Notes under the pieces: generated by a model
What the model was told of the DNA's origin: nothing
The model's database searches: none
The model's input: the letters and a program-made list of their open reading frames with translations, nothing else
Made by a program: the position numbers and the translations under genes
In this document: one piece after another, positions 1-64,000 of the stretch
Numbering within the stretch: the first letter of the stretch is position 1
How the letters are laid out: each line of letters begins with the position of its first letter
Source of the DNA: Massilibacillus massiliensis
Lineage (GTDB): Bacteria > Bacillota > Negativicutes > FLKF01
Reading direction: 5' to 3'
Length of the DNA: 64,000 bases
Assembly (NCBI RefSeq): GCF_900086705.1
Contig: NZ_LT575483.1
Coordinates: 3,577,533-3,641,532, forward strand

Positions 1-1
1 G

Positions 2-145
2 TTCGAAATCTTACGAGGAATGGACTGCGTACAAAAAGAGGCTATTGAAGTTAATTCTGAATTTAGACAAAAAATGATGGAAAAGTCATTAAAACTCGAA
101 GGAGAAATACAGAAGCAAATTGATGATTTACTAAAAAATAAGTGA
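2..145 (+). CDS. 3' end of a probable toxin or effector gene (partial)
   Basis: An open frame enters from the left edge and ends at TGA 143-145, giving 47 residues. The tail is charged and helical, with the motif EGEIQKQIDDLLKNK near the end. The next gene, a SUKH immunity protein, begins 15 bases later on the same strand. That is the usual spacing of a toxin C-terminus and its immunity gene, so this is inferred to be the tail of a polymorphic toxin. No nuclease or other catalytic motif is visible in the piece that is present, and the family cannot be named. Confidence 0.55.
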   Translation, partial: FEILRGMDCVQKEAIEVNSEFRQKMMEKSLKLEGEIQKQIDDLLKNK

Positions 146-160
146 TGGTGATTGAATTTT

Positions 161-859
161 ATGGAGAAAAAATATGAGTTTTTAAAAAAATATAATAGAG
201 ACGTTAAGATTATATCACTAGATGAGAACAACAATCTTGATAGCAATATTTTACCAAATGAATGGATTAAGTTATTCAAAGAGGAAAAGGGAATAGGTAG
301 GATTGAGTTTCTTTTAAAAATATGGAAAAAACATGTAGGAAAGGAGCTTTGTAATACTATTGCATACTTAAATGACTATCTAGAAGATGTTGAATTAATT
401 AAGATTGCAGAACGATATTCTATTTTATATACAATCAAAAATTCAAAAGGTCATACATTATATTATGAAGGTAGAAATCCGAATGAAGAATTCAATAATG
501 GAAATTTGGAAGAATCATGGAATAAGTTACCTATTTCAATTAGAAAATTCTATGAAAATGTTCATAATGGATTTTTCTATTATGCTAGTGAGTCGATGGG
601 GTTAGTACCATTAGAATCTGTGACGTATCTTAATGACTATGAATGGGGAATTCTTGATGAATTGAAAGAACCATTACAATTAGATTTTAAAACATCATTT
701 GGTTTTTTTAGCAATGGGATGGGAGGGTATGTAGTTTCCGATTATCAGAATTGTAATAATAATAATGGCACATTATGGTGGAAAGATGATCAACCTGATT
801 ATAAAATTAACTTTTGGGATGTAGTAGACGAATGGATTGTAATTGGTTTTGAGCCATAG
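161..859 (+). CDS. SMI1/KNR4 (SUKH) family immunity protein
   Basis: A 232-residue soluble protein. The stretch LPISIRKFYENVHNGFFYY (residues ~121-139), followed by a hydrophobic and acidic C-terminal half ending WDVVDEWIVIGFEP, fits the SUKH (SMI1/KNR4) fold. Members usually neutralise nuclease-type polymorphic toxins by direct binding in the cytoplasm. An upstream TTG at 152 is in frame, but ATG 161 has the better placed GGTGA. The gene follows a truncated toxin tail by 15 bases, so it is probably the cognate antidote of that toxin. SUKH proteins vary widely, so the pairing is inferred from position only. Confidence 0.7.
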   Translation: MEKKYEFLKKYNRDVKIISLDENNNLDSNILPNEWIKLFKEEKGIGRIEFLLKIWKKHVGKELCNTIAYLNDYLEDVELIKIAERYSILYTIKNSKGHTLYYEGRNPNEEFNNGNLEESWNKLPISIRKFYENVHNGFFYYASESMGLVPLESVTYLNDYEWGILDELKEPLQLDFKTSFGFFSNGMGGYVVSDYQNCNNNNGTLWWKDDQPDYKINFWDVVDEWIVIGFEP

Positions 860-999
860 ACTACGTGATCGAAATCTGTCTAACAAATGGAATCTTAATC
901 TACCAAACAACCGGCTACGAAACGATGCACCTCGGACAAGCAGTCACCTATCATGAGAAAAATCTCATTGTAATCCATATCGACAGCCATTTAGATTAA
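853..999 (+). pseudogene. Short open remnant, no start codon
   Basis: An open stretch of 48 codons with no usable start runs from just after a TGA at 850-852 to TAA 997-999. It overlaps the end of the SUKH gene. Its codon use is richer in C and G than that gene, like the vgrG/rhs parts of the island. The peptide contains LTNGILIYQTTGYE and ends HIDSHLD. It stops where the palindromic element at 1000 begins, so it looks like a cassette fragment cut off at that element. Family not recognised. Confidence 0.35.
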
Positions 1000-1089
1000 T
1001 GGGGTCAGGCTTGAGTTATATAAAAATTGACCTATAGTAAAAGACCTGCTAAGCTTGAAATCAAGTAATATAACTGAAGCCTGACCCCA
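1000..1089. repeat. REP/MITE-like palindromic element, family A, copy 1
   Basis: A 90-bp imperfect palindrome starts TGGGGTCAGG and ends CCTGACCCCA. The inverted ends continue inward as TTGAGTTATAT and ATATAACTGAAG. A second copy lies at 2685-2772. Both are preceded by ATTAA, and both are followed by the 5'-truncated tail of a vgrG gene. GGGGTCAGGCTT-type ends are reminiscent of the sequences mobilised by REP-associated tyrosine (RAYT) transposases. No transposase is near, so movement would need one encoded elsewhere. Confidence 0.75.
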
Positions 1090-2023
1090 AATACACCCAG
1101 AGAATGATCTCAAAATCAAAGGGAAAACCATCTCCATAGAAGCAGGCGCCCCGGTAAGCCAACCCGCAGCAGGAGCAACACCGCCGGGACTCTATCTAAA
1201 CACAGGACTCGCCAGTATCATCCTAAAAGAAGACGTCACCAACATCTACGGAAAGCCTGTAAAACTCGAAGGCACCAACAAAGCCCCCTGTCCGCAGCCG
1301 GAAGAAGTCGAAGAAGACGCCGAAGAAGGAGAAAGTGGGTTGACCGCCGAAGACTGGAAAGACATTGGACTAGCAGTTGTAGGCTGTATCCCAATAGTAG
1401 GAAGCGTTGTAGCAGTAGGAGAAGCATTGTCAGAAGCCTACGATGGAAATTACGTAGATGCAGGCATATCTTTGGCAGGTGTCATACCCTTTGCTGGAAC
1501 TGCCGGAAAAGTAGCGAAATTTGCGAAAAAAGGTAAGATAGCGGGGAAGATACTGAACCTGATCAACAAAGGAAAAAATTTAGTAAAACGCTTAGCCAAG
1601 AAAGCGAAAGCACTCGGCGGCAAAATGAAGACCCTAAGCAGTCACATGATGGCCGATGCGCGTAAAGCGATAGAGAATGCGGCGAAGAAGATTGCGGGGA
1701 AAACGGGTAAGGGGAAAGTGAAAAGACCATATTCACATATTCCTGATTCTCCAAGTGTAGGTCCAGGCAAAAAGTTTACCAAAGCTCAAAAAGAAAAAAT
1801 AATTCAAGACAACATGAAGAAAAATGGTGGCGTTGTAAGGTCTGATCAATCAGGAGCTGAGTTAGTTAGGCCTCAAAAGAGTCAAAAGGGGGTTAAACCT
1901 GATTCAAATGAGTGGCAAATAGATCATATCGATGCAAGGAGTAAAGGTGGTTCTAATAGTAATAGTAATAGTAACGCTCAAGTGCTATCACGAGAAGAAA
2001 ATCGAGCGAAGTCGGATAAATAA
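1090..2023 (+). pseudogene. 5'-truncated vgrG tail carrying an HNH-type nuclease toxin
   Basis: The frame opens just after the palindromic element and has no start at its left end. It begins in VgrG tail sequence (KGKTISIEAGAPVSQP, then VKLEGTNKAPCPQPEE). A hydrophobic pre-toxin segment with VGCIPIVGSVVAVGE and AGVIPFAGTAGKVAK follows, then a lysine-rich linker. The C-terminus has WQIDHIDARSKGG and a later SNAQVLSREENRAK, the layout of an HNH/endonuclease toxin. An internal TTG at 1340 could start a 227-residue product, but the GGAG site before it is weak. Intact relatives would carry the whole VgrG spike upstream, so this is a displaced C-terminal module. It is followed by a DUF2185 immunity gene. 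Confidence 0.7.
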
Positions 2024-2070
2024 ATATAATATTTTAGGTGGCGAATAGCATTAAAGAAAGGAAGAAAATA

Positions 2071-2364
2071 ATGATAGATGAAAAGTGGTTATTTGAAGAT
2101 GGGAAGAACGTAATGGTTATGACTACAAAAAATATTATTAAAAATCATACAGCTATTGTCTACGTTTCTCATGATGAAGAGGATGGGATGTGGCAATTTC
2201 ACGATGGTTTAGATGTTGATATGAATGATGCAATGCTAGTATCTTTAGAAGAAATAATAACATTGGATAGTGAGCTCATGAAGTTATATGATTTGCCAAT
2301 AGGGTGGATCGCATGGAGAGATAATAAAGATAGTGTGTGGAATCGTCAACCAGAGAATTCGTAA
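2071..2364 (+). CDS. DUF2185 (Imm33-like) immunity protein
   Basis: A 97-residue acidic cytoplasmic protein. The signature GMWQFHDGLDVD, then DAMLVSLEEI and LYDLPIGWIAWRD, is typical of DUF2185, a family repeatedly found as the antidote next to polymorphic toxins. ATG 2071 is chosen over an upstream GTG at 2038 because AAGGAAG lies at the right distance before it. The gene starts 47 bases after the HNH toxin module, so it is the probable antidote for that nuclease. A terminator follows at about 2495. Confidence 0.78.
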   Translation: MIDEKWLFEDGKNVMVMTTKNIIKNHTAIVYVSHDEEDGMWQFHDGLDVDMNDAMLVSLEEIITLDSELMKLYDLPIGWIAWRDNKDSVWNRQPENS

Positions 2365-2494
2365 TAAATTTAGATGAGCTACTGATATCTAGAATTTGAT
2401 TTTTTAGAGATAAGTATTTTTAATTATAAGGATTAAGATATACGCAGATAAGGTGGCAAGAGTCTTGTCTAACAATTGAAATATAATTAGAAAT

Positions 2495-2522
2495 GACTAG
2501 CAAATCAATGCTGGTCGTTTTT
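2495..2522 (+). terminator. Intrinsic terminator after the DUF2185 gene
   Basis: GACTAGC pairs with GCTGGTC (one G-T pair) across an 8-base loop and is followed by GTTTTT. It lies 130 bases after the immunity gene and would end the toxin-immunity transcript. Confidence 0.65.
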
Positions 2523-2524
2523 AA

Positions 2525-2669
2525 GTTTTCCCTGAATGGGAGGCGGTAACTTGTGGTGAAAGTCCACTACAGGCTTGGTGCTACAGTTGTAGGAAAAGGA
2601 AAAGAGCCATTCGTAGGAGGTACAAAAATTTCACCTACAAAAGTGGAAATTGTTCGTCCGGATAATTAG
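2525..2669 (+). other. Structured stretch: intron-like RNA remnant or 38-codon ORF
   Basis: The stretch can fold into several small hairpins: TGTGGTG with CACTACA around 2552-2571, CTAC with GTAG, and GTAGG with CCTAC. The string GGTAACTTGTGGTGAAAGTCC resembles domain I of bacterial group II introns. Alternatively, GTG 2553 with GGAGG before it opens 38 codons ending VEIVRPDN at 2667-2669. No reverse transcriptase or domain V is seen, so if it is an intron it is a fragment. Neither reading is proven. Confidence 0.3.
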
Positions 2670-2684
2670 TGTTATTAGGATTAA

Positions 2685-2772
2685 TGGGGTCAGGCTTGAG
2701 TTATATAAAAATTGACTTATAGAAAAGACCTGCTAAGCTTGAAATCAAGTAATATAACTCAAGCCTGACTCA
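2685..2772. repeat. REP/MITE-like palindromic element, family A, copy 2
   Basis: An 88-bp copy of the element at 1000-1089, over 90% identical by eye. It starts TGGGGTCAGGCTTGAG and ends CTCAAGCCTGACTCA, so the outermost right-end bases have drifted. As in copy 1, it directly precedes a truncated vgrG tail. Confidence 0.75.
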
Positions 2773-2773
2773 A

Positions 2774-3349
2774 AATACCAAATACATAGCGCCCGATACG
2801 TTATCCTTTACCGCCGACGAAAGTGCGGCAGTAAAAATAGCTATAGTCATGACTGATGCCAGCGGAATAGACATCGTAAGTGCTAAAGACATCGTGTTTT
2901 CCGCAGAAAACGATCTCAAAATTAAAGGGAAAACCATCTCCATAGAAGCAGGCGCCCCGGTAAGCCAACCCGCAGCAGGCGCAACACCCCCGGGACTCTA
3001 TCTAAACACAGGCCTCGCCAGTATCATCCTAAAAGAAGACATCACCAACATCTACGGAAAGCTGGTAAAACTTGAAGGAATCAACAAAGCCCCATGCCCG
3101 CAGCCGGAAGAAGTCGAAGAAGATGCCGAAGAAGATGCCGAAGAAGGAGAAAGTGCGCTGACCGCCGAAGATTGGAAAGACATTGGACTAGCAGTTGTAG
3201 GCTGTATCCCAATCGTAGAAATAGTCGTGGCAGTAGGAGAAGCCTACGATGGAAATTATGTATGTGGAAAACTGGCAGGAGTAATACCATATATATTGAT
3301 GGATTTATTGAATATGTGGAAAATATTTGGTTTTACAATGACAAGGTAA
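2774..3349 (+). pseudogene. 5'-truncated vgrG tail, toxin lost
   Basis: An open frame without a true start begins next to the palindromic element. It encodes VgrG beta-helix/tail sequence (DTLSFTADESAAVKI, then ASGIDIVSAKDIVFSAEND) and then the same segment as the copy at 1103-1440, with KGKTISIEAGAPVSQP and TAEDWKDIGLAVVGCIPIV. After VAVGEAYDGNY the sequence leaves the family and stops at 3349 with no recognisable toxin. An internal ATG at 2849 has no convincing ribosome site. It is best read as a decayed duplicate of the module upstream. Confidence 0.7.
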
Positions 3350-3403
3350 CAGATATGTTTACAATACGTATTAAATCGCATATAATAGACATATACTAAG
3401 TAA

Positions 3404-3436
3404 ACCAAAAACGTCCTGATGAGAACAGGACGTTTC
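3404..3436 (-). terminator. Intrinsic terminator of the small minus-strand gene
   Basis: Read on the minus strand, ACGTCCTG pairs with CAGGACGT and is followed by TTTTTGG. It lies 20-50 bases after the stop of the 28-residue peptide gene. Confidence 0.75.
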
Positions 3437-3453
3437 GGTTGAGTAGGCGTTGA

Positions 3454-3540
3454 CTACCTGCAAAGTTCAAATAGCGTTGCAACCGCTAAAATGAATTTGC
3501 TAGAAATCGTTAGTCGTAGTTTCCCGAATTCTAACTGCAT
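3454..3540 (-). CDS. 28-residue peptide, possible type I toxin or leader peptide
   Basis: A small minus-strand ORF from ATG 3538-3540, preceded by a near-perfect GGAGGTGAT eight bases away. It encodes a peptide with KFILAVATLFELC, a short hydrophobic segment flanked by basic residues. A TATAAT box lies about 60 bases upstream, a hairpin (CGTAG/CTACG type) sits in the 5' leader, and a clean terminator follows the stop. The complete miniature transcription unit supports a real gene. The size, the membrane-like segment and the setting in a toxin island suggest a type I toxin, but no family is recognised. Confidence 0.5.
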   Translation of the reverse strand: MQLEFGKLRLTISSKFILAVATLFELCR

Positions 3541-3616
3541 GGTATCACCTCCTATTCAGTTATAAGGGCGTAGTTGACGCTACGTCCTTTAATATTATAG
3601 CTTAATATTTCCAATT

Positions 3617-3648
3617 GAGACAGCTTAATTTTTGGGCTGTCTTTTTTG
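3617..3648 (+). terminator. Intrinsic terminator, plus strand
   Basis: GACAGC pairs with GCTGTC and is followed by TTTTTT. The only thing it could end here is a plus-strand transcript crossing the small minus-strand peptide gene, which would be an antisense RNA. Confidence 0.6.
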
Positions 3649-4014
3649 TGCGCTGTTTTTGCAAGCAGCAGCATGTCTTCGCTATGTCTGGTCAAGGATG
3701 GGGTCATTGCCATTCGAGGTGAAAAAGCATGTGAATTTTCAATTACAAAGAAAATGGCAAACTTGAAATAATATCATATAATGGGACAAATGATTTATTT
3801 TTACAAAAATACCATGTAAAATGATGACATTAAAAGTAAAACTATGTTACGATTGTATCAATTAAGTATTGCTTAATAAGAGAAAATTTATAAATAAATA
3901 ATTAAGGGATGGAGCATCTCTATCCCTTAAGTTATATCTGATGATAAATTTGTAGATCGTTGAGATTGTCATACATAATCATTTTAAGATCACATTCGAT
4001 AATGGAGGTAGCCT
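3649..4014. other. Gene-free stretch with a dispersed repeat and a hairpin
   Basis: No convincing gene is seen. A 32-codon ATG frame at 3673 has no ribosome site. The stretch contains copy A of a ~93-bp repeat (3778-3870) and a hairpin TTAAGGGAT/ATCCCTTAA at about 3902-3931 with no T-run. It ends in the GGAGGT of the gene at 4015. Confidence 0.6.
3778..3870. repeat. Dispersed ~93-bp intergenic repeat, copy A
   Basis: It matches 28650-28743 with about ten differences, starting ATAATGGGACAAATGATTTA and ending near AAGTATT. Both copies are AT-rich and intergenic, and both lie upstream of small 4-TM membrane protein genes. It could be a mobile repeat or a shared promoter region. No inverted ends are obvious. 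Confidence 0.7.
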
Positions 4015-4500
4015 GTGTTTTCTATAATGAAAAGATGCAATTACGTAAGAGAAATTATGGTGATGCTTGGTCTTACAATATTTATATTTTTGAGCAATCC
4101 TATTGATCAAATGTATCATAAGATTTTTCCGGTAAGAGATGATATGGGCGTGATGGGAGGCTTGATTATTACAGCTTTTATTGTCATTGAGGCATGCTTG
4201 ATTCGATTAGATCATTACTGGAAATGGATTATCTCATCAACGTTCATTTTTGAAGCGGCGGCGAGTATAAGTTATGGATTTCCTGAATTCTATGCTTTTT
4301 CTAGCAAGTTGTCAGAGGTTTTAATTAATGGAGGTTTATTTTTAATATTTACAATCCCGGTTGCGTTTGTAGTGTATTACATGAAGAAAATTATAAAATA
4401 TAGCTTAAAATGGAAAGAAATAAAAGCTATGCCATACAAAATCATATTGATTTCTATTCTTTGGGAGCTATTTCTTATTTGGTTTATTTTTGGGGTTTAG
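4015..4500 (+). CDS. Four-TM membrane protein, tandem paralog 1
   Basis: 161 residues, GTG start five bases after GGAGGT. About four hydrophobic segments are visible: MLGLTIFIFLSNPI, GGLIITAFIVIEACLI, GGLFLIFTIPVAFVVYY and IILISILWELFLIWFIF. Basic residues at the start (MKRCNYVREI) suggest a cytoplasmic N-terminus. The next gene is a clear paralog with the same segment order (RDDMGV, HYWKWI, KWK-IKAMP). The family is not recognised. Its place at the head of the effector cassette makes an immunity role against a membrane- or wall-acting effector possible, but that is inference. Confidence 0.7.
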   Translation: MFSIMKRCNYVREIMVMLGLTIFIFLSNPIDQMYHKIFPVRDDMGVMGGLIITAFIVIEACLIRLDHYWKWIISSTFIFEAAASISYGFPEFYAFSSKLSEVLINGGLFLIFTIPVAFVVYYMKKIIKYSLKWKEIKAMPYKIILISILWELFLIWFIFGV

Positions 4501-4609
4501 CGTTAGAAATTTTGATTGATATAGAAGGAAAATACATATTGTAGTGTGAGAATAGTGAACAGGGGTTCCAAGTAAGACAGAGTATATATGAAAAAGTAAG
4601 GAGGCAGGT

Positions 4610-5119
4610 ATGGTTTCTATAGTGAAAAGATGCAAATGCATAAGAGAAATTATGGTGACGCTTGGTATTACAGTATTTATATTTTTTACAAATCCTATTT
4701 ATAATGCATATCATCAAATTTTTCATTTAAGAGATGATATGGGTGTGTTGGGAGCCTTGACGATTACAACTTTTGTTTTTATAGAGGCATGTTTTATCCG
4801 GTTAAATCATTACTGGAAATGGATTGTAGTATCAAATTTTATTTTTTCAACAGTGTCTCTGATCGGCTTAGAATACCCTGAAGTTTATACTTCTTTAGAT
4901 AAATTTTTTGAAATTATAATAAATTATTCAATCAGTGAAGCGGCTATTAGTGGAAGTTTATATTTAATTTTTGCGATGCCGCCTGTAATCATCGTTTATC
5001 ATGTAAAGAAATTTATAAGGGATGGATCAAAGTGGAAAACGATAAAAGCGATGCCGCTAAAAATTATACTAATTCCCGCTATTTTAGAAAGTTGGCTTAT
5101 TTGGTTTATATATTTCTAA
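4610..5119 (+). CDS. Four-TM membrane protein, tandem paralog 2
   Basis: 169 residues, ATG start after AAGGAGG. It matches the preceding gene along its length: KRCKCIREIMVTLGIT against KRCNYVREIMVMLGLT, and shared RDDMGV, HYWKWI and IKAMP. An extra seven or so residues (INYSISE) sit in the third loop. The pair arose by tandem duplication and has diverged to about half identity. The stop lies 18 bases before the start of the hydrolase-like gene, which has its own ribosome site, so the genes could be co-transcribed. Function unknown; membrane immunity is one possibility. Confidence 0.7.
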   Translation: MVSIVKRCKCIREIMVTLGITVFIFFTNPIYNAYHQIFHLRDDMGVLGALTITTFVFIEACFIRLNHYWKWIVVSNFIFSTVSLIGLEYPEVYTSLDKFFEIIINYSISEAAISGSLYLIFAMPPVIIVYHVKKFIRDGSKWKTIKAMPLKIILIPAILESWLIWFIYF

Positions 5120-5137
5120 TTGATAAGGAGGAACAAA

Positions 5138-5680
5138 ATGTCCATGATTGTAAATGAAGGGTACTATCTTACGGTGTATATTGCTGTACGCGGATGCCCT
5201 ATGATCAAAGAAAATGGTGAACCGGATGATCCAAGTGAAGTTGGTCATATGTGGATAAGCGTTGATCATCCCAGTGGATTAAAGGAGTCTTATGGATTTC
5301 ATCCTAAAATTTCAGGACAGATGCATACTGATGTTGGAAAGGTTAAGGATAGTGATCTACACGCATACCAAGAAATTAACTATCAGAGGTCTTTTCCACT
5401 TGGGGAGAGCATGTATAAAAATTTACGCAATTATTGTCAGCTTGCATTGGAGAAGAATACGTTCGGACCTTACTGGGGCGTTGGAAATGCTTGTGTAGAT
5501 TTTGCTTGGGATGTTATGCATGCGGCTGGTATCGACAAGCCTTTTATTGCAAAAATTACGCCGATAGAAGATTGGCCGGCTTATAATAAAGGTTTGGTAG
5601 AGATGGCGTATTATTCGTATATGATGCAAGTGGAATACGAAGGATATAGAATAAATGATGCGGAGGTTTGGATGGGATAA
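5138..5680 (+). CDS. Putative permuted NlpC/P60-like thiol hydrolase (effector)
   Basis: 180 residues from ATG 5138 (AAGGAGG seven bases before). An upstream in-frame start at 5120 lacks a ribosome site. GHMWISV with His37, then SYGFHP, and VGNACVDFAWD with Cys119 give the His-before-Cys order of circularly permuted papain-like (LRAT/YiiX-type) hydrolases. Such proteins act on peptidoglycan amide bonds or lipids and occur as type VI-type effectors. There is no signal peptide, consistent with delivery by a contractile machine. The stop codon overlaps the start of the next cassette gene (TAATG). The fold is inferred from two motifs only. Confidence 0.5.
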   Translation: MSMIVNEGYYLTVYIAVRGCPMIKENGEPDDPSEVGHMWISVDHPSGLKESYGFHPKISGQMHTDVGKVKDSDLHAYQEINYQRSFPLGESMYKNLRNYCQLALEKNTFGPYWGVGNACVDFAWDVMHAAGIDKPFIAKITPIEDWPAYNKGLVEMAYYSYMMQVEYEGYRINDAEVWMG

Positions 5681-6090
5681 TGTCATATTTGTTAAATATA
5701 AAGGGATCTGAAACAATTAAATTTGAAAAGGAAATCATTTACTATGTACATGCAGAGGTCAACACGCCAAGTAATTCACGGGCGAAGTCTTCAGAAGCAA
5801 CAGCGACTATGTGGATTTCTGGAAAATTGTTCGCTAAGAAAGGATTACCGGGAAGTAGTGATACAGTAAAACTTTTTGATTGGTCCTTGATTCCAGCAAC
5901 AAGTGCAGATGCATATCGTGATGTTACGGTACAAGTAAAGTATGAAGGCCAACTTTTTCGTACGATAAATTTTCCAAATGCCTTTGTTGTGGATTATAGT
6001 GAAAAATATAATAGTACGAGCGGTGTTGGCGATTTTTCTCTTATACTGCGGCAACGTATGGATAAAATGACGGATGTAAAAGCCGAGTGA
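5680..6090 (+). CDS. Small VgrG-cassette protein (Hcp/tube-like candidate), copy 1
   Basis: 136 residues, ATG overlapping the previous stop codon, with GGAGG 12 bases before. The pattern is beta-rich: LNIKGSETIKFEKEI, then NTPSNSRAKSS, KLFDWSLIP, FVVDYSEKY and a closing FSLILRQRMDKM. A longer paralog lies at 13806 (SPNDSRARSTKNYI, FVIDYNERY, LNIRQKAD). Both sit just before spike/effector genes, so a tube, chaperone or adaptor role for effector loading is inferred. There is no recognisable match to classical Hcp. A terminator follows, so this and the preceding genes form one unit. Confidence 0.5.
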   Translation: MSYLLNIKGSETIKFEKEIIYYVHAEVNTPSNSRAKSSEATATMWISGKLFAKKGLPGSSDTVKLFDWSLIPATSADAYRDVTVQVKYEGQLFRTINFPNAFVVDYSEKYNSTSGVGDFSLILRQRMDKMTDVKAE

Positions 6091-6138
6091 GGTATGTCGT
6101 TTTGAATACATTTTGGTGAATAAGATAAATACAATAAG

Positions 6139-6176
6139 ACCCGTCTTGCTTTCGTGCATAGCGGGTTTTTGTTTTT
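6139..6176 (+). terminator. Intrinsic terminator after the small cassette protein
   Basis: ACCCG pairs with CGGGT around a wide loop and is followed by TTTTGTTTTT. The stem is short. Confidence 0.55.
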
Positions 6177-6197
6177 GAGTGATAAGGAGAATTCAAG

Positions 6198-6317
6198 ATG
6201 GAAATGGATGAACGCATACCAGCCAAAGAACAGATCCTGCTTAAAACCGGCGAATCATTTATCAATATGCTGCCCGACCAGATTACATTGGCGGCCAAAG
6301 ATGTCGTCATCACGTAA
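6198..6317 (+). CDS. 39-residue ORF resembling a VgrG tail
   Basis: ATG 6198 has AAGGAGA at correct spacing and opens 39 codons ending TLAAKDVVIT. LLKTGESFINMLPDQITLAA looks like one turn of the repetitive beta-strand tail of VgrG spikes. It is either a genuine small cassette protein, since the ribosome site is good and the pentapeptide-repeat gene follows 18 bases later, or a leftover piece of a spike gene. Confidence 0.45.
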   Translation: MEMDERIPAKEQILLKTGESFINMLPDQITLAAKDVVIT

Positions 6318-6335
6318 TATAAGGAGGAGAACCTG

Positions 6336-7403
6336 ATGAAAGATTTTGTCTCCATATTTCAGTCAGAAGACTATGCTGTGCTGGCACGTCAGTTGATCAC
6401 GGATACACACCTTGACCTTGAAAAAGATGGGACTGCCGCGCAGTTTATCGCATCACTGGAAGATGCGATGAAAGAGGTAGCAAGCCTACAGGCAGAAGGG
6501 GCGCCGTTGGTCGCATATATGAGCATATCGGTGATGTATACTCAAGTGTATTTTAACGAATTTAAACTGCGTCTTGATTTTTACAGCAGTGAATGGCCTG
6601 TGACTGAACCTTTTTATAGTACATATATCAATGTCGATTGGCTGTTCACGTATTGGCATGCACATGAAGCTGCCATGGAAGAGGCCGGAAAGAACCAACG
6701 AGCTTGGATACGGCAAACGCATCTGGCAAGTATGCGCTGGCAATCCGTACGCTTGCTTGCTTATACCCTGCATGCAAAGCTCAAATACTGGCTGCAAAAC
6801 TTTACAGCGGCACCGGCATTCAAGATGCTGCAGCGTGAAGCTGCATTCTATATTTTATTTGGTGAATATCAGGACTGGCAAAGTGCAGTGTTTGCTGATT
6901 TGCCGCCGATTGATCTATTTAACTGCAGTACGGATGATGCGCTGCGCTTCCGTGTTTATGAGAAATGTCGTTACAGCAAGAAAAAATTTGTTGGATTAGA
7001 TCTCAGCCTTAGTCGATTTCGTGATTGCACTTTTGAAAATTGTACGTTTGACGACGTAGATTTAAGCGATGTAACCTTTGATCACTGTCAATTTTCCCAT
7101 TGCCAATTCACGCAGGTTCGACTGTCAGGTGCTTTATTTTTGGGTTCCCGCTGCAGCGAAGTAAGTTTTCAAGAAACGGTAACCGAGCACTTGCGCAGAA
7201 ATGACGGTAGAAATGATACATATCGCAGTCTGGAATTTTCCGATTGTACGCTGGAAAATGTACGATTGATAAATTGTCAATTTCCCGGTGCGTTGTTGAC
7301 AGATTCTCAGCTCATAAAACTCACAATAGATGGCGGTGACTTTACCAATTCTGATTTTCAAGAATTTGTGACAGCACAGATCACGAAAGGCGGGGAGGTA
7401 TAA
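6336..7403 (+). CDS. Pentapeptide-repeat protein of the effector cassette
   Basis: 355 residues, ATG after AAGGAGG. Residues 1-200 are helical with many aromatics and no known domain. Residues ~205-345 hold pentapeptide repeats of the A(D/N)LXX type, for example FVGLDLSLSRFRDCTFENC and DVDLSDVTFDHCQFSHCQF, which form a right-handed quadrilateral beta-helix. Pentapeptide proteins are common partners of VgrG/PAAR effectors, where they may act as adaptors or spike extensions. The next two genes follow within 1-2 bases, so this is one operon leading to the PAAR-like effector. Its exact role is inferred. Confidence 0.8.
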   Translation: MKDFVSIFQSEDYAVLARQLITDTHLDLEKDGTAAQFIASLEDAMKEVASLQAEGAPLVAYMSISVMYTQVYFNEFKLRLDFYSSEWPVTEPFYSTYINVDWLFTYWHAHEAAMEEAGKNQRAWIRQTHLASMRWQSVRLLAYTLHAKLKYWLQNFTAAPAFKMLQREAAFYILFGEYQDWQSAVFADLPPIDLFNCSTDDALRFRVYEKCRYSKKKFVGLDLSLSRFRDCTFENCTFDDVDLSDVTFDHCQFSHCQFTQVRLSGALFLGSRCSEVSFQETVTEHLRRNDGRNDTYRSLEFSDCTLENVRLINCQFPGALLTDSQLIKLTIDGGDFTNSDFQEFVTAQITKGGEV

Positions 7404-7404
7404 G

Positions 7405-7956
7405 ATGTCAGTAGAATATTTTCGAATCTTTCAAAGCAAATGTGTGTCGAATCCAATTGCCATTGAAGGTATCACACGAGAACAATACCCCTACAAAATG
7501 AATCAACTTGCCTTTCAAGGGCTGGAAGACTTGATCGTTGCCTACTATCAACCGAGTATGGGGATAGAGATCTGCGATTTGCTATCGTCTCCTTGTTTTA
7601 TGCTTGCCGACCGGCTGCGGGATTTGTTCTTGCTTCTGGAGCCTAAACTCCAATTTAAAGGAATGCAGCTCTATCCGCAGGATTTTAATGCCGAAGAAGG
7701 CATTACGTCGCCGGTGCCTTTGTACTGGATACCATATATAAAGCCAACCCCATGTCTCCATAGCACGGCAAAAATTTATGATACCGGAATCGTGGAAGAA
7801 CTTGTAGTGAAAGAAAACGCAGTGCGTGATCAACATATTCTCAAAGTGGACGGAATCGTCGAAGAAATTTGGCTCGTATCGCTTACCGCCGCCGAAAGCA
7901 TCCTTAGAAGAAGACCACTGGCAGTTGGTTTGCAGCGAGTGAAAGTGAGGGAATAA
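7405..7956 (+). CDS. Conserved partner upstream of the PAAR-like effector, unknown function
   Basis: 183 residues, ATG with GGGAGG before it, one base after the pentapeptide gene and one base before the PAAR-like gene. The sequence is a soluble mixed alpha/beta protein with no signal peptide: LAFQGLEDLIVAYYQPSM, FMLADRLRDLFLLLEP and a C-terminal ESILRRRPLAVGLQRV. No family is recognised with confidence. Tight coupling to the spike gene suggests an effector chaperone or adaptor. Confidence 0.6.
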   Translation: MSVEYFRIFQSKCVSNPIAIEGITREQYPYKMNQLAFQGLEDLIVAYYQPSMGIEICDLLSSPCFMLADRLRDLFLLLEPKLQFKGMQLYPQDFNAEEGITSPVPLYWIPYIKPTPCLHSTAKIYDTGIVEELVVKENAVRDQHILKVDGIVEEIWLVSLTAAESILRRRPLAVGLQRVKVRE

Positions 7957-7957
7957 C

Positions 7958-8827
7958 ATGTCAGATACAGCAGCAGGGCCATCCTATATCCCGCGGGGAA
8001 CAAAATCAAAATGCAGTAAGGGCAGCTCGGAAAATTATTTAAATTTGCCCCTTGATCATGGCATGGCCTATACACCCGGACTAGAACCCCTGCTCAATGC
8101 CAATGACCATAAACCAGGAGAACATATTTTAAAATATGGCTTTTGCTCGGCAACTTGTTCGCTATGTTCACCGGTAACACCGCTAGCCTGGATCAACGTC
8201 AACAAGAAACATATCTTAGACGGCGCCCCCGCCCTGATCGACCAGAGTAAACTCACCTGTGTCAAAGGCGGTGTAATTTCCATCGTCATGAATGCGGACA
8301 GTGTTGAACTCGGTGACCGCAATGAAGATGTAGAATTTGAAATGGAGGGACTCGTCGTCGTCGCAGAGGCGGAAAATCCGTATGGGTTTAAGCAAATTGT
8401 TAAAGATGCTATTGCAAATGGTATATTATCAGATCCAGATACCATGCAAGGTGATTATAAATTTATTGAAGGTGGACTTGGAATCGGGAAATTTGTTAGT
8501 GGTGCCGCTGGTATAATGATGGACAAAACAGGAAATGTATATGCAATTGTTGATGGTAGTGTCGGATATGGATTAGGTATTCCAGTAGCTTTAGGTGAAG
8601 GGGTTTTTGGTAATGCAGATAAAAGTGATGAGGAAAAATATAGAGAAGCTTTGGAAGGAATATCTTATGGTACTACAACTGGAGCAGGTATACAGGGAAA
8701 TGTATCTATGGGTACCAGTGGAGTCGTGTCCGGTGAAGTTTTAGCCACACCTGGTGTTGGAAAAACCTTTGGTTTTAGATTTGCTAAATATTTATTTAAT
8801 GTTAAAGATGATGAGATGAAAAGATAA
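7958..8827 (+). CDS. DUF4280 (PAAR-like) spike with C-terminal glycine-rich effector domain
   Basis: 289 residues. Residues ~20-125 carry the PAAR-like DUF4280 pattern: paired cysteines in GFCSATCSLCSPVTPLAW, then LTCVKGGVISIV near the end. Such proteins cap VgrG-type spikes and bear effectors at their C-terminus. Residues ~140-289 are glycine-rich and amphipathic (GYGLGIPVALGEGVFG, TTTGAGIQGNVSMGTSG) with no catalytic motif, which would suit a membrane-acting toxin; this is inference. The codons shift from GC-rich to AT-rich near residue 140, suggesting a swapped toxin tip. The stop overlaps the start of the next gene, its likely immunity gene. Confidence 0.72.
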   Translation: MSDTAAGPSYIPRGTKSKCSKGSSENYLNLPLDHGMAYTPGLEPLLNANDHKPGEHILKYGFCSATCSLCSPVTPLAWINVNKKHILDGAPALIDQSKLTCVKGGVISIVMNADSVELGDRNEDVEFEMEGLVVVAEAENPYGFKQIVKDAIANGILSDPDTMQGDYKFIEGGLGIGKFVSGAAGIMMDKTGNVYAIVDGSVGYGLGIPVALGEGVFGNADKSDEEKYREALEGISYGTTTGAGIQGNVSMGTSGVVSGEVLATPGVGKTFGFRFAKYLFNVKDDEMKR

Positions 8828-9288
8828 TGATGAAAAAAACTTTTAATATACTTAGAAAGGGATTTGTTGGAGTAGTTTGGCTTATTCTTCTAGGAGCAGC
8901 TATATTTCCATTAGTTTACCGAATTCTGAATCCTGCAGATATAGAAAGAAGGGAAGAAAATTTGCGTACGCATTTTCAAGCAATTGAACATCCGTCAGGT
9001 GCAACGCAATTAGATTTCAAGATTCATAGTAAAGTTGTTAAACGATGGATTAATGCTGAATATAAACATGAACATATGAGTGCTATAAAAATAGAACAAT
9101 ATTACTATCAAGAGTTAACTCAACAAGGTTGGGTGAAAAAATCTGTAAATCAAGAAACTGATAAACGTTTTCGCGTATCCACCTATAAAAAAGGAGATTA
9201 TGAGATATATGTTTCACCTTCTAAGACAGGAAATTCGTGGTCAATAGGATTGAATTACAGAGATTTCTTCGGGAGGTTTGGTTTATAG
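8827..9288 (+). CDS. Membrane-anchored putative immunity protein
   Basis: 153 residues, ATG overlapping the effector stop codon (TAATG). One N-terminal membrane segment (GVVWLILLGAAIFPLVY, residues ~15-31) is followed by a ~120-residue extracytoplasmic domain ending GLNYRDFFGRF. Position directly after the PAAR-like effector and this topology fit an immunity protein acting outside the inner membrane. A near-identical but disrupted copy lies at 11474-11932. Family not recognised. Confidence 0.6.
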   Translation: MMKKTFNILRKGFVGVVWLILLGAAIFPLVYRILNPADIERREENLRTHFQAIEHPSGATQLDFKIHSKVVKRWINAEYKHEHMSAIKIEQYYYQELTQQGWVKKSVNQETDKRFRVSTYKKGDYEIYVSPSKTGNSWSIGLNYRDFFGRFGL

Positions 9289-9387
9289 TGGTAGTGTGCA
9301 AAATAAGAATTTTTGAAATTCCTTTGCAGATCATCTAATGCCTGCAGTAAAAAGCGCACTTAAAGAAAGGGAGAAAGGAAATTGACA

Positions 9388-10338
9388 ATGCATAAAAAGT
9401 TTTTCACTATACTACTCATGCCATTGATTCTTGTTTCTGCTTTATTATCCGGATGTCTCAGTGAGGAGAGTGAAAACGCGAAGGGAGAATATAAAATTTC
9501 GAATATCAATATTTTCAAGGATACGCCTGTGTGGGAATTAGCAGTCGCGGTAAAGGAACAAAAAACTGCTACAATAGAAAAACTAGCAAAAGATAAACCG
9601 GAGCTATTGAATTATCAGGAACCTAAGTACAAATTGACTTTGCTGCTATGGGCGATCGGAATGGAGAAATATGATGCAGCAGAAGCCTTATTAAAATGTG
9701 GTGCTGACCCGAATATTGCATCGGTAAGATATGAGACATATTCAGAACAAACGCCCCTTTCATTAGCAACACGTTTTTCATGGATTGATAACGATGCTAA
9801 AGAGGATCCCAAATATGTAAAGTTACTGCTGAAATATGGTGCTGACCCTAATTGGAGTTATATTGGGCATGAACATGGAACAGAGCCGGGCACCAGTATA
9901 TTAATGCAATCTATTGGATGTGGAATTGAGAAAACAAAAGCTTTAGTAGAAGCAGGGGCTGATATTAATCATAAAACGAAAAGCGGGAGAACAGCTGCTA
10001 TAAAAGCTTTATTGGCAGGAAGCCCAACTTCGACATTAGAAAGAAATGTGTATGCTCATTATTTGATCGTTGAAAAGAAAGCAAAAATATTGGAACCCTA
10101 TTACAGACTTAAAACGTATGACAATGAAGACCCAAATGAACAGTTTTTTCCGGTAGATTTATTAAGGGATTGGATTTATGATATAGGATCACCAAGATAT
10201 AAAATGAAAATGGAGATTGTCGAGGAGTTTGCCCGGCAAGGTGTGAATTATTGGGATACCAAAATTCCAAGCGATAGTCTGAAGCATATTAAAAAGCGTC
10301 ACCCAGATAATTGGCAAGAGTTTATCAAGCAATATTGA
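9388..10338 (+). CDS. Ankyrin-repeat lipoprotein, copy 1
   Basis: 316 residues from ATG 9388. A TTG at 9382 is also in frame but closer to the ribosome site. The signal peptide ends in the lipobox LLSGC, with Cys at ~23, so the protein is lipid-anchored outside the cytoplasm. Ankyrin repeats fill residues ~65-200: AEALLKCGADPNI, LLLKYGADPNW and LVEAGADINHKTKSG. Duplicated at 10453. Ankyrin proteins often sit beside type VI-type effectors as antidotes, so a periplasmic immunity role against the upstream effector is inferred. Confidence 0.72.
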   Translation: MHKKFFTILLMPLILVSALLSGCLSEESENAKGEYKISNINIFKDTPVWELAVAVKEQKTATIEKLAKDKPELLNYQEPKYKLTLLLWAIGMEKYDAAEALLKCGADPNIASVRYETYSEQTPLSLATRFSWIDNDAKEDPKYVKLLLKYGADPNWSYIGHEHGTEPGTSILMQSIGCGIEKTKALVEAGADINHKTKSGRTAAIKALLAGSPTSTLERNVYAHYLIVEKKAKILEPYYRLKTYDNEDPNEQFFPVDLLRDWIYDIGSPRYKMKMEIVEEFARQGVNYWDTKIPSDSLKHIKKRHPDNWQEFIKQY

Positions 10339-10452
10339 TATAATTATAAATTTCTTATGCATGATTTAAATAGCAGCTCGGTCATGATATAAAATCCTTC
10401 GCTGGTTGTAGTAATTGATATGATTAAGAAAAGAGGAGAAAGGAAATTGACA

Positions 10453-11406
10453 ATGCATAAAAAGTTTTTCACTATACTACTCATGCCTCTGATTCTTTGT
10501 TCTGCTTTATTATCCGGATGTTTTAGCGAGGCGCGTGAAAACGCGAAGGGAGAATATAAAATGACGAATATCAATATTTTCAAGGATACGCCTGTGTGGG
10601 AATTAGCAGTCGCGGTAAAGGAACAAAAAACTGTTACAATAGAAAAACTAGCAAAAGATAAACCGGAGCTATTGAATTATCAGGAACCTAAGTACAAATT
10701 GACTTTGCTACTCTGGGCGATCGGAATGGAGAAATATGATGCAGCAGAAGCCTTATTAAAATGTGGCGCTGACCCGAATATTGCATCGGTAAGGTATGAG
10801 ACGTATTCAGAAGAAACGCCCCTTTCAATAGCAGCGAATTTTTCCTGGGTGGACAACGTTGCCAAAGATGATCCGAAATATGTAAAACTGCTGCTGAAAT
10901 ATGGTGCTGACCCTAATTGGAGTTATATTGGTCACGAACATGGAATAGAGCCGGGCACCAGTATATTAATGCAATCTATTGGATGTGGAATTGAGAAAAC
11001 AAAAGCTTTGGTAGAAGCAGGGGCTGATATTAACCATAAAACGAAAAGTGGGGAAACAGCTGCAGTGCAAGCATTGAGAATAGGAGGTCCAAATTCGACA
11101 TTGGAAGCTATGAAATATGCTCATTATTTGATTGTTGAAAAGAAAGCAGAAGTATCGGAATTCTATTACAGTAGTATTAAAGCTAATGATGATAAAGAAG
11201 CGAATAAAAAGTTTTTTCCGGTAAACATATTAAGGGATTGGATTGGTGATATAGGATCACAAAAATATAAATTGAAAATGGAGATTGTTGAGGAATTTGC
11301 TCGGCAGGGGGTGAATTATTGGGATACTAAGATTCCAAGTGATAGGTTGCAACAGATTAAAAAGATTCATCCAGATAATTGGCAAGAGTTTATCAAGCAA
11401 TATTGA
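10453..11406 (+). CDS. Ankyrin-repeat lipoprotein, copy 2
   Basis: 317 residues, nearly identical to the copy at 9388 through the first ~200 residues and then about 70% alike. ATG 10453 is chosen by analogy; an upstream ATG at 10420 adds eleven residues before the signal peptide. Lipobox LLSGC and the same ankyrin units are present. Differences cluster in the last third (VSEFYYSSIKANDDKEANK against ILEPYYRLKTYDNEDPNEQ), the part most likely to contact a partner. The flanking 25 bases after both stops are the same, showing a whole-unit tandem duplication. Confidence 0.72.
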   Translation: MHKKFFTILLMPLILCSALLSGCFSEARENAKGEYKMTNINIFKDTPVWELAVAVKEQKTVTIEKLAKDKPELLNYQEPKYKLTLLLWAIGMEKYDAAEALLKCGADPNIASVRYETYSEETPLSIAANFSWVDNVAKDDPKYVKLLLKYGADPNWSYIGHEHGIEPGTSILMQSIGCGIEKTKALVEAGADINHKTKSGETAAVQALRIGGPNSTLEAMKYAHYLIVEKKAEVSEFYYSSIKANDDKEANKKFFPVNILRDWIGDIGSQKYKLKMEIVEEFARQGVNYWDTKIPSDRLQQIKKIHPDNWQEFIKQY

Positions 11407-11473
11407 TATAATTATAAATTTCTTATGCATGGTATCTATTTAATGTTAAATATAAAGAGGCTGAGGAGAAGTA

Positions 11474-11932
11474 ATGAAAAAGGCGTTTAATATCTTTAGA
11501 AAGGTATTTGTTGGAGTAGTCTGGCTTATTCTTCTAGGAGCAGCTATATTTCCATTAGTTTACCGAATTTTGAATCCTGCAGATATAGAAAGAAGGGAGG
11601 AAAATTTGCGTACGCATTTTCAAGCAATTGAACATCCGTCAGGTGCAACGCAATTAGATTTTAAGATTAATAGTAAAGTTGTTAAACGATGGATTCATGC
11701 TGAATATGAGCATGAACATATGAGTGCTATAGAAATAGAACAATATTACTATCAAGAGTTGACTCGACAAAGTTGAGTGGAAAAATATGTAAATAAAGAA
11801 ACTGATAAACGGTTTCGCGTATCCACCTATAAAAAAGGAGATTATGAGCTATATGTTTCACCTTCTAAGACAGGAATTTCGTGGTCAATAGGATTAAATT
11901 ACAGAGATTTCTTTGGGCGGTTTGGTTTATAG
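11474..11932 (+). pseudogene. Second copy of the membrane-anchored immunity protein, nonsense mutation
   Basis: Almost identical to 8827-9288, with ATG 11474 after GAGGAG. A TGG codon has become TGA at 11774-11776 (the QQGWV region of the other copy), leaving 100 residues. The frame then stays open and homologous to its proper stop at 11930-11932. It was duplicated together with the ankyrin gene and has only recently been broken. Confidence 0.75.
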
Positions 11933-11944
11933 ATAGGAGACGAA

Positions 11945-12253
11945 ATGAATCATAGAAAACAGCCAATTATTACAAAGTTCAATTGTATTGTACTTGCTTG
12001 GTTTTTCGCAGGGGTAATTTCCTCTAAAATTTTATTTGGTTATTTTGAAATTGCCGTTGGGTTTGCATATATTTTTTATCCTTTCATATCGTTGTTCTTA
12101 TGGATTACATCGACCGATTCCGGAAATCAGAATTTTATGGATGAAACTAGTAAAGTTCTAGAAGTGCTTTGGGGTTTTTATATATTGATTCCACTGGTGA
12201 TTTCAAATATTTATGATAGGTTAAAAAATACTGATAAGAAGAGTAAGGCATAA
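11945..12253 (+). CDS. Small three-TM membrane protein, unknown function
   Basis: 102 residues, ATG after AGGAGA. Hydrophobic segments lie at residues ~12-30 (NCIVLAWFFAGVISS), ~35-58 (AVGFAYIFYPFISLFLWI) and ~75-92 (VLWGFYILIPLVI). The C-terminus is lysine-rich. It lies 12 bases after the broken immunity copy and 17 bases before the RDD pair, in the immunity-like part of the island. No family recognised. Confidence 0.6.
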   Translation: MNHRKQPIITKFNCIVLAWFFAGVISSKILFGYFEIAVGFAYIFYPFISLFLWITSTDSGNQNFMDETSKVLEVLWGFYILIPLVISNIYDRLKNTDKKSKA

Positions 12254-12270
12254 AAGCAAAAGGAGTGTGT

Positions 12271-12789
12271 ATGAGTGGGGTGAGTGATATAAGAGCTTAT
12301 GTAAGGAAACGTGTTATTGCAGGTATTCTTGATATAGTAGTTTTCGTGTTTTTATATATAGCAATGATTTCGATAAGTTTGCCAATCATTGGATTTTTGA
12401 TAGGTTTGCTTATAAGAATACTATATGATGATATTAGCCCGGAATTTTTCTTGGAGAAATTGACCATGATTTCATATTCTATCGTGGAATCTGTTGCATA
12501 TTATTGGCTTTTCTTTTTATTATGTATATATTTTTTTTCAGTTATTGAGAGTTTTTTACAAACTTCCCCAGGGAAAAAATTAGTTAAACTACGGATAACC
12601 GGTATAAAAGAAAACCGTATTGGGTGCGGCATTCTTTTTTTTAGAAATATTTTAAAATGTATCAGTATCGGTTTTTGTGGAGTGGGTTATTTTGTTTGTT
12701 TTAAGAATGAACATCGCCAAGCTTGGCATGACAAAGCTACAAAGACAAAGGTGATGGATGAGGAAAATGCTGAGAGAAGGTGTCTTTAA
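12271..12789 (+). CDS. RDD family membrane protein, copy 1
   Basis: 172 residues from ATG 12271, preceded by AAAGGAG; an in-frame GTG at 12265 is too close to that site. RKRVIAGILDIVVFVFLY holds the first helix with the Arg/Asp pattern of the RDD family. SPGKKLVKLRI and QAWHDKATKTKV are the typical central and C-terminal motifs. Three to four membrane helices. Some RDD proteins transport ions; here the setting suggests an accessory or immunity role. Its stop overlaps the start of the next, paralogous gene. Confidence 0.75.
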   Translation: MSGVSDIRAYVRKRVIAGILDIVVFVFLYIAMISISLPIIGFLIGLLIRILYDDISPEFFLEKLTMISYSIVESVAYYWLFFLLCIYFFSVIESFLQTSPGKKLVKLRITGIKENRIGCGILFFRNILKCISIGFCGVGYFVCFKNEHRQAWHDKATKTKVMDEENAERRCL

Positions 12790-13328
12790 TGGCAGATAAA
12801 GAATGTGAGATAACGAATAAAAATTTGGCGGGTTTTGGAAGACGGTTGATAGCAGGGGTTTTGGATATGATCTTTTTTGTAGTCGTATTCATAATATTGC
12901 TTTTTTCCAGTCTTTCCATCATTGGATTTGTGGGAGGTATATTGATAAGATTGTCGGATATAGGGATTCGTTATGACGAGTTTTTAAGTAAAGGGTCAAA
13001 ATTAGCAGATGTTGTAGAGGAACCTCTATATTATTTTGCATTACTTCTATTGTGTATAAGCGTATTTTCAATTATAGAAGTTTTTTTGCAAGCATCTCCG
13101 GGCAAAAAATTAATGAGGCTTTGTATAGTAAGCATGGATGAAAAACATCCAAAGATAAGCAGAATTGTTATGAGAAATCTGTTAAAAGGCATCAGTATCA
13201 GTTTTTTAGGAGTGGGGTATTTTGTTTGTTTTTTTAATAAACAACGTCAAGCTTGGCATGACAAAATGATGAAAACGAGGGTGGTATATGATAAAAATTT
13301 AAATAGCAGGAGATCTGGAGATGAGTAA
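12789..13328 (+). CDS. RDD family membrane protein, copy 2
   Basis: 179 residues, ATG overlapping the previous stop (TAATG). FGRRLIAGVLDMIFFVVVF, ASPGKKLMRLCIV and QAWHDKMMKTRVV match copy 1 and the RDD family. The two genes share about half their residues, so the duplication is older than that of the ankyrin genes. Probably translated by coupling. Confidence 0.75.
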   Translation: MADKECEITNKNLAGFGRRLIAGVLDMIFFVVVFIILLFSSLSIIGFVGGILIRLSDIGIRYDEFLSKGSKLADVVEEPLYYFALLLLCISVFSIIEVFLQASPGKKLMRLCIVSMDEKHPKISRIVMRNLLKGISISFLGVGYFVCFFNKQRQAWHDKMMKTRVVYDKNLNSRRSGDE

Positions 13329-13704
13329 TTTTTATGATGAGTATTTTGGTTCATATACTGGTGAATATGTAAGTATAGAAGAATTAAATGCAATGATTGA
13401 TGATCTGGAAGCAAAACTTAGCCCATTAGAAGATTATTATACAGAGCATAAGCCAACAATAGATTATTTAAGAAAATGGGTTGTTGATTCAACAAAAGTA
13501 AGTTGGACTTCCTGTGGAGTTTTATTGCAATATTATTATGGTCTTAGCAACAATCCTGCGCAAGCTTTTCTTACTATACATATGGCGACAGCAATGATTG
13601 GTGCGGGTGTCATTTTAATGCCGAACTTTACACCCACGAGTTCAAATGATTCTTGGAGTGATTTTTTAAAGGAAAATGATACAAATACATATGATGGGCA
13701 ATAA
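13321..13704 (+). CDS. Island protein of unknown function
   Basis: 127 residues, ATG overlapping the RDD gene by 8 bases with GGAG before it. The N-terminal half is acidic and helical (SIEELNAMIDDLEAKLSPLE). A moderately hydrophobic stretch follows (AFLTIHMATAMIGAGVILM, residues ~81-99), and the C-terminus is polar. No family recognised. It ends the immunity-like gene string; a 100-base gap follows. Confidence 0.55.
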   Translation: MSNFYDEYFGSYTGEYVSIEELNAMIDDLEAKLSPLEDYYTEHKPTIDYLRKWVVDSTKVSWTSCGVLLQYYYGLSNNPAQAFLTIHMATAMIGAGVILMPNFTPTSSNDSWSDFLKENDTNTYDGQ

Positions 13705-13805
13705 TTTGAAATGTTGAAATTATAATTGCAATTTAATGCAACTATAGTTATCTATTGATAACTGTTGATTATTTGACTTAAAAGAGAGAAAAAGGAGGAA
13801 TATTT

Positions 13806-14378
13806 ATGGGATTTACATTAACGATAGAAGGTGACGAAAAATTGTTTTACGGAGAAGATATTATCAGGGTTGCTCAAATGTCGCTAACTTCGCCTAACGA
13901 CTCGAGAGCAAGATCTACAAAAAATTATATAACTGTAAATATAATTGGTAAACTGCATGCTGATGCATCTGGGGGCGGAAATAGTGAAACACTGAAAATA
14001 TTCAAATGGGCACAAGTACCCGCAGAAGATGAAAAAGCGTATCGCACAGTAACAATTGAGGTTATCAGTGAAAATAAATGTTTTCGGCAAATTGTAATGA
14101 GTAAGGCTTTTGTGATTGATTACAACGAGCGTTATACTGACAGTAGAGGTATAGGTGAGTTTGCATTGAATATCCGTCAAAAGGCTGACATGGTAGATGA
14201 TGTGCAAGTAGAAGGCGGATTTCCGGCAAGTGGCGATTTCGCTGACGCTATTGGTTCGGGTGGAGGGGTAATGGAAAAACTTGGTCAGGCTGTTGTGAAG
14301 ACTGCAAAACAGAAGGTAATTAGTAAGGCGGATTCCTCAGGAATGGTATCAGGTGTAATGCAGAATATGCAAGGATAA
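13806..14378 (+). CDS. Small VgrG-cassette protein (Hcp/tube-like candidate), copy 2
   Basis: 190 residues, ATG after AAGGAGG. Residues 1-135 match the protein at 5680 (SPNDSRARSTKNYI, LKIFKWAQVP, KAFVIDYNERY, GEFALNIRQKAD). A ~55-residue glycine-rich and helical extension ending VSGVMQNMQG is added. It immediately precedes the VgrG-Rhs giant. The repeated placement before a spike/effector gene supports a structural or loading role in the delivery system, inferred from context. Confidence 0.55.
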   Translation: MGFTLTIEGDEKLFYGEDIIRVAQMSLTSPNDSRARSTKNYITVNIIGKLHADASGGGNSETLKIFKWAQVPAEDEKAYRTVTIEVISENKCFRQIVMSKAFVIDYNERYTDSRGIGEFALNIRQKADMVDDVQVEGGFPASGDFADAIGSGGGVMEKLGQAVVKTAKQKVISKADSSGMVSGVMQNMQG

Positions 14379-14468
14379 CATGAATATTAGCCATGACTTT
14401 AAAAGATATTCATTGCAAAATAATAGAGTCTGTGAAACCTGTAAACAAGTCGAGAGGAGGAACACCAA

Positions 14469-17400
14469 ATGGGAAAAGAACTCATAGAACTGGGGCGGCT
14501 GAAAGTAGAATTCGCCAAAGAATACCTAAGAATTAAGCATATTCATATTTTAGACGAAGCCAATGAACACGGGTACATGAAGCTGGAACTCATCAGCAAC
14601 CGTATGCTGACCGTAACCGAAGCCCTTGAACTTGAAGACGAACCGATTAAAGTCACGGATGCGGATGGAGATCATGTATTTGTCGGCATTTGCCAAAACG
14701 TAGGTCTTGTAAATGAAGCCGACTATAGTGAACTCGTGCTCAAAGCCAAAAGTTTAAGTGAACAGACGGATCGAAAAAAAATCAATCGTACTTTTCAAAG
14801 TACAGTCAAAACGCTAAGTGAAGTAGCCAATCAGGTCATGGCAGCCTATGGGATACAGGTTGAAGTAGCAAAAGATATTTCAATCAAGCAGATGCTCTAC
14901 CAAAATGCAGAAACGGACTGGCAGTTTCTGCGGCGTATCGCAAATCAGTACGGTGCCTATCTGTTCACCGACAGCAAATCAGAGTTGCTGCGAATTGCAA
15001 TAGGAACCTACCCGTTTGCCCAAAAAGAACTAGGTGCAGAAACGCAGAAAAAACCGGCCGACAGTAGTAAAGATATTTTAAAATATATGAAAATTAAGCA
15101 AAATGTTGACCAAGAAGCCGAAGTCTACGAATTTGAGGCGGAGTATAAGACGAGCTATGACCTGACGATTGGTGCAGGCTACCAGATTCAAAGTCAGGAA
15201 GAACGTGTACGATTTAGCCAGCGAAGTGAAATCGTAAGTATCGGAGAAACCGCAGAAAATCGTCTGCTGCTGGCGCATCCCGAAGGTTGTAGACCAGATA
15301 GTCAGATCAGCGCGGGTGCGCTAAATCAAGGCGATTCCATCAAAGGTAAAATCATTCGAGTACAAGGGACACAAATCAAAGTCCATTTCTACTGTGATGC
15401 TGAGCAAGACGAAAGCACCGCGATGTGGCTGCCCTTTGAAAACACCATGAACAACTACTTTTACTCCATGCCCGACGAAGGAGACGAAGTCTTTGTTTAC
15501 TATGAAAATAACGGCAAAGCTGTGGCCCTCGGAAGCAGACGCGCAAACAGCGCTGTACATACAGACTACGTTGACCCTGCCAGCAAGATGCTCAACTCCA
15601 CCAATAAAATGCTGAAACTCACCCCCGGTAGCTGTGAACTCGTAGCTGCCAGAGGCTCTTATGATCAAGGCGGTGGAAACCAGGCCTTGATTGAGATGAC
15701 CGATGCAGGCGGTATCGTTATAAAAAGCACCCAAGACATCCATATTCAGGCGGACAAACGCCTCAACCTCGTGGCGGCAAAAACGCCCGTTGACGAAGCG
15801 GAATTTCTTCAGGCCAAAGCAAAATACGATCAGCTTCACGAAATCGGTGCCGCAAAATACATGGCTGATGGCGGCAATAAACCTTATAACTCCGGGCAAG
15901 AAATTCTCAAACAACTAGGCAGTGACATCACTAGCAGTCTTAGCGGTGGAATAGCAGCCATAACAACCGAGATTCCAGCCTTCGTCAAAAATATTCAAAC
16001 CGTTTTTAGTGGCGGCGGTAGTAATACCGGGATGGAAAGAATGCCGTTATCTACCGGAGAAAAAGTCGAAAGACCCCCCGCAGAATCCTTGATGCTCTTT
16101 GCCCTCGAAAACTGCAGTTTGGGCATCGGTGCCAGTGAACTTAAACTCAGCGGCGGAGCCATTGCGATTAGTACCCCGGCCTATCGTCAGTTAGGCTATA
16201 CCAGAAATCAGCATGAGATCGCAAGTGCACCATCCCTTTTAGAATCCGCGCTTAACGGTGTACAGATATTACTTGATGTAGCTGGATGTATTCCAGGTCC
16301 AAATGTGGTGGCAAACGGACTCAATGCACTCATATCCGTTGCACGCGGTGACTACTTCGGCGCGGCTTGCTCCGTTATGGGGATGTGCATCCCGGGAGCC
16401 AATGTGGCAGGCAAAGGCCTCAAAGCAGTAGCAGCCGGTGCAAAAATGGCCAACACCTTGACCAAAGCAACAAAAACTGTCCAAACCGTCCAACGCCTTA
16501 TTATGGGTGCCATGGGCTTCAACGCCCTCATGCGAGCCAAAGATGGGATCGACGATCTCAAACGAAGAATCCTGGATGGAAAATTCAGCTTTCTCGACCC
16601 GGAATCGCTCAATCTCGTTTTTGGCACAATACAAAATGCAGCCAGTGCACGCAGTGCGGCAAAGCGACCAAATGCCAAGACCAATAACTTAACGAACCAA
16701 GGCAATCCCAATGCGAATAAAAGTAATAAACCAAACGCAAATAATGAAAAAAAAGACCAAGGCAGACGAGAAAATAAAACCACCACTGTTAAAGATCCGG
16801 TTAACGTCGTCACTGGTTCCTTCAGCCTGCACATGGTAGATCTCATCTTAAGTGACATCGGCGAAGAATTCAAGCTCACTCGCAGCTACGAATCGCTGTA
16901 TGAAAATAAACAGCAGTACCTCGGTTGCCGCTGGGTTTTAAACCTCGGGACGCATCTTGATCACCAAAAACAGCAGGTCAGAATCCTCATGGATGACCTT
17001 AGAATTGAAACCTTCGAGCAAAAAGATGGAATCTGGCAAAACCGCCGCGACGGTGATCGATCACTTTTACTCACGACAGAAAAGCATGGCTACAGTCTAA
17101 AGTTCACAGACCAGCAAAAAATCTGGGACTATAACGAATTTGGCAATCTCATTGCCATCAAAGACCGCTGCGGCAATCGAGTTAAGATCGACTACATCGG
17201 TTCCTGGATCGATAAAGTGACCCTCACTAATGGACAAATATTGCACTTTACCTATGAAAACAACAAACTCAGCCAAATCCAGGATATGCTCGGCAGAACG
17301 ATCTCTTATCGTTACCAGGGAGAACTTTTAACCGAAGTTACCTACCCAAATGATGGAACCGTTCAATACGAATACAATGAACAAGGTCATATCACTGCCA

Positions 17401-20400
17401 TCATCGACCAGAATGGTCAGCGCTATGTGGCAAATGAATACGATGGACAAGGGCGTGTTCTCAGACAAACGTTGTTAAACGGAGCCGAGACGCTCTTCTT
17501 TTACCAAAATCAGGATCGAATGACCACGCTGAGTCAAACACATAATGGTGAACGTACCAGTTACCACTACAACCGACAAAATCTAGTCGAAAAGATTGTC
17601 TATACAGACGAAAGCATAAAAGAAACGAAATATGACGACAAAGAAAATATTATCTGGGAAAAAGATCGTAATGGAAATGAAACGTTCTACACCTATAACG
17701 AAGCAAGCCAGCTCGTAGAAACAAAATATCCGGACGGTCGTATCCAAACGCTTGACTATGATGCCGTAGGACGAAATATAAGCCAGCAAGATAATACCGG
17801 TGCGCAAGTCTTTTATCGCTACGATGAAAGAGGCAACCTCATTGAAACGAAAAGCCGTATCGAAGGACAACGCTGGCAAAGCCTGCGCTACACCTACGAT
17901 GCCAAAGGCAGGAAAACCAGCCAAACCGATGGAAATGGCAATACAACGACCTTCGATTACGCTGAAAACCAACAACAACCTAAAACGATGACCACAGCCA
18001 CAGGCGACATCACGACCTACCAGTATGATCTTGCAGGAAGATGCATGACAGTAGAAAACGAATTAGGCAAGAAAGAATATGGCTACAATCATCTCGACTA
18101 TCAGATCGTCAGCATAGATGCCCTTGGCAATACCTTGAAATACGACTATGACAAACTCGGTAACCTAGTGAAGGAAATCAGACCCAATCAGTTCGAGGAA
18201 AGCAGTAACAGCGGCTCCGGCTGGTGTTACATCTACGATGCCCTGGACAAGCGCATTGCGGCTGTCGACCCTCTCGGCAACACCATAGCCACCTTGCGTG
18301 ATGCCGAACAAAATATTAGAAAAGAAATTAACCCCAACACCTACGACGAAAAATTGAAAGACGGCAGAGGCATCCAAAATATCTTTGACACCGACAATCG
18401 GAAAATTAAAATCATCTACCCCGATGGTGGTGTAGAACGCTTAACCTATGATGCAGCCGGCAACCTCATCAAAAGAATTTTACCAGAAGACTACAATGCA
18501 AAAACAGACGATGGCCAGGGCTATAGCTATACCTATGACCCGATGCATCGCCTTACGCAAATCATCAATCCTAAAGGAGAAACAGAAAAAAACTTTGCCT
18601 ATGATCTTACCGGAAACCTGATCAAAGAAACAGGAGCAAGCAATCCCGGTATTCTCTATCAATATAACCATCTCGGCTGGCTCACGGAAAAACGGATTCC
18701 AATCAGAAAACAAGCTGGTCAGCTTCGTTATCAACTCACCCAATACAAATACGATAACGTCGGCAATTGCATCGAAGAGCGAAGACACCTCGAGGAACAG
18801 GATGAAACCAGCACCAGTGGCAGAGTTCTCAGTATAGCATTTACCTATGACAAACAAAATCGGCGCACAAAAGTAACCGATAATACCGGTGCCGTGATTG
18901 AGTACGGCTACAACTGTATCAACCAAAAGATCTATGAAAAACGTAAAATCAACGAAACTACCCAGCAGAGCTTGCGCTATCGTTACGACGCAGCCGGCAG
19001 ACTGATAGAAATCGAGCAGCGTGCTGACCTCGAAGGCAGTGGTGACTACACCGCCAGAACCCGTTATCAGCTCGACAAAACCGGCAACGTAGTAAAAATC
19101 ACTACCCCGGCAGGTTATCAGATCGAACGGCAATACGATGCTGCTGACCGTCTGATTGGAGAAATCCACAAAGACAAAACAAATGATATCGAAAACAAAA
19201 CCCAAATCACCTACGATAAGGCCGGCAACATCATCAAAATCAAAGATACCAACGGCAATGAAGAAACCTATGCCTACGATCTGATGAACCGCGAAATCAA
19301 ACGCACCGGCAAAAACGGCGGTATCACCAGAACCATCTACGACAAAAACGGACGCATCTATAAAAAAATCCTGCCAAATCAGTACCAGTCAAAAGGCGAA
19401 AATGCCGAAGGCTATTGCTACACCTACGATCAGCAAGGACGTATCATCACTACCCTTGCGCCGGACGGCACAGTAATAGAAACCAATACCTACGATGCAG
19501 ATGGCAGACTCCTCAAAAGGCTCGATGCAGCCCAAAGCGGTATTGATTATACCTATGACCTCGCCGGCAGAATCCAAAACCTCCAAACCACCGGAGGTGC
19601 TAGGCAAAGCTACGAATATGATGCCCAAGGAAATATCACAGGAATCGTAGACGGCAATCAAAATAAAACAGAATATAAACTCGATAAATGGGGTAGAATC
19701 ACCGAAATCCTCAAAGCCGACGGTTCCAGAGAACTCTACGCCTACGACTACGCCGGCAACCTCACCGAAACCACCGACGGCGAAGGCAATACCATCCGCT
19801 ATGAATACAACCTCATTAACAAACTCAAAACCATCACCGATCAGGCAGGCGAAATCGACACCTTCCTCTACGACGCAGAAGGCAGAATCAAATCTCACAC
19901 CGATAGAAACGGCAATCAAATCAGCTATAGCTATAACCTCTACGATGCTCTCACAGAAAAACTGGAAAATCGCAGCGGACTCAGAGAAAGCTACGAATAC
20001 CATCAAGACGGCACATTAAAAGCCGCCATTGCCCAAGGCATGCGCTACGGCTACAGCTACTACCCCGACGGAAAACTCAAAGCCAAAACCGCCAGCGGCA
20101 GAACCTTGCTCGCCTACGAATATGATCTCAACGGCAATAAAATTAGGCAGACGGATGTAACGGGAAAAACAACGGAGTATTGCTATACAGAAACAGATCA
20201 GCTACGTGAAATTCGCGATGAAGGAAGAAGTCTTGTTCAATTTATCCATAATGAAGATGGCAGCCTGAGAGAAGCCTTGCAGACAAATGGAATGCGGACA
20301 AGCTATAGCTACGATGCAGATAAAAATATCACAGGATTGCAGATCGAACTTGACGGCCAGACCATCACGAAAAATCATTACCAATATGATAGCAACGGCA

Positions 20401-21692
20401 ACCGAACAATCAAAGAACAACTGCGAGGAATAACAAAGTACAGCTACGACAATCTGAATCAACTGGCAAAAGTGGAGTACCCGGACTATAGCGAAGAACT
20501 CTTCTACGATAAAGCAGGAAATCGGAATCGGCGTATAGTAAATAATGTAGAAGAACAATATACATATGACACAAGAAATCATCTGACCAGTTATGAAAAA
20601 CAAGATCAAACAACGCAATATAGTTATGATCATGTAGGGAATCTGCTAACTGACCAAGATAATCAATATACCTATGACGGATTCAATCGTACCAGTAAAG
20701 TAGAGACGAAAAAAGGACAAGTCCAAGTTAACCGCTACGATGCCGAAGGACTGCGCTATGAAATCGAAGAAAACGGCAAACTGGTGCAGTTTATCTTCAA
20801 TGAAAATAAAGAAGTCGTAGTAGAAACCAATCAAGCAGGCATCAACCGACTGATTCGCAGTCAAGCACTGGTCGCGGTAGACGCAGACTATGCCAGAACG
20901 TATTATCATTACACCAGCGATGAACTGGGAAGTATCACGCATATAACAGATGAAAAAGGAAATGTGATAAATCAGTATGAATACGACGTCTGGGGTAATA
21001 TAACCAAGAAAGAAGAAACAATTTCGAATCGTTTCAACTACACAGGCCAGCAATTTGACCCGATAACCCAGCAATACTACCTAAGAGCAAGATACTACAA
21101 CCCGGTAATCGCAAGATTTACACAGGAAGATACCTATCGTGGAGATGGATTGAATCTGTATGCATATTGTGCGAATAATCCGGTCAAGTATGCTGATCCT
21201 AGTGGGTATGAGAAGCAGGTGTATGGTAAGGAGTCGGATAATCCTAGGATTATACCTGGAGAGGAAGGCGTGGTTACTGGAGGAAACTCTACTAAGCTGG
21301 GTAAAAATATGCTGGAGTCAATGGGAGTGAGTCGCTCAACTAAATGGAGTGGTTATCAAGCGCAGCATGTTATGCCAGCTGAGATGGCAAATAATCCTGT
21401 AATTAAAAAGATAGGGATGAATCTTGATGATGCTTCAAATGGTATTTTTCTAAGAATACCAGATAAGGGTATAAGTACAATGTCAAGGCACCAAGGATAT
21501 CATTCTGTTTATAATGAGGTAGTGGAAAGACAATTAAGTACGATGGATGCCAGTCAAAGCGTTGGAGTATTACAAAAACAGGTTTATGATTTACAGCAAA
21601 ATCTAAAGCATCTTCAAAAACAAGGATTGCCGTTATATCCAAGTCAAGGAGCAACGGTAGAACTGTGGGAAAGGCAACTAGGTAAATTATAG
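14469..21692 (+). CDS. VgrG-Rhs fusion toxin with C-terminal AHH-like nuclease
   Basis: 2407 residues, ATG after GAGGAGG. Order of parts: VgrG/gpD-like spike (1 to ~380), beta-strand tail (~390-435, ALIEMTDAGGIVIKSTQDI), hydrophobic pre-toxin helices (~596-650, DVAGCIPGPNVVANGLNAL), DUF6531-like Rhs start (~778, NVVTGSFSLHM) and dozens of YD repeats forming the Rhs cocoon. The Rhs core ends at ~2207-2243 (RYYNPVIARF, NLYAYCANNP, DPSGY). The variable tip (~2250-2407) has QAQHVMP, NLDDASNGIFL and HQGYHSVYN, the layout of AHH nucleases, with Gln-His where AHH is usual. Spike and Rhs are separate proteins in many systems; here they are one chain. The next gene is the likely antidote. Confidence 0.85.
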   Translation: MGKELIELGRLKVEFAKEYLRIKHIHILDEANEHGYMKLELISNRMLTVTEALELEDEPIKVTDADGDHVFVGICQNVGLVNEADYSELVLKAKSLSEQTDRKKINRTFQSTVKTLSEVANQVMAAYGIQVEVAKDISIKQMLYQNAETDWQFLRRIANQYGAYLFTDSKSELLRIAIGTYPFAQKELGAETQKKPADSSKDILKYMKIKQNVDQEAEVYEFEAEYKTSYDLTIGAGYQIQSQEERVRFSQRSEIVSIGETAENRLLLAHPEGCRPDSQISAGALNQGDSIKGKIIRVQGTQIKVHFYCDAEQDESTAMWLPFENTMNNYFYSMPDEGDEVFVYYENNGKAVALGSRRANSAVHTDYVDPASKMLNSTNKMLKLTPGSCELVAARGSYDQGGGNQALIEMTDAGGIVIKSTQDIHIQADKRLNLVAAKTPVDEAEFLQAKAKYDQLHEIGAAKYMADGGNKPYNSGQEILKQLGSDITSSLSGGIAAITTEIPAFVKNIQTVFSGGGSNTGMERMPLSTGEKVERPPAESLMLFALENCSLGIGASELKLSGGAIAISTPAYRQLGYTRNQHEIASAPSLLESALNGVQILLDVAGCIPGPNVVANGLNALISVARGDYFGAACSVMGMCIPGANVAGKGLKAVAAGAKMANTLTKATKTVQTVQRLIMGAMGFNALMRAKDGIDDLKRRILDGKFSFLDPESLNLVFGTIQNAASARSAAKRPNAKTNNLTNQGNPNANKSNKPNANNEKKDQGRRENKTTTVKDPVNVVTGSFSLHMVDLILSDIGEEFKLTRSYESLYENKQQYLGCRWVLNLGTHLDHQKQQVRILMDDLRIETFEQKDGIWQNRRDGDRSLLLTTEKHGYSLKFTDQQKIWDYNEFGNLIAIKDRCGNRVKIDYIGSWIDKVTLTNGQILHFTYENNKLSQIQDMLGRTISYRYQGELLTEVTYPNDGTVQYEYNEQGHITAIIDQNGQRYVANEYDGQGRVLRQTLLNGAETLFFYQNQDRMTTLSQTHNGERTSYHYNRQNLVEKIVYTDESIKETKYDDKENIIWEKDRNGNETFYTYNEASQLVETKYPDGRIQTLDYDAVGRNISQQDNTGAQVFYRYDERGNLIETKSRIEGQRWQSLRYTYDAKGRKTSQTDGNGNTTTFDYAENQQQPKTMTTATGDITTYQYDLAGRCMTVENELGKKEYGYNHLDYQIVSIDALGNTLKYDYDKLGNLVKEIRPNQFEESSNSGSGWCYIYDALDKRIAAVDPLGNTIATLRDAEQNIRKEINPNTYDEKLKDGRGIQNIFDTDNRKIKIIYPDGGVERLTYDAAGNLIKRILPEDYNAKTDDGQGYSYTYDPMHRLTQIINPKGETEKNFAYDLTGNLIKETGASNPGILYQYNHLGWLTEKRIPIRKQAGQLRYQLTQYKYDNVGNCIEERRHLEEQDETSTSGRVLSIAFTYDKQNRRTKVTDNTGAVIEYGYNCINQKIYEKRKINETTQQSLRYRYDAAGRLIEIEQRADLEGSGDYTARTRYQLDKTGNVVKITTPAGYQIERQYDAADRLIGEIHKDKTNDIENKTQITYDKAGNIIKIKDTNGNEETYAYDLMNREIKRTGKNGGITRTIYDKNGRIYKKILPNQYQSKGENAEGYCYTYDQQGRIITTLAPDGTVIETNTYDADGRLLKRLDAAQSGIDYTYDLAGRIQNLQTTGGARQSYEYDAQGNITGIVDGNQNKTEYKLDKWGRITEILKADGSRELYAYDYAGNLTETTDGEGNTIRYEYNLINKLKTITDQAGEIDTFLYDAEGRIKSHTDRNGNQISYSYNLYDALTEKLENRSGLRESYEYHQDGTLKAAIAQGMRYGYSYYPDGKLKAKTASGRTLLAYEYDLNGNKIRQTDVTGKTTEYCYTETDQLREIRDEGRSLVQFIHNEDGSLREALQTNGMRTSYSYDADKNITGLQIELDGQTITKNHYQYDSNGNRTIKEQLRGITKYSYDNLNQLAKVEYPDYSEELFYDKAGNRNRRIVNNVEEQYTYDTRNHLTSYEKQDQTTQYSYDHVGNLLTDQDNQYTYDGFNRTSKVETKKGQVQVNRYDAEGLRYEIEENGKLVQFIFNENKEVVVETNQAGINRLIRSQALVAVDADYARTYYHYTSDELGSITHITDEKGNVINQYEYDVWGNITKKEETISNRFNYTGQQFDPITQQYYLRARYYNPVIARFTQEDTYRGDGLNLYAYCANNPVKYADPSGYEKQVYGKESDNPRIIPGEEGVVTGGNSTKLGKNMLESMGVSRSTKWSGYQAQHVMPAEMANNPVIKKIGMNLDDASNGIFLRIPDKGISTMSRHQGYHSVYNEVVERQLSTMDASQSVGVLQKQVYDLQQNLKHLQKQGLPLYPSQGATVELWERQLGKL

Positions 21693-21762
21693 TAGTAAAA
21701 TAACGGTGACATATTTTTAAAGAAGATATCGTATTTTAGAAAAAGGATGGTGAGTTTATTTA

Positions 21763-22218
21763 ATGAATGATGCTGAATATAGATGGTTACAAGATATTTT
21801 ATATGAGGAGGATATCGATGTAGTAAAAAAAGAGATTGAAAGAATGAATAATTCTATATTACTTCATATTTTTGCTGGTAATTATAATTGGAATAATGGT
21901 TTTGATATTCCTAATATCATTATTAATAATGATATTTGTGATTTAGGAACGGCACTTTTATTATTTTATAGTGCTGATGGTTATCGCATGTTAGAAGATG
22001 AGCAGGGGGTTATATCGTCTAATTCGACTAAATGGAAAGAATTCTTAATAGATTTATACGATAAAATAACAAATAATAAATTTAACCAGCAGAATATTGC
22101 CTTTAATCCACCGTTAACTAAGATACAAATATTAAAACTCAAAAAAAAGAGAAGCGATATACCAAGTATACTTTTAGAAGTATTAAATGGAAATGAGGTA
22201 AAAATTCCTAAATTATAA
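21763..22218 (+). CDS. Probable immunity protein for the AHH toxin (DUF4274-like)
   Basis: 151 residues, ATG 21763. HIFAGNYNWNNGFDIPNII, then CDLGTALLLFYSADGYRML, resembles DUF4274 proteins, a family found next to Rhs toxins; this recall is moderately sure. Acidic, AT-rich, with no signal peptide, as expected for a cytoplasmic antidote to a nuclease. It begins 70 bases after the toxin stop. Confidence 0.6.
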   Translation: MNDAEYRWLQDILYEEDIDVVKKEIERMNNSILLHIFAGNYNWNNGFDIPNIIINNDICDLGTALLLFYSADGYRMLEDEQGVISSNSTKWKEFLIDLYDKITNNKFNQQNIAFNPPLTKIQILKLKKKRSDIPSILLEVLNGNEVKIPKL

Positions 22219-22250
22219 ATAGAATTAAAGAAATGGTAAGAGGCTATTGC

Positions 22251-22330
22251 CAAGGGGACAAAGGGGACGTTTTTTGATAATAAAATAATAAAATTAAGGG
22301 ACGTGACGAAAAAGTCACGTTCCTTAATTT
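22251..22330. repeat. Palindromic element, family B, copy 1
   Basis: It starts CAAGGGGACAAAGGGGACG, passes through TTTTTTGATAATAAAATAAT, and ends in a hairpin with AATTAAGGGACGTGAC against GTCACGTTCCTTAATT. A related copy is at 22727-22812. It stands directly before an rhs fragment. The GGGGACG ends suggest another REP/MITE family. Confidence 0.65.
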
Positions 22331-22345
22331 CTTTAAGCCAGATAT

Positions 22346-22738
22346 AATACGACGGATTCAATCGGATGATCCAGGCAGAACCCATAGACGGAAACAAATC
22401 AACCGTTATGATGCCGAAGGACTGCGCTATGAAATAGAAGAAAACAGCAAACTGGTGCAATTTATCTTCAATGAAAACAAAGAAGTCGTAGTAGAAACCA
22501 ATCAAGCAGGCATCAACCGATTGATTCGCAGTCAAGCACTGGTCGCGGTAGACGCAGACTATGCCAGAACGTATTATCATTACACCAGCGATGAACTGGG
22601 AAGTATCACGTATATAACAGATGAAAAAGGAAATGTGGTAAATCGATATGAATACGATATCTGGGGTAATATAACCAAGAAAGAAGAAACAATTTCGAAT
22701 CGTTTCAACTACAACGGACAACAACTGGGACGAAGGGG
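22346..22738 (+). pseudogene. rhs core fragment 1 (internal)
   Basis: Homologous to 20670-21055 of the main VgrG-Rhs gene (RYDAEGLRYEIEEN, then TNQAGINRLIRSQALVAVD). The first ~50 bases are scrambled or shifted relative to the parent. The fragment runs into the palindromic element at 22727, so it has neither a start nor a toxin tip. Confidence 0.75.
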
Positions 22739-22812
22739 ACGCTTCTTTTTTGACAACAAAATAATAGAATTAAGAGACATGACGAAAAAAGGTAGCATCT
22801 CTTAATGTCCCC
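22727..22812. repeat. Palindromic element, family B, copy 2
   Basis: GGGACGAAGGGGACGCTTC at the left and CTTAATGTCCCC at the right, with the same TTTTTTGA...AAAATAATA core as the copy at 22251. It joins two rhs fragments that are not contiguous in the parent gene. Confidence 0.65.
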
Positions 22813-24558
22813 AAAACCTCCAAACCACCGGAGGTGCTAGGCAAAGCTACGAATATGATGCCCAAGGAAATATCACAGGAATCGTAGACGGCAATCAAAA
22901 TAAAACAGAATATAAACTCGATAAATGGGGTAGAATCACTGAAATCCTCAAAGCCGACGGTTCCAGAGAACTCTACGCCTACGACTACGCCGGCAACCTC
23001 ACCGAAACCACCGACGGCGAAGGCAATACCATCCGCTATGAATACAACCTCATCAACAAACTCAAAACCATCACCGATCAGGTAGGCGAAAGCGACACCT
23101 TCCTCTACGACGCAGAAGGCAGAATCAAATCTCACACCGACAGAAACGGCAATCAAATCAGCTATAGCTATAACCTCTACGATGCCCTCACAGAAAAACT
23201 GGAAAATCGCAGCGGACTCAGAGAAAGCTACGAATACCATAAAGACGGCACATTAAAAGCCGCCATTGCCCAAGGCATGCGCTACGGCTATAGCTACTAC
23301 CCCGACGGAAAACTCAAAGCCAAAACCGCCAGCGGCAGAACATTGCTTGCCTACGAATATGATCTCAATGGCAATAAAATTAGGCAGACGGATGTAACGG
23401 GGAAAACAACGGCGTATTGTTATACAGAAACAGATTTACTAAATGGAATTCGCGATGAAGGAAGAAGTCTTGTTCAATTTATCCATAATGAAGATGGCAG
23501 TCTAAGAGAAGCCTTGCAGACAAATGGAATGCGGACAAGTTATAGCTACGATGCAGATAAAAATATCGCAGGATTGCAGATCGAACTTGACGGGCAGACC
23601 ATCACGAAAAATCATTACCAATACGATAGCAACGGCAACCGGACAATCAAAGAACAACTGAGAGGAATAACAAAATACAGCTACGACAATCTGAATCAAC
23701 TGGCAAAAGTGGAGTACCCGGACTATAGCGAAGAACTCTTCTACGATAAAGCAGGAAATCGGAATCGGCGTATAGTAAATAATGTAGAAGAACAATATAC
23801 ATATGACCCGAGAAACCGTTTGACTAGTTATGAAAAACAAGATCAAACAACGCAATATAGTTATGATCATGTAGGGAATCTGCTAACTGACGAAGATAAT
23901 CAATATACCTATGACGGATTCAATCGTACCAGTAAAGTAGAGACGAAAAAAGGACAAGTCCAAGTTAACCGCTACGATGCCGAAGGATTACGTTATGAAA
24001 TCGAAGAAAACGGCAAACTGGTGCAGTTTATCTTCAATGAAAATAAAGAAGTCGTGGTAGAAGAAATAGATAGACAGCAAAAACGCTTAATCCGCAGCTT
24101 TGAGCTGTGGGCAAGCGAATGCACGCAGGAAAAAACCTGGTATCACTATGCAGCAGACGAGCAGGAAGTATTCTGTGCATAGCGAAAGAAAAAGAAATAA
24201 AGAATCGCTACGAATACGATGCATGGGGACAGTACTCTGTGAAGAACAGATAGGAAGCCGCTACCGCTACACAGGCCAGCAACTCGACCCAATAACCCAG
24301 CAATACTACCTAAGAGCAAGATACTACAACCCGGTAATCGCAAGATTTACGCAAGAAGATACCTATCGTGGAGATGGATTGAACCTGTATGCGTATTGCG
24401 CGAATAATCCGGTGAGGTATGCTGATCCGAGTGGGTATGAGAAGCAGGTGTATGGTAAGGAGTCGAGTAATGTTGATAGTAGTAAAGTTTTCACAACAGG
24501 AAAAACACAGTGGACTGCAACTAGACCTAAAGGCACTCAACAAACTTATGAAGAATAG
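22812..24558 (+). pseudogene. rhs core fragment 2 with a truncated alternative toxin tip
   Basis: From 22812 to about 24055 it is almost identical to 19573-20818 of the main gene. It then carries a different end of the core (DRQQKRLIRSFELW). Two frame changes are visible. Near 24170 the frame meets TAG after EVFCA while the continuation LCIAKEKEIKNRYEYDAWGQ is in another frame. Near 24240 the reading moves again to EEQIGSRYRYTGQQLDP. The core end RYYNPVIARF and DPSGYEKQVYGKES is intact. The tip has only ~24 residues (FTTGKTQWTATRPKGTQQTY) before a stop, so the toxin is truncated. Confidence 0.8.
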
Positions 24559-24578
24559 CAGTGTTGGGGGAGTTTTAT

Positions 24579-25028
24579 GTGGGAAAAATAAAAGAATTAA
24601 AGGAAAGATATTTAAATTTGCAGCCGAGTGATGGTGTGAATGATGCAATATTATCTGAAATTGAAAGTATACTTAATGTTAAATTGCCAAATGATTTTTG
24701 TGAAATTGCAACATTTTATAGTGGAGGATATTTAGGTGAAATAAGTAATTATTCTTTTTCGAATAATCATGATGGTAGCACTAATATAATCGAAGAAACT
24801 ATTAAATTAAGAAATAGTATTAATTTGCCATTAAGGTATATCGTATTAGCAGAACCGCCTGAAAGTGTTATTGTAATGGATACTGAAAATATACCTCCAA
24901 TAATTTGGTGTGATGCGGTAGAAGTTAGAAAACTAAATGATAAATCATTCATAACAAAGCCTAATGAATGGAATAGTTATACTGAATATTTTGCTCAGTT
25001 AATAGAAGATGAAGAAGATGATAATTAA
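24579..25028 (+). CDS. SMI1/KNR4 (SUKH) family immunity protein
   Basis: 149 residues from GTG 24579, six bases after GGGGGAG; an earlier in-frame GTG at 24561 has no site. AILSEIESILNVKLPNDFCE, followed by FYSGGYLGEI, is the classic SUKH start. WCDAVEVRKL and the acidic end EDEEDDN also fit. It follows the truncated rhs tip by 20 bases, so it was that toxin's antidote and now stands as an orphan immunity gene. It may still protect against siblings carrying the intact toxin. Confidence 0.78.
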   Translation: MGKIKELKERYLNLQPSDGVNDAILSEIESILNVKLPNDFCEIATFYSGGYLGEISNYSFSNNHDGSTNIIEETIKLRNSINLPLRYIVLAEPPESVIVMDTENIPPIIWCDAVEVRKLNDKSFITKPNEWNSYTEYFAQLIEDEEDDN

Positions 25029-25094
25029 AAGGAAATGTATAGTTCTTAAATTATTAATGAATGATTCAAGTGACTCGTTTAGAAAGTGATTAGA

Positions 25095-25135
25095 AAAGGT
25101 CAGCGGATGTAAAAACCCGCTGACCTTTCTCTTTT
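25095..25135 (+). terminator. Intrinsic terminator closing the toxin island
   Basis: AAAGGTCAGCGG pairs with CCGCTGACCTTT, followed by a T-rich run. Perfect 12-bp stem. Confidence 0.85.
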
Positions 25136-25149
25136 ATGCCTTTTAGGCG

Positions 25150-25183
25150 CCATAAAAAATAAGCAGGGCAAAAAGCCCTGCTT
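25150..25183 (-). terminator. Intrinsic terminator for the gene at 25215
   Basis: AAGCAGGGC pairs with GCCCTGCTT. On the minus strand it is followed by ATTTTTTATGG. Because A-runs flank both sides, it may work in both directions. Confidence 0.8.
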
Positions 25184-25214
25184 AAAAAATGAACTAATCG
25201 ACAATAGTTTGAAA

Positions 25215-25871
25215 CTAGGAGACAACATTATCTCCCTCAAACTCCTCGGCGGAAAGCTGTTTGTATCTTCTAACTATCAAGCCAATGCCTATCAGAATTA
25301 AAATAACGCCGCCGGCAACCATAAGTTGGACATTTCGGAATACCGTATATTGTATGACGAGAGGTTCTCCCATAGCCTTAATTTCTGATGCCTTAAAACC
25401 GCTATCCTTCAGGTATGCTTTATAATACTTGACTAGTTTCGGCTCCATTGAGATAACCTGTCCTTCTATGAATATCTTTGTTGTTGGTGGTGCAGCACCT
25501 TCTTCGGAGTGCTGTAATGTCTCTTTAACCAACTGCTCCATAGTGGCGACCTGATCCTCGTTGGTTTTCAAGCCAATAAAACCATTGGCAGTTGGAATGA
25601 CATAAAAACTACCTGAAGCTTTTTCTTCACTTCGCGTGCCATTTTTATACTCTGTATAGGTGGTTTCTGAAGCGAACGGAGGGTAGGCATTCACTACATT
25701 TCCGGCAACGTGACTGCCTGACTTTACCTCTTGCCCCTCCAGCAAAGCTTCAAAGCTAACTGGTGGCTGAAAAGAAGTAATCAATGCATCGTAATTCATA
25801 CTAATAAGCATGACGCCAAGCCCCAACAGCATTAGAGTAAAACGGTTTACCGCTGAAAATAAATTTCTCAT
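25215..25871 (-). CDS. Two-TM envelope protein of unknown function
   Basis: 218 residues from ATG at 25871; an in-frame GTG at 25886 overlaps the GAGG ribosome site and is less likely. One N-terminal membrane segment (FTLMLLGLGVMLISM) and one near the C-terminus (LMVAGGVILILIGIGLIV) enclose a ~150-residue outer domain. That domain includes a repeated idea of small-molecule-like strands (FYVIPTANGFIGLKTNED) but no catalytic motif. It stands alone with its own terminator. Family not recognised. Confidence 0.65.
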   Translation of the reverse strand: MRNLFSAVNRFTLMLLGLGVMLISMNYDALITSFQPPVSFEALLEGQEVKSGSHVAGNVVNAYPPFASETTYTEYKNGTRSEEKASGSFYVIPTANGFIGLKTNEDQVATMEQLVKETLQHSEEGAAPPTTKIFIEGQVISMEPKLVKYYKAYLKDSGFKASEIKAMGEPLVIQYTVFRNVQLMVAGGVILILIGIGLIVRRYKQLSAEEFEGDNVVS

Positions 25872-26225
25872 CTTTCTGTACCTCACTTAAATATATAATG
25901 TCAAAAAATATAAAAAAAGCAAGATGTAATGCTTGCTTTAAATCAATTACAGCTATTATATCCCATTTTTATGGTTATTTCGCGAGGCTTAAGTCCTGAT
26001 TGCCATAGGTTGATAGTCCTGAATTTTTAAAAAATCATAATTCATGATATCGTTTTTGTTATTTTAGTAGTTATATTAACAGCAGATATCATCCTCAGTA
26101 CCTATATTCTTCCTTTTAAGTTTATGGTAAAATTTACATCGAACATATCTAGAGACGGATAAACTGTCTAAAAAACGACACCAGCCGTCATTCGTATAGT
26201 ATAGTCGTATAGAACACAGAAAGGC
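25872..26225. other. Gene-free divergent promoter region
   Basis: It lies between two divergent genes. It holds a hairpin AAAGCAAG/CTTGCTTT at about 25916-25940 in the leader of the minus-strand gene, and AT-rich sequence with possible -10 boxes. No ORF with a ribosome site is seen. Confidence 0.5.
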
Positions 26226-26885
26226 GTGATTGATGTTAAAAGGTATGAAAAATTTGTAAGAAGGAAAGCGAGCGGATACATGCGTCGTTATAGTTGGTTA
26301 ACGATAATCATGATTTTATTTGTCATTATGATCCTCGGTATTGCAGTATGGCGAGGCTTTCCACCATTTAAACTGCATACCTCTGATTTTCCTGGGATAT
26401 TGCACACAATGGAAGTAAAGCCAAAGCAAATTGAGGTGAAAATATATAAAGCTGAGCGGAAGCTCGTCTTATATGGCGATGGAGAAATCATTGGTATTTT
26501 TAAAACAGCTTTTGGATTTGCCCCCGTCGGAGATAAGGAAATAGAAGGAGATGGGAAAACTCCGGAAGGAAGCTTTGTTATTTGTTATATCAATGATAAG
26601 ACACCATATGTATATTTTTATGGTCTTAGCTATCCTGACAGCAAAGCGGCTGAACGAGGTTTGAAGCAAGGGCTAATTTCGCAGAAGGAATATCAGCAAT
26701 TTGTAGCGGTCTCGCAATCGGGAGGCATTCCCTTATGGAATACTCCTTTGGGCGGTGAAGTGGGAATTCATGGAGGCGGTAATTGGATGGACTGGACGAA
26801 GGGGTGTGTAGCGGTCAGTGATGCGGATATACTTACTTTGAAGGATTATCTAGATGTAGGAACATCTGTTGAAATTTTTCCTTAA
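26226..26885 (+). CDS. L,D-transpeptidase (YkuD family), membrane-anchored
   Basis: 219 residues if GTG 26226 is used; ATG 26280 is an alternative giving 201, and neither ribosome site is strong. An N-terminal membrane anchor (LTIIMILFVIMILGIAVW) is followed by a YkuD domain. Substrate-loop and catalytic residues are visible in VGIHGGGNWMDWTKGCVAVS, with His182 and Cys194, the nucleophile that attacks the meso-diaminopimelate peptide stem. It would form 3-3 cross-links or attach proteins to the wall outside the inner membrane. GDGKTPEGSFVI is also typical of the family. Confidence 0.88.
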   Translation: MIDVKRYEKFVRRKASGYMRRYSWLTIIMILFVIMILGIAVWRGFPPFKLHTSDFPGILHTMEVKPKQIEVKIYKAERKLVLYGDGEIIGIFKTAFGFAPVGDKEIEGDGKTPEGSFVICYINDKTPYVYFYGLSYPDSKAAERGLKQGLISQKEYQQFVAVSQSGGIPLWNTPLGGEVGIHGGGNWMDWTKGCVAVSDADILTLKDYLDVGTSVEIFP

Positions 26886-26888
26886 ATG

Positions 26889-26912
26889 CTGGGGCAATTA
26901 TGTAATTGCCTC
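26889..26912. terminator. Bidirectional terminator between convergent genes
   Basis: GGGGCAATTA pairs with TAATTGCCTC (loop TG). It lies between the L,D-transpeptidase stop and the stop of the convergent YdcF-like gene and could serve both. The T-runs are poor. Confidence 0.5.
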
Positions 26913-26920
26913 AGTTATAT

Positions 26921-27598
26921 CTAGTTATGATCATCAGTAATGTTACCATCACCGTTAATTGGTATTGTATCGCCTAAAAAAGTTGGTTTTGGTTGAATGA
27001 ATTTGGCCAAAAAGAAATCTTTATTTCTAGCGGCAACTTCTCGTATCTTATAATTTCTCATCTGCGTAGCGTTATATTCGCGTGGATCAGACGCAATCCC
27101 ATACGCTTCAATTCCTAATTCTCTAGCAATAAAAATGGCTCTGGAAAGATGATACCCTTGTGTTACAATAATCATCTTTTTTACTTTAAAGATATCGCGT
27201 GCTCTATAGATGCTTTCATATGTACTGAATCCAGCATGATCCATAAAGATATTTGAGGGCAGTATATTCTTGTCTTTAAGGAAAAGCTTCATGGCATTTA
27301 CTTCATCGTAGTCTTCTTGCCCGTGATCGCCACTGACAATGATTTTATCTGATTTGCTACATGCATAGAGCTCTTCTGCTATACTTAGTCGATCGTTGAG
27401 CATATCTGATACCCGCCCATCTGGATAAACGTATGCACCGAGAACAAGGATTGCATCTGTTTTTACAGACGTATCAGCAGTAAGTATGTATTGTTGAGCG
27501 CTTTGTTCAACGTATTTGTTAATAGAAAAAAAAACTATAGCAATCGTTACTGCTAAAGGTATAGATAGTTTAAGCGTTCGGGCAATAAATGATTTCAA
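26921..27598 (-). CDS. YdcF/SanA-like DUF218 protein
   Basis: 225 residues with an N-terminal membrane anchor (LSIPLAVTIAIVFFSI). The DUF218 pattern is clear: DAILVLGAYVYPDG, then IIVSGDHGQEDYDEVNAMK, then IIVTQGYHLSRAIFIA. SanA and related proteins affect envelope permeability and polysaccharide or lipid carriers in diderm bacteria; the reaction is not established. An ATG start follows at the end of a divergent region shared with the gene at 27752. Confidence 0.82.
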   Translation of the reverse strand: MKSFIARTLKLSIPLAVTIAIVFFSINKYVEQSAQQYILTADTSVKTDAILVLGAYVYPDGRVSDMLNDRLSIAEELYACSKSDKIIVSGDHGQEDYDEVNAMKLFLKDKNILPSNIFMDHAGFSTYESIYRARDIFKVKKMIIVTQGYHLSRAIFIARELGIEAYGIASDPREYNATQMRNYKIREVAARNKDFFLAKFIQPKPTFLGDTIPINGDGNITDDHN

Positions 27599-27751
27599 TA
27601 AAAATCCACTCTTTCCATATTTTATTTTGAGTATAATTCGTCATACTTCCCCAAAATCCTTCCTATGGAGGAGATTAATGAAACGTCAAAGCACTGAGTC
27701 TTTTGACAAAAAAGAGTAGGATTGTTTTGATTTAAAAAGGGAGAGGAAAAA

Positions 27752-28498
27752 ATGAGTGAAAATAAAAGGTTTAGAAGTATCTATATGCTGTTCATTAGTT
27801 TAGTGCTCAGTCTTATAATGCTGGGGATTCATGGAAGGGCTTTAGCTGGCGTAAATGAACAACAGTATGTAAATGAGGGATTCAGCCTCATTCTGCCTGA
27901 GAATTGGGAAGAGATACCTTACAGTGTTGTGAAAGATTATGAAAAAGCACTGAATGAAACGATTGCAAAGGGGCATGAACAAGCTTATGCGCATGCTTTT
28001 AAATTGAAATATGCGAAAGAGCCATTTGAATATCCAAATATACTTATTCAGATAACTAAAAACGGAAAAATTCCAATTAGGCAGTTAGAAAAAATTAAAA
28101 ACTACGATTTTAATAAAACAAATGATACTATAGAAAAACAAACCCAACATTTGATATCGCAGATAAACATAAATGAACAAGTATATGATTCGCAATCACA
28201 AATTATTTGGCTCAAAACCACAGCTGTAGTGCAAGGGGAAAATATTCAAGGTATTTCTGCGATTATTCCTACAGAGCACGGATATATTCAAATGAATTAT
28301 TCATCACTAGCATCAGTAAGTCATAAATATGAGGGAGATTTTTTAGCTATTGTAAATTCCGTTAAGATTTCTGATGCTGAACGATATAAAACGAATTGGT
28401 TTCAGGGTGTATTTACTCATAAAATGCTTATGGAAAGCATTTTATATGCAGTGATAGCCATGGGGATAGCTTTTATTTTGAAAATAAGGAAAAACTAA
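27752..28498 (+). CDS. Exported protein with C-terminal membrane anchor, unknown function
   Basis: 248 residues, ATG after GGGAGAGG. A signal peptide ends near GIHGRALAG (residue ~33). A ~180-residue outer domain follows, with GFSLILPENWEEIPY, a motif shared by PsbP/DUF1795-like stress proteins. A C-terminal helix (ILYAVIAMGIAFIL) precedes KIRKN. It therefore faces the outside with a short inner tail. Function unknown. Confidence 0.62.
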   Translation: MSENKRFRSIYMLFISLVLSLIMLGIHGRALAGVNEQQYVNEGFSLILPENWEEIPYSVVKDYEKALNETIAKGHEQAYAHAFKLKYAKEPFEYPNILIQITKNGKIPIRQLEKIKNYDFNKTNDTIEKQTQHLISQININEQVYDSQSQIIWLKTTAVVQGENIQGISAIIPTEHGYIQMNYSSLASVSHKYEGDFLAIVNSVKISDAERYKTNWFQGVFTHKMLMESILYAVIAMGIAFILKIRKN

Positions 28499-28548
28499 CC
28501 TAGTAAGCAATCAAATCATCTAGGAGTGGACCCGAAGGAGAAATTTTG

Positions 28549-28650
28549 GTGGATATAAAGTTTGATTGGAAACTGCATAAACAAGATATAGCGATTCTTA
28601 TATTGTTAGTTGGGCTGATGACTTGGGATGGTGTTGTAACCCCAGTATAA
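28549..28650 (+). pseudogene. 33-codon remnant of a membrane protein
   Basis: GTG 28549 after GAAGGAG opens 33 codons containing DIAILILLVGLMTWDGVV. The frame ends exactly at the edge of the dispersed repeat copy B (TAA 28648-28650). This suggests a gene cut off by that repeat, or a real single-helix peptide. Confidence 0.4.
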
Positions 28651-28743
28651 TAATGGGACAAATGATTTATTTTTACAAAAATAATATGTAAAATGATGTC
28701 ATAAAAAGCAAAACTATGTTACCATTGTATTAATTTAAGTATT
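28650..28743. repeat. Dispersed ~93-bp intergenic repeat, copy B
   Basis: Matches 3778-3870 over its whole length (ATAATGGGACAAATGATTTA at the left). It lies 175 bases upstream of a 4-TM protein gene, as copy A lies 145 bases upstream of another. Confidence 0.7.
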
Positions 28744-28917
28744 ATTTACACAAAGGAAGAATATGTGAAAAGTCTTTCTTGTTTCAAGTTACTTCTTCGG
28801 AGCTTAAAAAATAATTGTAGAAGAACATATTTTTTAGTATATTTAAAATCTTTGATTTAGTAGCTTTATAAATTTCACATGCTCTGATGAGGTGTTTAGT
28901 ATGGATAGGGGAGATGG

Positions 28918-29388
28918 ATGTTGTCAAATAATTTATTCGAGCCGTCGCTAACGAAGGAGAATTATCATGAAATAAAAACGTATGAAATTTCGCGGCTTGT
29001 ATATGTAGCGTTTTTCGGTGGTGTCATACCTATGGTTGTACTGGGGAGTAAAAATGCCAAATGGCTACAAATTGATAAAAAAATGATTGGCTTAATGATC
29101 GCGCTGGGTGTAGTGATTCTATTTATAAAATCAATATTTGTTGGCTTGGTGAATGCCCATTATGTTGAATATGAAGCGAGAACCATTCGTTGGATATATA
29201 ATATTGCTTGTCTCCTGCTTTATTTCGGATATTATTTTCTGATGAAAGCAAAATTTAAACAACATATCATGACCGACGGAGAGGTTCAGCCGATATTGAA
29301 GGATGCAATAATTTGGGGAATTGTTGGTATTTTGATGGAGTTTGCTCTCGGCATGGCTGGGGTGAAAATTGTAGCTTATGCCCTATGA
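28918..29388 (+). CDS. Four-TM membrane protein at the head of a TPR/AAA+ cluster
   Basis: 156 residues, ATG five bases after GGGGAG. Segments: LVYVAFFGGVIPMVVLG, MIGLMIALGVVILFI, WIYNIACLLLYFGYYFL and IIWGIVGILMEFALGMAGV. Between helices two and three is a charged loop (NAHYVEYEARTIR). It overlaps the TPR gene by 11 bases, so they are translated together. Family not recognised; a membrane partner for the TPR and ATPase proteins is inferred. Confidence 0.65.
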   Translation: MLSNNLFEPSLTKENYHEIKTYEISRLVYVAFFGGVIPMVVLGSKNAKWLQIDKKMIGLMIALGVVILFIKSIFVGLVNAHYVEYEARTIRWIYNIACLLLYFGYYFLMKAKFKQHIMTDGEVQPILKDAIIWGIVGILMEFALGMAGVKIVAYAL

Positions 29389-30259
29389 TATTGCAACACG
29401 AAATTTATTGAATGAGGCGCAGCATTATTATGCTTTGGAGCGTTATCAGAAGTCACTGGACAAGCTTGACCAATTGATGTCTATGCATCCAAATGACAGC
29501 GAGATATTGTATATGACAGCAAGTTCTTTGTTTTGTCTTAACCGATATGATGAGGCGACTGATTACTGTCGACAAGCTTTGACCAATGGTTTTTTTGTGG
29601 TAGATTGCTATTATTTGCTGGGGCGAATTTTCATGGAGACAAACCAGTATGTGGAAGCGGAAGCGTATTTTCTTGAAGCGCTGAAAAACAGTCCAGAAAG
29701 AGCGGATATCATGGCAGTCTATGGATATCTGATGATAAAAACAGGGCATGATAAGAAATCTCGTCAACTGATAGAAGAGGCGCTAAGCATAGACCCTTCT
29801 GATGAAGTTGTCCTACAATATCACTTTTATTACCATCTTGCTAAAAACAATCGCAATGATCAGGTCGAAGCTCTTAGAAAATATTTGCAAACTTCTGATA
29901 GTGAAGTGAGAAAGCTAATTCAGATTGGAATAATGGAATATAGCAACGACAATTATAAGGCTGCTCAGGAAAATTTTAGGGAGGCATTTCTTCTAGACCC
30001 AACTAACGAGGAGATTCTGTCCAGTTTGAAGGAGTTAGAGCAAGCTGCCAGTATATTTTATTTTCCGCAACGTATGATTGATAAAATTGGTGGACCTGCC
30101 GTTGTCTGGATCGGGATGATTGTTTTTGTTCTGAGCTTACGGGCGTTGGGATTTCCAAAAGCAGCTGGAACTGTGAGTGTAATATATATTGCGATTTGTG
30201 TTTATTCATGGATGATTCCTTTCGTGTATAAGGTCATTGAAAAATGTAAGAAATGTTGA
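29378..30259 (+). CDS. TPR-repeat protein with C-terminal membrane segments
   Basis: 293 residues. Residues ~5-225 form about six tetratricopeptide repeats (YQKSLDKLDQLMSMHPND, YVEAEAYFLEALKNSPE, YKAAQENFREAFLLDPTN). Two hydrophobic helices end the chain (VVWIGMIVFVLSL and VSVIYIAICVYSWMIPFVY). The repeats would lie in the cytoplasm as a docking surface at the membrane. It is coupled to the 4-TM gene upstream and lies 39 bases before the AAA+ gene. Confidence 0.78.
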   Translation: MPYDIATRNLLNEAQHYYALERYQKSLDKLDQLMSMHPNDSEILYMTASSLFCLNRYDEATDYCRQALTNGFFVVDCYYLLGRIFMETNQYVEAEAYFLEALKNSPERADIMAVYGYLMIKTGHDKKSRQLIEEALSIDPSDEVVLQYHFYYHLAKNNRNDQVEALRKYLQTSDSEVRKLIQIGIMEYSNDNYKAAQENFREAFLLDPTNEEILSSLKELEQAASIFYFPQRMIDKIGGPAVVWIGMIVFVLSLRALGFPKAAGTVSVIYIAICVYSWMIPFVYKVIEKCKKC

Positions 30260-30298
30260 AAGTGAAAATGGCTAATGTCTGCAGATCGGAGAGAAGAA

Positions 30299-31546
30299 AT
30301 GGATAAAATTGAGCTGATTCAAAAGATGATCGAACAAGACTGCACAAATGCCTACGCATGGTATCTGCTTGGTGTGGAATATTGTGAACAGGAAACTGAA
30401 AGTCAAGCTTTGCAAGCGTTCTCAGAGGCACTTAAATATGGGGATGAAGTGTTAAAAGATAAGATTTTTACTGAACTGGGGAAGATCGCAAATAGAAAGC
30501 AGGATGAAGCTCCACTGCTTAGCCCGGAACAAGAAAATGAAAAAGCGGAGGCGTTGCATTCAGAGCTGACGGAAAGGTCGGATGATGCACAAGAAGAGAC
30601 TGACAGAGCGGATAACCTTATATCATTAAAAGTTATCGAGGGCGGAAAACGTAGTGGCTTTAGTCTAGATCAAGAAACGCCTATTGTTCGATTTCGTGAT
30701 GTTGGTGGATTGGAAAATCTCAAAGAGATTATCAGAATGAAAATCATAAAACCTTTCAATAATCCTGGTTTATTTGATCGATTCAGGAAAAAAACGGGGG
30801 GCGGAATTTTACTTTTTGGACCTCCAGGCTGTGGAAAAACATATATTGCAAAGGCTACTGCAGGAGAATGTAACGCGAATTTTATTCCTGTACATATTAC
30901 TGATATTCTTGATCCTTATTTGGGGATGAGCTCGCAGAATATTAAAGATATATTTGAGAATGCAAGGACTAAAAAACCCTGTATTCTGTTTTTTGATGAA
31001 ATTGATACAGTAGGGTATAACAGAGCCAAACTATCATCTGAACATATGCGTCCTATCGTCGATCATCTATTGGCAGAAATTGAAGGCATTGACTCTAGTA
31101 CAGATAAATTATTGATTATTGGGGCGACCAATATGCCCTGGGATGTGGATTCTGCTTTTAAGAGACCTGGAAGATTTGATAAAACAGTTTTCGTTCCGCC
31201 ACCAGATGAAGCTGCTCGGGTCTCTATATTCAAGCTGAAATTGGATGGTAGACCAGTGGAGACGATAGATTATGCGTTGTTGGCGAAAGCGACAGATGTA
31301 TATTCTGGTGCTGATATCGATAATGTGGTCGAAGTTGCGACGGAGAATGTGATTCAGGAGATACTGTCATCAGGTATAGAACGCCCTATCTCAATGAAGG
31401 ATCTGATTGACGCGATTAAAAGCACGAGACCTTCTACAATCGAGTGGCTGAGAACGATAAAAAACTATGTAAAGTATGCCAATCAAGCTGGATTGTATGA
31501 TGATGTGGAAAGCTATTTATCCAGTCATAAGAAGATATTGGGCTAG
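30299..31546 (+). CDS. TPR-AAA+ ATPase (Cdc48/FtsH-type single module)
   Basis: 415 residues from ATG 30299 (GGAGAG eight bases before); ATG 30275 is in frame but has no site. The N-terminal ~120 residues are TPR-like and acidic. The AAA module has Walker A GPPGCGKT (~174), Walker B CILFFDEIDT (~230) and the second region of homology GATNMPWDVDSAFKRPGRFD with its arginine finger. It ends with a helical lid (GADIDNVVEVATENV). There is no protease or membrane segment, so it likely remodels a partner brought by the neighbouring TPR/membrane proteins. Its target is unknown. Confidence 0.85.
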   Translation: MDKIELIQKMIEQDCTNAYAWYLLGVEYCEQETESQALQAFSEALKYGDEVLKDKIFTELGKIANRKQDEAPLLSPEQENEKAEALHSELTERSDDAQEETDRADNLISLKVIEGGKRSGFSLDQETPIVRFRDVGGLENLKEIIRMKIIKPFNNPGLFDRFRKKTGGGILLFGPPGCGKTYIAKATAGECNANFIPVHITDILDPYLGMSSQNIKDIFENARTKKPCILFFDEIDTVGYNRAKLSSEHMRPIVDHLLAEIEGIDSSTDKLLIIGATNMPWDVDSAFKRPGRFDKTVFVPPPDEAARVSIFKLKLDGRPVETIDYALLAKATDVYSGADIDNVVEVATENVIQEILSSGIERPISMKDLIDAIKSTRPSTIEWLRTIKNYVKYANQAGLYDDVESYLSSHKKILG

Positions 31547-31705
31547 TAGCGGATAGTTCTATGGAGTGGCTAGTCTCAGCTTCTAATTGCTGTGGCTTTA
31601 GCCGTACAAATGAAATAAAGATAAAAAGTGAAAAAAGAATGATATTTGATAGAAATATCAAGATATATTTAATCGTTCGAATTTGCAGGAAAGGTGAGAT
31701 GAAGT

Positions 31706-32440
31706 TTGAAAATGAAAAAATATTTTATGATATTTGTTATAGTAATTGCTGGTTTATTGATATCTGGTATTGGATATGTACAACAGAAAGAAACATCGCC
31801 TAGTGTTCTCTGGATGAATGGAACTTTTGCTGTTTTGACGGAGTTAAATGGGGCGGATTATACGATCTTTGGCACGGTGGAAATGAATGAAGAAAATAAA
31901 CAAAGGGAGATTCAGGCGCTGAGCGAGTGGTGGGACGTTACGGATCGAACAAGTGCGGATGAAACGTTGGATTGGCTTCTGCGTGAGGGGCATCGTAAGG
32001 ATTATGTTCTGACGATGCAAAGGATGGTACAAAGCGGCGCAGACAAAATGACCCAGGCAGAATTGCTTGCATTCACGCAAGAAGTTACAGGCGATGAAAC
32101 CAAAGGATATTACCTTGCCAATGCATATTATAATTATAAAAAATATGGACCAAAGGCAATCGATGCATGGGACTACTGTCGGGCAATGTCTTTGATCTCC
32201 TGGTATTATGTTGCTGGTTACTATAGTGAGAGTGAAGCGATGAACAAATCTCTTGAAGTGGCACAAATAATGCAGACGAAGTTTTCATCGTGGGATGCGC
32301 TGATGGACAGTTATTTCAGGGGATATGAATATTGGGCAGAAAGCAGCAGTGATGAACGCCGAAGCATTTATGAAGAGATTAAAACAAGAAGCGATAGTCC
32401 TTACCATTTGAATTGGAATTTGGTTTTTAATAAAAATTAA
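31706..32440 (+). CDS. DUF1266 domain protein with N-terminal membrane anchor
   Basis: 244 residues. TTG 31706 lies seven bases after AAGGTGAG; ATG 31712 is the alternative. A membrane helix (IFVIVIAGLLISGIGYV) precedes the soluble part. WDYCRAMSLISWYYVAGYYS and SWDALMDSYFRGYEYW (residues ~155-215) are the DUF1266 signature. DUF1266 proteins have no known activity but recur near toxin and secretion loci. It closes the cluster begun at 28918 and has its own ribosome site 160 bases after the ATPase. Confidence 0.75.
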   Translation: MKMKKYFMIFVIVIAGLLISGIGYVQQKETSPSVLWMNGTFAVLTELNGADYTIFGTVEMNEENKQREIQALSEWWDVTDRTSADETLDWLLREGHRKDYVLTMQRMVQSGADKMTQAELLAFTQEVTGDETKGYYLANAYYNYKKYGPKAIDAWDYCRAMSLISWYYVAGYYSESEAMNKSLEVAQIMQTKFSSWDALMDSYFRGYEYWAESSSDERRSIYEEIKTRSDSPYHLNWNLVFNKN

Positions 32441-32474
32441 TAAATTTTATATTTAAATAGTGTTTGGTGAACAA

Positions 32475-32513
32475 AAATAAGGGAGCGGTGAGAAACCACT
32501 CCCTTATTTTTGT
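32475..32513 (+). terminator. Intrinsic terminator after the DUF1266 gene
   Basis: AAATAAGGGAG pairs with CTCCCTTATTT, followed by TTG and T-rich sequence. Confidence 0.82.
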
Positions 32514-32609
32514 TCGCTTCGGATTGAATTTATTCGAGGCTAAAATTTAATTATATATAGGCTTAAATAAAAAAAGTCAGCAAGATACGTAATACAAGGT
32601 GAGAAATTT

Positions 32610-32921
32610 TTAGTTGCAAATTTCAATATAATTTGCAAGATTGCGATCTACCTGCTGTTGCTGTAGGTCGTCTAGCCACAATGGAATAGCCCATTCTTGC
32701 CTATGATCAATCGTGATAAACCACTGCAATCCATTATCATAAGAAAGAAATGAGTAAGCTAGAAACACCCATGTTTCACCTGGTTTATGCGTTGTGCCAT
32801 CGGCATCTATAAAGTCTTTTATGACGCGATATGTTTTGCCTTTTGCAAGAATGCCTCTTTCTGTTCCTATGTTTACGGCTTTTAGATTACTCCAAAACCC
32901 CAATTCTTTTGGACCGATCAT
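32610..32921 (-). CDS. DUF3601 domain protein
   Basis: 103 residues. GKTYRVIKDFIDADG, then GETWVFLAYSFLSYDNGL and QEWAIPLWLDD, is the DUF3601 pattern, small proteins common in polymorphic toxin neighbourhoods as probable immunity proteins. Minus strand with AGGTGATG at the start. No toxin lies next to it, so it may be an orphan immunity gene. Confidence 0.7.
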   Translation of the reverse strand: MIGPKELGFWSNLKAVNIGTERGILAKGKTYRVIKDFIDADGTTHKPGETWVFLAYSFLSYDNGLQWFITIDHRQEWAIPLWLDDLQQQQVDRNLANYIEICN

Positions 32922-33234
32922 TTCATCACCTCAATTTATTGAAGATATATTAAATTTCATCTAACCTAGCGATTCGTTTATTTTTTTATTTAAATTATTA
33001 TATCGGTTATTTTCAAGTTTTACAATCTGAAGTGGCAGCTTGTAGTTAACCTACCTTCGCATTAGTTTATAAGTGGAACGGATTTAGATTTTTTCTAATG
33101 TATTCACATACATATTTAAATTTATTGATAAGATAGAAACGACTAAATTTTAGTCGTTTTTTTATGGTCTTTTTTCTACCAGGATAAAATAAGTTGTTAC
33201 ATAATCGTTTTTTACAAGGTGGTGCGGTGAATCA
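32922..33234. other. Gene-free stretch with a partial repeat and a terminator
   Basis: It contains TAGTTTATAAGTGGAACG at about 33066-33083, shared with 36773-36790, and the hairpin AAACGACTAAA/TTTAGTCGTTT with a T-run (33137-33168). No ORF with a ribosome site is seen until the GGTGG before 33235. Confidence 0.55.
33137..33168 (+). terminator. Intrinsic terminator of an unseen transcript, or leader attenuator
   Basis: AAACGACTAAA pairs with TTTAGTCGTTT, then TTTT. No gene precedes it on the plus strand within 200 bases, so it ends either read-through from upstream or a short RNA. Confidence 0.6.
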
Positions 33235-34281
33235 ATGGTATATGCAAAGATACAGGCTATAGGTACTGCGGTGCCTAAGTATTCTATAACGCAGGACGAT
33301 GTAAAAGAGTTTGCTTGTCAACTATTTGGTCAGTCTTATAAAGATATAAATCGCTTGCTTACTATATTTGACCATAGTCATATTCATCGAAGATATTTAG
33401 CTATGCCTAAAGTATGGTATCAAAGTGAACATTCATTTGCAGAGGCGAATGCAATATATAAAGAGGTTGGACTAGACTTAGCAGAACGGGCCTGCTTGGC
33501 GGCTATACGAGAGGCAGGAATAAAGACAGACGAGATTGGCATGATCCTATTTGTTTCTTCAACCGGTATTGCTACACCGACTTTCGATGCATTGCTGATT
33601 GAGAAATTAGGCTTAAAGGCAGATACAAAACGTGTACCTATATGGGGATTGGGGTGTGCCGGCGGAGTCGCTGGTTTGGCTAGGGCTGCAGAGTTTGCGA
33701 AAATGCTGCCGGGAAAATCGGTATTAATCGTAGGATTAGAATTGTGCAGTTTAACTTTTCAATGCAATGATTTTTCAAAAGCCAATTTAGTGGGGACGAG
33801 TCTGTTTGCAGATGGTGCAGCGGCGGTCTTGCTTTCTACGAATGGCGATGGGCCAGAGATCAGAAACAGCTCTAGTCATCTTTTCCCTAAATCAGAAGAC
33901 ATTATGGGATGGGACCTTGTTGAGACTGGTCTAAAAGTCCGATTTTCTAAAAGTATTCCGCAGCTCATTATGAAGTCTCTACCGCAAGTGGTGAGCGATT
34001 CTTGTAGAAGTTGGTATATAGAACCAGATAAAATAGCATACTATATTGTACATCCAGGTGGAGCAAAAGTGATTCAAGCCTATAAAGAAAGTTTAGAATT
34101 AAATGATGATATATTGCAATATGCGGTGCAGACCTTATATAACTATGGCAATATGTCGAGTGTTTCGGTCTTATTTGAATTAAAAGCATTTATGCATCAT
34201 TCTGTAAAGAAAGGAAAGTATGGACTTATGCTGGCATTGGGCCCAGGATTTAGTGCGGAACAGGTGTTGTTTTTATGGTGA
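33235..34281 (+). CDS. bpsA: Type III polyketide synthase (alkylpyrone synthase-like)
   Basis: 348 residues, ATG with a weak GGTG site. The chalcone-synthase triad is visible: Cys141 in GLGCAGGVAG, His273 in YIVHPGG and Asn306 in YGNMSSVSV. Family members condense a fatty acyl starter with malonyl-CoA to alkylpyrones or alkylresorcinols. The next gene is an ICMT-type methyltransferase, the same pair as bpsA-bpsB of Bacillus subtilis that makes alkylpyrone methyl ethers, so the symbol is given by analogy. The product probably resides in the membrane; its role here is unknown. Confidence 0.85.
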   Translation: MVYAKIQAIGTAVPKYSITQDDVKEFACQLFGQSYKDINRLLTIFDHSHIHRRYLAMPKVWYQSEHSFAEANAIYKEVGLDLAERACLAAIREAGIKTDEIGMILFVSSTGIATPTFDALLIEKLGLKADTKRVPIWGLGCAGGVAGLARAAEFAKMLPGKSVLIVGLELCSLTFQCNDFSKANLVGTSLFADGAAAVLLSTNGDGPEIRNSSSHLFPKSEDIMGWDLVETGLKVRFSKSIPQLIMKSLPQVVSDSCRSWYIEPDKIAYYIVHPGGAKVIQAYKESLELNDDILQYAVQTLYNYGNMSSVSVLFELKAFMHHSVKKGKYGLMLALGPGFSAEQVLFLW

Positions 34282-34288
34282 AAAATGA

Positions 34289-34798
34289 ATGATGATTCCT
34301 TTGGTCATACTCATTATTGGGCAAAGAGTTGTTGAATTGTATATTGCCAATCGTAATCGCAGAGCTGTTATAAAATTAGGTGCGAAAGAATATGGTGCAG
34401 AACATTATTATTTATTTTTTTTGCTCCATGTGAGTTGGCTGGCTGGATGGATTTTAGAATCTTATTTAAAAGGGTGGACATTAAATCCGTATTGGTATAT
34501 TTGGTTCATGCTGTTGTTGGGTGCACAAGTTCTTCGTTACTGGTGCATTACGAGCCTAGGAATTTATTGGAATACAAGAATTTTAGTAGTGCCAGGAGGA
34601 AAACGCGTCGCTAAGGGGCCGTATAAATTTTTAAGACATCCCAATTATTTGGCTGTGGTGATAGAATTTATCAGTGTTCCTTTATTATATGGTGCAGTTA
34701 TTACGGCTGTAGCAGCCAGTATATGCAATGCACTGCTTCTACTATATATACGTATTCCTGCCGAAGAAAAAGCACTTGGTTATTTAAAAGCATATTGA
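34289..34798 (+). CDS. bpsB: Isoprenylcysteine carboxyl methyltransferase-family enzyme (BpsB-like)
   Basis: 169 residues, several membrane helices. GPYKFLRHPNYLAVVIEF and the later PAEEKAL are the SAM-binding signature of the ICMT family; residues before it (ITSLGIYWNTRILVVPG) also fit. In Bacillus BpsB O-methylates the alkylpyrones made by BpsA. It starts seven bases after the synthase, so they form an operon. Three ATG codons lie near the start (34285, 34289, 34292); 34289 and 34292 share the frame. Confidence 0.82.
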   Translation: MMIPLVILIIGQRVVELYIANRNRRAVIKLGAKEYGAEHYYLFFLLHVSWLAGWILESYLKGWTLNPYWYIWFMLLLGAQVLRYWCITSLGIYWNTRILVVPGGKRVAKGPYKFLRHPNYLAVVIEFISVPLLYGAVITAVAASICNALLLLYIRIPAEEKALGYLKAY

Positions 34799-34820
34799 GT
34801 CAAAAATTTATCAGTTTATC

Positions 34821-34845
34821 AAAACCGCCGATTCGGCGGTTTTTT
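34821..34845 (+). terminator. Intrinsic terminator of the bpsAB-like operon
   Basis: AAAACCGCCG pairs with CGGCGGTTTT (loop ATT), followed by TTTT. Confidence 0.88.
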
Positions 34846-35014
34846 AGTAGGCGATGCTGATTGCAGAAAATAAATCAAATAGTTGTCTTTATTTTTGCGT
34901 GAAATTTTATATACAACGTAGCGACAAAAAACTACATAGAAAAACAAAATCTAACATTATGATTACATTATAAAAATACTTTTGTATTAATTGAACAAAA
35001 TCTAATTTAAATTG

Positions 35015-35044
35015 TTGACAAGCCTTATGGAAAAGTAGTATTAT
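35015..35044 (+). promoter_or_regulatory. Sigma-A-type promoter of guaB
   Basis: TTGACA (35015-35020) and TATTAT (35039-35044) are separated by 18 bases, about 55 bases before the guaB start. No purine riboswitch fold is evident in the short leader. Confidence 0.65.
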
Positions 35045-35101
35045 ACAAAACAATATTAAATGCGCTGTAAATTTAAATTTTAAGAAAAGAAGGGGTATAA
35101 A

Positions 35102-36604
35102 TTGGCATATTATTTTAGTGAACCATCGCATACTTTTGGGGAGTATTTATTAGTTCCAGGGTATTCTTCTAAAGAGTGTTTTCCAAATAACGTAAGTTTA
35201 AAAACTCCACTTGTAAAATTTAAAAAAGGTGAACAACCTGCGATCACAATGAACATTCCTATGACCTCGGCTATTATGCAAGCAGTTTCTGATGATAAAA
35301 TGGCGATTGCTCTTGCGAAAGAGGGCGGCGTTTCCTTTATCTATGGGTCTCAATCCATCGAGAGTGAAGCTGCTATGGTTTCGAGAGTGAAAAATTATAA
35401 GTCTGGATTTGTTGGCAGTGATTCTAATATAAAACCTACAACGACTTTAGGTGAAATCCTCGATTTGAAAGAAAAAACTGGACATTCAACGATGGCGGTT
35501 ACCGATGATGGTACACCTACTGGTAAATTGGTGGGGATCGTAACAAGTCGTGATTATCGTGTAAGCAGAATGAGCAAAGATGTTAAGGCTGAAGAATTTA
35601 TGACGCCATTTAGCAAATTGATTCATGCCGATGCCGATACGACATTGAAAGAAGCAAACGATCTAATTTGGGAACATAAATTAAACATGCTTCCACTGAT
35701 TGATAAAGATCAACGTCTGAAATACATGGTATTTAGAAAAGATTATTCTGATAACAAAGAAAATGAAAATGAACTGATTGACGCGAAAAAGAGATATATC
35801 GTGGGTGCAGGTATTAATACACGTGACTATGCAGAACGTGTTCCAGCTTTGATTGAAGCGGGTGCAGATGTACTTTGTATTGATTCTTCGGAAGGTTTTT
35901 CCGAATGGCAAAAAATCACTTTAGAATATGTTCATAAAAATTTTGGTGAGCAAGTAAAAGTTGGTGCTGGCAATGTAGTCGATAGAGAAGGTTTTCGTTT
36001 CTTAGCAGAAGCAGGCGCTGATTTTATTAAAGTTGGTATTGGCGGCGGTTCTATTTGTATTACGAGAGAACAAAAGGGAATTGGTCGTGGACAAGCAACT
36101 TCGCTTATCGATGTGATTGCTGCACGAGATGAGTATTTCAAAGAAACTGGTGTATATATTCCAGTTTGCTCTGACGGTGGTATTGTACATGATTATCATA
36201 TGACATTAGCATTTGCAATCGGTGCTGATTTTGTAATGCTTGGCAGATATTTCTCCCGTTTCGACGAAAGTCCTACAAACAAAGTTAAAATTAACGGAAA
36301 TTACTTAAAAGAGTATTGGGGCGAAGGCTCTAATCGTGCAAGAAACTGGCAACGTTATGATATGGGCGGCGATAAGAAATTATCCTTTGAAGAAGGGGTA
36401 GATTCTTATGTTCCATATGCAGGAAGTTTAAAAGATAATGTTGACGTTACGTTGAGCAAAGTGCGTTCTACGATGTGTAATTGTGGTGCGTTAAGTCTTC
36501 CTGAATTCAGAGAAAAGGCAAAAATCACATTGGTGTCTTCAACAAGTATTGTTGAGGGCGGTTCACATGATGTTATTCTTAAAGATAAATTTTCTCGTGA
36601 TTAA
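35102..36604 (+). CDS. guaB: IMP dehydrogenase
   Basis: 500 residues from TTG 35102 with AAGGGG eight bases before. It oxidises IMP to XMP with NAD, the first committed step to GMP. The catalytic loop is [17 protein letters not shown] with Cys319, a variant of the common GPGSICTTR. Two CBS domains (residues ~105-220) carry [16 protein letters not shown] and [25 protein letters not shown] and [11 protein letters not shown] close the barrel. The [17 protein letters not shown] loop indicates a divergent IMPDH clade. Single-gene unit with its own promoter. Confidence 0.92.
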
Positions 36605-36627
36605 TAATCCTAATTAAATCTATGACA

Positions 36628-36770
36628 GATAGGTAGCGGGCTGGCGATAAGCACCCATCTGCGTCGTTACAGTAAGGTGTTGCTCGTCGACGTACATAAT
36701 ACGACTCCTTTGCAACCCCTTACTGTGCCTAGCATCTGGGCACTTCTCGTCAACCGGCAACCTATCTTCG
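36628..36770. repeat. Large imperfect palindrome (~143 bp)
   Basis: ATAGGTAGCGG at the left faces CCGGCAACCTAT at the right. Inside, CACCCATCTG, AGTAAGG and CGTCGACGTA pair with CATCTGGG, CCCCTTACT and TACGAC, so the whole could fold as one long hairpin. It is followed by CTTCG...TAGTTTATAAGTGGAACG, also present at 33055-33083. It is probably a repeated extragenic palindromic element. Confidence 0.65.
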
Positions 36771-36804
36771 TACTAGTTTATAAGTGGAACGAGTGTAGTT
36801 TTTT

Positions 36805-36839
36805 CTATCAACAAATAATATAATTTTATTTGTTGATAG
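36805..36839 (+). other. Perfect hairpin in the guaB downstream region
   Basis: CTATCAACAAATA pairs with TATTTGTTGATAG around ATATAATTT-type loop sequence. No T-run follows directly; a terminator lies right after it. Confidence 0.6.
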
Positions 36840-36842
36840 TCT

Positions 36843-36875
36843 AAGGCATCGATCAATGTGTCGATGCCTTTTGTT
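36843..36875 (+). terminator. Intrinsic terminator
   Basis: AAGGCATCGA pairs with TCGATGCCTT, then TTGTTTTG. It probably ends guaB read-through before the next gene. Confidence 0.7.
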
Positions 36876-36978
36876 TTGCAGCCTTTTGAATTTTTGACAT
36901 AAGTATGATAGAATGAAACAAATTATGGAATCCTCATGATATCTAAGTTTGTGCAATTTATTGGTGGGAGGAAAGCAA

Positions 36979-38151
36979 ATGAAAAAGGGTATAAGTAAAG
37001 TGATTTACATATTAATTTGCTTGTCTTTAATAAGTGTGGGTGTTTTGGGATGTGGTTCACAAGAGAGCAGTGAACCGACGAATGAAATTTTACTTGGGGG
37101 AAATTATGAACTTACAGGTGGTTTAGCGGCAGTTGGTAAACAGACTGTAAATGGAATAAATTTAGCGATCAAACAAGCAAATGCAAATGGCGGAGTTCTG
37201 GGAAAACAAATTAAATTTATTGTTGCCGACAATAAATCAGAACCATCCGAAGCTGCAAATGCTGTGACAAAGTTAATCAATACAGATAGAGTTAAATTGG
37301 TCTTCGGTTCAGTTGCAAGTTCGAACGTATTGGCGGCAGTACAAATTGCTGAGGATACAAAAGTTCCTTTAATTACAGCAACTGCTACGAATCCGACCAT
37401 TACGGTCAATGATGGTAAAGTAAGAAATTATATTTTTAGAACGTGTTTCATTGATCCGTTTCAAGGGCAAATTATGGCCAATTTTGCTTTGAATACATTG
37501 CAGGCACAAACGGCAGCAATTTATGTCGATAGTAGTTCTGATTATTCTAAAGGGTTAGCGACGGTTTTTGAGCAGAACTTTACGAAGCAAGGTGGCAAGG
37601 TTTTAGTTAAGGAAGCTTTTTTACAGAAAGATCAGGATTTTAAGGCAACGCTTACAAAGATTAAGGCGTTGAATCCAGATGTTCTTTTTATTCCGGCTTA
37701 TTATGAAGAAGTTGGGAAGATCTTGAAGCAAGCCAATGAGTTAGGAATTAAGGCAAAGTTACTGGGAACAGATGGCTGGGATGATCCTAAATTGATTGAA
37801 ATTGCTGGAGTCAAAGCGGTAGAAGGTGCATACTTTAGCAATCATTATTCGCCCCAAGACACCGATCCTAATGTAGTCAAATTTGTGGAGAGTTACAGAG
37901 CGGAGTATCAGCAGGAACCAAGTGCCTTAGCGGTGCTTGGCTATGACGCAGCATTGGTTGTGATCGATGCAATAAAAAGAGCAGGCAGCGATGATCCGGA
38001 AAAAATTCGTCAGGCCTTAGCAGAGACAAAAAAATTACAAATTACGACGGGATTGCTTAGTATTGATGAAAATCATAATGCAATCAAACCCGTTGTAGTT
38101 GTTGAATTAAAAGATGGAAAACAGATTTTTAAAGAAAAAATCATTCCTTGA
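36979..38151 (+). CDS. Branched-chain amino acid-type ABC transporter binding lipoprotein
   Basis: 390 residues from ATG 36979 (GGGAGG eight bases before); an in-frame GTG at 36949 would place residues before the signal peptide. Lipobox VGVLGCGS gives a lipid-anchored protein. The mature part is a type I periplasmic binding protein of the LivJ family: GGNYELTGGLAAVGKQT, then GVLGKQIKFIVADN, FGSVASSNVLAAVQIAED and LGTDGWDDPKL. The ligand is probably an amino acid or small carboxylate. No permease or ATPase genes are adjacent, so the transporter partners must be elsewhere. Confidence 0.85.
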   Translation: MKKGISKVIYILICLSLISVGVLGCGSQESSEPTNEILLGGNYELTGGLAAVGKQTVNGINLAIKQANANGGVLGKQIKFIVADNKSEPSEAANAVTKLINTDRVKLVFGSVASSNVLAAVQIAEDTKVPLITATATNPTITVNDGKVRNYIFRTCFIDPFQGQIMANFALNTLQAQTAAIYVDSSSDYSKGLATVFEQNFTKQGGKVLVKEAFLQKDQDFKATLTKIKALNPDVLFIPAYYEEVGKILKQANELGIKAKLLGTDGWDDPKLIEIAGVKAVEGAYFSNHYSPQDTDPNVVKFVESYRAEYQQEPSALAVLGYDAALVVIDAIKRAGSDDPEKIRQALAETKKLQITTGLLSIDENHNAIKPVVVVELKDGKQIFKEKIIP

Positions 38152-38198
38152 AAAATTGCCGGGAAATGATCAGAGCTATTAAAAACAATATTTTTAAG

Positions 38199-38248
38199 AA
38201 AACATAGGGGGTTGTTACATTTTAATGCGACAACCCCCTATGTTTTTT
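38199..38248 (+). terminator. Intrinsic terminator after the binding protein gene
   Basis: AAAACATAGGGGGTTGT pairs with ACAACCCCCTATGTTTT (17 bp), followed by TTGTTG. Confidence 0.85.
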
Positions 38249-38416
38249 GTTGAAAAAGAAAAAATCTTGAAATTTTATCTGTGAAAGGTTAAACTATGAC
38301 TAGTGTACTTTTTTATCAGTTCAATTCAGTTTTATGGTAAGACGGTGAATTTAGTGCATAATAAAGAAAAAAATCTTGTTTTTAATATAACAAAAGCAGT
38401 GTAAGGGAGCTTGTGA

Positions 38417-39001
38417 ATGGAGAGTTTAACAGCAGTATTATTAGAATGGGGTTTGATGGGATTAATTGTTGCTTCGTTTACGGAGTCTTTTTGTTCACCT
38501 ATTTTACCGGATGTGATATTACTGCCGCTGGCATTGTCAAATCCACATATGGCAATCTACTACGGTGTAGTTGCTACCGTTGTTTCGGTTTTAGGAGGAT
38601 TTGTCGGATATGCAATTGGTCAAAAATGGGGTATGACCGTAGTGCATAAAGTAATGTCAGATAAATATGCACATAAAATTCAGGAGTTCGCAGAGAGTAA
38701 AAATGTTTCCTGGACCATATTTTTGGCGGCGATGTCACCAATTCCGTATAAATGTGTAAGTATTTCAGCCGGCGCATTTAATGTAAAATGGTCGGTGTTT
38801 ATTGTGGCATCCTTGCTAGGACGGGCAAAAAGATTTTTCTTAGAAGCAGTGGTTATTTATTATTTTGGTGAACCGGCAGTACGGTTTTTCCAAAATAACA
38901 CGATGGAAATGGCAGTAATCTCAGTTCTGATTGTTGTTGCTTTAGCTTTGGGAATCTATTTATACAAACGTTATAAAAGAAATAAATTGCAGACAGAGTA
39001 A
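38417..39001 (+). CDS. YqaA/DedA-type (VTT domain) membrane protein
   Basis: 194 residues, ATG after AAGGGAG. Membrane segments and the VTT/SNARE-associated pattern are visible: ESFCSPILPDVILLPLAL, VVSVLGGFVGYAIGQKWG, and MSPIPYKCVSISAGAF with the conserved proline near a re-entrant loop. The family is linked to lipid (undecaprenyl phosphate or phospholipid) scrambling. Single gene. Confidence 0.82.
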   Translation: MESLTAVLLEWGLMGLIVASFTESFCSPILPDVILLPLALSNPHMAIYYGVVATVVSVLGGFVGYAIGQKWGMTVVHKVMSDKYAHKIQEFAESKNVSWTIFLAAMSPIPYKCVSISAGAFNVKWSVFIVASLLGRAKRFFLEAVVIYYFGEPAVRFFQNNTMEMAVISVLIVVALALGIYLYKRYKRNKLQTE

Positions 39002-39009
39002 ATCATAAG

Positions 39010-39065
39010 AATAGAGAAAGAACGTATGAGATCAATGTCATATAGATACGTTCTTTCTCTATTTA
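39010..39065 (+). terminator. Intrinsic terminator after the YqaA-like gene
   Basis: AATAGAGAAAGAACGTAT pairs with ATACGTTCTTTCTCTATT. The T-run is short. Confidence 0.75.
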
Positions 39066-39115
39066 AATTGTATGTATATAATTTTGCTATGCAGGGATAC
39101 AATGGGAGAATTTAA

Positions 39116-39916
39116 ATGAAAAAGATTATATTTTTGGATATTGATGGAACTTTGATTGATGGCAGCCATGGTATGTTGTCTATGAGTGAATGTACAAAAA
39201 ATGCAATTCGTGAAGTGCAGGCAGCTGGTCATTATGTTTTCATTGCTTCAGGCAGACCGTTTGCTTTTATTGATCAAGAAATCCTTCGGTTTGGTTTTGA
39301 TGGATTTGTTTTGATGAATGGTGCTGTTGTTATCGTCAATGATGAATTTATTTACAAAAAAGCTTTGGACAAGAAGTTTATTACAGAGGCAATTACGCTC
39401 TTTGAGAAAAATCGTATTGAGTATGTATTACAGGGCGAGAAACAAGTTTATTTAAAAGATGAATATAAAAAACTGCATGATTATTTTGATACCTATGGTA
39501 TTTCAAAAGAATATTTTATGAATGACTATGCTGTGGAAAGTTTAGATGTTTATAAGTTAGAAATGATGTGTGAAGATGCAAAAGGGCAAGAACTTTGCAA
39601 ATCGTTTGCAAAGTACAATGTAACATATTTACAAGATCCTACCCGAGGCATGAAGTTTGAAATTTATGCGAAACAAGAAACAAAAGCAACGGGTATCTTG
39701 AAAATACTGGATCATTTTCATTTATCCATTGAGGACAGTTATGCTTTTGGCGATGGGTTAAATGATATTGAGATGCTGGAAACGGTGGGGAATGGAATTG
39801 CAATGGGCAACGCAAGCGAGTTTGTCAAGCAGCATGCAAACTACGTTGTTCGCACGGTACAGCAAGATGGTGTGGCTGAAGGATTGGAAAAGTACGTTTT
39901 ACATAAAAAGAACTAA
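39116..39916 (+). CDS. Cof-type HAD-superfamily phosphatase
   Basis: 266 residues. Motif I FLDIDGTLIDG (Asp8, Asp10), motif II IASGRPFAF, Lys-bearing MKFEIYAKQETKATG and motif IV FGDGLNDIEML identify a class IIB (Cof) HAD hydrolase. Such enzymes dephosphorylate sugar phosphates, FMN or pyridoxal phosphate; the substrate cannot be read from sequence. Single gene with a terminator downstream. Confidence 0.88.
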   Translation: MKKIIFLDIDGTLIDGSHGMLSMSECTKNAIREVQAAGHYVFIASGRPFAFIDQEILRFGFDGFVLMNGAVVIVNDEFIYKKALDKKFITEAITLFEKNRIEYVLQGEKQVYLKDEYKKLHDYFDTYGISKEYFMNDYAVESLDVYKLEMMCEDAKGQELCKSFAKYNVTYLQDPTRGMKFEIYAKQETKATGILKILDHFHLSIEDSYAFGDGLNDIEMLETVGNGIAMGNASEFVKQHANYVVRTVQQDGVAEGLEKYVLHKKN

Positions 39917-39947
39917 TTTTGTAAGGCTTTTTAGGTTTTGAAATCGC

Positions 39948-39996
39948 AAGATAAGTTGATTTTTCTTTGGATAAAGCAACTTATCTTTTATTTTTA
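39948..39996 (+). terminator. Intrinsic terminator after the HAD gene
   Basis: AAGATAAGTTG pairs with CAACTTATCTT, followed by TTATTTTT. Confidence 0.8.
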
Positions 39997-40004
39997 AATA
40001 ATGT

Positions 40005-40032
40005 TTGACTTTTTGACTTTTTGCGGTATAAT
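40005..40032 (+). promoter_or_regulatory. Promoter of clpB with tandem TTTGACT heptads
   Basis: TTGACT (40005-40010) and TATAAT (40027-40032) are 16 bases apart. The -35 belongs to two tandem TTTGACT heptads, 8 bases apart in register. The reverse complement, AGTCAAA, resembles a CtsR half-site, but CtsR sites repeat every 10 bases. No CIRCE palindrome is seen. Confidence 0.65.
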
Positions 40033-40115
40033 AAAAATCAAAGAAAATTAGTAATAATTTCTTATTCGTCGTACAAGAATAAAAAAGAATGAAAGATCGG
40101 TAGGAGGGATTTCGT

Positions 40116-42695
40116 ATGGCACAAGAAAAATATACGCAAAGAGTGATGGCAGTTCTGCAAGATGCACAACAGATGGCAGCGCTTCATTATCACCAAGAAA
40201 TTACTACACGCCATTTACTCCTTGCTTTGGCAAAAGAAAGCGAAGGGTTATTGTATACCATATTTAGTGAGTGTAATGTTGATGTGCAGTTATTAAAGGC
40301 TAGATTAGAGCAATCGTTGAAAAAACAACCGAGTGTACGTGGAGAAAATTTGGGGCTTCGGATGAATACAGCGATGATTCGGGTACTTGCTCTGGCGGAA
40401 AAACTAGCTGTAGAAATGAAAGATGAATATATCAGCACGGAACATTTACTGCTTGCTGTGGTTGAAGATGGTGATCAAGATGTTGTGGATATCTGCAGGG
40501 AATTCGGTTTGCATAAAAGCAAGATGAAATCCACGATTAAAACACATCGTAAAGAAAATGTGACGAGTGATAATCCGGAAGAAGGATATAAAGCTTTAGC
40601 GAAATATGGACGCGATTTGACAGAGCAAGCGAAGAAAGGCAAACTTGACCCAGTCATCGGGCGTGACGATGAAATTAGACGAGGAATAGAAATTTTATCA
40701 AGACGTACGAAAAATAATCCGGTACTGATCGGTGAGCCTGGTGTTGGGAAAACGGCAATTGTAGAAGGTTTGGCAAGAAGGATTGTTGCGGGTGATGTGC
40801 CGGAATCCTTGAAGAATAAAACCTTATATTCATTGGATTTAGGTTCAATGGTTGCAGGTTCTAAATTTAGAGGAGAGTTTGAAGAACGTCTGAAATCAGT
40901 CTTGACTGAAATTGCAAAGTCAGATGGACAAATATTATTATTTATTGACGAAGTGCATACGGTCGTTGGTGCCGGTGCGGCTGAAGGGGCAATGGATGCC
41001 GGCAATATCTTAAAGCCAATGCTGGCGCGCGGCGAGCTTCGGTGTATTGGTGCAACGACGTTAAATGAGTACCGTAAATATATTGAAAAAGATACAGCTT
41101 TAGAAAGAAGATTTCAACCGGTCTTTGTCGGTCAGCCAACCGTGGAAGATACGATTTCAATTTTGCGTGGCTTAAAAGAACGTTACGAAGTGCATCATGG
41201 GGTAAGAATTCGTGACACTGCGTTGGTATCAGCGGCGGTATTATCAGATCGATATATTTCGGATCGTTTTTTGCCGGATAAAGCGATCGATTTGGTGGAT
41301 GAAGCGGCAGCGAAACTTCGTACAGAAATAGAGTCTATGCCGAGTCAGTTGGATGACGTACTTAGAAAGATTATGCAGCTTGAGATTGAAGAGCAGGCAT
41401 TAAAGAAGGAAAATGATGCTGCATCTAAAGAAAAACTTGATTCGATTATCAAGGAAAAGGAAAGATTGCAGGCTGCATCAGATAGCTTAAAAGTAAAATG
41501 GGAAGGTGAAAAACAAGCCATTTTGCGTGTGCGGGCGATTAAGAAAGAAATTGATGCTGTAAAAAGCGAAATGGAAACAGCTGAACGTGCGTATGACTTG
41601 AATCGATTGTCGGAATTGAAGTATGGTAAAATGCCGGAGCTTGAAAAACAATTACAGGCGGAAGAAAATTCTCTTGCGACAAACGACAATCATGATCAGT
41701 TGCTAAAAGAAGAAGTCGGGGAAGAAGATATTGCAAAGGTTGTGAGTCGATGGACGGGAATTCCTGTGACCAAAATGCTGACAGGTGAACGCGAAAAGTT
41801 AGTGCATTTACAAGAGATTCTTCATGAACGTGTCGTGGGACAAGATGAAGCAGTCCGTGTTGTCAGTGAAGCGATCATTCGGGCTAGAGCAGGAATTAAA
41901 GATCCGAATCGTCCAATTGGTTCGTTTATATTTCTTGGACCAACCGGTGTCGGAAAAACTGAGCTGGCAAAAGCGCTGGCTGAATGTCTGTTTGACGATG
42001 AACGAAATATCGTGCGACTAGACATGAGTGAATATATGGAAAAACATTCTGTGGCACGTTTAATTGGTGCCCCTCCTGGTTATGTTGGGTATGATGAGGG
42101 CGGACAATTGACGGAAGCTGTACGGCGTCGCCCTTACAGTGTAGTGCTGCTTGATGAAATTGAGAAAGCGCATACGGATGTTTTCAATGTTTTGTTGCAG
42201 ATCTTGGATGATGGACGTTTGACAGATAGCAAGGGTAGAACTGTAAACTTTAAAAATACGGTTATCATTATGACGTCAAACTTAGGCTCGCATGAAATTT
42301 TACAAAAAGAATTTGCTGAGGCAGAAAAAGCTGTCTTGGATATCTTAAAAAATTATTTTAGGCCAGAATTTTTAAATCGGCTGGACGATATCATCGTCTT
42401 TAAAGGACTAGCGAAAGACCAAGTAAAATCAATCTCCGGCATTCTCTTAAGCGCGTTGAATCAACGGCTAGAACGGCAGGTTAAAATCCATTTAAAATGG
42501 AATGATGAAGTATTGAATCTACTGGCTGAGCAAGGATATGATGCCGCTTATGGCGCAAGACCGCTAAGAAGATTGTTAAGCCGATTGGTAGAAACAGAGC
42601 TAAGTAAAAAAATTATTCAGGGCGATGTAGCAGAAGGTGATACAGTTCGCTTGTCAGTTACAGATGATATACTTGTATTTCATGTAGAATCCTAA
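40116..42695 (+). CDS. clpB: ATP-dependent disaggregase ClpB
   Basis: 859 residues, ATG after AGGAGG. Paired Clp N-domain repeats (1-150), AAA1 with Walker A GEPGVGKT (~206) and ILLFIDEVHTVVGAG, a coiled-coil middle domain (~400-540), and AAA2 with GPTGVGKTELAKAL (~608) and RRPYSVVLLDEIEKAH. The long middle domain and the absence of a ClpP-binding (IGF-type) loop mark ClpB rather than ClpC. With DnaK it pulls proteins out of aggregates in the cytoplasm. The promoter upstream has heat-shock-like repeats. Confidence 0.93.
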   Translation: MAQEKYTQRVMAVLQDAQQMAALHYHQEITTRHLLLALAKESEGLLYTIFSECNVDVQLLKARLEQSLKKQPSVRGENLGLRMNTAMIRVLALAEKLAVEMKDEYISTEHLLLAVVEDGDQDVVDICREFGLHKSKMKSTIKTHRKENVTSDNPEEGYKALAKYGRDLTEQAKKGKLDPVIGRDDEIRRGIEILSRRTKNNPVLIGEPGVGKTAIVEGLARRIVAGDVPESLKNKTLYSLDLGSMVAGSKFRGEFEERLKSVLTEIAKSDGQILLFIDEVHTVVGAGAAEGAMDAGNILKPMLARGELRCIGATTLNEYRKYIEKDTALERRFQPVFVGQPTVEDTISILRGLKERYEVHHGVRIRDTALVSAAVLSDRYISDRFLPDKAIDLVDEAAAKLRTEIESMPSQLDDVLRKIMQLEIEEQALKKENDAASKEKLDSIIKEKERLQAASDSLKVKWEGEKQAILRVRAIKKEIDAVKSEMETAERAYDLNRLSELKYGKMPELEKQLQAEENSLATNDNHDQLLKEEVGEEDIAKVVSRWTGIPVTKMLTGEREKLVHLQEILHERVVGQDEAVRVVSEAIIRARAGIKDPNRPIGSFIFLGPTGVGKTELAKALAECLFDDERNIVRLDMSEYMEKHSVARLIGAPPGYVGYDEGGQLTEAVRRRPYSVVLLDEIEKAHTDVFNVLLQILDDGRLTDSKGRTVNFKNTVIIMTSNLGSHEILQKEFAEAEKAVLDILKNYFRPEFLNRLDDIIVFKGLAKDQVKSISGILLSALNQRLERQVKIHLKWNDEVLNLLAEQGYDAAYGARPLRRLLSRLVETELSKKIIQGDVAEGDTVRLSVTDDILVFHVES

Positions 42696-42716
42696 ATTAA
42701 AAAAGTAAGAATATAA

Positions 42717-42773
42717 ATATACTCTATAGAGCAAATCAGAAGATGTTGTTTCTATAGGGTATATTTTATTTTT
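42717..42773 (+). terminator. Intrinsic terminator of clpB
   Basis: ATATACTCTATAGA pairs with TCTATAGGGTATAT, followed by TTTATTTTT. Confidence 0.8.
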
Positions 42774-42953
42774 GTTATGTAAATATACAGTAGATAAAAT
42801 CGGTTATACTAATTGCAACAATAAAGAGCAATGGAAAAGAAGTATCATGATATCCTTTGTAGCAAAAATTAAAGACGATGCATACTTTATTTTATCTGAT
42901 TGAGTAGATTGTAATTGTTTAGTTTTTCATATCTTCAAAAAGGGGTTGACTAT

Positions 42954-44804
42954 ATGTGTGGAATTACCGGTTGGATTGATTGGCGTGGAGGATTAGACGC
43001 TAGGCAAAATAAAAAGATTTTATCAAATATGATAGAGACCTTAACGTTAAGAGGTCCTGATGATAGTGGTCAATATGTAAAATCTCGGATTGCTTTTGGG
43101 CATCGTCGTTTAAGTGTTGTTGATCCAAGTAATGGCGCACAGCCGATGATTAAAAAATGCGGGCAGTATGAATATGTTATAACATATAATGGTGAGCTTT
43201 ATAATACGCCGGAATTGCGTAAAGACTTAGAAGCAAAAGGATATACCTTTGCAACAAATTGCGATACGGAAGTTTTACTGGTTTCTTATATTGAGTATGG
43301 GCCTGGATGCGTGGAAAAATTGAATGGTATTTTTGCATTCGGTATTTGGGATGAAGCAAAGGAAAGATTATTTTTAGCGCGGGATCGCATCGGCGTAAAA
43401 CCATTATTTTATGCAGAAAAAGATCAGCAGTTTATCTTTGGTTCGGAAATAAAAACTATATTGGCAAATCCTTTGATTGAACCAAAGGTTGATATGGAAG
43501 GTCTGGCGGAAATTTTCATGGTTGGTCCGGCAAGGACACCTGGGAATGGCGTTTTTCGTGATATAAAAGAATTGAAACCGGGGCATTCACTCATTTATAC
43601 GCGGAACGGGAAACGTACACTTCGCTATTGGTCTTTGGAAAGCAGAGAGCATGAGGATGATTTTGAAACAACGGTTGCAAAAGTGAAAGAATTGCTGATA
43701 GATACAGCGAAAAGACAGCTGGTTGCAGACGTGAAAGTATGTACTTTTTTATCTGGCGGACTGGATTCAAGTGCTTTAACTGCATTGGCTGCACGGCACT
43801 ATAAAGAGAATGATTTAGGACAACTATCGACGTATTCTGTAGATTATATTGATAATGAAAAATATTTTAAAGCAAGTGCTTTTCAGCCGAATTCTGATGC
43901 ACCATGGGTGCTTAAGATGGTGGATGCATATAAAACGGATCACCATAGAATTTTGATAGACAATATTGAGCTGGCAAAGTCATTGCAAAAGGCGACGATT
44001 GCAAGAGATTTTCCTGGAATGGCTGATGTCGATACATCGCTGTATTTATTTTGCCGAGAAATAAAAAAAGGTGCGACAGTTGCTTTATCAGGCGAATGTG
44101 CCGATGAAATCTTTGGCGGATATCCTTGGTTTTATCGTGAAGATATGCTGCAGGCCAATGCATTTCCTTGGTCGCCCAGACCGGCAATGCGTCTCGACTG
44201 GTTAAGTGATTCTGTAAAATCAAGCATGGATTTGGTAGCGTATGCACAGAGTCGTTATGATGATGCTGTAAAGGAAGTTCCAAAACTTCCTGGAGAAGAT
44301 AAAGTTTCAGCAAGAATGCGGGAAATCTTTTATCTTAGCTTGACCCGGTGGATGCCGACATTACTTGACCGCAAAGATCGCATGAGTATGGCGTTCGGGT
44401 TAGAAGTGCGTGTACCGTATTGTGATCATCGGATTGTTGAATATGTTTGGAATGTGCCATGGAGCATGAAAAATTATCAAAACAGAGAAAAAGGATTACT
44501 TAGAGAAGCTTTGACGGGGATCTTGCCTTATGATGTGTTATGGCGTAAAAAGAGTCCATATCCAAAAACACATCATCCGGAGTATTTAAATATTGTACGT
44601 AATTGGGCGCTTGATATATTAAAAGATCCTTCTTCACCACTTGTTCCGTTGATTAATGTAGAAAAAATTAATGAAATAGCAAAGACTGATTTGTCGGCAA
44701 GTAATATTCCTTGGTTTGGACAATTGATGGGCGGGGCACAACTATTTGCTTATTTAATTCAGGCAGATACATGGCTGCGTCACTATAAAGTACAGATTGT
44801 ATAA
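42954..44804 (+). CDS. asnB: Asparagine synthase (glutamine-hydrolysing)
   Basis: 616 residues from ATG 42954. The start must lie here because the glutaminase needs Cys2 at the N-terminus (MCGITGWIDW); the open frame begins 39 bases earlier. The class II amidotransferase domain (1-210) has RGPDDSG and YNGELYN. The synthetase domain has the PP-loop FLSGGLDSSAL (~268) and ALSGECADEIFGGYPWF. It converts aspartate, glutamine and ATP to asparagine. AsnB-type length fits. Single gene. Confidence 0.92.
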   Translation: MCGITGWIDWRGGLDARQNKKILSNMIETLTLRGPDDSGQYVKSRIAFGHRRLSVVDPSNGAQPMIKKCGQYEYVITYNGELYNTPELRKDLEAKGYTFATNCDTEVLLVSYIEYGPGCVEKLNGIFAFGIWDEAKERLFLARDRIGVKPLFYAEKDQQFIFGSEIKTILANPLIEPKVDMEGLAEIFMVGPARTPGNGVFRDIKELKPGHSLIYTRNGKRTLRYWSLESREHEDDFETTVAKVKELLIDTAKRQLVADVKVCTFLSGGLDSSALTALAARHYKENDLGQLSTYSVDYIDNEKYFKASAFQPNSDAPWVLKMVDAYKTDHHRILIDNIELAKSLQKATIARDFPGMADVDTSLYLFCREIKKGATVALSGECADEIFGGYPWFYREDMLQANAFPWSPRPAMRLDWLSDSVKSSMDLVAYAQSRYDDAVKEVPKLPGEDKVSARMREIFYLSLTRWMPTLLDRKDRMSMAFGLEVRVPYCDHRIVEYVWNVPWSMKNYQNREKGLLREALTGILPYDVLWRKKSPYPKTHHPEYLNIVRNWALDILKDPSSPLVPLINVEKINEIAKTDLSASNIPWFGQLMGGAQLFAYLIQADTWLRHYKVQIV

Positions 44805-45075
44805 GCTAACGCATAGTTTAGTGACGAACACATTCAATTTGCTAGATATGACGCTGTTTGAAAAATGAAAAACTCTTCATAAAGAAATCTTCTGTAATAG
44901 GAAGAATTTTAGAATGATTATAAATATAATAAATTTTAAAAAAAATTTACAAGGGATAACGTTTATGATAGTATGATTTCATGAGTGAGTTGCTAAAATT
45001 TTATTGTTTGCATAGTCGTGTTATACGGATGTTATTATATTTTTAGCAATAATTTTTATAAAGGTGGGTAAAAGA
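44805..45075. other. Intergenic stretch, no gene seen
   Basis: AT-rich. A possible promoter TTTACA (44947-44952) with TAGTAT 17 bases on, before the thioesterase gene. No clear terminator for asnB. Confidence 0.4.
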
Positions 45076-45570
45076 ATGAATATAGATGCTGCAGAAACAA
45101 AAGTTGTAATTAGCGAAGTTATGATGCCAAACAAGGCAAATATTGCTGGAAATGTACACGGCGGTGAAATCATGAAATTGATGGATTCATCGGCTTATGC
45201 AGCAGCAAGACGATATGCACGGTCAAATGTGGTTACTGCACGTGTGGATGAATTGGAATTTCATTTGCCAATATTGATTGGCGATTTAGTTATATGCAGT
45301 GCTGAGGTCGTCTTTGTTGGCCGTTCTTCTTTGGAAGTTGCGGTGACTGTAGAGGTAGAAGATTTAGATCATTATGGAAAACGTCAAAAGGCATTATCTG
45401 CATACTTTACAATGGTTGCTTTAGATGAAAGAAGTAAACCAAGAACGCTGCCGCAACTGGTATTGGATACGACGGAAGCACAAGAAAAGTTTGCTGAAGG
45501 TAAACGCCGTTATGAAGAACATAAGGCGAAAAAAAGAAAAGAAAGAGAACAAAGAGAGCAACAGAATTAA
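45076..45570 (+). CDS. Acyl-CoA thioesterase, hot-dog fold (YciA/BACH type)
   Basis: 164 residues from ATG 45076, eight bases after AAGGTGG; an in-frame GTG at 45064 overlaps that site. NIAGNVHGGEIMKLMDSSAY holds the hot-dog catalytic HGG and Asp. ARVDELEFHLPILIGDLV and a charged helical tail (KKRKEREQREQQN) follow. It hydrolyses acyl-CoA to fatty acid and CoA in the cytoplasm; chain preference is unknown. Confidence 0.88.
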   Translation: MNIDAAETKVVISEVMMPNKANIAGNVHGGEIMKLMDSSAYAAARRYARSNVVTARVDELEFHLPILIGDLVICSAEVVFVGRSSLEVAVTVEVEDLDHYGKRQKALSAYFTMVALDERSKPRTLPQLVLDTTEAQEKFAEGKRRYEEHKAKKRKEREQREQQN

Positions 45571-45580
45571 ATAAATAAAT

Positions 45581-45626
45581 AAAGAGCAAAACATCATGAG
45601 ATTTATGATGTTTTGCTCTTTTTAGT
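45581..45626 (+). terminator. Intrinsic terminator of the thioesterase gene
   Basis: AAAGAGCAAAACATCA pairs with TGATGTTTTGCTCTTT, followed by TTTAG. Confidence 0.88.
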
Positions 45627-45723
45627 TTTTATCTAAATTCATAAAAGAGAATAGACGATGCGAAGTTATTAAATTGTATTTTATCCTTGCGTTATTTTCA
45701 CAATATTTGCTATAATGCAAACA

Positions 45724-45932
45724 GGTGCTACGATAACGATAGGTGGTTAGTTCCCATTCGTTTCCCGTGTTTTTCGGAGGAGTGGGGGTGATGCCATGAA
45801 CGACTACAATATGAGTTTAGTATTGATAATCGTTTTGGTTTTACTGATAAAAAAAGATTAACCGCCCAGCAACCAACTTCGCGATTAATCTTTTAACGTA
45901 ATTTTGGGAACTAACCGTTTATCGGTAGCACC
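45724..45932 (+). repeat. Long inverted repeat enclosing a small peptide gene
   Basis: Left arm 45724-45755 (GGTGCTACGATAA...GGTTAGTTCCC) pairs with right arm 45906-45932 (GGGAACTAACC...GGTAGCACC). In RNA the 5' and 3' ends would close into a long helix around the peptide ORF, as in type I toxin mRNAs whose ends pair to block translation. A second 10-bp stem (AAAAGATTAA/TTAATCTTTT, ~45851-45895) covers the stop codon. Confidence 0.7.
45796..45861 (+). CDS. 21-residue hydrophobic peptide, type I toxin-like
   Basis: ATG 45796 is preceded by GGAGGAGTGGGGGTGAT, a rich ribosome site. The peptide is polar at the start (MNDYN), hydrophobic in the middle (MSLVLIIVLVLLI) and ends KKD. Size, topology and the end-to-end RNA helix match type I (Fst/TxpA/holin-like) toxins that insert into the membrane. 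The antisense antitoxin RNA cannot be located with certainty. A leader peptide is the alternative. Confidence 0.6.
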   Translation: MNDYNMSLVLIIVLVLLIKKD

Positions 45933-46203
45933 ATTTATATCATTATCATAATCGTAAAATTTCATACTGTCAAGTTTTAAGCGAATGGATTTATTTCTAG
46001 TCGCTTATTTTGTTCTATAGTTATATATAACGAGAAGTGCCATTTAAAAGTTTAAAATACTTTGACAAAAATTTTGCTCTTTCTTGACTTGTCAAAAGCG
46101 TATGAAATACTGATCGTTACAAGGTAACAGCCTTGTAAATACAGTCAAAACTGTAAACTTAAAATAGAAAATATAAATTTTACTACTTGATGTGTAAAAT
46201 TGC

Positions 46204-46232
46204 TTGCCAAAAATGTATCGTTATGTTATCCT
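46204..46232 (+). promoter_or_regulatory. Promoter of the leuA leader
   Basis: TTGCCA (46204-46209) and TATCCT (46227-46232) are 17 bases apart and just upstream of the T-box RNA. Two small hairpins (TTACAAGG/CCTTGTAA and ACAGT/ACTGT) lie 60-110 bases upstream. Confidence 0.6.
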
Positions 46233-46249
46233 GTAAGAGATATTTGAAA

Positions 46250-46524
46250 TGCGTTGCAGAGGAATAGTAGGATTTTTCATGTTGTCAGAGAACTGCTGGC
46301 TGGTGTGAAGCAGTAACAGAGAAAATTTGAACTCGCCTTGAAGCAGCTCGCTGAAATGTAAAAGTAGGTGGAGCCGGAGCCTGACCGTTAGCAGACAGGA
46401 GGATATAAGGCTGTATAAGTCCGTATCTGATAGAGTGCATACTTAATTTAAGTATGAATTAGAGTGGTAACACGTAAGACATAGTCTTTCGTCTCTTTGT
46501 ATAGAGATGGAAGGCTTTTTTTGT
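46250..46524 (+). promoter_or_regulatory. Leucine T-box riboswitch
   Basis: Stem I landmarks are present: GAGGAATAGTA, TCAGAGAACTGCTGG, GCTGGTGTGAAGCAG and the specifier loop TTGAACTCGCC with codon CTC (Leu) at 46332-46334. The T-box AGAGTGGTAACACG (46461-46474) pairs with the uncharged tRNA acceptor end. The terminator is TAGTCTTTCGTCTCT against AGAGATGGAAGGCT with a T-run. Uncharged tRNA-Leu would favour the antiterminator and allow leuA expression. Confidence 0.92.
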
Positions 46525-46552
46525 TGAATTTTTATGTTGAGGAGAATGATGG

Positions 46553-48214
46553 ATGGAAAATTATAGTAAGTACAAAAGAGGCTATTTTATGCCCCCAGTG
46601 GTTGATATGAGTTGGACAGAGAAAGAATATATAGATAAAGCACCAATCTGGTGTAGTGTGGATTTGCGTGACGGCAATCAAGCATTAGTGATTCCAATGA
46701 GTTTAGAAGAAAAAATCACGTTTTTTAAGTTTTTAGTGCAACTGGGTTTTAAAGAAATTGAGGTTGGATTTCCAGCAGCTTCTGAAACAGAATATGAATT
46801 TGTAAGAAAATTGATTGATGAAGATCTGATCCCGGATGATGTTACGATTCAAGTTTTGACCCAATCAAGAGAACATATTATCAAGAAAACTTTTGAGGCT
46901 TTAAAAGGAGCAAAACAAGCGGTCGTACATTTGTATAATTCAACATCTGTTGCCCAACGCGAACAAGTTTTTAGAAAATCAAAAGAAGAAATTATTGCGA
47001 TTGCTGAGTTTGGTGCGAAACTTTTAAATCAATATGCAAAAGAATATCCGGGTAATTTTAGATTCGAATATTCTCCGGAAAGTTTTACGGGAACGGAAAT
47101 GGAGTTTGCCTTAGAAATTTGTAATCGTGTGCTCGATATCTGGCAGCCGACGGCTGATAAAAAAGTCATTATCAATCTGCCGGCAACGGTTTCTATGTCA
47201 ATGCCGCATATCTATGCATCTCAAATTGCGTATATGTCCAATCATATGAAGTATCGCGAAAATGTGCTTATTTCCTTACATCCACACAACGACCGCGGCT
47301 GTGCAGTTGCAGACTCAGAGATGGGCTTACTTGCCGGTGCAGACCGTATCGAGGGAACCTTATTCGGCAATGGTGAAAGAACTGGCAATGCTGATATTGT
47401 GACCATCGCAATGAATTTGTTCGCACATGGCGTAAATCCAAATCTTGATTTTTCCAATATGCCTGCAATCATTGATTTATATGAAAAAATGACGCGGATG
47501 ACCGTAAATGATCGTCAGCCATATGCAGGGAAACTTGTTTTTGCGGCCTTTTCTGGTTCGCATCAAGATGCGATTGCCAAAGGAATGAAATGGCGTGAGG
47601 AACAGAATTGTCAGCAGTGGACGGTGCCGTATTTACCGATTGATCCGAAAGATGTCGGCCGTGAATATGATGGAGACGTGATTCGGATCAACAGCCAATC
47701 CGGTAAGGGCGGGATCGGTTATATTATGCAGCAAAAATATGGTTTGGAAATGCCGCCAAAAATGCGCGAAGATTTTGGTTATGCAGTGAAAAGTGTATCA
47801 GATCATAAACATAAAGAACTTATGCCTGATGAGATTTATGAGATTTTCGAAAAGAGTTATGTGAATATTAGCGCGCCGATTCATGTAAAAGATTTTAATT
47901 TCATACGAAAAAATGGCGTGTTTGAGGTTACAGCGACTTGTGATATACATGGGGAAGAAAAGGTATTTGTCGCTGCAGGAAATGGCCGTTTAGATGCGAT
48001 CAGCAGTGTTTTGCAAGAAGAACTAGGGATTCAATACACGAATCTGACGTATAGTGAGCATGCGTTAGAGCAAGGCTCAAAGTCGAGAGCAGCTGCATAT
48101 ATTAGTATTACAGATAAAGATGAAAACGTAATTTGGGGCGCGGGTATCGACAATGATATTATTACAGCATCCGTAAACGCTTTAATCAGTGCAGTAAATC
48201 GAATGCATGTTTAA
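46553..48214 (+). CDS. leuA: 2-isopropylmalate synthase (long LeuA form)
   Basis: 553 residues, ATG after GAGGAG. It joins 2-oxoisovalerate and acetyl-CoA in the first step of leucine synthesis. The DRE-TIM barrel has the signature VDLRDGNQALVIPM, then SLHPHNDRGCAVADSE and FGNGERTGNADIVT. The C-terminal allosteric domain (from ~430) would bind leucine (EEKVFVAAGNGRLDAI). Length and the SYVNISAPIHVKDF linker place it in the fungal/actinobacterial-like LeuA2 group. Other leu genes are not adjacent. Controlled by the leucine T-box upstream. Confidence 0.93.
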   Translation: MENYSKYKRGYFMPPVVDMSWTEKEYIDKAPIWCSVDLRDGNQALVIPMSLEEKITFFKFLVQLGFKEIEVGFPAASETEYEFVRKLIDEDLIPDDVTIQVLTQSREHIIKKTFEALKGAKQAVVHLYNSTSVAQREQVFRKSKEEIIAIAEFGAKLLNQYAKEYPGNFRFEYSPESFTGTEMEFALEICNRVLDIWQPTADKKVIINLPATVSMSMPHIYASQIAYMSNHMKYRENVLISLHPHNDRGCAVADSEMGLLAGADRIEGTLFGNGERTGNADIVTIAMNLFAHGVNPNLDFSNMPAIIDLYEKMTRMTVNDRQPYAGKLVFAAFSGSHQDAIAKGMKWREEQNCQQWTVPYLPIDPKDVGREYDGDVIRINSQSGKGGIGYIMQQKYGLEMPPKMREDFGYAVKSVSDHKHKELMPDEIYEIFEKSYVNISAPIHVKDFNFIRKNGVFEVTATCDIHGEEKVFVAAGNGRLDAISSVLQEELGIQYTNLTYSEHALEQGSKSRAAAYISITDKDENVIWGAGIDNDIITASVNALISAVNRMHV

Positions 48215-48585
48215 TAAAGGTTATAAGATAAACGGATCAATAAAGTAAAAATGATATTTTAAAATGTAAGGTATAGTTAATATATTGCATTGAAACGCAG
48301 AAGGGAGTGACGCATTAAAAATGCGGCCTCCCAATCCTTGTTTTAGGCCTTTTCCGGAAAAATACGTTCCGAAGGATGAAAAAAGGCCGACTTACGTGAA
48401 GAAATCCGTTTGTTTGAGCGAAGCGAGTTAAGGATTTTAGTAAGTTGGTCTTTTTTCAAGTATTTTGGAGGTTTGTGGCCTAGACTTTTTGGTCCTTTAC
48501 TATGAAAAACTCTTCTATATCCTAGAAAAAGGACGCACAAAGACAAGCCCTATAATTCAGGACAAAAAATATCGTATATAGACAA
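48215..48585. other. Gene-free hairpin cluster between leuA and the IS110 transposase
   Basis: Three nested inverted repeats: GGGAG...CGCATT/AATGCG...TCCC (48302-48332), GGCCTTTT...GGAA/TTCC...AAAAAAGGCC (48347-48386) and AAAAAAGGCCGACTTAC/GTAAGTTGGTCTTTTTT (48379-48456). The last ends in a T-run and could terminate leuA. Minus-strand ORF 48343-48546 has no ribosome site and follows the palindromes, so it is not called. Confidence 0.6.
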
Positions 48586-49806
48586 TCAGGTTGTAGCTGT
48601 GGTGGGGCGCTCCCAACCCAAAGCCGCTAATTTCTTCAAATAGGATTGTATTTTCTTCTCGCGGTTAAATTGGTTGTAATATTCTGAACCTAACTCTCGA
48701 TAAGGAACTTTTGCTTTTAGTATGTAGTAAATAGCGATTAGTATGGAATGAGCCACAGCTACGGCGGCTCTGCTTTTTCCTCTTCGCGCTGCAATCCGTT
48801 GATATTGAGCTGAAAAAAATCTTCCCTTCGTCTTTTGCGCAGCCTTGGCACATTGTACTAACATAGCTTTTAATGTTGTATTTCCATGCGTAGTTTTTCC
48901 ACTCTTTCGTTTCCCTGCACTCTCATGGTTACCTGGCGCCACACCAGCCCAAGAACTAATATGTCTTTCGGTTGGAAACCGATTCATATTTAATCCGATT
49001 TCCGCTAAGATTGTTTCTGCACTGATTCTCCCAACACCCGGTATTTCATCTATGGCTGCGATGGCTTCTTCATATTTGTTCAAGTAGTCTTTGATTAGTT
49101 TGTCCATATCTTCGATACGTTTTGTCATATCGTCAATATGATCCAAGACATTACGAAGCAATCTGCGTTGCAAGGGCGAAATAATTCCATCAACACAAGC
49201 CATGATTTCATTGAGTTTAGCGTGCATACTAGGATGAAGCAGCCTTAAAATCTCGTCTTCATCAAGCTTTTTATCTTGGACAATGCTTTCCAGAAGTCGC
49301 CTGGAACTCTTGCCATTGATGGCACTTACTACACTGGATAGTTTCACATTGGCTCCTTCGAGCATTTTCTGCAATCGGTTCAGCTCTCGGCTTCGCTCAT
49401 CAATCAAGCTCTTGCGATAGCGAGAGATTTCCCGTAGTTCCCGTTGTTCACGGTCTGGAATATAGCTTGCTTTTAGTAACCCATGTCGGAGCAGATCGGC
49501 AATCCATTCTGCATCTTTGACGTCGGTCTTACGACCAGGCAAAGCTTTCATGTGCTGGGCATTTACTACCATGGCATTGAGATCGGAAAGCTCAAAGATA
49601 TTGTACAATGGTTTCCAGTAGGAAGCGGTACTTTCCATGGCAATCATTTGACAACCGGCGTCAACTAACCAAGCTGATAAATCTCTCAGTTCTTTTGTCG
49701 TTGTACCAAACTGACGAAGTTGCTGCTTTCCACCACAGATTAGACAGGCAACTATCATCTTTTTGTGTACATCAATCCCACAACAACGCTCATAAGTTAT
49801 GTCCAC
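48586..49806 (-). CDS. IS110-family transposase (DEDD, bridge-RNA type)
   Basis: 406 residues. The N-terminal RuvC-like DEDD domain has CGIDVHKK (Asp11), MIAMESTASYWKPLY (Glu) and KTDVKDAEWIADLLRHG (two Asp). A coiled-coil middle follows. The C-terminal domain has IDEIPGVGRISAETILAEIG and SWAGVAPGNHESAGKRKSGK, with the serine used by IS110 recombinases. No terminal inverted repeats are apparent, as usual for IS110. The upstream (right) flank is structured and may encode the guide (bridge) RNA. The full ORF looks intact. Confidence 0.93.
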   Translation of the reverse strand: MDITYERCCGIDVHKKMIVACLICGGKQQLRQFGTTTKELRDLSAWLVDAGCQMIAMESTASYWKPLYNIFELSDLNAMVVNAQHMKALPGRKTDVKDAEWIADLLRHGLLKASYIPDREQRELREISRYRKSLIDERSRELNRLQKMLEGANVKLSSVVSAINGKSSRRLLESIVQDKKLDEDEILRLLHPSMHAKLNEIMACVDGIISPLQRRLLRNVLDHIDDMTKRIEDMDKLIKDYLNKYEEAIAAIDEIPGVGRISAETILAEIGLNMNRFPTERHISSWAGVAPGNHESAGKRKSGKTTHGNTTLKAMLVQCAKAAQKTKGRFFSAQYQRIAARRGKSRAAVAVAHSILIAIYYILKAKVPYRELGSEYYNQFNREKKIQSYLKKLAALGWERPTTATT

Positions 49807-49975
49807 AATACCATCCCCTTGTAGATAAAATATGGCGTGACTTCCTGTAAGTTATTACTTTACTACACGTCCTTTCGCCCGAAGGGGCTGGACAATATGT
49901 GGTGCAAGCAGGAAATCATATCAATTTTGTGGTCGAGTTCTTGACTCAAAAAGAATCGACCTTATGCCATACTTT
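49807..49975 (-). ncRNA. Candidate bridge RNA region of the IS110 element
   Basis: Noncoding flank immediately 5' of the transposase. It carries stem-loops: GGTCGAGTTCTT/AAGAATCGACC (49931-49961, two mismatches) and CCTTTCG/CGAAGGGG (49870-49887). In IS110 elements the RNA that pairs with donor and target DNA is made from the 5' noncoding end. Target- and donor-binding loops cannot be assigned without the element boundaries. Confidence 0.45.
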
Positions 49976-49977
49976 AA

Positions 49978-50088
49978 TTATACATCATTGTTTTCGTTCA
50001 TGGTGATGCTACAGCTCGCGTTGCATCTTATTTTGTGGCAATGACAAAAGGACGTCTACGGGCGTCGCGTATACTAAGATTTTCATAA
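49978..50088 (+). pseudogene. Short C-terminal gene remnant beside the IS
   Basis: An open stretch without start, after an in-frame TAA, reads FVHGDATARVASYFVAMT then KGRLRASRI and stops at TAA 50086-50088. It looks protein-like and may be the end of a gene broken by the IS. The family cannot be named, and chance is possible. Confidence 0.3.
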
Positions 50089-50165
50089 ATAAAATTTTAG
50101 TTTGGCAATTCTCCTGTATAATTTAAAATTTTTTTGGTGACATCAAAAAAAATTCAAAAAACCTA

Positions 50166-50194
50166 TTGACATGTAACAGAAAAATAACTATAAT
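50166..50194 (+). promoter_or_regulatory. Promoter of the trp operon
   Basis: Consensus TTGACA (50166-50171) and TATAAT (50189-50194) with 17 bases between, directly upstream of the T-box leader. Confidence 0.85.
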
Positions 50195-50227
50195 CAAAGA
50201 TAATTTCATATGAACTACAAAAACTGT

Positions 50228-50518
50228 GAACGGGGAGAGTACATATGTACACTAAAGTTCAGCGAGTCGGTGACTGATGGAAATCAGAGGTGAGATGACC
50301 GGCCTTTCAGAACATATCGAATGGTCCCGTGAGTGTCCTTTGAACGCAAAGCAATTTGCAAGTAGGTGGGAACGGTTGCCTCCGTTATTGGGCTAGAGTA
50401 TCGGATATTCTTAGAAATATTCCCGTACTTGATTGAGAAGATCAGTTTATGATCTGAAAGTAGGGTGGCAACACGAATGCATTTCGTCCCTTGGTGGGGT
50501 GAAGTGTTTTTTTATTTT
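50228..50518 (+). promoter_or_regulatory. Tryptophan T-box riboswitch, complete first unit
   Basis: Stem I begins GAACGGGGAGAGTAC. The specifier loop reads TATCGAATGGTCCC with UGG (Trp) at 50322-50324. Stem II/III sequence follows, then the antiterminator T-box TAGGGTGGCAACACG (50461-50475). The terminator pairs CATTTCGTCCC with GGGTGAAGTG and ends in seven T. It senses uncharged tRNA-Trp. Confidence 0.9.
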
Positions 50519-50632
50519 TCACTACTGTTTTCAGATTGTAGAGATGATCAGAGTAGGGTGGTACAGCGAAACCATTTCGCCCCTATATATCAATATAAGT
50601 TGGTATATAGGGGTGGAATGGTTATTTTTTTA
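50519..50632 (+). promoter_or_regulatory. Second T-box antiterminator/terminator module without its own stem I
   Basis: A second T-box, TAGGGTGGTACAGCG (50554-50568), has a short preceding stem (GATGATCAGAG). The terminator pairs AACCATTTCGCCCCTATATA with TATATAGGGGTGGAATGGTT and has seven T. Only ~35 bases separate it from the first terminator, too few for another specifier stem. Read-through of the first unit would have to pass this second gate before trpD. Confidence 0.85.
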
Positions 50633-50659
50633 TTCATTTACGTTAAGGAGGAAAGTCAA

Positions 50660-51685
50660 ATGTTAAAACAATATTTGCATCAATTAACAGAAGGGCAACA
50701 TCTGGATCAACAGCAGTCCAGTGCAGCTATGCGTATTATCATGGAAGGAAATGCAACGGATGCACAGATCGGTTCGTTTTTGACGCTGCTTAAAATGAAA
50801 GGTGAAACAATTGAAGAAATCGCAGGTTTTGCGCAAACGTTGCTAGATCATGCTGATCGTGTAAAACATAGTAAGCCGGTGATTTGTCCTTGTGGTACTG
50901 GGGGAGATACCAAGGGCACATTTAACGTATCGACCGCAGTTTCTTTTGTCCTTGCAGGTGGCGGGTTATCCGTTGCAAAACATGGCAATCGCAGTGTATC
51001 AAGCTCCTGCGGCAGTGCCGATGTACTGACGGCCTTGGGTGTAAAAGTCGATCAACCAGCGGAGCGGGTAAGTGAAGAAATAGAACAATTGGGCATCGGC
51101 TTTTTATTTGCACCGGCATTAAATAAAGCAATGCGATTTGTGGCAAAACCTCGTCGTGAACTTGGCTTTAGAACGGTATTTAATATGCTGGGGCCGATTA
51201 TCAATCCGGCACATTTGGATTATCAGCTTGTGGGAATTTATGATGGAAATTTAACAGAAAAAGTTGCAGAAGTATTAAAGAGTGTTGGCGTAAAGCAAGC
51301 CATGGTCATTCATAGCGATGATGGTATGGATGAGATTTCGACCCATACACAGACCAAGGTTTCTGAACTGAAACATGGTGTTGTAAGAACCTATAAAATT
51401 GATCCTGTCGCTTACGGATTTGCAAGTGGTACGATAGAAGACTATAAAGGCGGATCGCCAATAGAAAATGCGGCAATTCTTCGCGATTTACTAAAAGGGG
51501 TAAAGGGAGCAAAGCGTGATATTGTAGTAATGAATGCAGGTGCAGCTTTCTACATTGCCAATCGGACGGCAAGCATCGCAGAGGGCATAGAGCTGGCCGC
51601 GCAAGTAATAGACCGTGGTGCAGCATTTGAGAAGCTAGAGCAGCTGATCGCGTTTAGCAATGCCGGAGAAACTTATGCTGGTTAA
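50660..51685 (+). CDS. trpD: Anthranilate phosphoribosyltransferase
   Basis: 341 residues from ATG 50660, eight bases after AAGGAGG; the frame is open through the leader, but that is chance. It transfers phosphoribose from PRPP to anthranilate. CGTGGDTKGTFNVST is the PRPP loop, and HGNRSVSSSCGSADVL and NMLGPIINPA are family signatures. First gene of the operon, not fused to TrpG. It overlaps trpF by 11 bases. Confidence 0.94.
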   Translation: MLKQYLHQLTEGQHLDQQQSSAAMRIIMEGNATDAQIGSFLTLLKMKGETIEEIAGFAQTLLDHADRVKHSKPVICPCGTGGDTKGTFNVSTAVSFVLAGGGLSVAKHGNRSVSSSCGSADVLTALGVKVDQPAERVSEEIEQLGIGFLFAPALNKAMRFVAKPRRELGFRTVFNMLGPIINPAHLDYQLVGIYDGNLTEKVAEVLKSVGVKQAMVIHSDDGMDEISTHTQTKVSELKHGVVRTYKIDPVAYGFASGTIEDYKGGSPIENAAILRDLLKGVKGAKRDIVVMNAGAAFYIANRTASIAEGIELAAQVIDRGAAFEKLEQLIAFSNAGETYAG

Positions 51686-52292
51686 AATTTGTGGTGTGCA
51701 ATCAAGCGAAATTGCGCAGGCTGTGGCTGAAGGCGGGGCGGATTTTATGGGATTTATTTTTGCACCAAGCCGTCGTGCTATTTTGCCAGAGAAAGCGAGC
51801 GTCATCAGCAAAACCATAACCGGAGTAAAAAAGGTGGGCGTATTTGTGAATGCCCCCAGTGATGAAGTCAACTCGATTGCAGAACTTTGTGATTTGGACT
51901 ACGTACAATTACATGGTGATGAATCTCCACTATATTGTAAATCGATTAAAAGACCTATTATAAAAGCGTTTCGTTATCAGCAGTCATTTTCAGCAGATGA
52001 GGTCAATCGCTATGATGTGGAGATGGTTTTGATAGACAGCTATCAGCCGAATCAAATGGGCGGCACCGGAAAAGTTTTTCAGTGGAGTGAAGCAAAAGCA
52101 GAGCTGCAAAAAATCAGATGCCCTGTCCTTGCTGCTGGTGGCTTAACTATAGGAAATGTAAAACAGGCAATGGAGATTTTGCAGCCTGATGGGATTGACA
52201 TTTCAGGAGGCGTTGAAGAAAACGGGGAAAAGTCGGTAAAAAAGATTCGAGAATTTCTGACTTATATCAATGAAATAAAACGGAGGATTTAA
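51675..52292 (+). CDS. trpF: Phosphoribosylanthranilate isomerase
   Basis: 205 residues from ATG 51675 (GGAG six bases before); an in-frame ATG at 51660 has no site. Amadori isomerisation of PRA to CdRP. Catalytic Cys in VKICGV and Asp in VLIDSYQPNQMGGTGK are visible, and GGLTIGNVKQAME closes the barrel. It lies before trpC rather than after it as is usual. Confidence 0.93.
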   Translation: MLVKICGVQSSEIAQAVAEGGADFMGFIFAPSRRAILPEKASVISKTITGVKKVGVFVNAPSDEVNSIAELCDLDYVQLHGDESPLYCKSIKRPIIKAFRYQQSFSADEVNRYDVEMVLIDSYQPNQMGGTGKVFQWSEAKAELQKIRCPVLAAGGLTIGNVKQAMEILQPDGIDISGGVEENGEKSVKKIREFLTYINEIKRRI

Positions 52293-52294
52293 AA

Positions 52295-53056
52295 ATGCTA
52301 GATGCGATTCTTGCAAAGAAAAAAATAGAGGTGGCCGAAGACAAGGCAAGGATACATCTTCGTGATATCAAGCGAGAGCTTGTGCCAGGGGAATTTGCCA
52401 TGTCGCGCCGCATACGAAAACAGCCATGGAGTTTAATTGCAGAATGCAAATTACAATCGCCTTCAAAAGGAAGGTTGTGCACAAAATATACGATTGAAGA
52501 ACTGGCAAAAATCTATGAAAAAAGCGGAGCAACGGCTCTGTCTGTGCATACCGATGCACACTTTCTCGGTCAGATCGGCGATATTGCAAAAATTAAAGCG
52601 CTTGTTACAATACCGGTTTTACGGAAAGATTTCATCATGGATGAATACCAAATTTATCAGGCGAGAAAAGCCGGCGCAGATGCGATTCTTCTAATTGCCA
52701 GAATTTTATCGCCGGCACAGCTTAAAGAGTATCTGTATACTGCCTGGGGATTAGGGATGGATTGTTTGGTCGAAGTACACAGTGAAGCTGATATTAAGGC
52801 AACACTGGACACCCCGGCGGAGTTGATTGGCATCAATAATCGTAACTTGCAAAACTTTACGACGAATATTTCACATACATTGTCGCTGTTGCAATTCTGT
52901 GATAAAAACAGAACGATCATCAGTGAGAGTGGGATTCATGGTCATGCGGATACTGAAAAATTAAAACAAGCGGGCGTGAAAGGTGTTTTAGTCGGAGAAG
53001 GATTGGTCAAGGCTGACGATGTAGCAAAAATGACCCAGGAACTTGCCTGCGTTTGA
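52295..53056 (+). CDS. trpC: Indole-3-glycerol phosphate synthase
   Basis: 253 residues, ATG after GGAGG, two bases after trpF. Ring closure of CdRP to indole glycerol phosphate. IAECKLQSPSKGRL (catalytic Glu/Lys), LRKDFIMDEYQIYQARKAGA, VEVHSEADIK, IGINNRNLQNF and SESGIHGHAD are the standard motifs. Monofunctional. Confidence 0.94.
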   Translation: MLDAILAKKKIEVAEDKARIHLRDIKRELVPGEFAMSRRIRKQPWSLIAECKLQSPSKGRLCTKYTIEELAKIYEKSGATALSVHTDAHFLGQIGDIAKIKALVTIPVLRKDFIMDEYQIYQARKAGADAILLIARILSPAQLKEYLYTAWGLGMDCLVEVHSEADIKATLDTPAELIGINNRNLQNFTTNISHTLSLLQFCDKNRTIISESGIHGHADTEKLKQAGVKGVLVGEGLVKADDVAKMTQELACV

Positions 53057-53088
53057 AATAGAGAAGATATTAAATGGAGGAATGAAAT

Positions 53089-54276
53089 ATGCCAAATAAA
53101 AAAGGACGTTTTGGAGTGTATGGAGGTCAATATGTACCGGAAATAGTGATGCCGGTGTTAATGGAGCTGCAAGCAGCGTACGACAAATATAAAAATGATG
53201 CTTCATTTAAAAAAGAAATCGAGACGTATTTAAAAGAATATGCCGGTCGTCCGACTCGTTTATATTATGCAGAACGTTTAACAGCACATTATGGTAAGGC
53301 AAAGATTTATTTAAAGCGCGAGGATTTATTGCACACAGGTGCCCATAAAATCAACAATGCGTTAGCGCAAGCCATACTTGCAAAGAAGATGGGCAAAAAA
53401 AGAATTGTCGCGGAAACAGGGGCGGGGCAGCATGGCGTTGCTTGCGCGACAGTGGCGGCGTTGTTTGGTATGGAGTGCTGTGTATTTATGGGCGAGGAAG
53501 ATATCCGCCGGCAAGCACTGAATGTATTTAGAATGCGGTTGCTTGGGTCTAAGGTCATCCCGGTAACAAGCGGGACAGGAACGCTAAAAGATGCAACGAG
53601 CGAAGCGATTCGTTACTGGGCCGCTAATATAACAGATACACACTATATTATTGGTTCTGTCGTAGGGCCGCATCCGTATCCGATGATTGTACGTGATTTC
53701 CAAGCGGTGATTGGTGAAGAAATTAAAAGGCAGGTACAAGAACATCAAGTGAATTTAAAATATCTCGTCGCTTGCGTTGGGGGCGGAAGTAATGCGATGG
53801 GAACATTCTATCCATTTAAAGATCAAGCAGATGTTATAAAAATTGGTGTTGAAGCAGCCGGGCGTAGTGATAAGGAAGGCGATCATGCGAAATCTTTAAC
53901 GTTGGGACGTCCAGGCGTTCTGCATGGCGCATATAGTTATTTGCTGCAAACCGAAGATGGTCAGGTGGTAGAAGCCTACTCAATTTCCGCGGGCCTTGAT
54001 TATCCAGGGGTTGGTCCGGAACATGCATACTTTAAAGACAGTAAAATTGCCAACTATGTTGCGGTAGACGATCAGCAGGCCTTAGCGGCATTTCAATTGC
54101 TGTCAAGGACGGAAGGGATTATTCCGGCTGTAGAAAGTTCTCACGCTTTGGCGTATTTAGATACTTTGATGCCGACGACGCAAACGGATGAAGCTGTCGT
54201 TGTATGCTTGTCCGGTCGCGGTGATAAAGATGTACAGATGGTAGCATCTGCATTAGGAGAGGAGCTAAAAGCATGA
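53089..54276 (+). CDS. trpB: Tryptophan synthase beta chain
   Basis: 395 residues, ATG after TGGAGG. It condenses indole and serine with PLP; the PLP lysine is Lys87 in [22 protein letters not shown] and [10 protein letters not shown] bind substrate and phosphate. TrpB1-type. The stop overlaps the trpA start by four bases (ATGA). Confidence 0.95.
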
Positions 54277-55061
54277 CACGTTTAAATAAGACTTTATCAG
54301 CGCTGCGTAAAGCAAATAAAAAAGCTTTGTTTATCTATATTACTGCGGGCGCGCCAGATTTTGAAACGACGATGGAAGCGGTGAAAGCGGCAGAAAAAAA
54401 TGGCGCCGATGTGATTGAGATCGGCATACCTTTTTCCGACCCAATTGCAGATGGTCCGGTGATTCAGGAGGCGTCTGTGATTGCCCTGCAAAATGGTGCA
54501 ACGATGAAAAAGGTTTTAGCACTGATTGAGAATTTACGTAAAGTCACGCAGATCCCGCTCGTGGGAATGGGCTATATCAATACGATCTTGACGTACGGAA
54601 TCGAAAAGTTTGTTGCTGATTTTAAAGCCGCGGGACTTGACGGAATGATCGTTCCTGATTTGCCGCATGAAGAGTCGGAAGAGATGCGGGCAATTTGTAA
54701 AGCCTCTGCGTTTCATTTGATTGAATTTGTGACACCCACTACCATATCGGCAAGAATCAAAGAAACTTGTCAAAGTGCTGATGGCTTTATCTATTGTGTA
54801 TCGGTCAATGGGGTAACGGGTGTAAGAGAAATAGACTACGGAGTGATCAATGATGTGGCAAAAATGGTGAGAAAAGAAACAGATGTGCCGCTTGCCGTAG
54901 GGTTTGGCATTGGCTCACCGGAAGCGGCAATCGCAGCAAGTGAAGTGGCGGATGCCGTTATCGTTGGCAGTGCAGTTGTAAAGTGTATCGTAAAAAAAGA
55001 TATGGATGGGGCGGCAAACCTGATCGCCGATATTCGCAAAGCCTTAGATGAAAGGGAGTAA
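54273..55061 (+). CDS. trpA: Tryptophan synthase alpha chain
   Basis: 262 residues. It splits indole glycerol phosphate to indole and glyceraldehyde 3-phosphate. [20 protein letters not shown] carries the catalytic Glu and Asp; [13 protein letters not shown] and [10 protein letters not shown] bind the phosphate. ATG coupled to trpB, GGAG before it. Confidence 0.94.
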
Positions 55062-55065
55062 TACC

Positions 55066-56565
55066 ATGCATATTTCGCCCAGCAAAGAAGTTTTTATCGA
55101 GCAGGCGGCAGCGGCAAATATGGTTGCTGTCTCTGCGGAGATATCTACAGATATGGAGACACCGGTTTCCTTGTATTATAAATTAGTCGGAAATGAACTT
55201 GGGTTTATCTTTGAAAGTGTAGACACAAATAAGAATTTTGGACGTTTCTCTTTTATAGGTGCAGAGCCATTTGCGCAATTGAAACTATATAAAGATCATG
55301 CAGATCTTTTTCAGGGCGAAAAGAAAAGTAGGTTGCAAGGGACGCCGTCAGAAACGGTAAAATCTTATATGGAGCAATTTAAGATTCCGGATGTCATTGC
55401 CAGCTTGCCTCTCGTGCATGGCGGAGCAATTGGTTATTTTGCTTATGAATCTGTAGCTACATTTGAACGAATTCGTGGGCTAGATATCCCTGAGGATATG
55501 GTACTGGGAGAGTTTTTACTGTGCCAAACTCTCGTGGTCATGGATCATTTGAAACATACTTCAAAACTGATTTGTTTGGCGCAAATTACCGAGAAGGATC
55601 ATCTTGCACTTGTTTATCAAACGATGATAGAAAAATTAAAAGCAGTGTACCAAAAATTGCAGCAGCCTGTGGCCCCGATTGCAGCAGTGACAAAACAGCA
55701 GACCGTGCAGCATAAAAAAAGTTTTGAAGAACGGTTTGGCAAGCTAAGCAAAACCTATATGGATAAAGTCATCGCAGCAAAAAAATATATTGTTGCCGGT
55801 GATATTTTTCAGATCGTACCATCCCATAAATTTCAATGCAAAATTAAGAAACCGGCGTTTTACTTTTATCGCCGGCTGCGGCAAATCAATCCATCTCCCT
55901 ATATGTTTTATATCAATTTTGGCAAACGTAAATTAATCGGCTCCTCCCCGGAAATGCTCGTTAAAGTAAGCGGTGATACCGTATATACGTATCCGATTGC
56001 CGGAACAAGAAAACGCGGTAAAGACGCGGCAGAGGATCGGATGCTGAGCAAAGATTTGTTGGCAGATGCAAAAGAATGCGCTGAGCATGCCATGCTCGTA
56101 GACTTAGGCCGCAATGATATTGGGCGTGTCAGCAGGCCGGGAACGGTAGAGGTAACAAAATTGATGCAGATTGAAAAATTTTCTCATGTCATGCATATGG
56201 TATCCGAGGTTAAAGGCACGATAAAACAAGGATATACGGCAATAGACGTACTTAAAGCATGCTTCCCGGCAGGAACGGTGAGCGGTGCACCTAAGTTGAG
56301 AGCGATGGAAATCATCCACGAACTTGAAATGACAGAACGGAGTACGTATGCCGGCTGTACGGGATATATTGATTTTAATGGCAATATGGATATGTGTATT
56401 ACGATTCGAACGATCCGCTTGGATGATGATACTGCCTTTATTCAAGCCGGCGGCGGAATTGTCGCGGATTCCATACCGGAAAATGAATATCGTGAGATTT
56501 TACAAAAGGCGCAAGTTCTATTTCAAGTGATTGAGGAGGTGGAAGAGGATGATTTTATTAATTGA
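55066..56565 (+). CDS. trpE: Anthranilate synthase component I
   Basis: 499 residues from ATG 55066 (AAAGGGAG before it), four bases after trpA. It makes anthranilate from chorismate with ammonia from TrpG. ETPVSLYYKL lies in the N-terminal regulatory domain. The chorismate fold has AGDIFQIVPSHKF, PYMFYINFG, GSSPEMLV, PIAGTRKRG, DLGRNDIGRVS and GTVSGAPKLRAMEII. Its place near the operon end, behind trpA, is unusual. It overlaps trpG by 17 bases. Confidence 0.94.
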   Translation: MHISPSKEVFIEQAAAANMVAVSAEISTDMETPVSLYYKLVGNELGFIFESVDTNKNFGRFSFIGAEPFAQLKLYKDHADLFQGEKKSRLQGTPSETVKSYMEQFKIPDVIASLPLVHGGAIGYFAYESVATFERIRGLDIPEDMVLGEFLLCQTLVVMDHLKHTSKLICLAQITEKDHLALVYQTMIEKLKAVYQKLQQPVAPIAAVTKQQTVQHKKSFEERFGKLSKTYMDKVIAAKKYIVAGDIFQIVPSHKFQCKIKKPAFYFYRRLRQINPSPYMFYINFGKRKLIGSSPEMLVKVSGDTVYTYPIAGTRKRGKDAAEDRMLSKDLLADAKECAEHAMLVDLGRNDIGRVSRPGTVEVTKLMQIEKFSHVMHMVSEVKGTIKQGYTAIDVLKACFPAGTVSGAPKLRAMEIIHELEMTERSTYAGCTGYIDFNGNMDMCITIRTIRLDDDTAFIQAGGGIVADSIPENEYREILQKAQVLFQVIEEVEEDDFIN

Positions 56566-57124
56566 TAATTATGATTCTTTTACCTACAATGTATATCAGC
56601 TCGTCGCTAATTTAGGCAAGGAGATCGAAGTCATCCGCAATGATCAGATTACCGTAGAGGAGATTGCGGAGCGAAATTATGAAGCGATTCTCATTTCGCC
56701 AGGGCCGGGAACGCCAAAAGATGCAGGCATCAGCCTTGATGTTGTAAGAAGGTTTGCCGGTAAAGTACCGATTTTGGGAATTTGCCTTGGACATCAAGTG
56801 ATCGGGGAAGTCTTTGGCGGCAAAGTCATCTTAGCCCCGGCACCGATTCATGGGAAAGTTTCTACGATCACGCATCACGATGCCGGACTATACGAAGGAT
56901 TGCCGCAAGACCTCCCCGTAGGTCGCTATCACTCCTTGATTCTTGAACGAAAATCATTGCCGGATTGCTTAAAAATAACAGCTGAAACGAAGGACGGAAT
57001 CATTATGGGAATTCAGCATGAAACCTATAAAGTGGAGGGACTTCAATTTCATCCGGAATCCATCCTCACACCCAAGGGAGCTAAGATCATAGAAAACTTT
57101 TTACGAAATTGTGAAAAGGGTTAA
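56549..57124 (+). CDS. trpG: Anthranilate synthase component II (glutamine amidotransferase)
   Basis: 191 residues from ATG 56549 (GGAAGAGG before it). Class I amidotransferase with LIDNYDSFTYN, the oxyanion and nucleophile in GICLGHQVIGE, and the His/Glu pair in LQFHPESILT. It supplies ammonia to TrpE and may also serve folate synthesis. Last gene of the operon; terminator at 57246. Confidence 0.93.
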   Translation: MILLIDNYDSFTYNVYQLVANLGKEIEVIRNDQITVEEIAERNYEAILISPGPGTPKDAGISLDVVRRFAGKVPILGICLGHQVIGEVFGGKVILAPAPIHGKVSTITHHDAGLYEGLPQDLPVGRYHSLILERKSLPDCLKITAETKDGIIMGIQHETYKVEGLQFHPESILTPKGAKIIENFLRNCEKG

Positions 57125-57523
57125 GTGAATGATTCCTTGATTTTTATCGCTAATGAATTCTTTCAGGCAGTTGGATGTTTGACAACATCCCTATGAAAAC
57201 AACGTACAGTATCTTTAATAGAGTATTTTTCTCTAAAAATAAAATGGGCTGATAATTACGGAATAAATCGTAGTTATCAGCCCGTTTTTTATACTTTGAA
57301 TTTTATAAAAATTGTGTATCGTTAAATTATCGTTCATATACAGTTTAATTTCGTTAATACTATATGCAAGATTTAATTCAGGAGGAATGTTTATATCGTT
57401 ATAAAAGTTTGACGTTTATATAAGGATAATATATATGGATAAGTATCAAGCGTATATGCCTAAATGTTGAAAAAGAATAGAGTTTAGTTTAAGTTTGATA
57501 TCTATTGAATAGAGGTGATCACA
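57125..57523. other. Intergenic stretch between trpG and the YIEGIA gene
   Basis: It contains the trp terminator (57246-57290). After that the sequence is AT-rich, with TTGACG and TAATAT too close together (12 bases) for a normal promoter, and GAGGTGATC as ribosome site. No further gene seen. Confidence 0.5.
57246..57290 (+). terminator. Intrinsic terminator of the trp operon
   Basis: GGGCTGATAA pairs with TTATCAGCCC around an inner TTACG/CGTAG stem, then GTTTTTT. Confidence 0.9.
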
Positions 57524-58447
57524 ATGGATGGGCGGGCGGCAGCTTTAATTTCGCCGGAAGATTTATTGTTAATTGTTGTGGCAATCATTATGGGGACTAT
57601 GGCGCGGATTCTTGTTTTAAAGGTAGATTATAAACAATATCCATCCTACCCCAACGGATATTTGATTCATATTGTTCTGGCTTTTATTGCGGCTTCGATC
57701 GGGGCTGCCGCAATTCCTGCGATTAAATCAAATAATTATACTGCAGTCACATTTCTTGCCTTAGCAGTCCAACACTTTAGGGATGTGAGAAGAACAGAAC
57801 GTGAGAGTCTGAAAGGATTAGAGGCGACGGAATATACGCCGCGAGGTGATGCATATATAGATGGGATCGCTAAGACGTTCGAGGCAAGAAATTATTTTGC
57901 TCTGGTCGTATCATTTATTTCAGCAGTTTCTATGGAGATTGCAGTAGCTTTCCATGTGGGATTGATTGTACAAGCAGTTATTGGTGCTAGTGCTGGTTTC
58001 ATCATGTATAGGATGATTAGTAATTTTTCAAATGGAAAAACTGTTGGAGATATCGCGCAGGTACGGCTTGCAGAAATAACAGTAGAAGGCTCCGAGGTTT
58101 TTGTTGAGGGGATTTTCGTTACAAATTTAGTCGGGACGAAAAGTGCGCAAAAACTAATCGTCGAAGAGGGTGTTGCTGTTATTATAGAGCCACATGAGAA
58201 GCATGATGCGATAGCGCTTCACAATTTTGGTCAACGAAAAGCGATCTTATTCGAAGCCACTCGTTCATTAGGGGCGAAACGTTATAATTTCACAAGGAAA
58301 GATTATCAAACAGATGAAATTATCATTCTTTTTGTTCCAATCGTTAGAGATATAGAAAAATTAATTCAGGTTGTTAAAAATACGCCATTATTAGAATCTG
58401 TGAAAAAAAGTCATGCAGTTTTAAAAACAAAAGTTAAGGAAAGGTAG
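57524..58447 (+). CDS. YIEGIA family membrane protein
   Basis: 307 residues from ATG 57524, seven bases after GAGGTGATC. N-terminal helices (LLLIVVAIIMGTMARILVL, IVLAFIAASIGAAAIPAI) precede the namesake motif, here YIDGIAKTFEARNYFALVV, and another helix pair (VGLIVQAVIGASAGFIM). The C-terminal ~130 residues are soluble. The family is found in endospore formers together with a small capping subunit, which follows here by 8 bases. Spore-related membrane role; reaction unknown. Confidence 0.82.
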   Translation: MDGRAAALISPEDLLLIVVAIIMGTMARILVLKVDYKQYPSYPNGYLIHIVLAFIAASIGAAAIPAIKSNNYTAVTFLALAVQHFRDVRRTERESLKGLEATEYTPRGDAYIDGIAKTFEARNYFALVVSFISAVSMEIAVAFHVGLIVQAVIGASAGFIMYRMISNFSNGKTVGDIAQVRLAEITVEGSEVFVEGIFVTNLVGTKSAQKLIVEEGVAVIIEPHEKHDAIALHNFGQRKAILFEATRSLGAKRYNFTRKDYQTDEIIILFVPIVRDIEKLIQVVKNTPLLESVKKSHAVLKTKVKER

Positions 58448-58455
58448 GAGCGTGA

Positions 58456-58662
58456 ATGGGGAATGAGTATGCGCAGGTGCAATCATCAATCATCATAGCA
58501 GCCGTTGTTTTATCTTGTCATAAGGTTACGGGAGGTACAGAGCTCATCATTGAAGCTCGAGATGAAAAGGAACAAGAAAAATTGACTGTGGAAATTTCTA
58601 AAGCTGTCAAAGGCGATGTTATGTTATTGAGTAATGGAATCTATTTAGTACTGCGTGGTTAA
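58456..58662 (+). CDS. Capping complex subunit for YIEGIA
   Basis: 68 residues, ATG 58456 with AGGAGCG before it. A small beta-rich protein (SSIIIAAVVLSCHKVTGGT, VMLLSNGIYLVLRG) always described beside YIEGIA genes. Operon partner of the preceding gene. Identification rests on size, position and the closing LLSNGIYLVLRG pattern. Confidence 0.72.
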   Translation: MGNEYAQVQSSIIIAAVVLSCHKVTGGTELIIEARDEKEQEKLTVEISKAVKGDVMLLSNGIYLVLRG

Positions 58663-58827
58663 GCAAGAAGGAACAACGGAACAGGTTCATTGCCTTTTCA
58701 ATAAAAATAATAAATTAATATTGATATGATATGGCAGGCTGCGTATAGTGCATGTATGCAAAGGTCATATTAAGGATGGCAGTTTTATATAGAGAATATA
58801 ATTTATAAAGTAGGAAGGAAGTCGATC

Positions 58828-60528
58828 ATGGGAAGTTATCAGAAGATTAATCCTAAGGCACCGGAAAATATTAAAACGAGACAGGCATATTTGATTGGGG
58901 GTGGCATTGCTAGTTTAGCGGCTGCTGCTTTCCTCATTAGGGATGCACATATGCCGGGTGAAAATATTCATGTGCTGGAAGCGCTGGATGTTGTAGGTGG
59001 TTCTATGGATGGAGCGGGTACAGCGGAGGCTGGTTATACGGCGCGTGGCGGCCGTGAAATAGAAGAGCATTTTGAATGTTTTATGGAGCTTTTTAGCTTT
59101 ATTCCATCGATTAACGATCCATCACGTAGTGTATTGGATGAATTTCGTGAACTGAATTTAATAGAACCGATTGAATCGCATTGCCGGCTTGTCTGCAATC
59201 AAGGAGAAAAAACTGATTTTTCCACATTGGGACTATCAAAGAGCAATGCTATGGAATTGGCGAAATTACATCTGTTGACAGAAGAGAAGCTTAAAGATAC
59301 GACGATAGAACAGTATTTCAGTTCGGATTTTTTTAATACGAATTTTTGGTACTTTTGGGCATCGATGTTTGCCTTTGAAAAATGGCATAGTGTAGTGGAA
59401 GTAAAACGATATATGGAACGGTTTATGCATTTAATAGGTGGTATGAATCGTTTGATTGGAATTTTGCATACAGAATATAATCAGTATGATTCACTTGTTT
59501 TGCCATTGGTGAATTGGCTGAAGCAAAAAGGTGTAATTTTTCAATATGGGGTTACTGTCACGGACATTGATTTCAGTTTTTCAGGCAATGAGAAGACGGT
59601 GACTGCGATTCATTATACAGAGGATGGAAAGCAAGGATCAGTGCAGGTAAAAAATTGTGATTTAGTATTGTTTACGAACGGATCAATGACGCAAAATACA
59701 GTAAGAGGTGATATTGATCATCCCGCGGAGTTGAATTGTTCACCGGATAAAGGATGTTTTTCAGTATGGGAAAAGATTTCGAAGAAATCGCCGGATTTTG
59801 GACATCCTGGAGTATTTTGCAGTGACATAGACAAAACAAAGTGGCTATCTTTTACGATTACGCTTAAAGATGATACTGTTGTATTTCCATACCTATTGGA
59901 GCTTACGGGAGATAAACCGGGTATGGGAGGATTGGTTACGATTAAGGATTCTAATTGGCTGATGAGCTGGGTGGTTCCTAAGCAGCCGCATTTTATCAAC
60001 CAACCGCCTAATGTTAAGGTGCTTTGGGCATATGCTTTAAATATGGATGTGGCGGGTAATTATATTTCTAAAACTATTTCGGAGTGTACTGGGAAAGAAA
60101 TGTTTGAGGAGTTGCTCTATCATATGGGGTTAAAGAATCAAATTCCTGAAATTCTGCGTCACACGGTAAATGTTATTCCAAGTATGATGCCATATATTAC
60201 TTCGCAGTTTATGCCGCGCGTTGCTGGTGACCGTCCAGCGGTTATTCCAACGGGCAGTAAAAACTTTGGTTTTATCGGACAATTTGCAGAGGTTCCAAAC
60301 GATTGTGTTTTTACGGTAGAATATTCTGTGCGTAGTGCGATGATGGCGGTGTATGGACTCATGGATTTAGATAAAATTGTGGAGCCTGTATATCCAAGCC
60401 AGTATGATGTGCGCGTCCTAGTAAATGCTGCAAAGACTTGTTTAGACATGGATAAAATCTCCTTGAAGGATTTGCCCCTTGGAAAATTATTGCAAGGAAC
60501 GGAACTAGAAGCACTGCTTAAATCGTAA
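58828..60528 (+). CDS. ohyA: Oleate hydratase
   Basis: 566 residues, ATG after GGAAGG. FAD enzyme that adds water to the cis-9 double bond of unsaturated fatty acids, giving 10-hydroxy acids. The nucleotide site is YLIGGGIASLAAAAFLIRD. The catalytic/FAD loop has GGREIEEHFECFMELFSFIP, and FWASMFAFEKWHSVVEVKRY, PSMMPYITSQFMPR and GSKNFGFIGQFAE are family signatures. Family length fits. It would detoxify host- or plant-derived fatty acids. Single gene. Confidence 0.93.
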   Translation: MGSYQKINPKAPENIKTRQAYLIGGGIASLAAAAFLIRDAHMPGENIHVLEALDVVGGSMDGAGTAEAGYTARGGREIEEHFECFMELFSFIPSINDPSRSVLDEFRELNLIEPIESHCRLVCNQGEKTDFSTLGLSKSNAMELAKLHLLTEEKLKDTTIEQYFSSDFFNTNFWYFWASMFAFEKWHSVVEVKRYMERFMHLIGGMNRLIGILHTEYNQYDSLVLPLVNWLKQKGVIFQYGVTVTDIDFSFSGNEKTVTAIHYTEDGKQGSVQVKNCDLVLFTNGSMTQNTVRGDIDHPAELNCSPDKGCFSVWEKISKKSPDFGHPGVFCSDIDKTKWLSFTITLKDDTVVFPYLLELTGDKPGMGGLVTIKDSNWLMSWVVPKQPHFINQPPNVKVLWAYALNMDVAGNYISKTISECTGKEMFEELLYHMGLKNQIPEILRHTVNVIPSMMPYITSQFMPRVAGDRPAVIPTGSKNFGFIGQFAEVPNDCVFTVEYSVRSAMMAVYGLMDLDKIVEPVYPSQYDVRVLVNAAKTCLDMDKISLKDLPLGKLLQGTELEALLKS

Positions 60529-60550
60529 GCTGAAGTATGAGCGGAAAATT

Positions 60551-60597
60551 AGCAGTAGACAGATCGCCTTTGTTTTAGCGCTGTCTGCTGTTTTTTA
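60551..60597 (+). terminator. Intrinsic terminator of ohyA
   Basis: GCAGTAGACAG pairs with CTGTCTGCTG (one bulge) with an inner CGC/GCG, then TTTTTT. Confidence 0.85.
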
Positions 60598-60688
60598 TAA
60601 TTCAGCATTAGCTTAAGGTGGGGAATCTTAATGCTTGTATATAAGATTTAATCGTATTGCTGTGTATCAGGAGCGTTCGGTAATTTTG

Positions 60689-60717
60689 TTGACAAGTATC
60701 TTTTGAAAGAGTATTCT
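60689..60717 (+). promoter_or_regulatory. Promoter of the YidC2 gene
   Basis: TTGACA (60689-60694) and TATTCT (60712-60717), 17 bases apart. The leader holds the inverted repeat CATGTTT/AAACATG at about 60784-60804. Confidence 0.7.
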
Positions 60718-60816
60718 TTAGTTGAATTATAATTAGGGTAGCTGTATTTTGTTAAGAAGGATAAATTTCTAAAAAGCTTTATTCATGTTTTTGCATAAAC
60801 ATGTGTATGCTGTAAA

Positions 60817-61479
60817 ATGAAGGATGTGAAATTTTTGTTCGATTATTTTGTTGGGATGATGCAGTCGGTGGTGACTTTTTTTTATAATATTACAGCCGAT
60901 TTAGGATTTCCGAATTATGGTGTAGCGATCATTTTATTCACGGTTGTTATTAAAAGTTTATTGTTTCCGTTAACGGCAAAACAAGTGAAATCAATGAAAG
61001 CGATGAAAAAGCTTGGGCCTCAAATGAAAGTTGTGCAGGAAAAATATAAAGATGATAAAATTGCACAACAAAAAGCAATGACTGATTTATATAAAGAGAC
61101 AGGGGTGAATCCGCTCGCCGGATGTTTGCCGCTTCTTTTGCAGATGCCGATTTTGAGTGGTATGTTTTATGCGTTGCGAAATTATAAATATGTAAGTCAT
61201 CCTGGCTTTCTATGGATAAAAAACTTGTCGGCTGTAGATCACTTTCACATTTTACCGATATTGGTAGTTGTAACGACCTATCTTTTATCGAGGCAAGGTC
61301 GCCTAGAAGCTTTGAGTTCAGCGGCGGGTGGTGAAGTGATAGGACTTGTTATGCCGCTTTTTGTTGGATATATGACTTGGCATTTTCCAGCCGGCCTTGG
61401 TTTATACTGGGTCGTCAGCAACCTGGTACAAATGGTACAGCAGCGGTTGCTGCAAAGAAAGGAAGTTGCCGGTTCGTAA
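60817..61479 (+). CDS. YidC/Oxa1-type membrane insertase
   Basis: 220 residues at most. ATG 60817 has no ribosome site; TTG 60835, nine bases after GAAGGA, gives 214 residues and may be the true start. Five helices and the cytoplasmic hairpin of YidC are visible: NYGVAIILFTVVIKSLLFPL with the conserved Arg replaced by Lys in VVIKSLL, GVNPLAGCLPLLLQMPIL, and FPAGLGLYWVVSNLVQMVQQ. It lacks the periplasmic domain of Gram-negative YidC and any lipobox, so it is a short second insertase rather than the main oxaA gene. Confidence 0.88.
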   Translation: MKDVKFLFDYFVGMMQSVVTFFYNITADLGFPNYGVAIILFTVVIKSLLFPLTAKQVKSMKAMKKLGPQMKVVQEKYKDDKIAQQKAMTDLYKETGVNPLAGCLPLLLQMPILSGMFYALRNYKYVSHPGFLWIKNLSAVDHFHILPILVVVTTYLLSRQGRLEALSSAAGGEVIGLVMPLFVGYMTWHFPAGLGLYWVVSNLVQMVQQRLLQRKEVAGS

Positions 61480-61517
61480 TTCGTAAACATTCTTTCTAGA
61501 GTCCGGCTTTCCAAGCT

Positions 61518-61558
61518 AAAATAAGCTCTTGCAAAGTTGTTTGCAAGAGCTTATTTTA
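61518..61558. terminator. Bidirectional terminator
   Basis: AAAATAAGCTCTTGCAAA pairs with TTTGCAAGAGCTTATTTT. T-runs exist on both strands, serving the insertase gene and the convergent YjcZ-like gene. Confidence 0.85.
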
Positions 61559-61678
61559 TTACCATAAATCAGAGGAGCAATTGTTTCTATAACCACAGCA
61601 TGAGAAAAGCAGGATGATGATGATGATAATAATCCAAGCACCGTTACCATTAAAGCCACCAAAGTTACCATACCCCAT
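61559..61678 (-). CDS. YjcZ-like small sporulation peptide
   Basis: 39 residues on the minus strand, ATG at 61678 with AAAGGAGA eight bases before. Glycine-rich start (MGYGNFGGFNGNG), then a single helix AWIIIIIIILLFSCCGY, then a short polar tail ending SDLW. This is the layout of the YjcZ/sporulation small-peptide family of endospore formers. Four cysteines could bind metal or form bridges. It shares its terminator with the insertase gene. Confidence 0.75.
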   Translation of the reverse strand: MGYGNFGGFNGNGAWIIIIIIILLFSCCGYRNNCSSDLW

Positions 61679-61921
61679 GAAATTTTCTCCTTTCATAGCA
61701 GTAATTATTCGTTATATTTAGTTTTTGTAGGTATTTATATAATTCTATAGTATGAATGAAACCGTATAGTTGTGACTTTTAGGATAAAATAATAAAAATA
61801 GCAAGATACATTTCGATTTTTTCGCTAAATATGGTAAAATAGAAGCAATGCAAATTTTTCAGTGTCAATATGCAGCAAGTTGCTTAAATCTTGCTTGATT
61901 GATTAGTTTTGGAGGATGTAA

Positions 61922-63541
61922 ATGTCAACAGAAGAACTCAATAAGGAAATTAATAGACGTCGCACTTTTGCGATTATTTCTCATCCGGATGCTGGTAAAA
62001 CCACCTTGACAGAGAAATTGTTGCTATACGGAGGAGCGATTCATTTAGCTGGTTCAGTAAAATCCAGAAAAACGCAGCGTCATGCTGTATCTGACTGGAT
62101 GGAAATCGAAAAACAGCGTGGTATTTCTGTAACATCTAGTGTGCTGCAGTTTGATTACAATGGATTCCGGATTAACATTTTAGATACGCCTGGGCATCAA
62201 GACTTTAGTGAGGATACGTATCGCACGTTAATGGCAGTGGATAGTGCTGTCATGATTATCGATGTGGCAAAAGGGGTCGAAGCACAGACAAAAAAACTGT
62301 TTAAAGTTTGTAAACAGCGTGGTATTCCAATTTTTACTTTTGTGAATAAATTAGATCGGTTTGGTAAATCACCGATTGACTTAATGGAAGAAATCGAAAA
62401 GGTTCTAGAAATTAACGCGTATCCAATGAATTGGCCTGTAGGTGTGGATGGCAATTATAAGGGCGTCTATGATCGTCAGAAGGCGCAGGTAGAGTTATTT
62501 GATGAAGATGGTTCGCATGGACAGAATGTACTTTCATCTGTTGTTGGTTCTGTAGAAGATCCGGCTTTTGCGGAGTTATTGGGAAAAGATATTCACCAAT
62601 CTTTGATAGAGGATATAGAACTTCTAGATATGGCCGGTGATGATTTTGATTTGGAAAAGGTCGCGCATGGTGAATTGACACCGATGTTTTTTGGTAGTGC
62701 GATGACGAATTTCGGTGTGCAAAACTTTTTAGAAGAGTTTTTACGCCTGGCACCGCCGCCGGCAGCACGAACTTCTTCAAATGGAGAGATCGCGCCAAAT
62801 GATGAGAAGTTTTCTGCATTTGTATTTAAAATTCAGGCGAATATGAATCCTGCGCATCGTGATCGTTTATCATTTATACGAATTTGTTCAGGTAAATTTA
62901 CGCGTGGTATGTCTGTGTATCATGATAAGACGGGCAAGATGTTAAAACTTGCGCAACCGCAGCAGTTTTTAGCGCAGGATAGAACGATCATTGATGAAGC
63001 GTATCCCGGTGATATCGTGGGGCTTTTTGATCCGGGTGTATTTAGTATCGGCGATACCTTATGTCAGCAAGGCGAGAAGTTTTCTTTTGCGGATTTCCCT
63101 GTTTTTCCGCCGGAGCAATTTGCACGTGTACAGGCAAAAGATACAATGAAGCGTAAGCAATTTGTCAAGGGGATCACGCAGCTGACGCAAGAGGGGACAG
63201 TGCAGCTCTTTCAGCAGGCTGGTGCGGGAACCGAGTCTTACATTGTAGGTACGGTTGGAAGCTTGCAATTTGAGGTGTTGGAGTATCGGCTCAAAAATGA
63301 GTATGGGGTTGATATTTTAATGCAAATGCAGCCATATGAAGTTGCACGTTGGTTAAAAGCGCAAAATGGTGGGGAGATAACACCGGCATCACTGCGTGGA
63401 GCAGAGCGCGGTATGTTTGTATACGATATTAAGCAGCGTCCGGTTTTACTGGTGAGCAATGAATGGGCATTGGGCTGGATTGCGGACAATAATCCAGGCA
63501 TTGATTTATTCCATGTTCCGCCAGATAAAAAAGAAGCCTGA
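61922..63541 (+). CDS. prfC: Peptide chain release factor 3
   Basis: 539 residues, ATG after GGAGG. GTPase that removes RF1/RF2 from the ribosome after termination. G1 SHPDAGKTTLTEKLL, G2 region EKQRGISVTSS, G3 DTPGHQDFSEDTYR and G4 VNKLDR are visible. RF3-specific motifs are GAIHLAGSVKSRKTQRHAVS and the later FKIQANMNPAHRDRLSFIR. Length fits the family. Single gene. Confidence 0.95.
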   Translation: MSTEELNKEINRRRTFAIISHPDAGKTTLTEKLLLYGGAIHLAGSVKSRKTQRHAVSDWMEIEKQRGISVTSSVLQFDYNGFRINILDTPGHQDFSEDTYRTLMAVDSAVMIIDVAKGVEAQTKKLFKVCKQRGIPIFTFVNKLDRFGKSPIDLMEEIEKVLEINAYPMNWPVGVDGNYKGVYDRQKAQVELFDEDGSHGQNVLSSVVGSVEDPAFAELLGKDIHQSLIEDIELLDMAGDDFDLEKVAHGELTPMFFGSAMTNFGVQNFLEEFLRLAPPPAARTSSNGEIAPNDEKFSAFVFKIQANMNPAHRDRLSFIRICSGKFTRGMSVYHDKTGKMLKLAQPQQFLAQDRTIIDEAYPGDIVGLFDPGVFSIGDTLCQQGEKFSFADFPVFPPEQFARVQAKDTMKRKQFVKGITQLTQEGTVQLFQQAGAGTESYIVGTVGSLQFEVLEYRLKNEYGVDILMQMQPYEVARWLKAQNGGEITPASLRGAERGMFVYDIKQRPVLLVSNEWALGWIADNNPGIDLFHVPPDKKEA

Positions 63542-63550
63542 ATGAAATAA

Positions 63551-63595
63551 AACAGAGGAAGCGCAGGCATAATCTGCAAATCCTCTGTTCTTTTG
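63551..63595 (+). terminator. Intrinsic terminator of prfC
   Basis: AACAGAGGA pairs with TCCTCTGTT around an inner GCAG/CTGC, then CTTTTG. Confidence 0.75.
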
Positions 63596-63604
63596 TATAT
63601 TTTT

Positions 63605-64000
63605 TCACTTACTAAAGTAAAGTTTTTGTACGTTTTTGACAATGGTTTCAATATTAGTCGGGATCAAGTGAATATTATAACCGATAAATAGGGGCGAGGT
63701 AGCAAAGCGTGGCAAGATTTTCACACGAATAAGACCGTCTATTAAGTAGAAGAATATATTATAGCTTTTGCAATGTGTGTGTGGTCCATTGTGTAAAAGA
63801 TAATGGGCGGCAACGTGAATATAATCTGCAAGCTGTTCTAGGTTTTTATTATCGTCCATAACGATGTTGAATTCAGAAAAACCGATTTTAGGATAAGTTG
63901 AAACGTTCAGTTCAACGCCATTGCTGCGCTGGATGACGACGCCTTCAAATTCTTTGGGATCGAGGTCGCTATAGCAGTCGATATCTGTCAGCCCAACGAT
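63605..64000 (-). CDS. C-terminal part of a DUF4931 (HIT/GalT-like) protein, partial
   Basis: The frame enters from the right edge on the minus strand and ends at TGA 63605-63607, giving 131 residues. EGVVIQRSNGVELNVSTYP, then LLHNGPHTHCKSYNIFF and KILPRFATSPLFIGYNI, resembles the C-terminal half of DUF4931, a histidine-triad relative of galactose-1-phosphate uridylyltransferase. The catalytic HxHxH part would lie outside the window. Recalled, not searched. Confidence 0.55.
   Translation of the reverse strand: MVGLTDIDCYSDLDPKEFEGVVIQRSNGVELNVSTYPKIGFSEFNIVMDDNKNLEQLADYIHVAAHYLLHNGPHTHCKSYNIFFYLIDGLIRVKILPRFATSPLFIGYNIHLIPTNIETIVKNVQKLYFSK

Follow-up and report, generated by a model that had tools for sequence, protein, structure and literature searches.

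The window analysed here, a 64-kb stretch of the Massilibacillus massiliensis genome, carries a tryptophan operon whose open reading frames follow the order trpD-F-C-B-A-E-G up to position 57124, with trpD first. An IS110-family transposase gene (48586-49806, minus strand) lies between leuA and the trp leader, and leuA is itself preceded by a complete T-box (46245-46499, plus strand, 136.5 bits). Between the trp promoter and trpD we annotated the following features, in which each antiterminator with its terminator is called a gate:

50166-50194, plus strand: sigma-70 promoter TTGACA-17-TATAAT, matching 12/12 consensus positions and also present in the relative L022, a Massilibacillus MAG
50217-50494, plus strand: complete Trp T-box leader with stem I, stem II/IIA-B, stem III and antiterminator 1 (Rfam RF00230, 108.5 bits, E 5e-23, model positions 1-219)
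50322-50324, plus strand: specifier codon UGG (Trp), read from the sequence, upstream of trp genes
50462-50491, plus strand: antiterminator 1, with A1 AGGG/CCCU, a 7-nt bulge UGGCAAC and A2 ACGA/UCGU
50479-50513, plus strand: terminator 1, a 12-bp hairpin (50479-50507) plus U-run, -14.5 kcal/mol
50514-50554, plus strand: inter-gate spacer with a weak hairpin at the place of stem III, no stem I and no UGG
50555-50584, plus strand: antiterminator 2, with A1 AGGG/CCCU, a 7-nt bulge UGGUACA and A2 GCGAAA/UUUCGC
50570-50631, plus strand: terminator 2, an unbroken hairpin of 25 bp, G.U pairs included (50570-50623), plus U-run, -38.0 kcal/mol
50646-50652, plus strand: Shine-Dalgarno sequence AAGGAGG of trpD, outside both hairpins
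50660-51685, plus strand: trpD, ATG at 50660 (open reading frame; Pfam Glycos_transf_3, 300.8 bits)

The first-pass annotation had described a full Trp T-box with its UGG at 50322, and the match over the whole RF00230 model at 108.5 bits bears this out, with a full stem I and a specifier that corresponds to the regulated amino acid. The GAATGG context of the specifier is shared by nearly all trp leaders that we examined. The T-box cores at 50462-50475 and 50555-50568 are the sole matches to AGGGTGGNANNRCG in the window, against a chance expectation of 0.01, and the distance between the gates is about 40-45 nt (45 when counted from the U-run). At both gates the antiterminator and the terminator share arms and are hence predicted to be mutually exclusive. 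Terminator 2, previously given as 20 bp, extends to 25 bp when G.U pairs are counted, and the region around gate 2 (50500-50640) folds with a z-score of -7.5, none of 200 shuffled sequences being equally stable. The minimum-energy fold also pairs 50521-50526 with the T-box sequence of gate 2, a pairing that is absent in L022. Matches to miRNA and snoRNA families over gate 2 stayed below gathering scores and mirror only the long hairpin.

Because the Shine-Dalgarno sequence of trpD lies outside both hairpins, the predicted layout argues for transcriptional rather than translational control, and a translational gate was ruled out on the same grounds. An open frame on the plus strand (50465-51685) spans gate 1 and gate 2 and runs into trpD; it is probably a product of chance, since the corresponding frame is not long in L022.

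A stem I in front of gate 2, which the annotation had named as an observation that would overturn its proposal, was looked for and not found. The suggested covariance-model scan returned one complete T-box, and the segment 50490-50660 matched only positions 123-219 of the T-box model, that is its 3′ part, with 18 bits. The 45-nt spacer between the gates contains no UGG, which excludes an ultrashort stem I carrying a Trp codon, and the spacer together with the model match likewise excludes a cryptic one. The second antiterminator/terminator without a stem I thus stands; it has its own T-box core, a 25-bp terminator and a model match confined to the 3′ part. It lies 3′ of a complete T-box, the arrangement of a partially tandem T-box; a full tandem would require a stem I and a specifier in the second unit, which has neither.

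We found two tRNA-Trp(CCA) genes in the same genome, and the one that could be read to its 3′ end (L109) ends in GCCA, with G as the discriminator. Given this end, the UGGC of gate 1 can form full Watson-Crick pairs with the tRNA, and the UGGU of gate 2 can pair through a G.U wobble. At each gate a UGGN sequence sits in a 7-nt bulge, where it is predicted to pair with the cognate tRNA's NCCA end. The same G.U wobble occurs in 46% of the Trp T-boxes in TBDB (PMC7778990).

A family-level search for two-gate leaders returned the window's own genome alone, and the class and the phylum were therefore used. The class-wide pattern required a U-run between two T-box cores that were too close together to accommodate a stem I, and allowed only C or U at the variable UGGN position. 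It matched in 126 of 380 class genomes (84 of the 234 good-quality ones), representing 57 of 102 genera, and a reversed control pattern gave almost no matches among the class genomes. In a sample of the phylum, 33 of 398 genomes matched; the class contributes 17 of these genomes, five of them with a match, and outside the class 28 of 381 (about 7%) matched, including at least one match (in G726) that resembles coding sequence. The same layout is found upstream of trpD in L022 and in a Megamonas MAG (L021), and the window and L022 hardly differ at either gate, whereas their spacers have diverged. Across many genera of the class the two cores of partial tandems lie 70-107 nt apart.

The genes downstream of two-gate leaders included trpD, trpF, trpE, serC, serA, a DAHP synthase gene, an SSS symporter gene (Phe-type), and branched-chain-type and oligopeptide-type ABC transporter genes, named from their translations except for trpD and the symporter, which were identified by a family search. 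With Rfam, almost all two-gate leaders yielded a single complete T-box, and the full-tandem controls L123, L128 and L131 yielded two; in L021 no T-box scored above the gathering threshold, and the match in L115 links the only stem I with gate 2. The comparison of related trp leaders that had been proposed thus shows the layout to recur in L022, L021 and many genera of the class. These predictions support the initially noted architecture, one stem I followed by two gates in series, as one that is kept in many genera and in several amino-acid regulons, and on this comparison gate 2 of the window is no lone oddity. Single-gate trp leaders persist in some genomes of the class, so in places gate 2 is dispensable.

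We then asked what the relatives say about gate 2 itself. Ser tRNAs carry G73 and Phe tRNAs A73 as the discriminator. Among 47 Trp/Ser leaders (G73 tRNAs), 21 have C at the variable UGGN position of gate 2, vs 0 of 13 Phe leaders (A73), a contrast (Fisher p 0.002) that ignores genome relatedness, comes from a pattern admitting C or U only, and takes the Ser specifier from the presence of serC rather than from the codon. Over 58 leaders, the closing pair of A2 in gate 2 is GC in 25, AU in 19 and GU in 14, with no AC, a co-variation with p 1.5e-6 when the relatedness of the genomes is ignored. Terminator 2 carries compensatory changes at many positions among relatives. In trpD leaders its median hairpin energy is -22.3 kcal/mol, compared with -17.8 for terminator 1, values from a script that clipped some hairpins (e.g. 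in L021 and L106) and underestimated the symporter terminators. Taken from alignment and folding, gate 2 looks functional and under selection.

Its function could, in principle, be independent of tRNA. Gate 2 would then be an attenuator in which kinetic competition between antiterminator 2 and terminator 2 simply lowers basal readthrough, and the great stability of terminator 2 in the window (-38 kcal/mol) as well as the possibility that the arrangement serves as a fail-safe without tRNA would suit such a role. However, a plain attenuator would need neither the conserved UGGY bulge, with its link to the discriminator class, nor a co-varying A2 pair, and we regard this explanation as quite unlikely.

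The sequence data favour a gate 2 that reads tRNA, and they do not separate one tRNA from two. If two were involved, tRNA-Trp would occupy stem I and gate 1, and a second uncharged tRNA would bind gate 2 by its acceptor end, with the discriminator base as the only source of specificity. That UGGN at gate 2 tracks the discriminator class and not the codon, and that no stem I precedes gate 2, agrees with such an arrangement. Yet in established T-box biochemistry acceptor-end pairing alone is weak, and antitermination needs stem I; moreover, a gate of this kind would answer any G73 tRNA, a poor fit to a Trp-specific operon. A second tRNA is thus unlikely, in our estimate.

In their predicted architecture, the trp leaders of the class grade from full tandem to partial tandem. 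The cores of full-tandem leaders are 298-305 nt apart (L121, L123, L128, L131), those of L133 are 208 nt apart, and in L114 stems II-III and the gate are repeated without stem I at a spacing of 145. Intermediates have spacings of 131-136 (L136, L138, L139), and single-gate leaders are found in L118, L122, L125, L126 and L170. One leader that the pattern had scored as single, L112 (G112:C40), has an intact gate 2 and a degenerate gate 1 (GAGUGGCACGAACAUUUCGUCUC). A further tandem trp T-box, L127 (G290:C59), has a spacing of 231 and lacks the specifier part of stem I in both copies, which could be genuine or stem from faulty assembly. In a quick TrpD tree the partial state is interspersed with the full, intermediate and single states, and seven changes are needed, at least three of them forced by well-supported branches; gain and loss are not separable in this tree, where 'none' denotes the lack of a T-box core within ∼4.5 kb upstream of trpD. 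We infer that the arrangement arose in the class by tandem duplication of a whole T-box or of its 3′ half, the second stem I having been lost. Such a gradation towards partial tandems is also what one would expect if gate 2 were a functionless remnant of a former full tandem in the course of decay. However, its core, antiterminator and terminator are intact in distant genera while the spacer diverges, and L112 shows decay in gate 1 instead, which makes a remnant very unlikely.

We therefore consider it rather probable that the leader is a serial-gate (partially tandem) T-box, in which a tRNA held by stem I would be read twice, first at gate 1 and then at gate 2. The single stem I would capture tRNA-Trp via the UGG specifier, and the GCCA end of the uncharged tRNA would pair with gate 1, allowing the polymerase to pass terminator 1. 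Hairpin 1 could then re-form harmlessly behind the polymerase and free the 3′ end of the tRNA, which would pair with the emerging gate 2 in a relay, so that one tRNA is interrogated twice. A charged tRNA would fail at both gates, and leak-through would be multiplied down; tighter off-state control through the two gates is what we would infer from this. Two tRNAs, or equilibration of gate 2 without tRNA, would leave much the same marks in the sequence, and the complex of tRNA and antiterminator may be too stable to hand the tRNA on to gate 2.

Serial gates are not limited to pairs. In L171 (positions 380-800, G696:C236), from a genome outside the class, one stem I is followed by three T-box gates in series, and the gene downstream resembles an SSS-type transporter. 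It is possible, though somewhat less likely than not, that the class harbours a family of T-boxes that pass one stem I-bound tRNA from gate to gate during transcription (two gates, once three), each terminator hairpin re-forming to free the 3′ end of the tRNA. The window's own genome has a second two-gate leader, L003 (G000:C6:2736272-2736526, minus strand), of the Phe type (UUC) and located before a sodium:solute symporter gene. In this leader the T-box sequence itself, not the 3′ strand of the antiterminator, seems to be what terminator 1 pairs with (GGUACCG/CGGUAUC). L174-L177, from G327 and G324, are a further case, with several two-gate T-boxes in one genome before genes resembling branched-chain amino acid ABC transporters.

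The value of the trp leader lies in the breadth of its conservation and in the natural series to which it belongs. Class-wide conservation makes the mechanism testable, and the full, partial, single and triple-gate relatives form a ready-made panel on which to ask whether a single aptamer can drive several expression platforms in succession. The same panel bears on how serial gates affect leak and the sharpness of the response. If the gate-to-gate relay is true, it would mean that one aptamer checks the same ligand repeatedly, step after step.

Vitreschak et al. 2008 (RNA 14:717) reportedly described T-boxes whose terminator-antiterminator elements are duplicated. Partially tandem T-boxes, of which the first-pass annotation correctly noted reports, are a recognised kind whose mode of action is stated to be unknown (PMC7583486). 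The canonical single transcriptional T-box (RF00230) is identical to the window's leader up to terminator 1 and has one gate, to which the window adds a second. The trp operons of Bacillota also have full tandem T-boxes, treated as complete units (PMC12452182), which likewise place two termination decisions in series on a trp operon, but each unit has a stem I and a specifier, whereas gate 2 of the window has neither. Like partially tandem T-boxes, the leader places more than one antiterminator/terminator element in series after a single region that reads tRNA; it is a further member of this group, from which we found no difference in kind. The class-wide spread over several regulons and the discriminator signal at gate 2 come from the present analysis.
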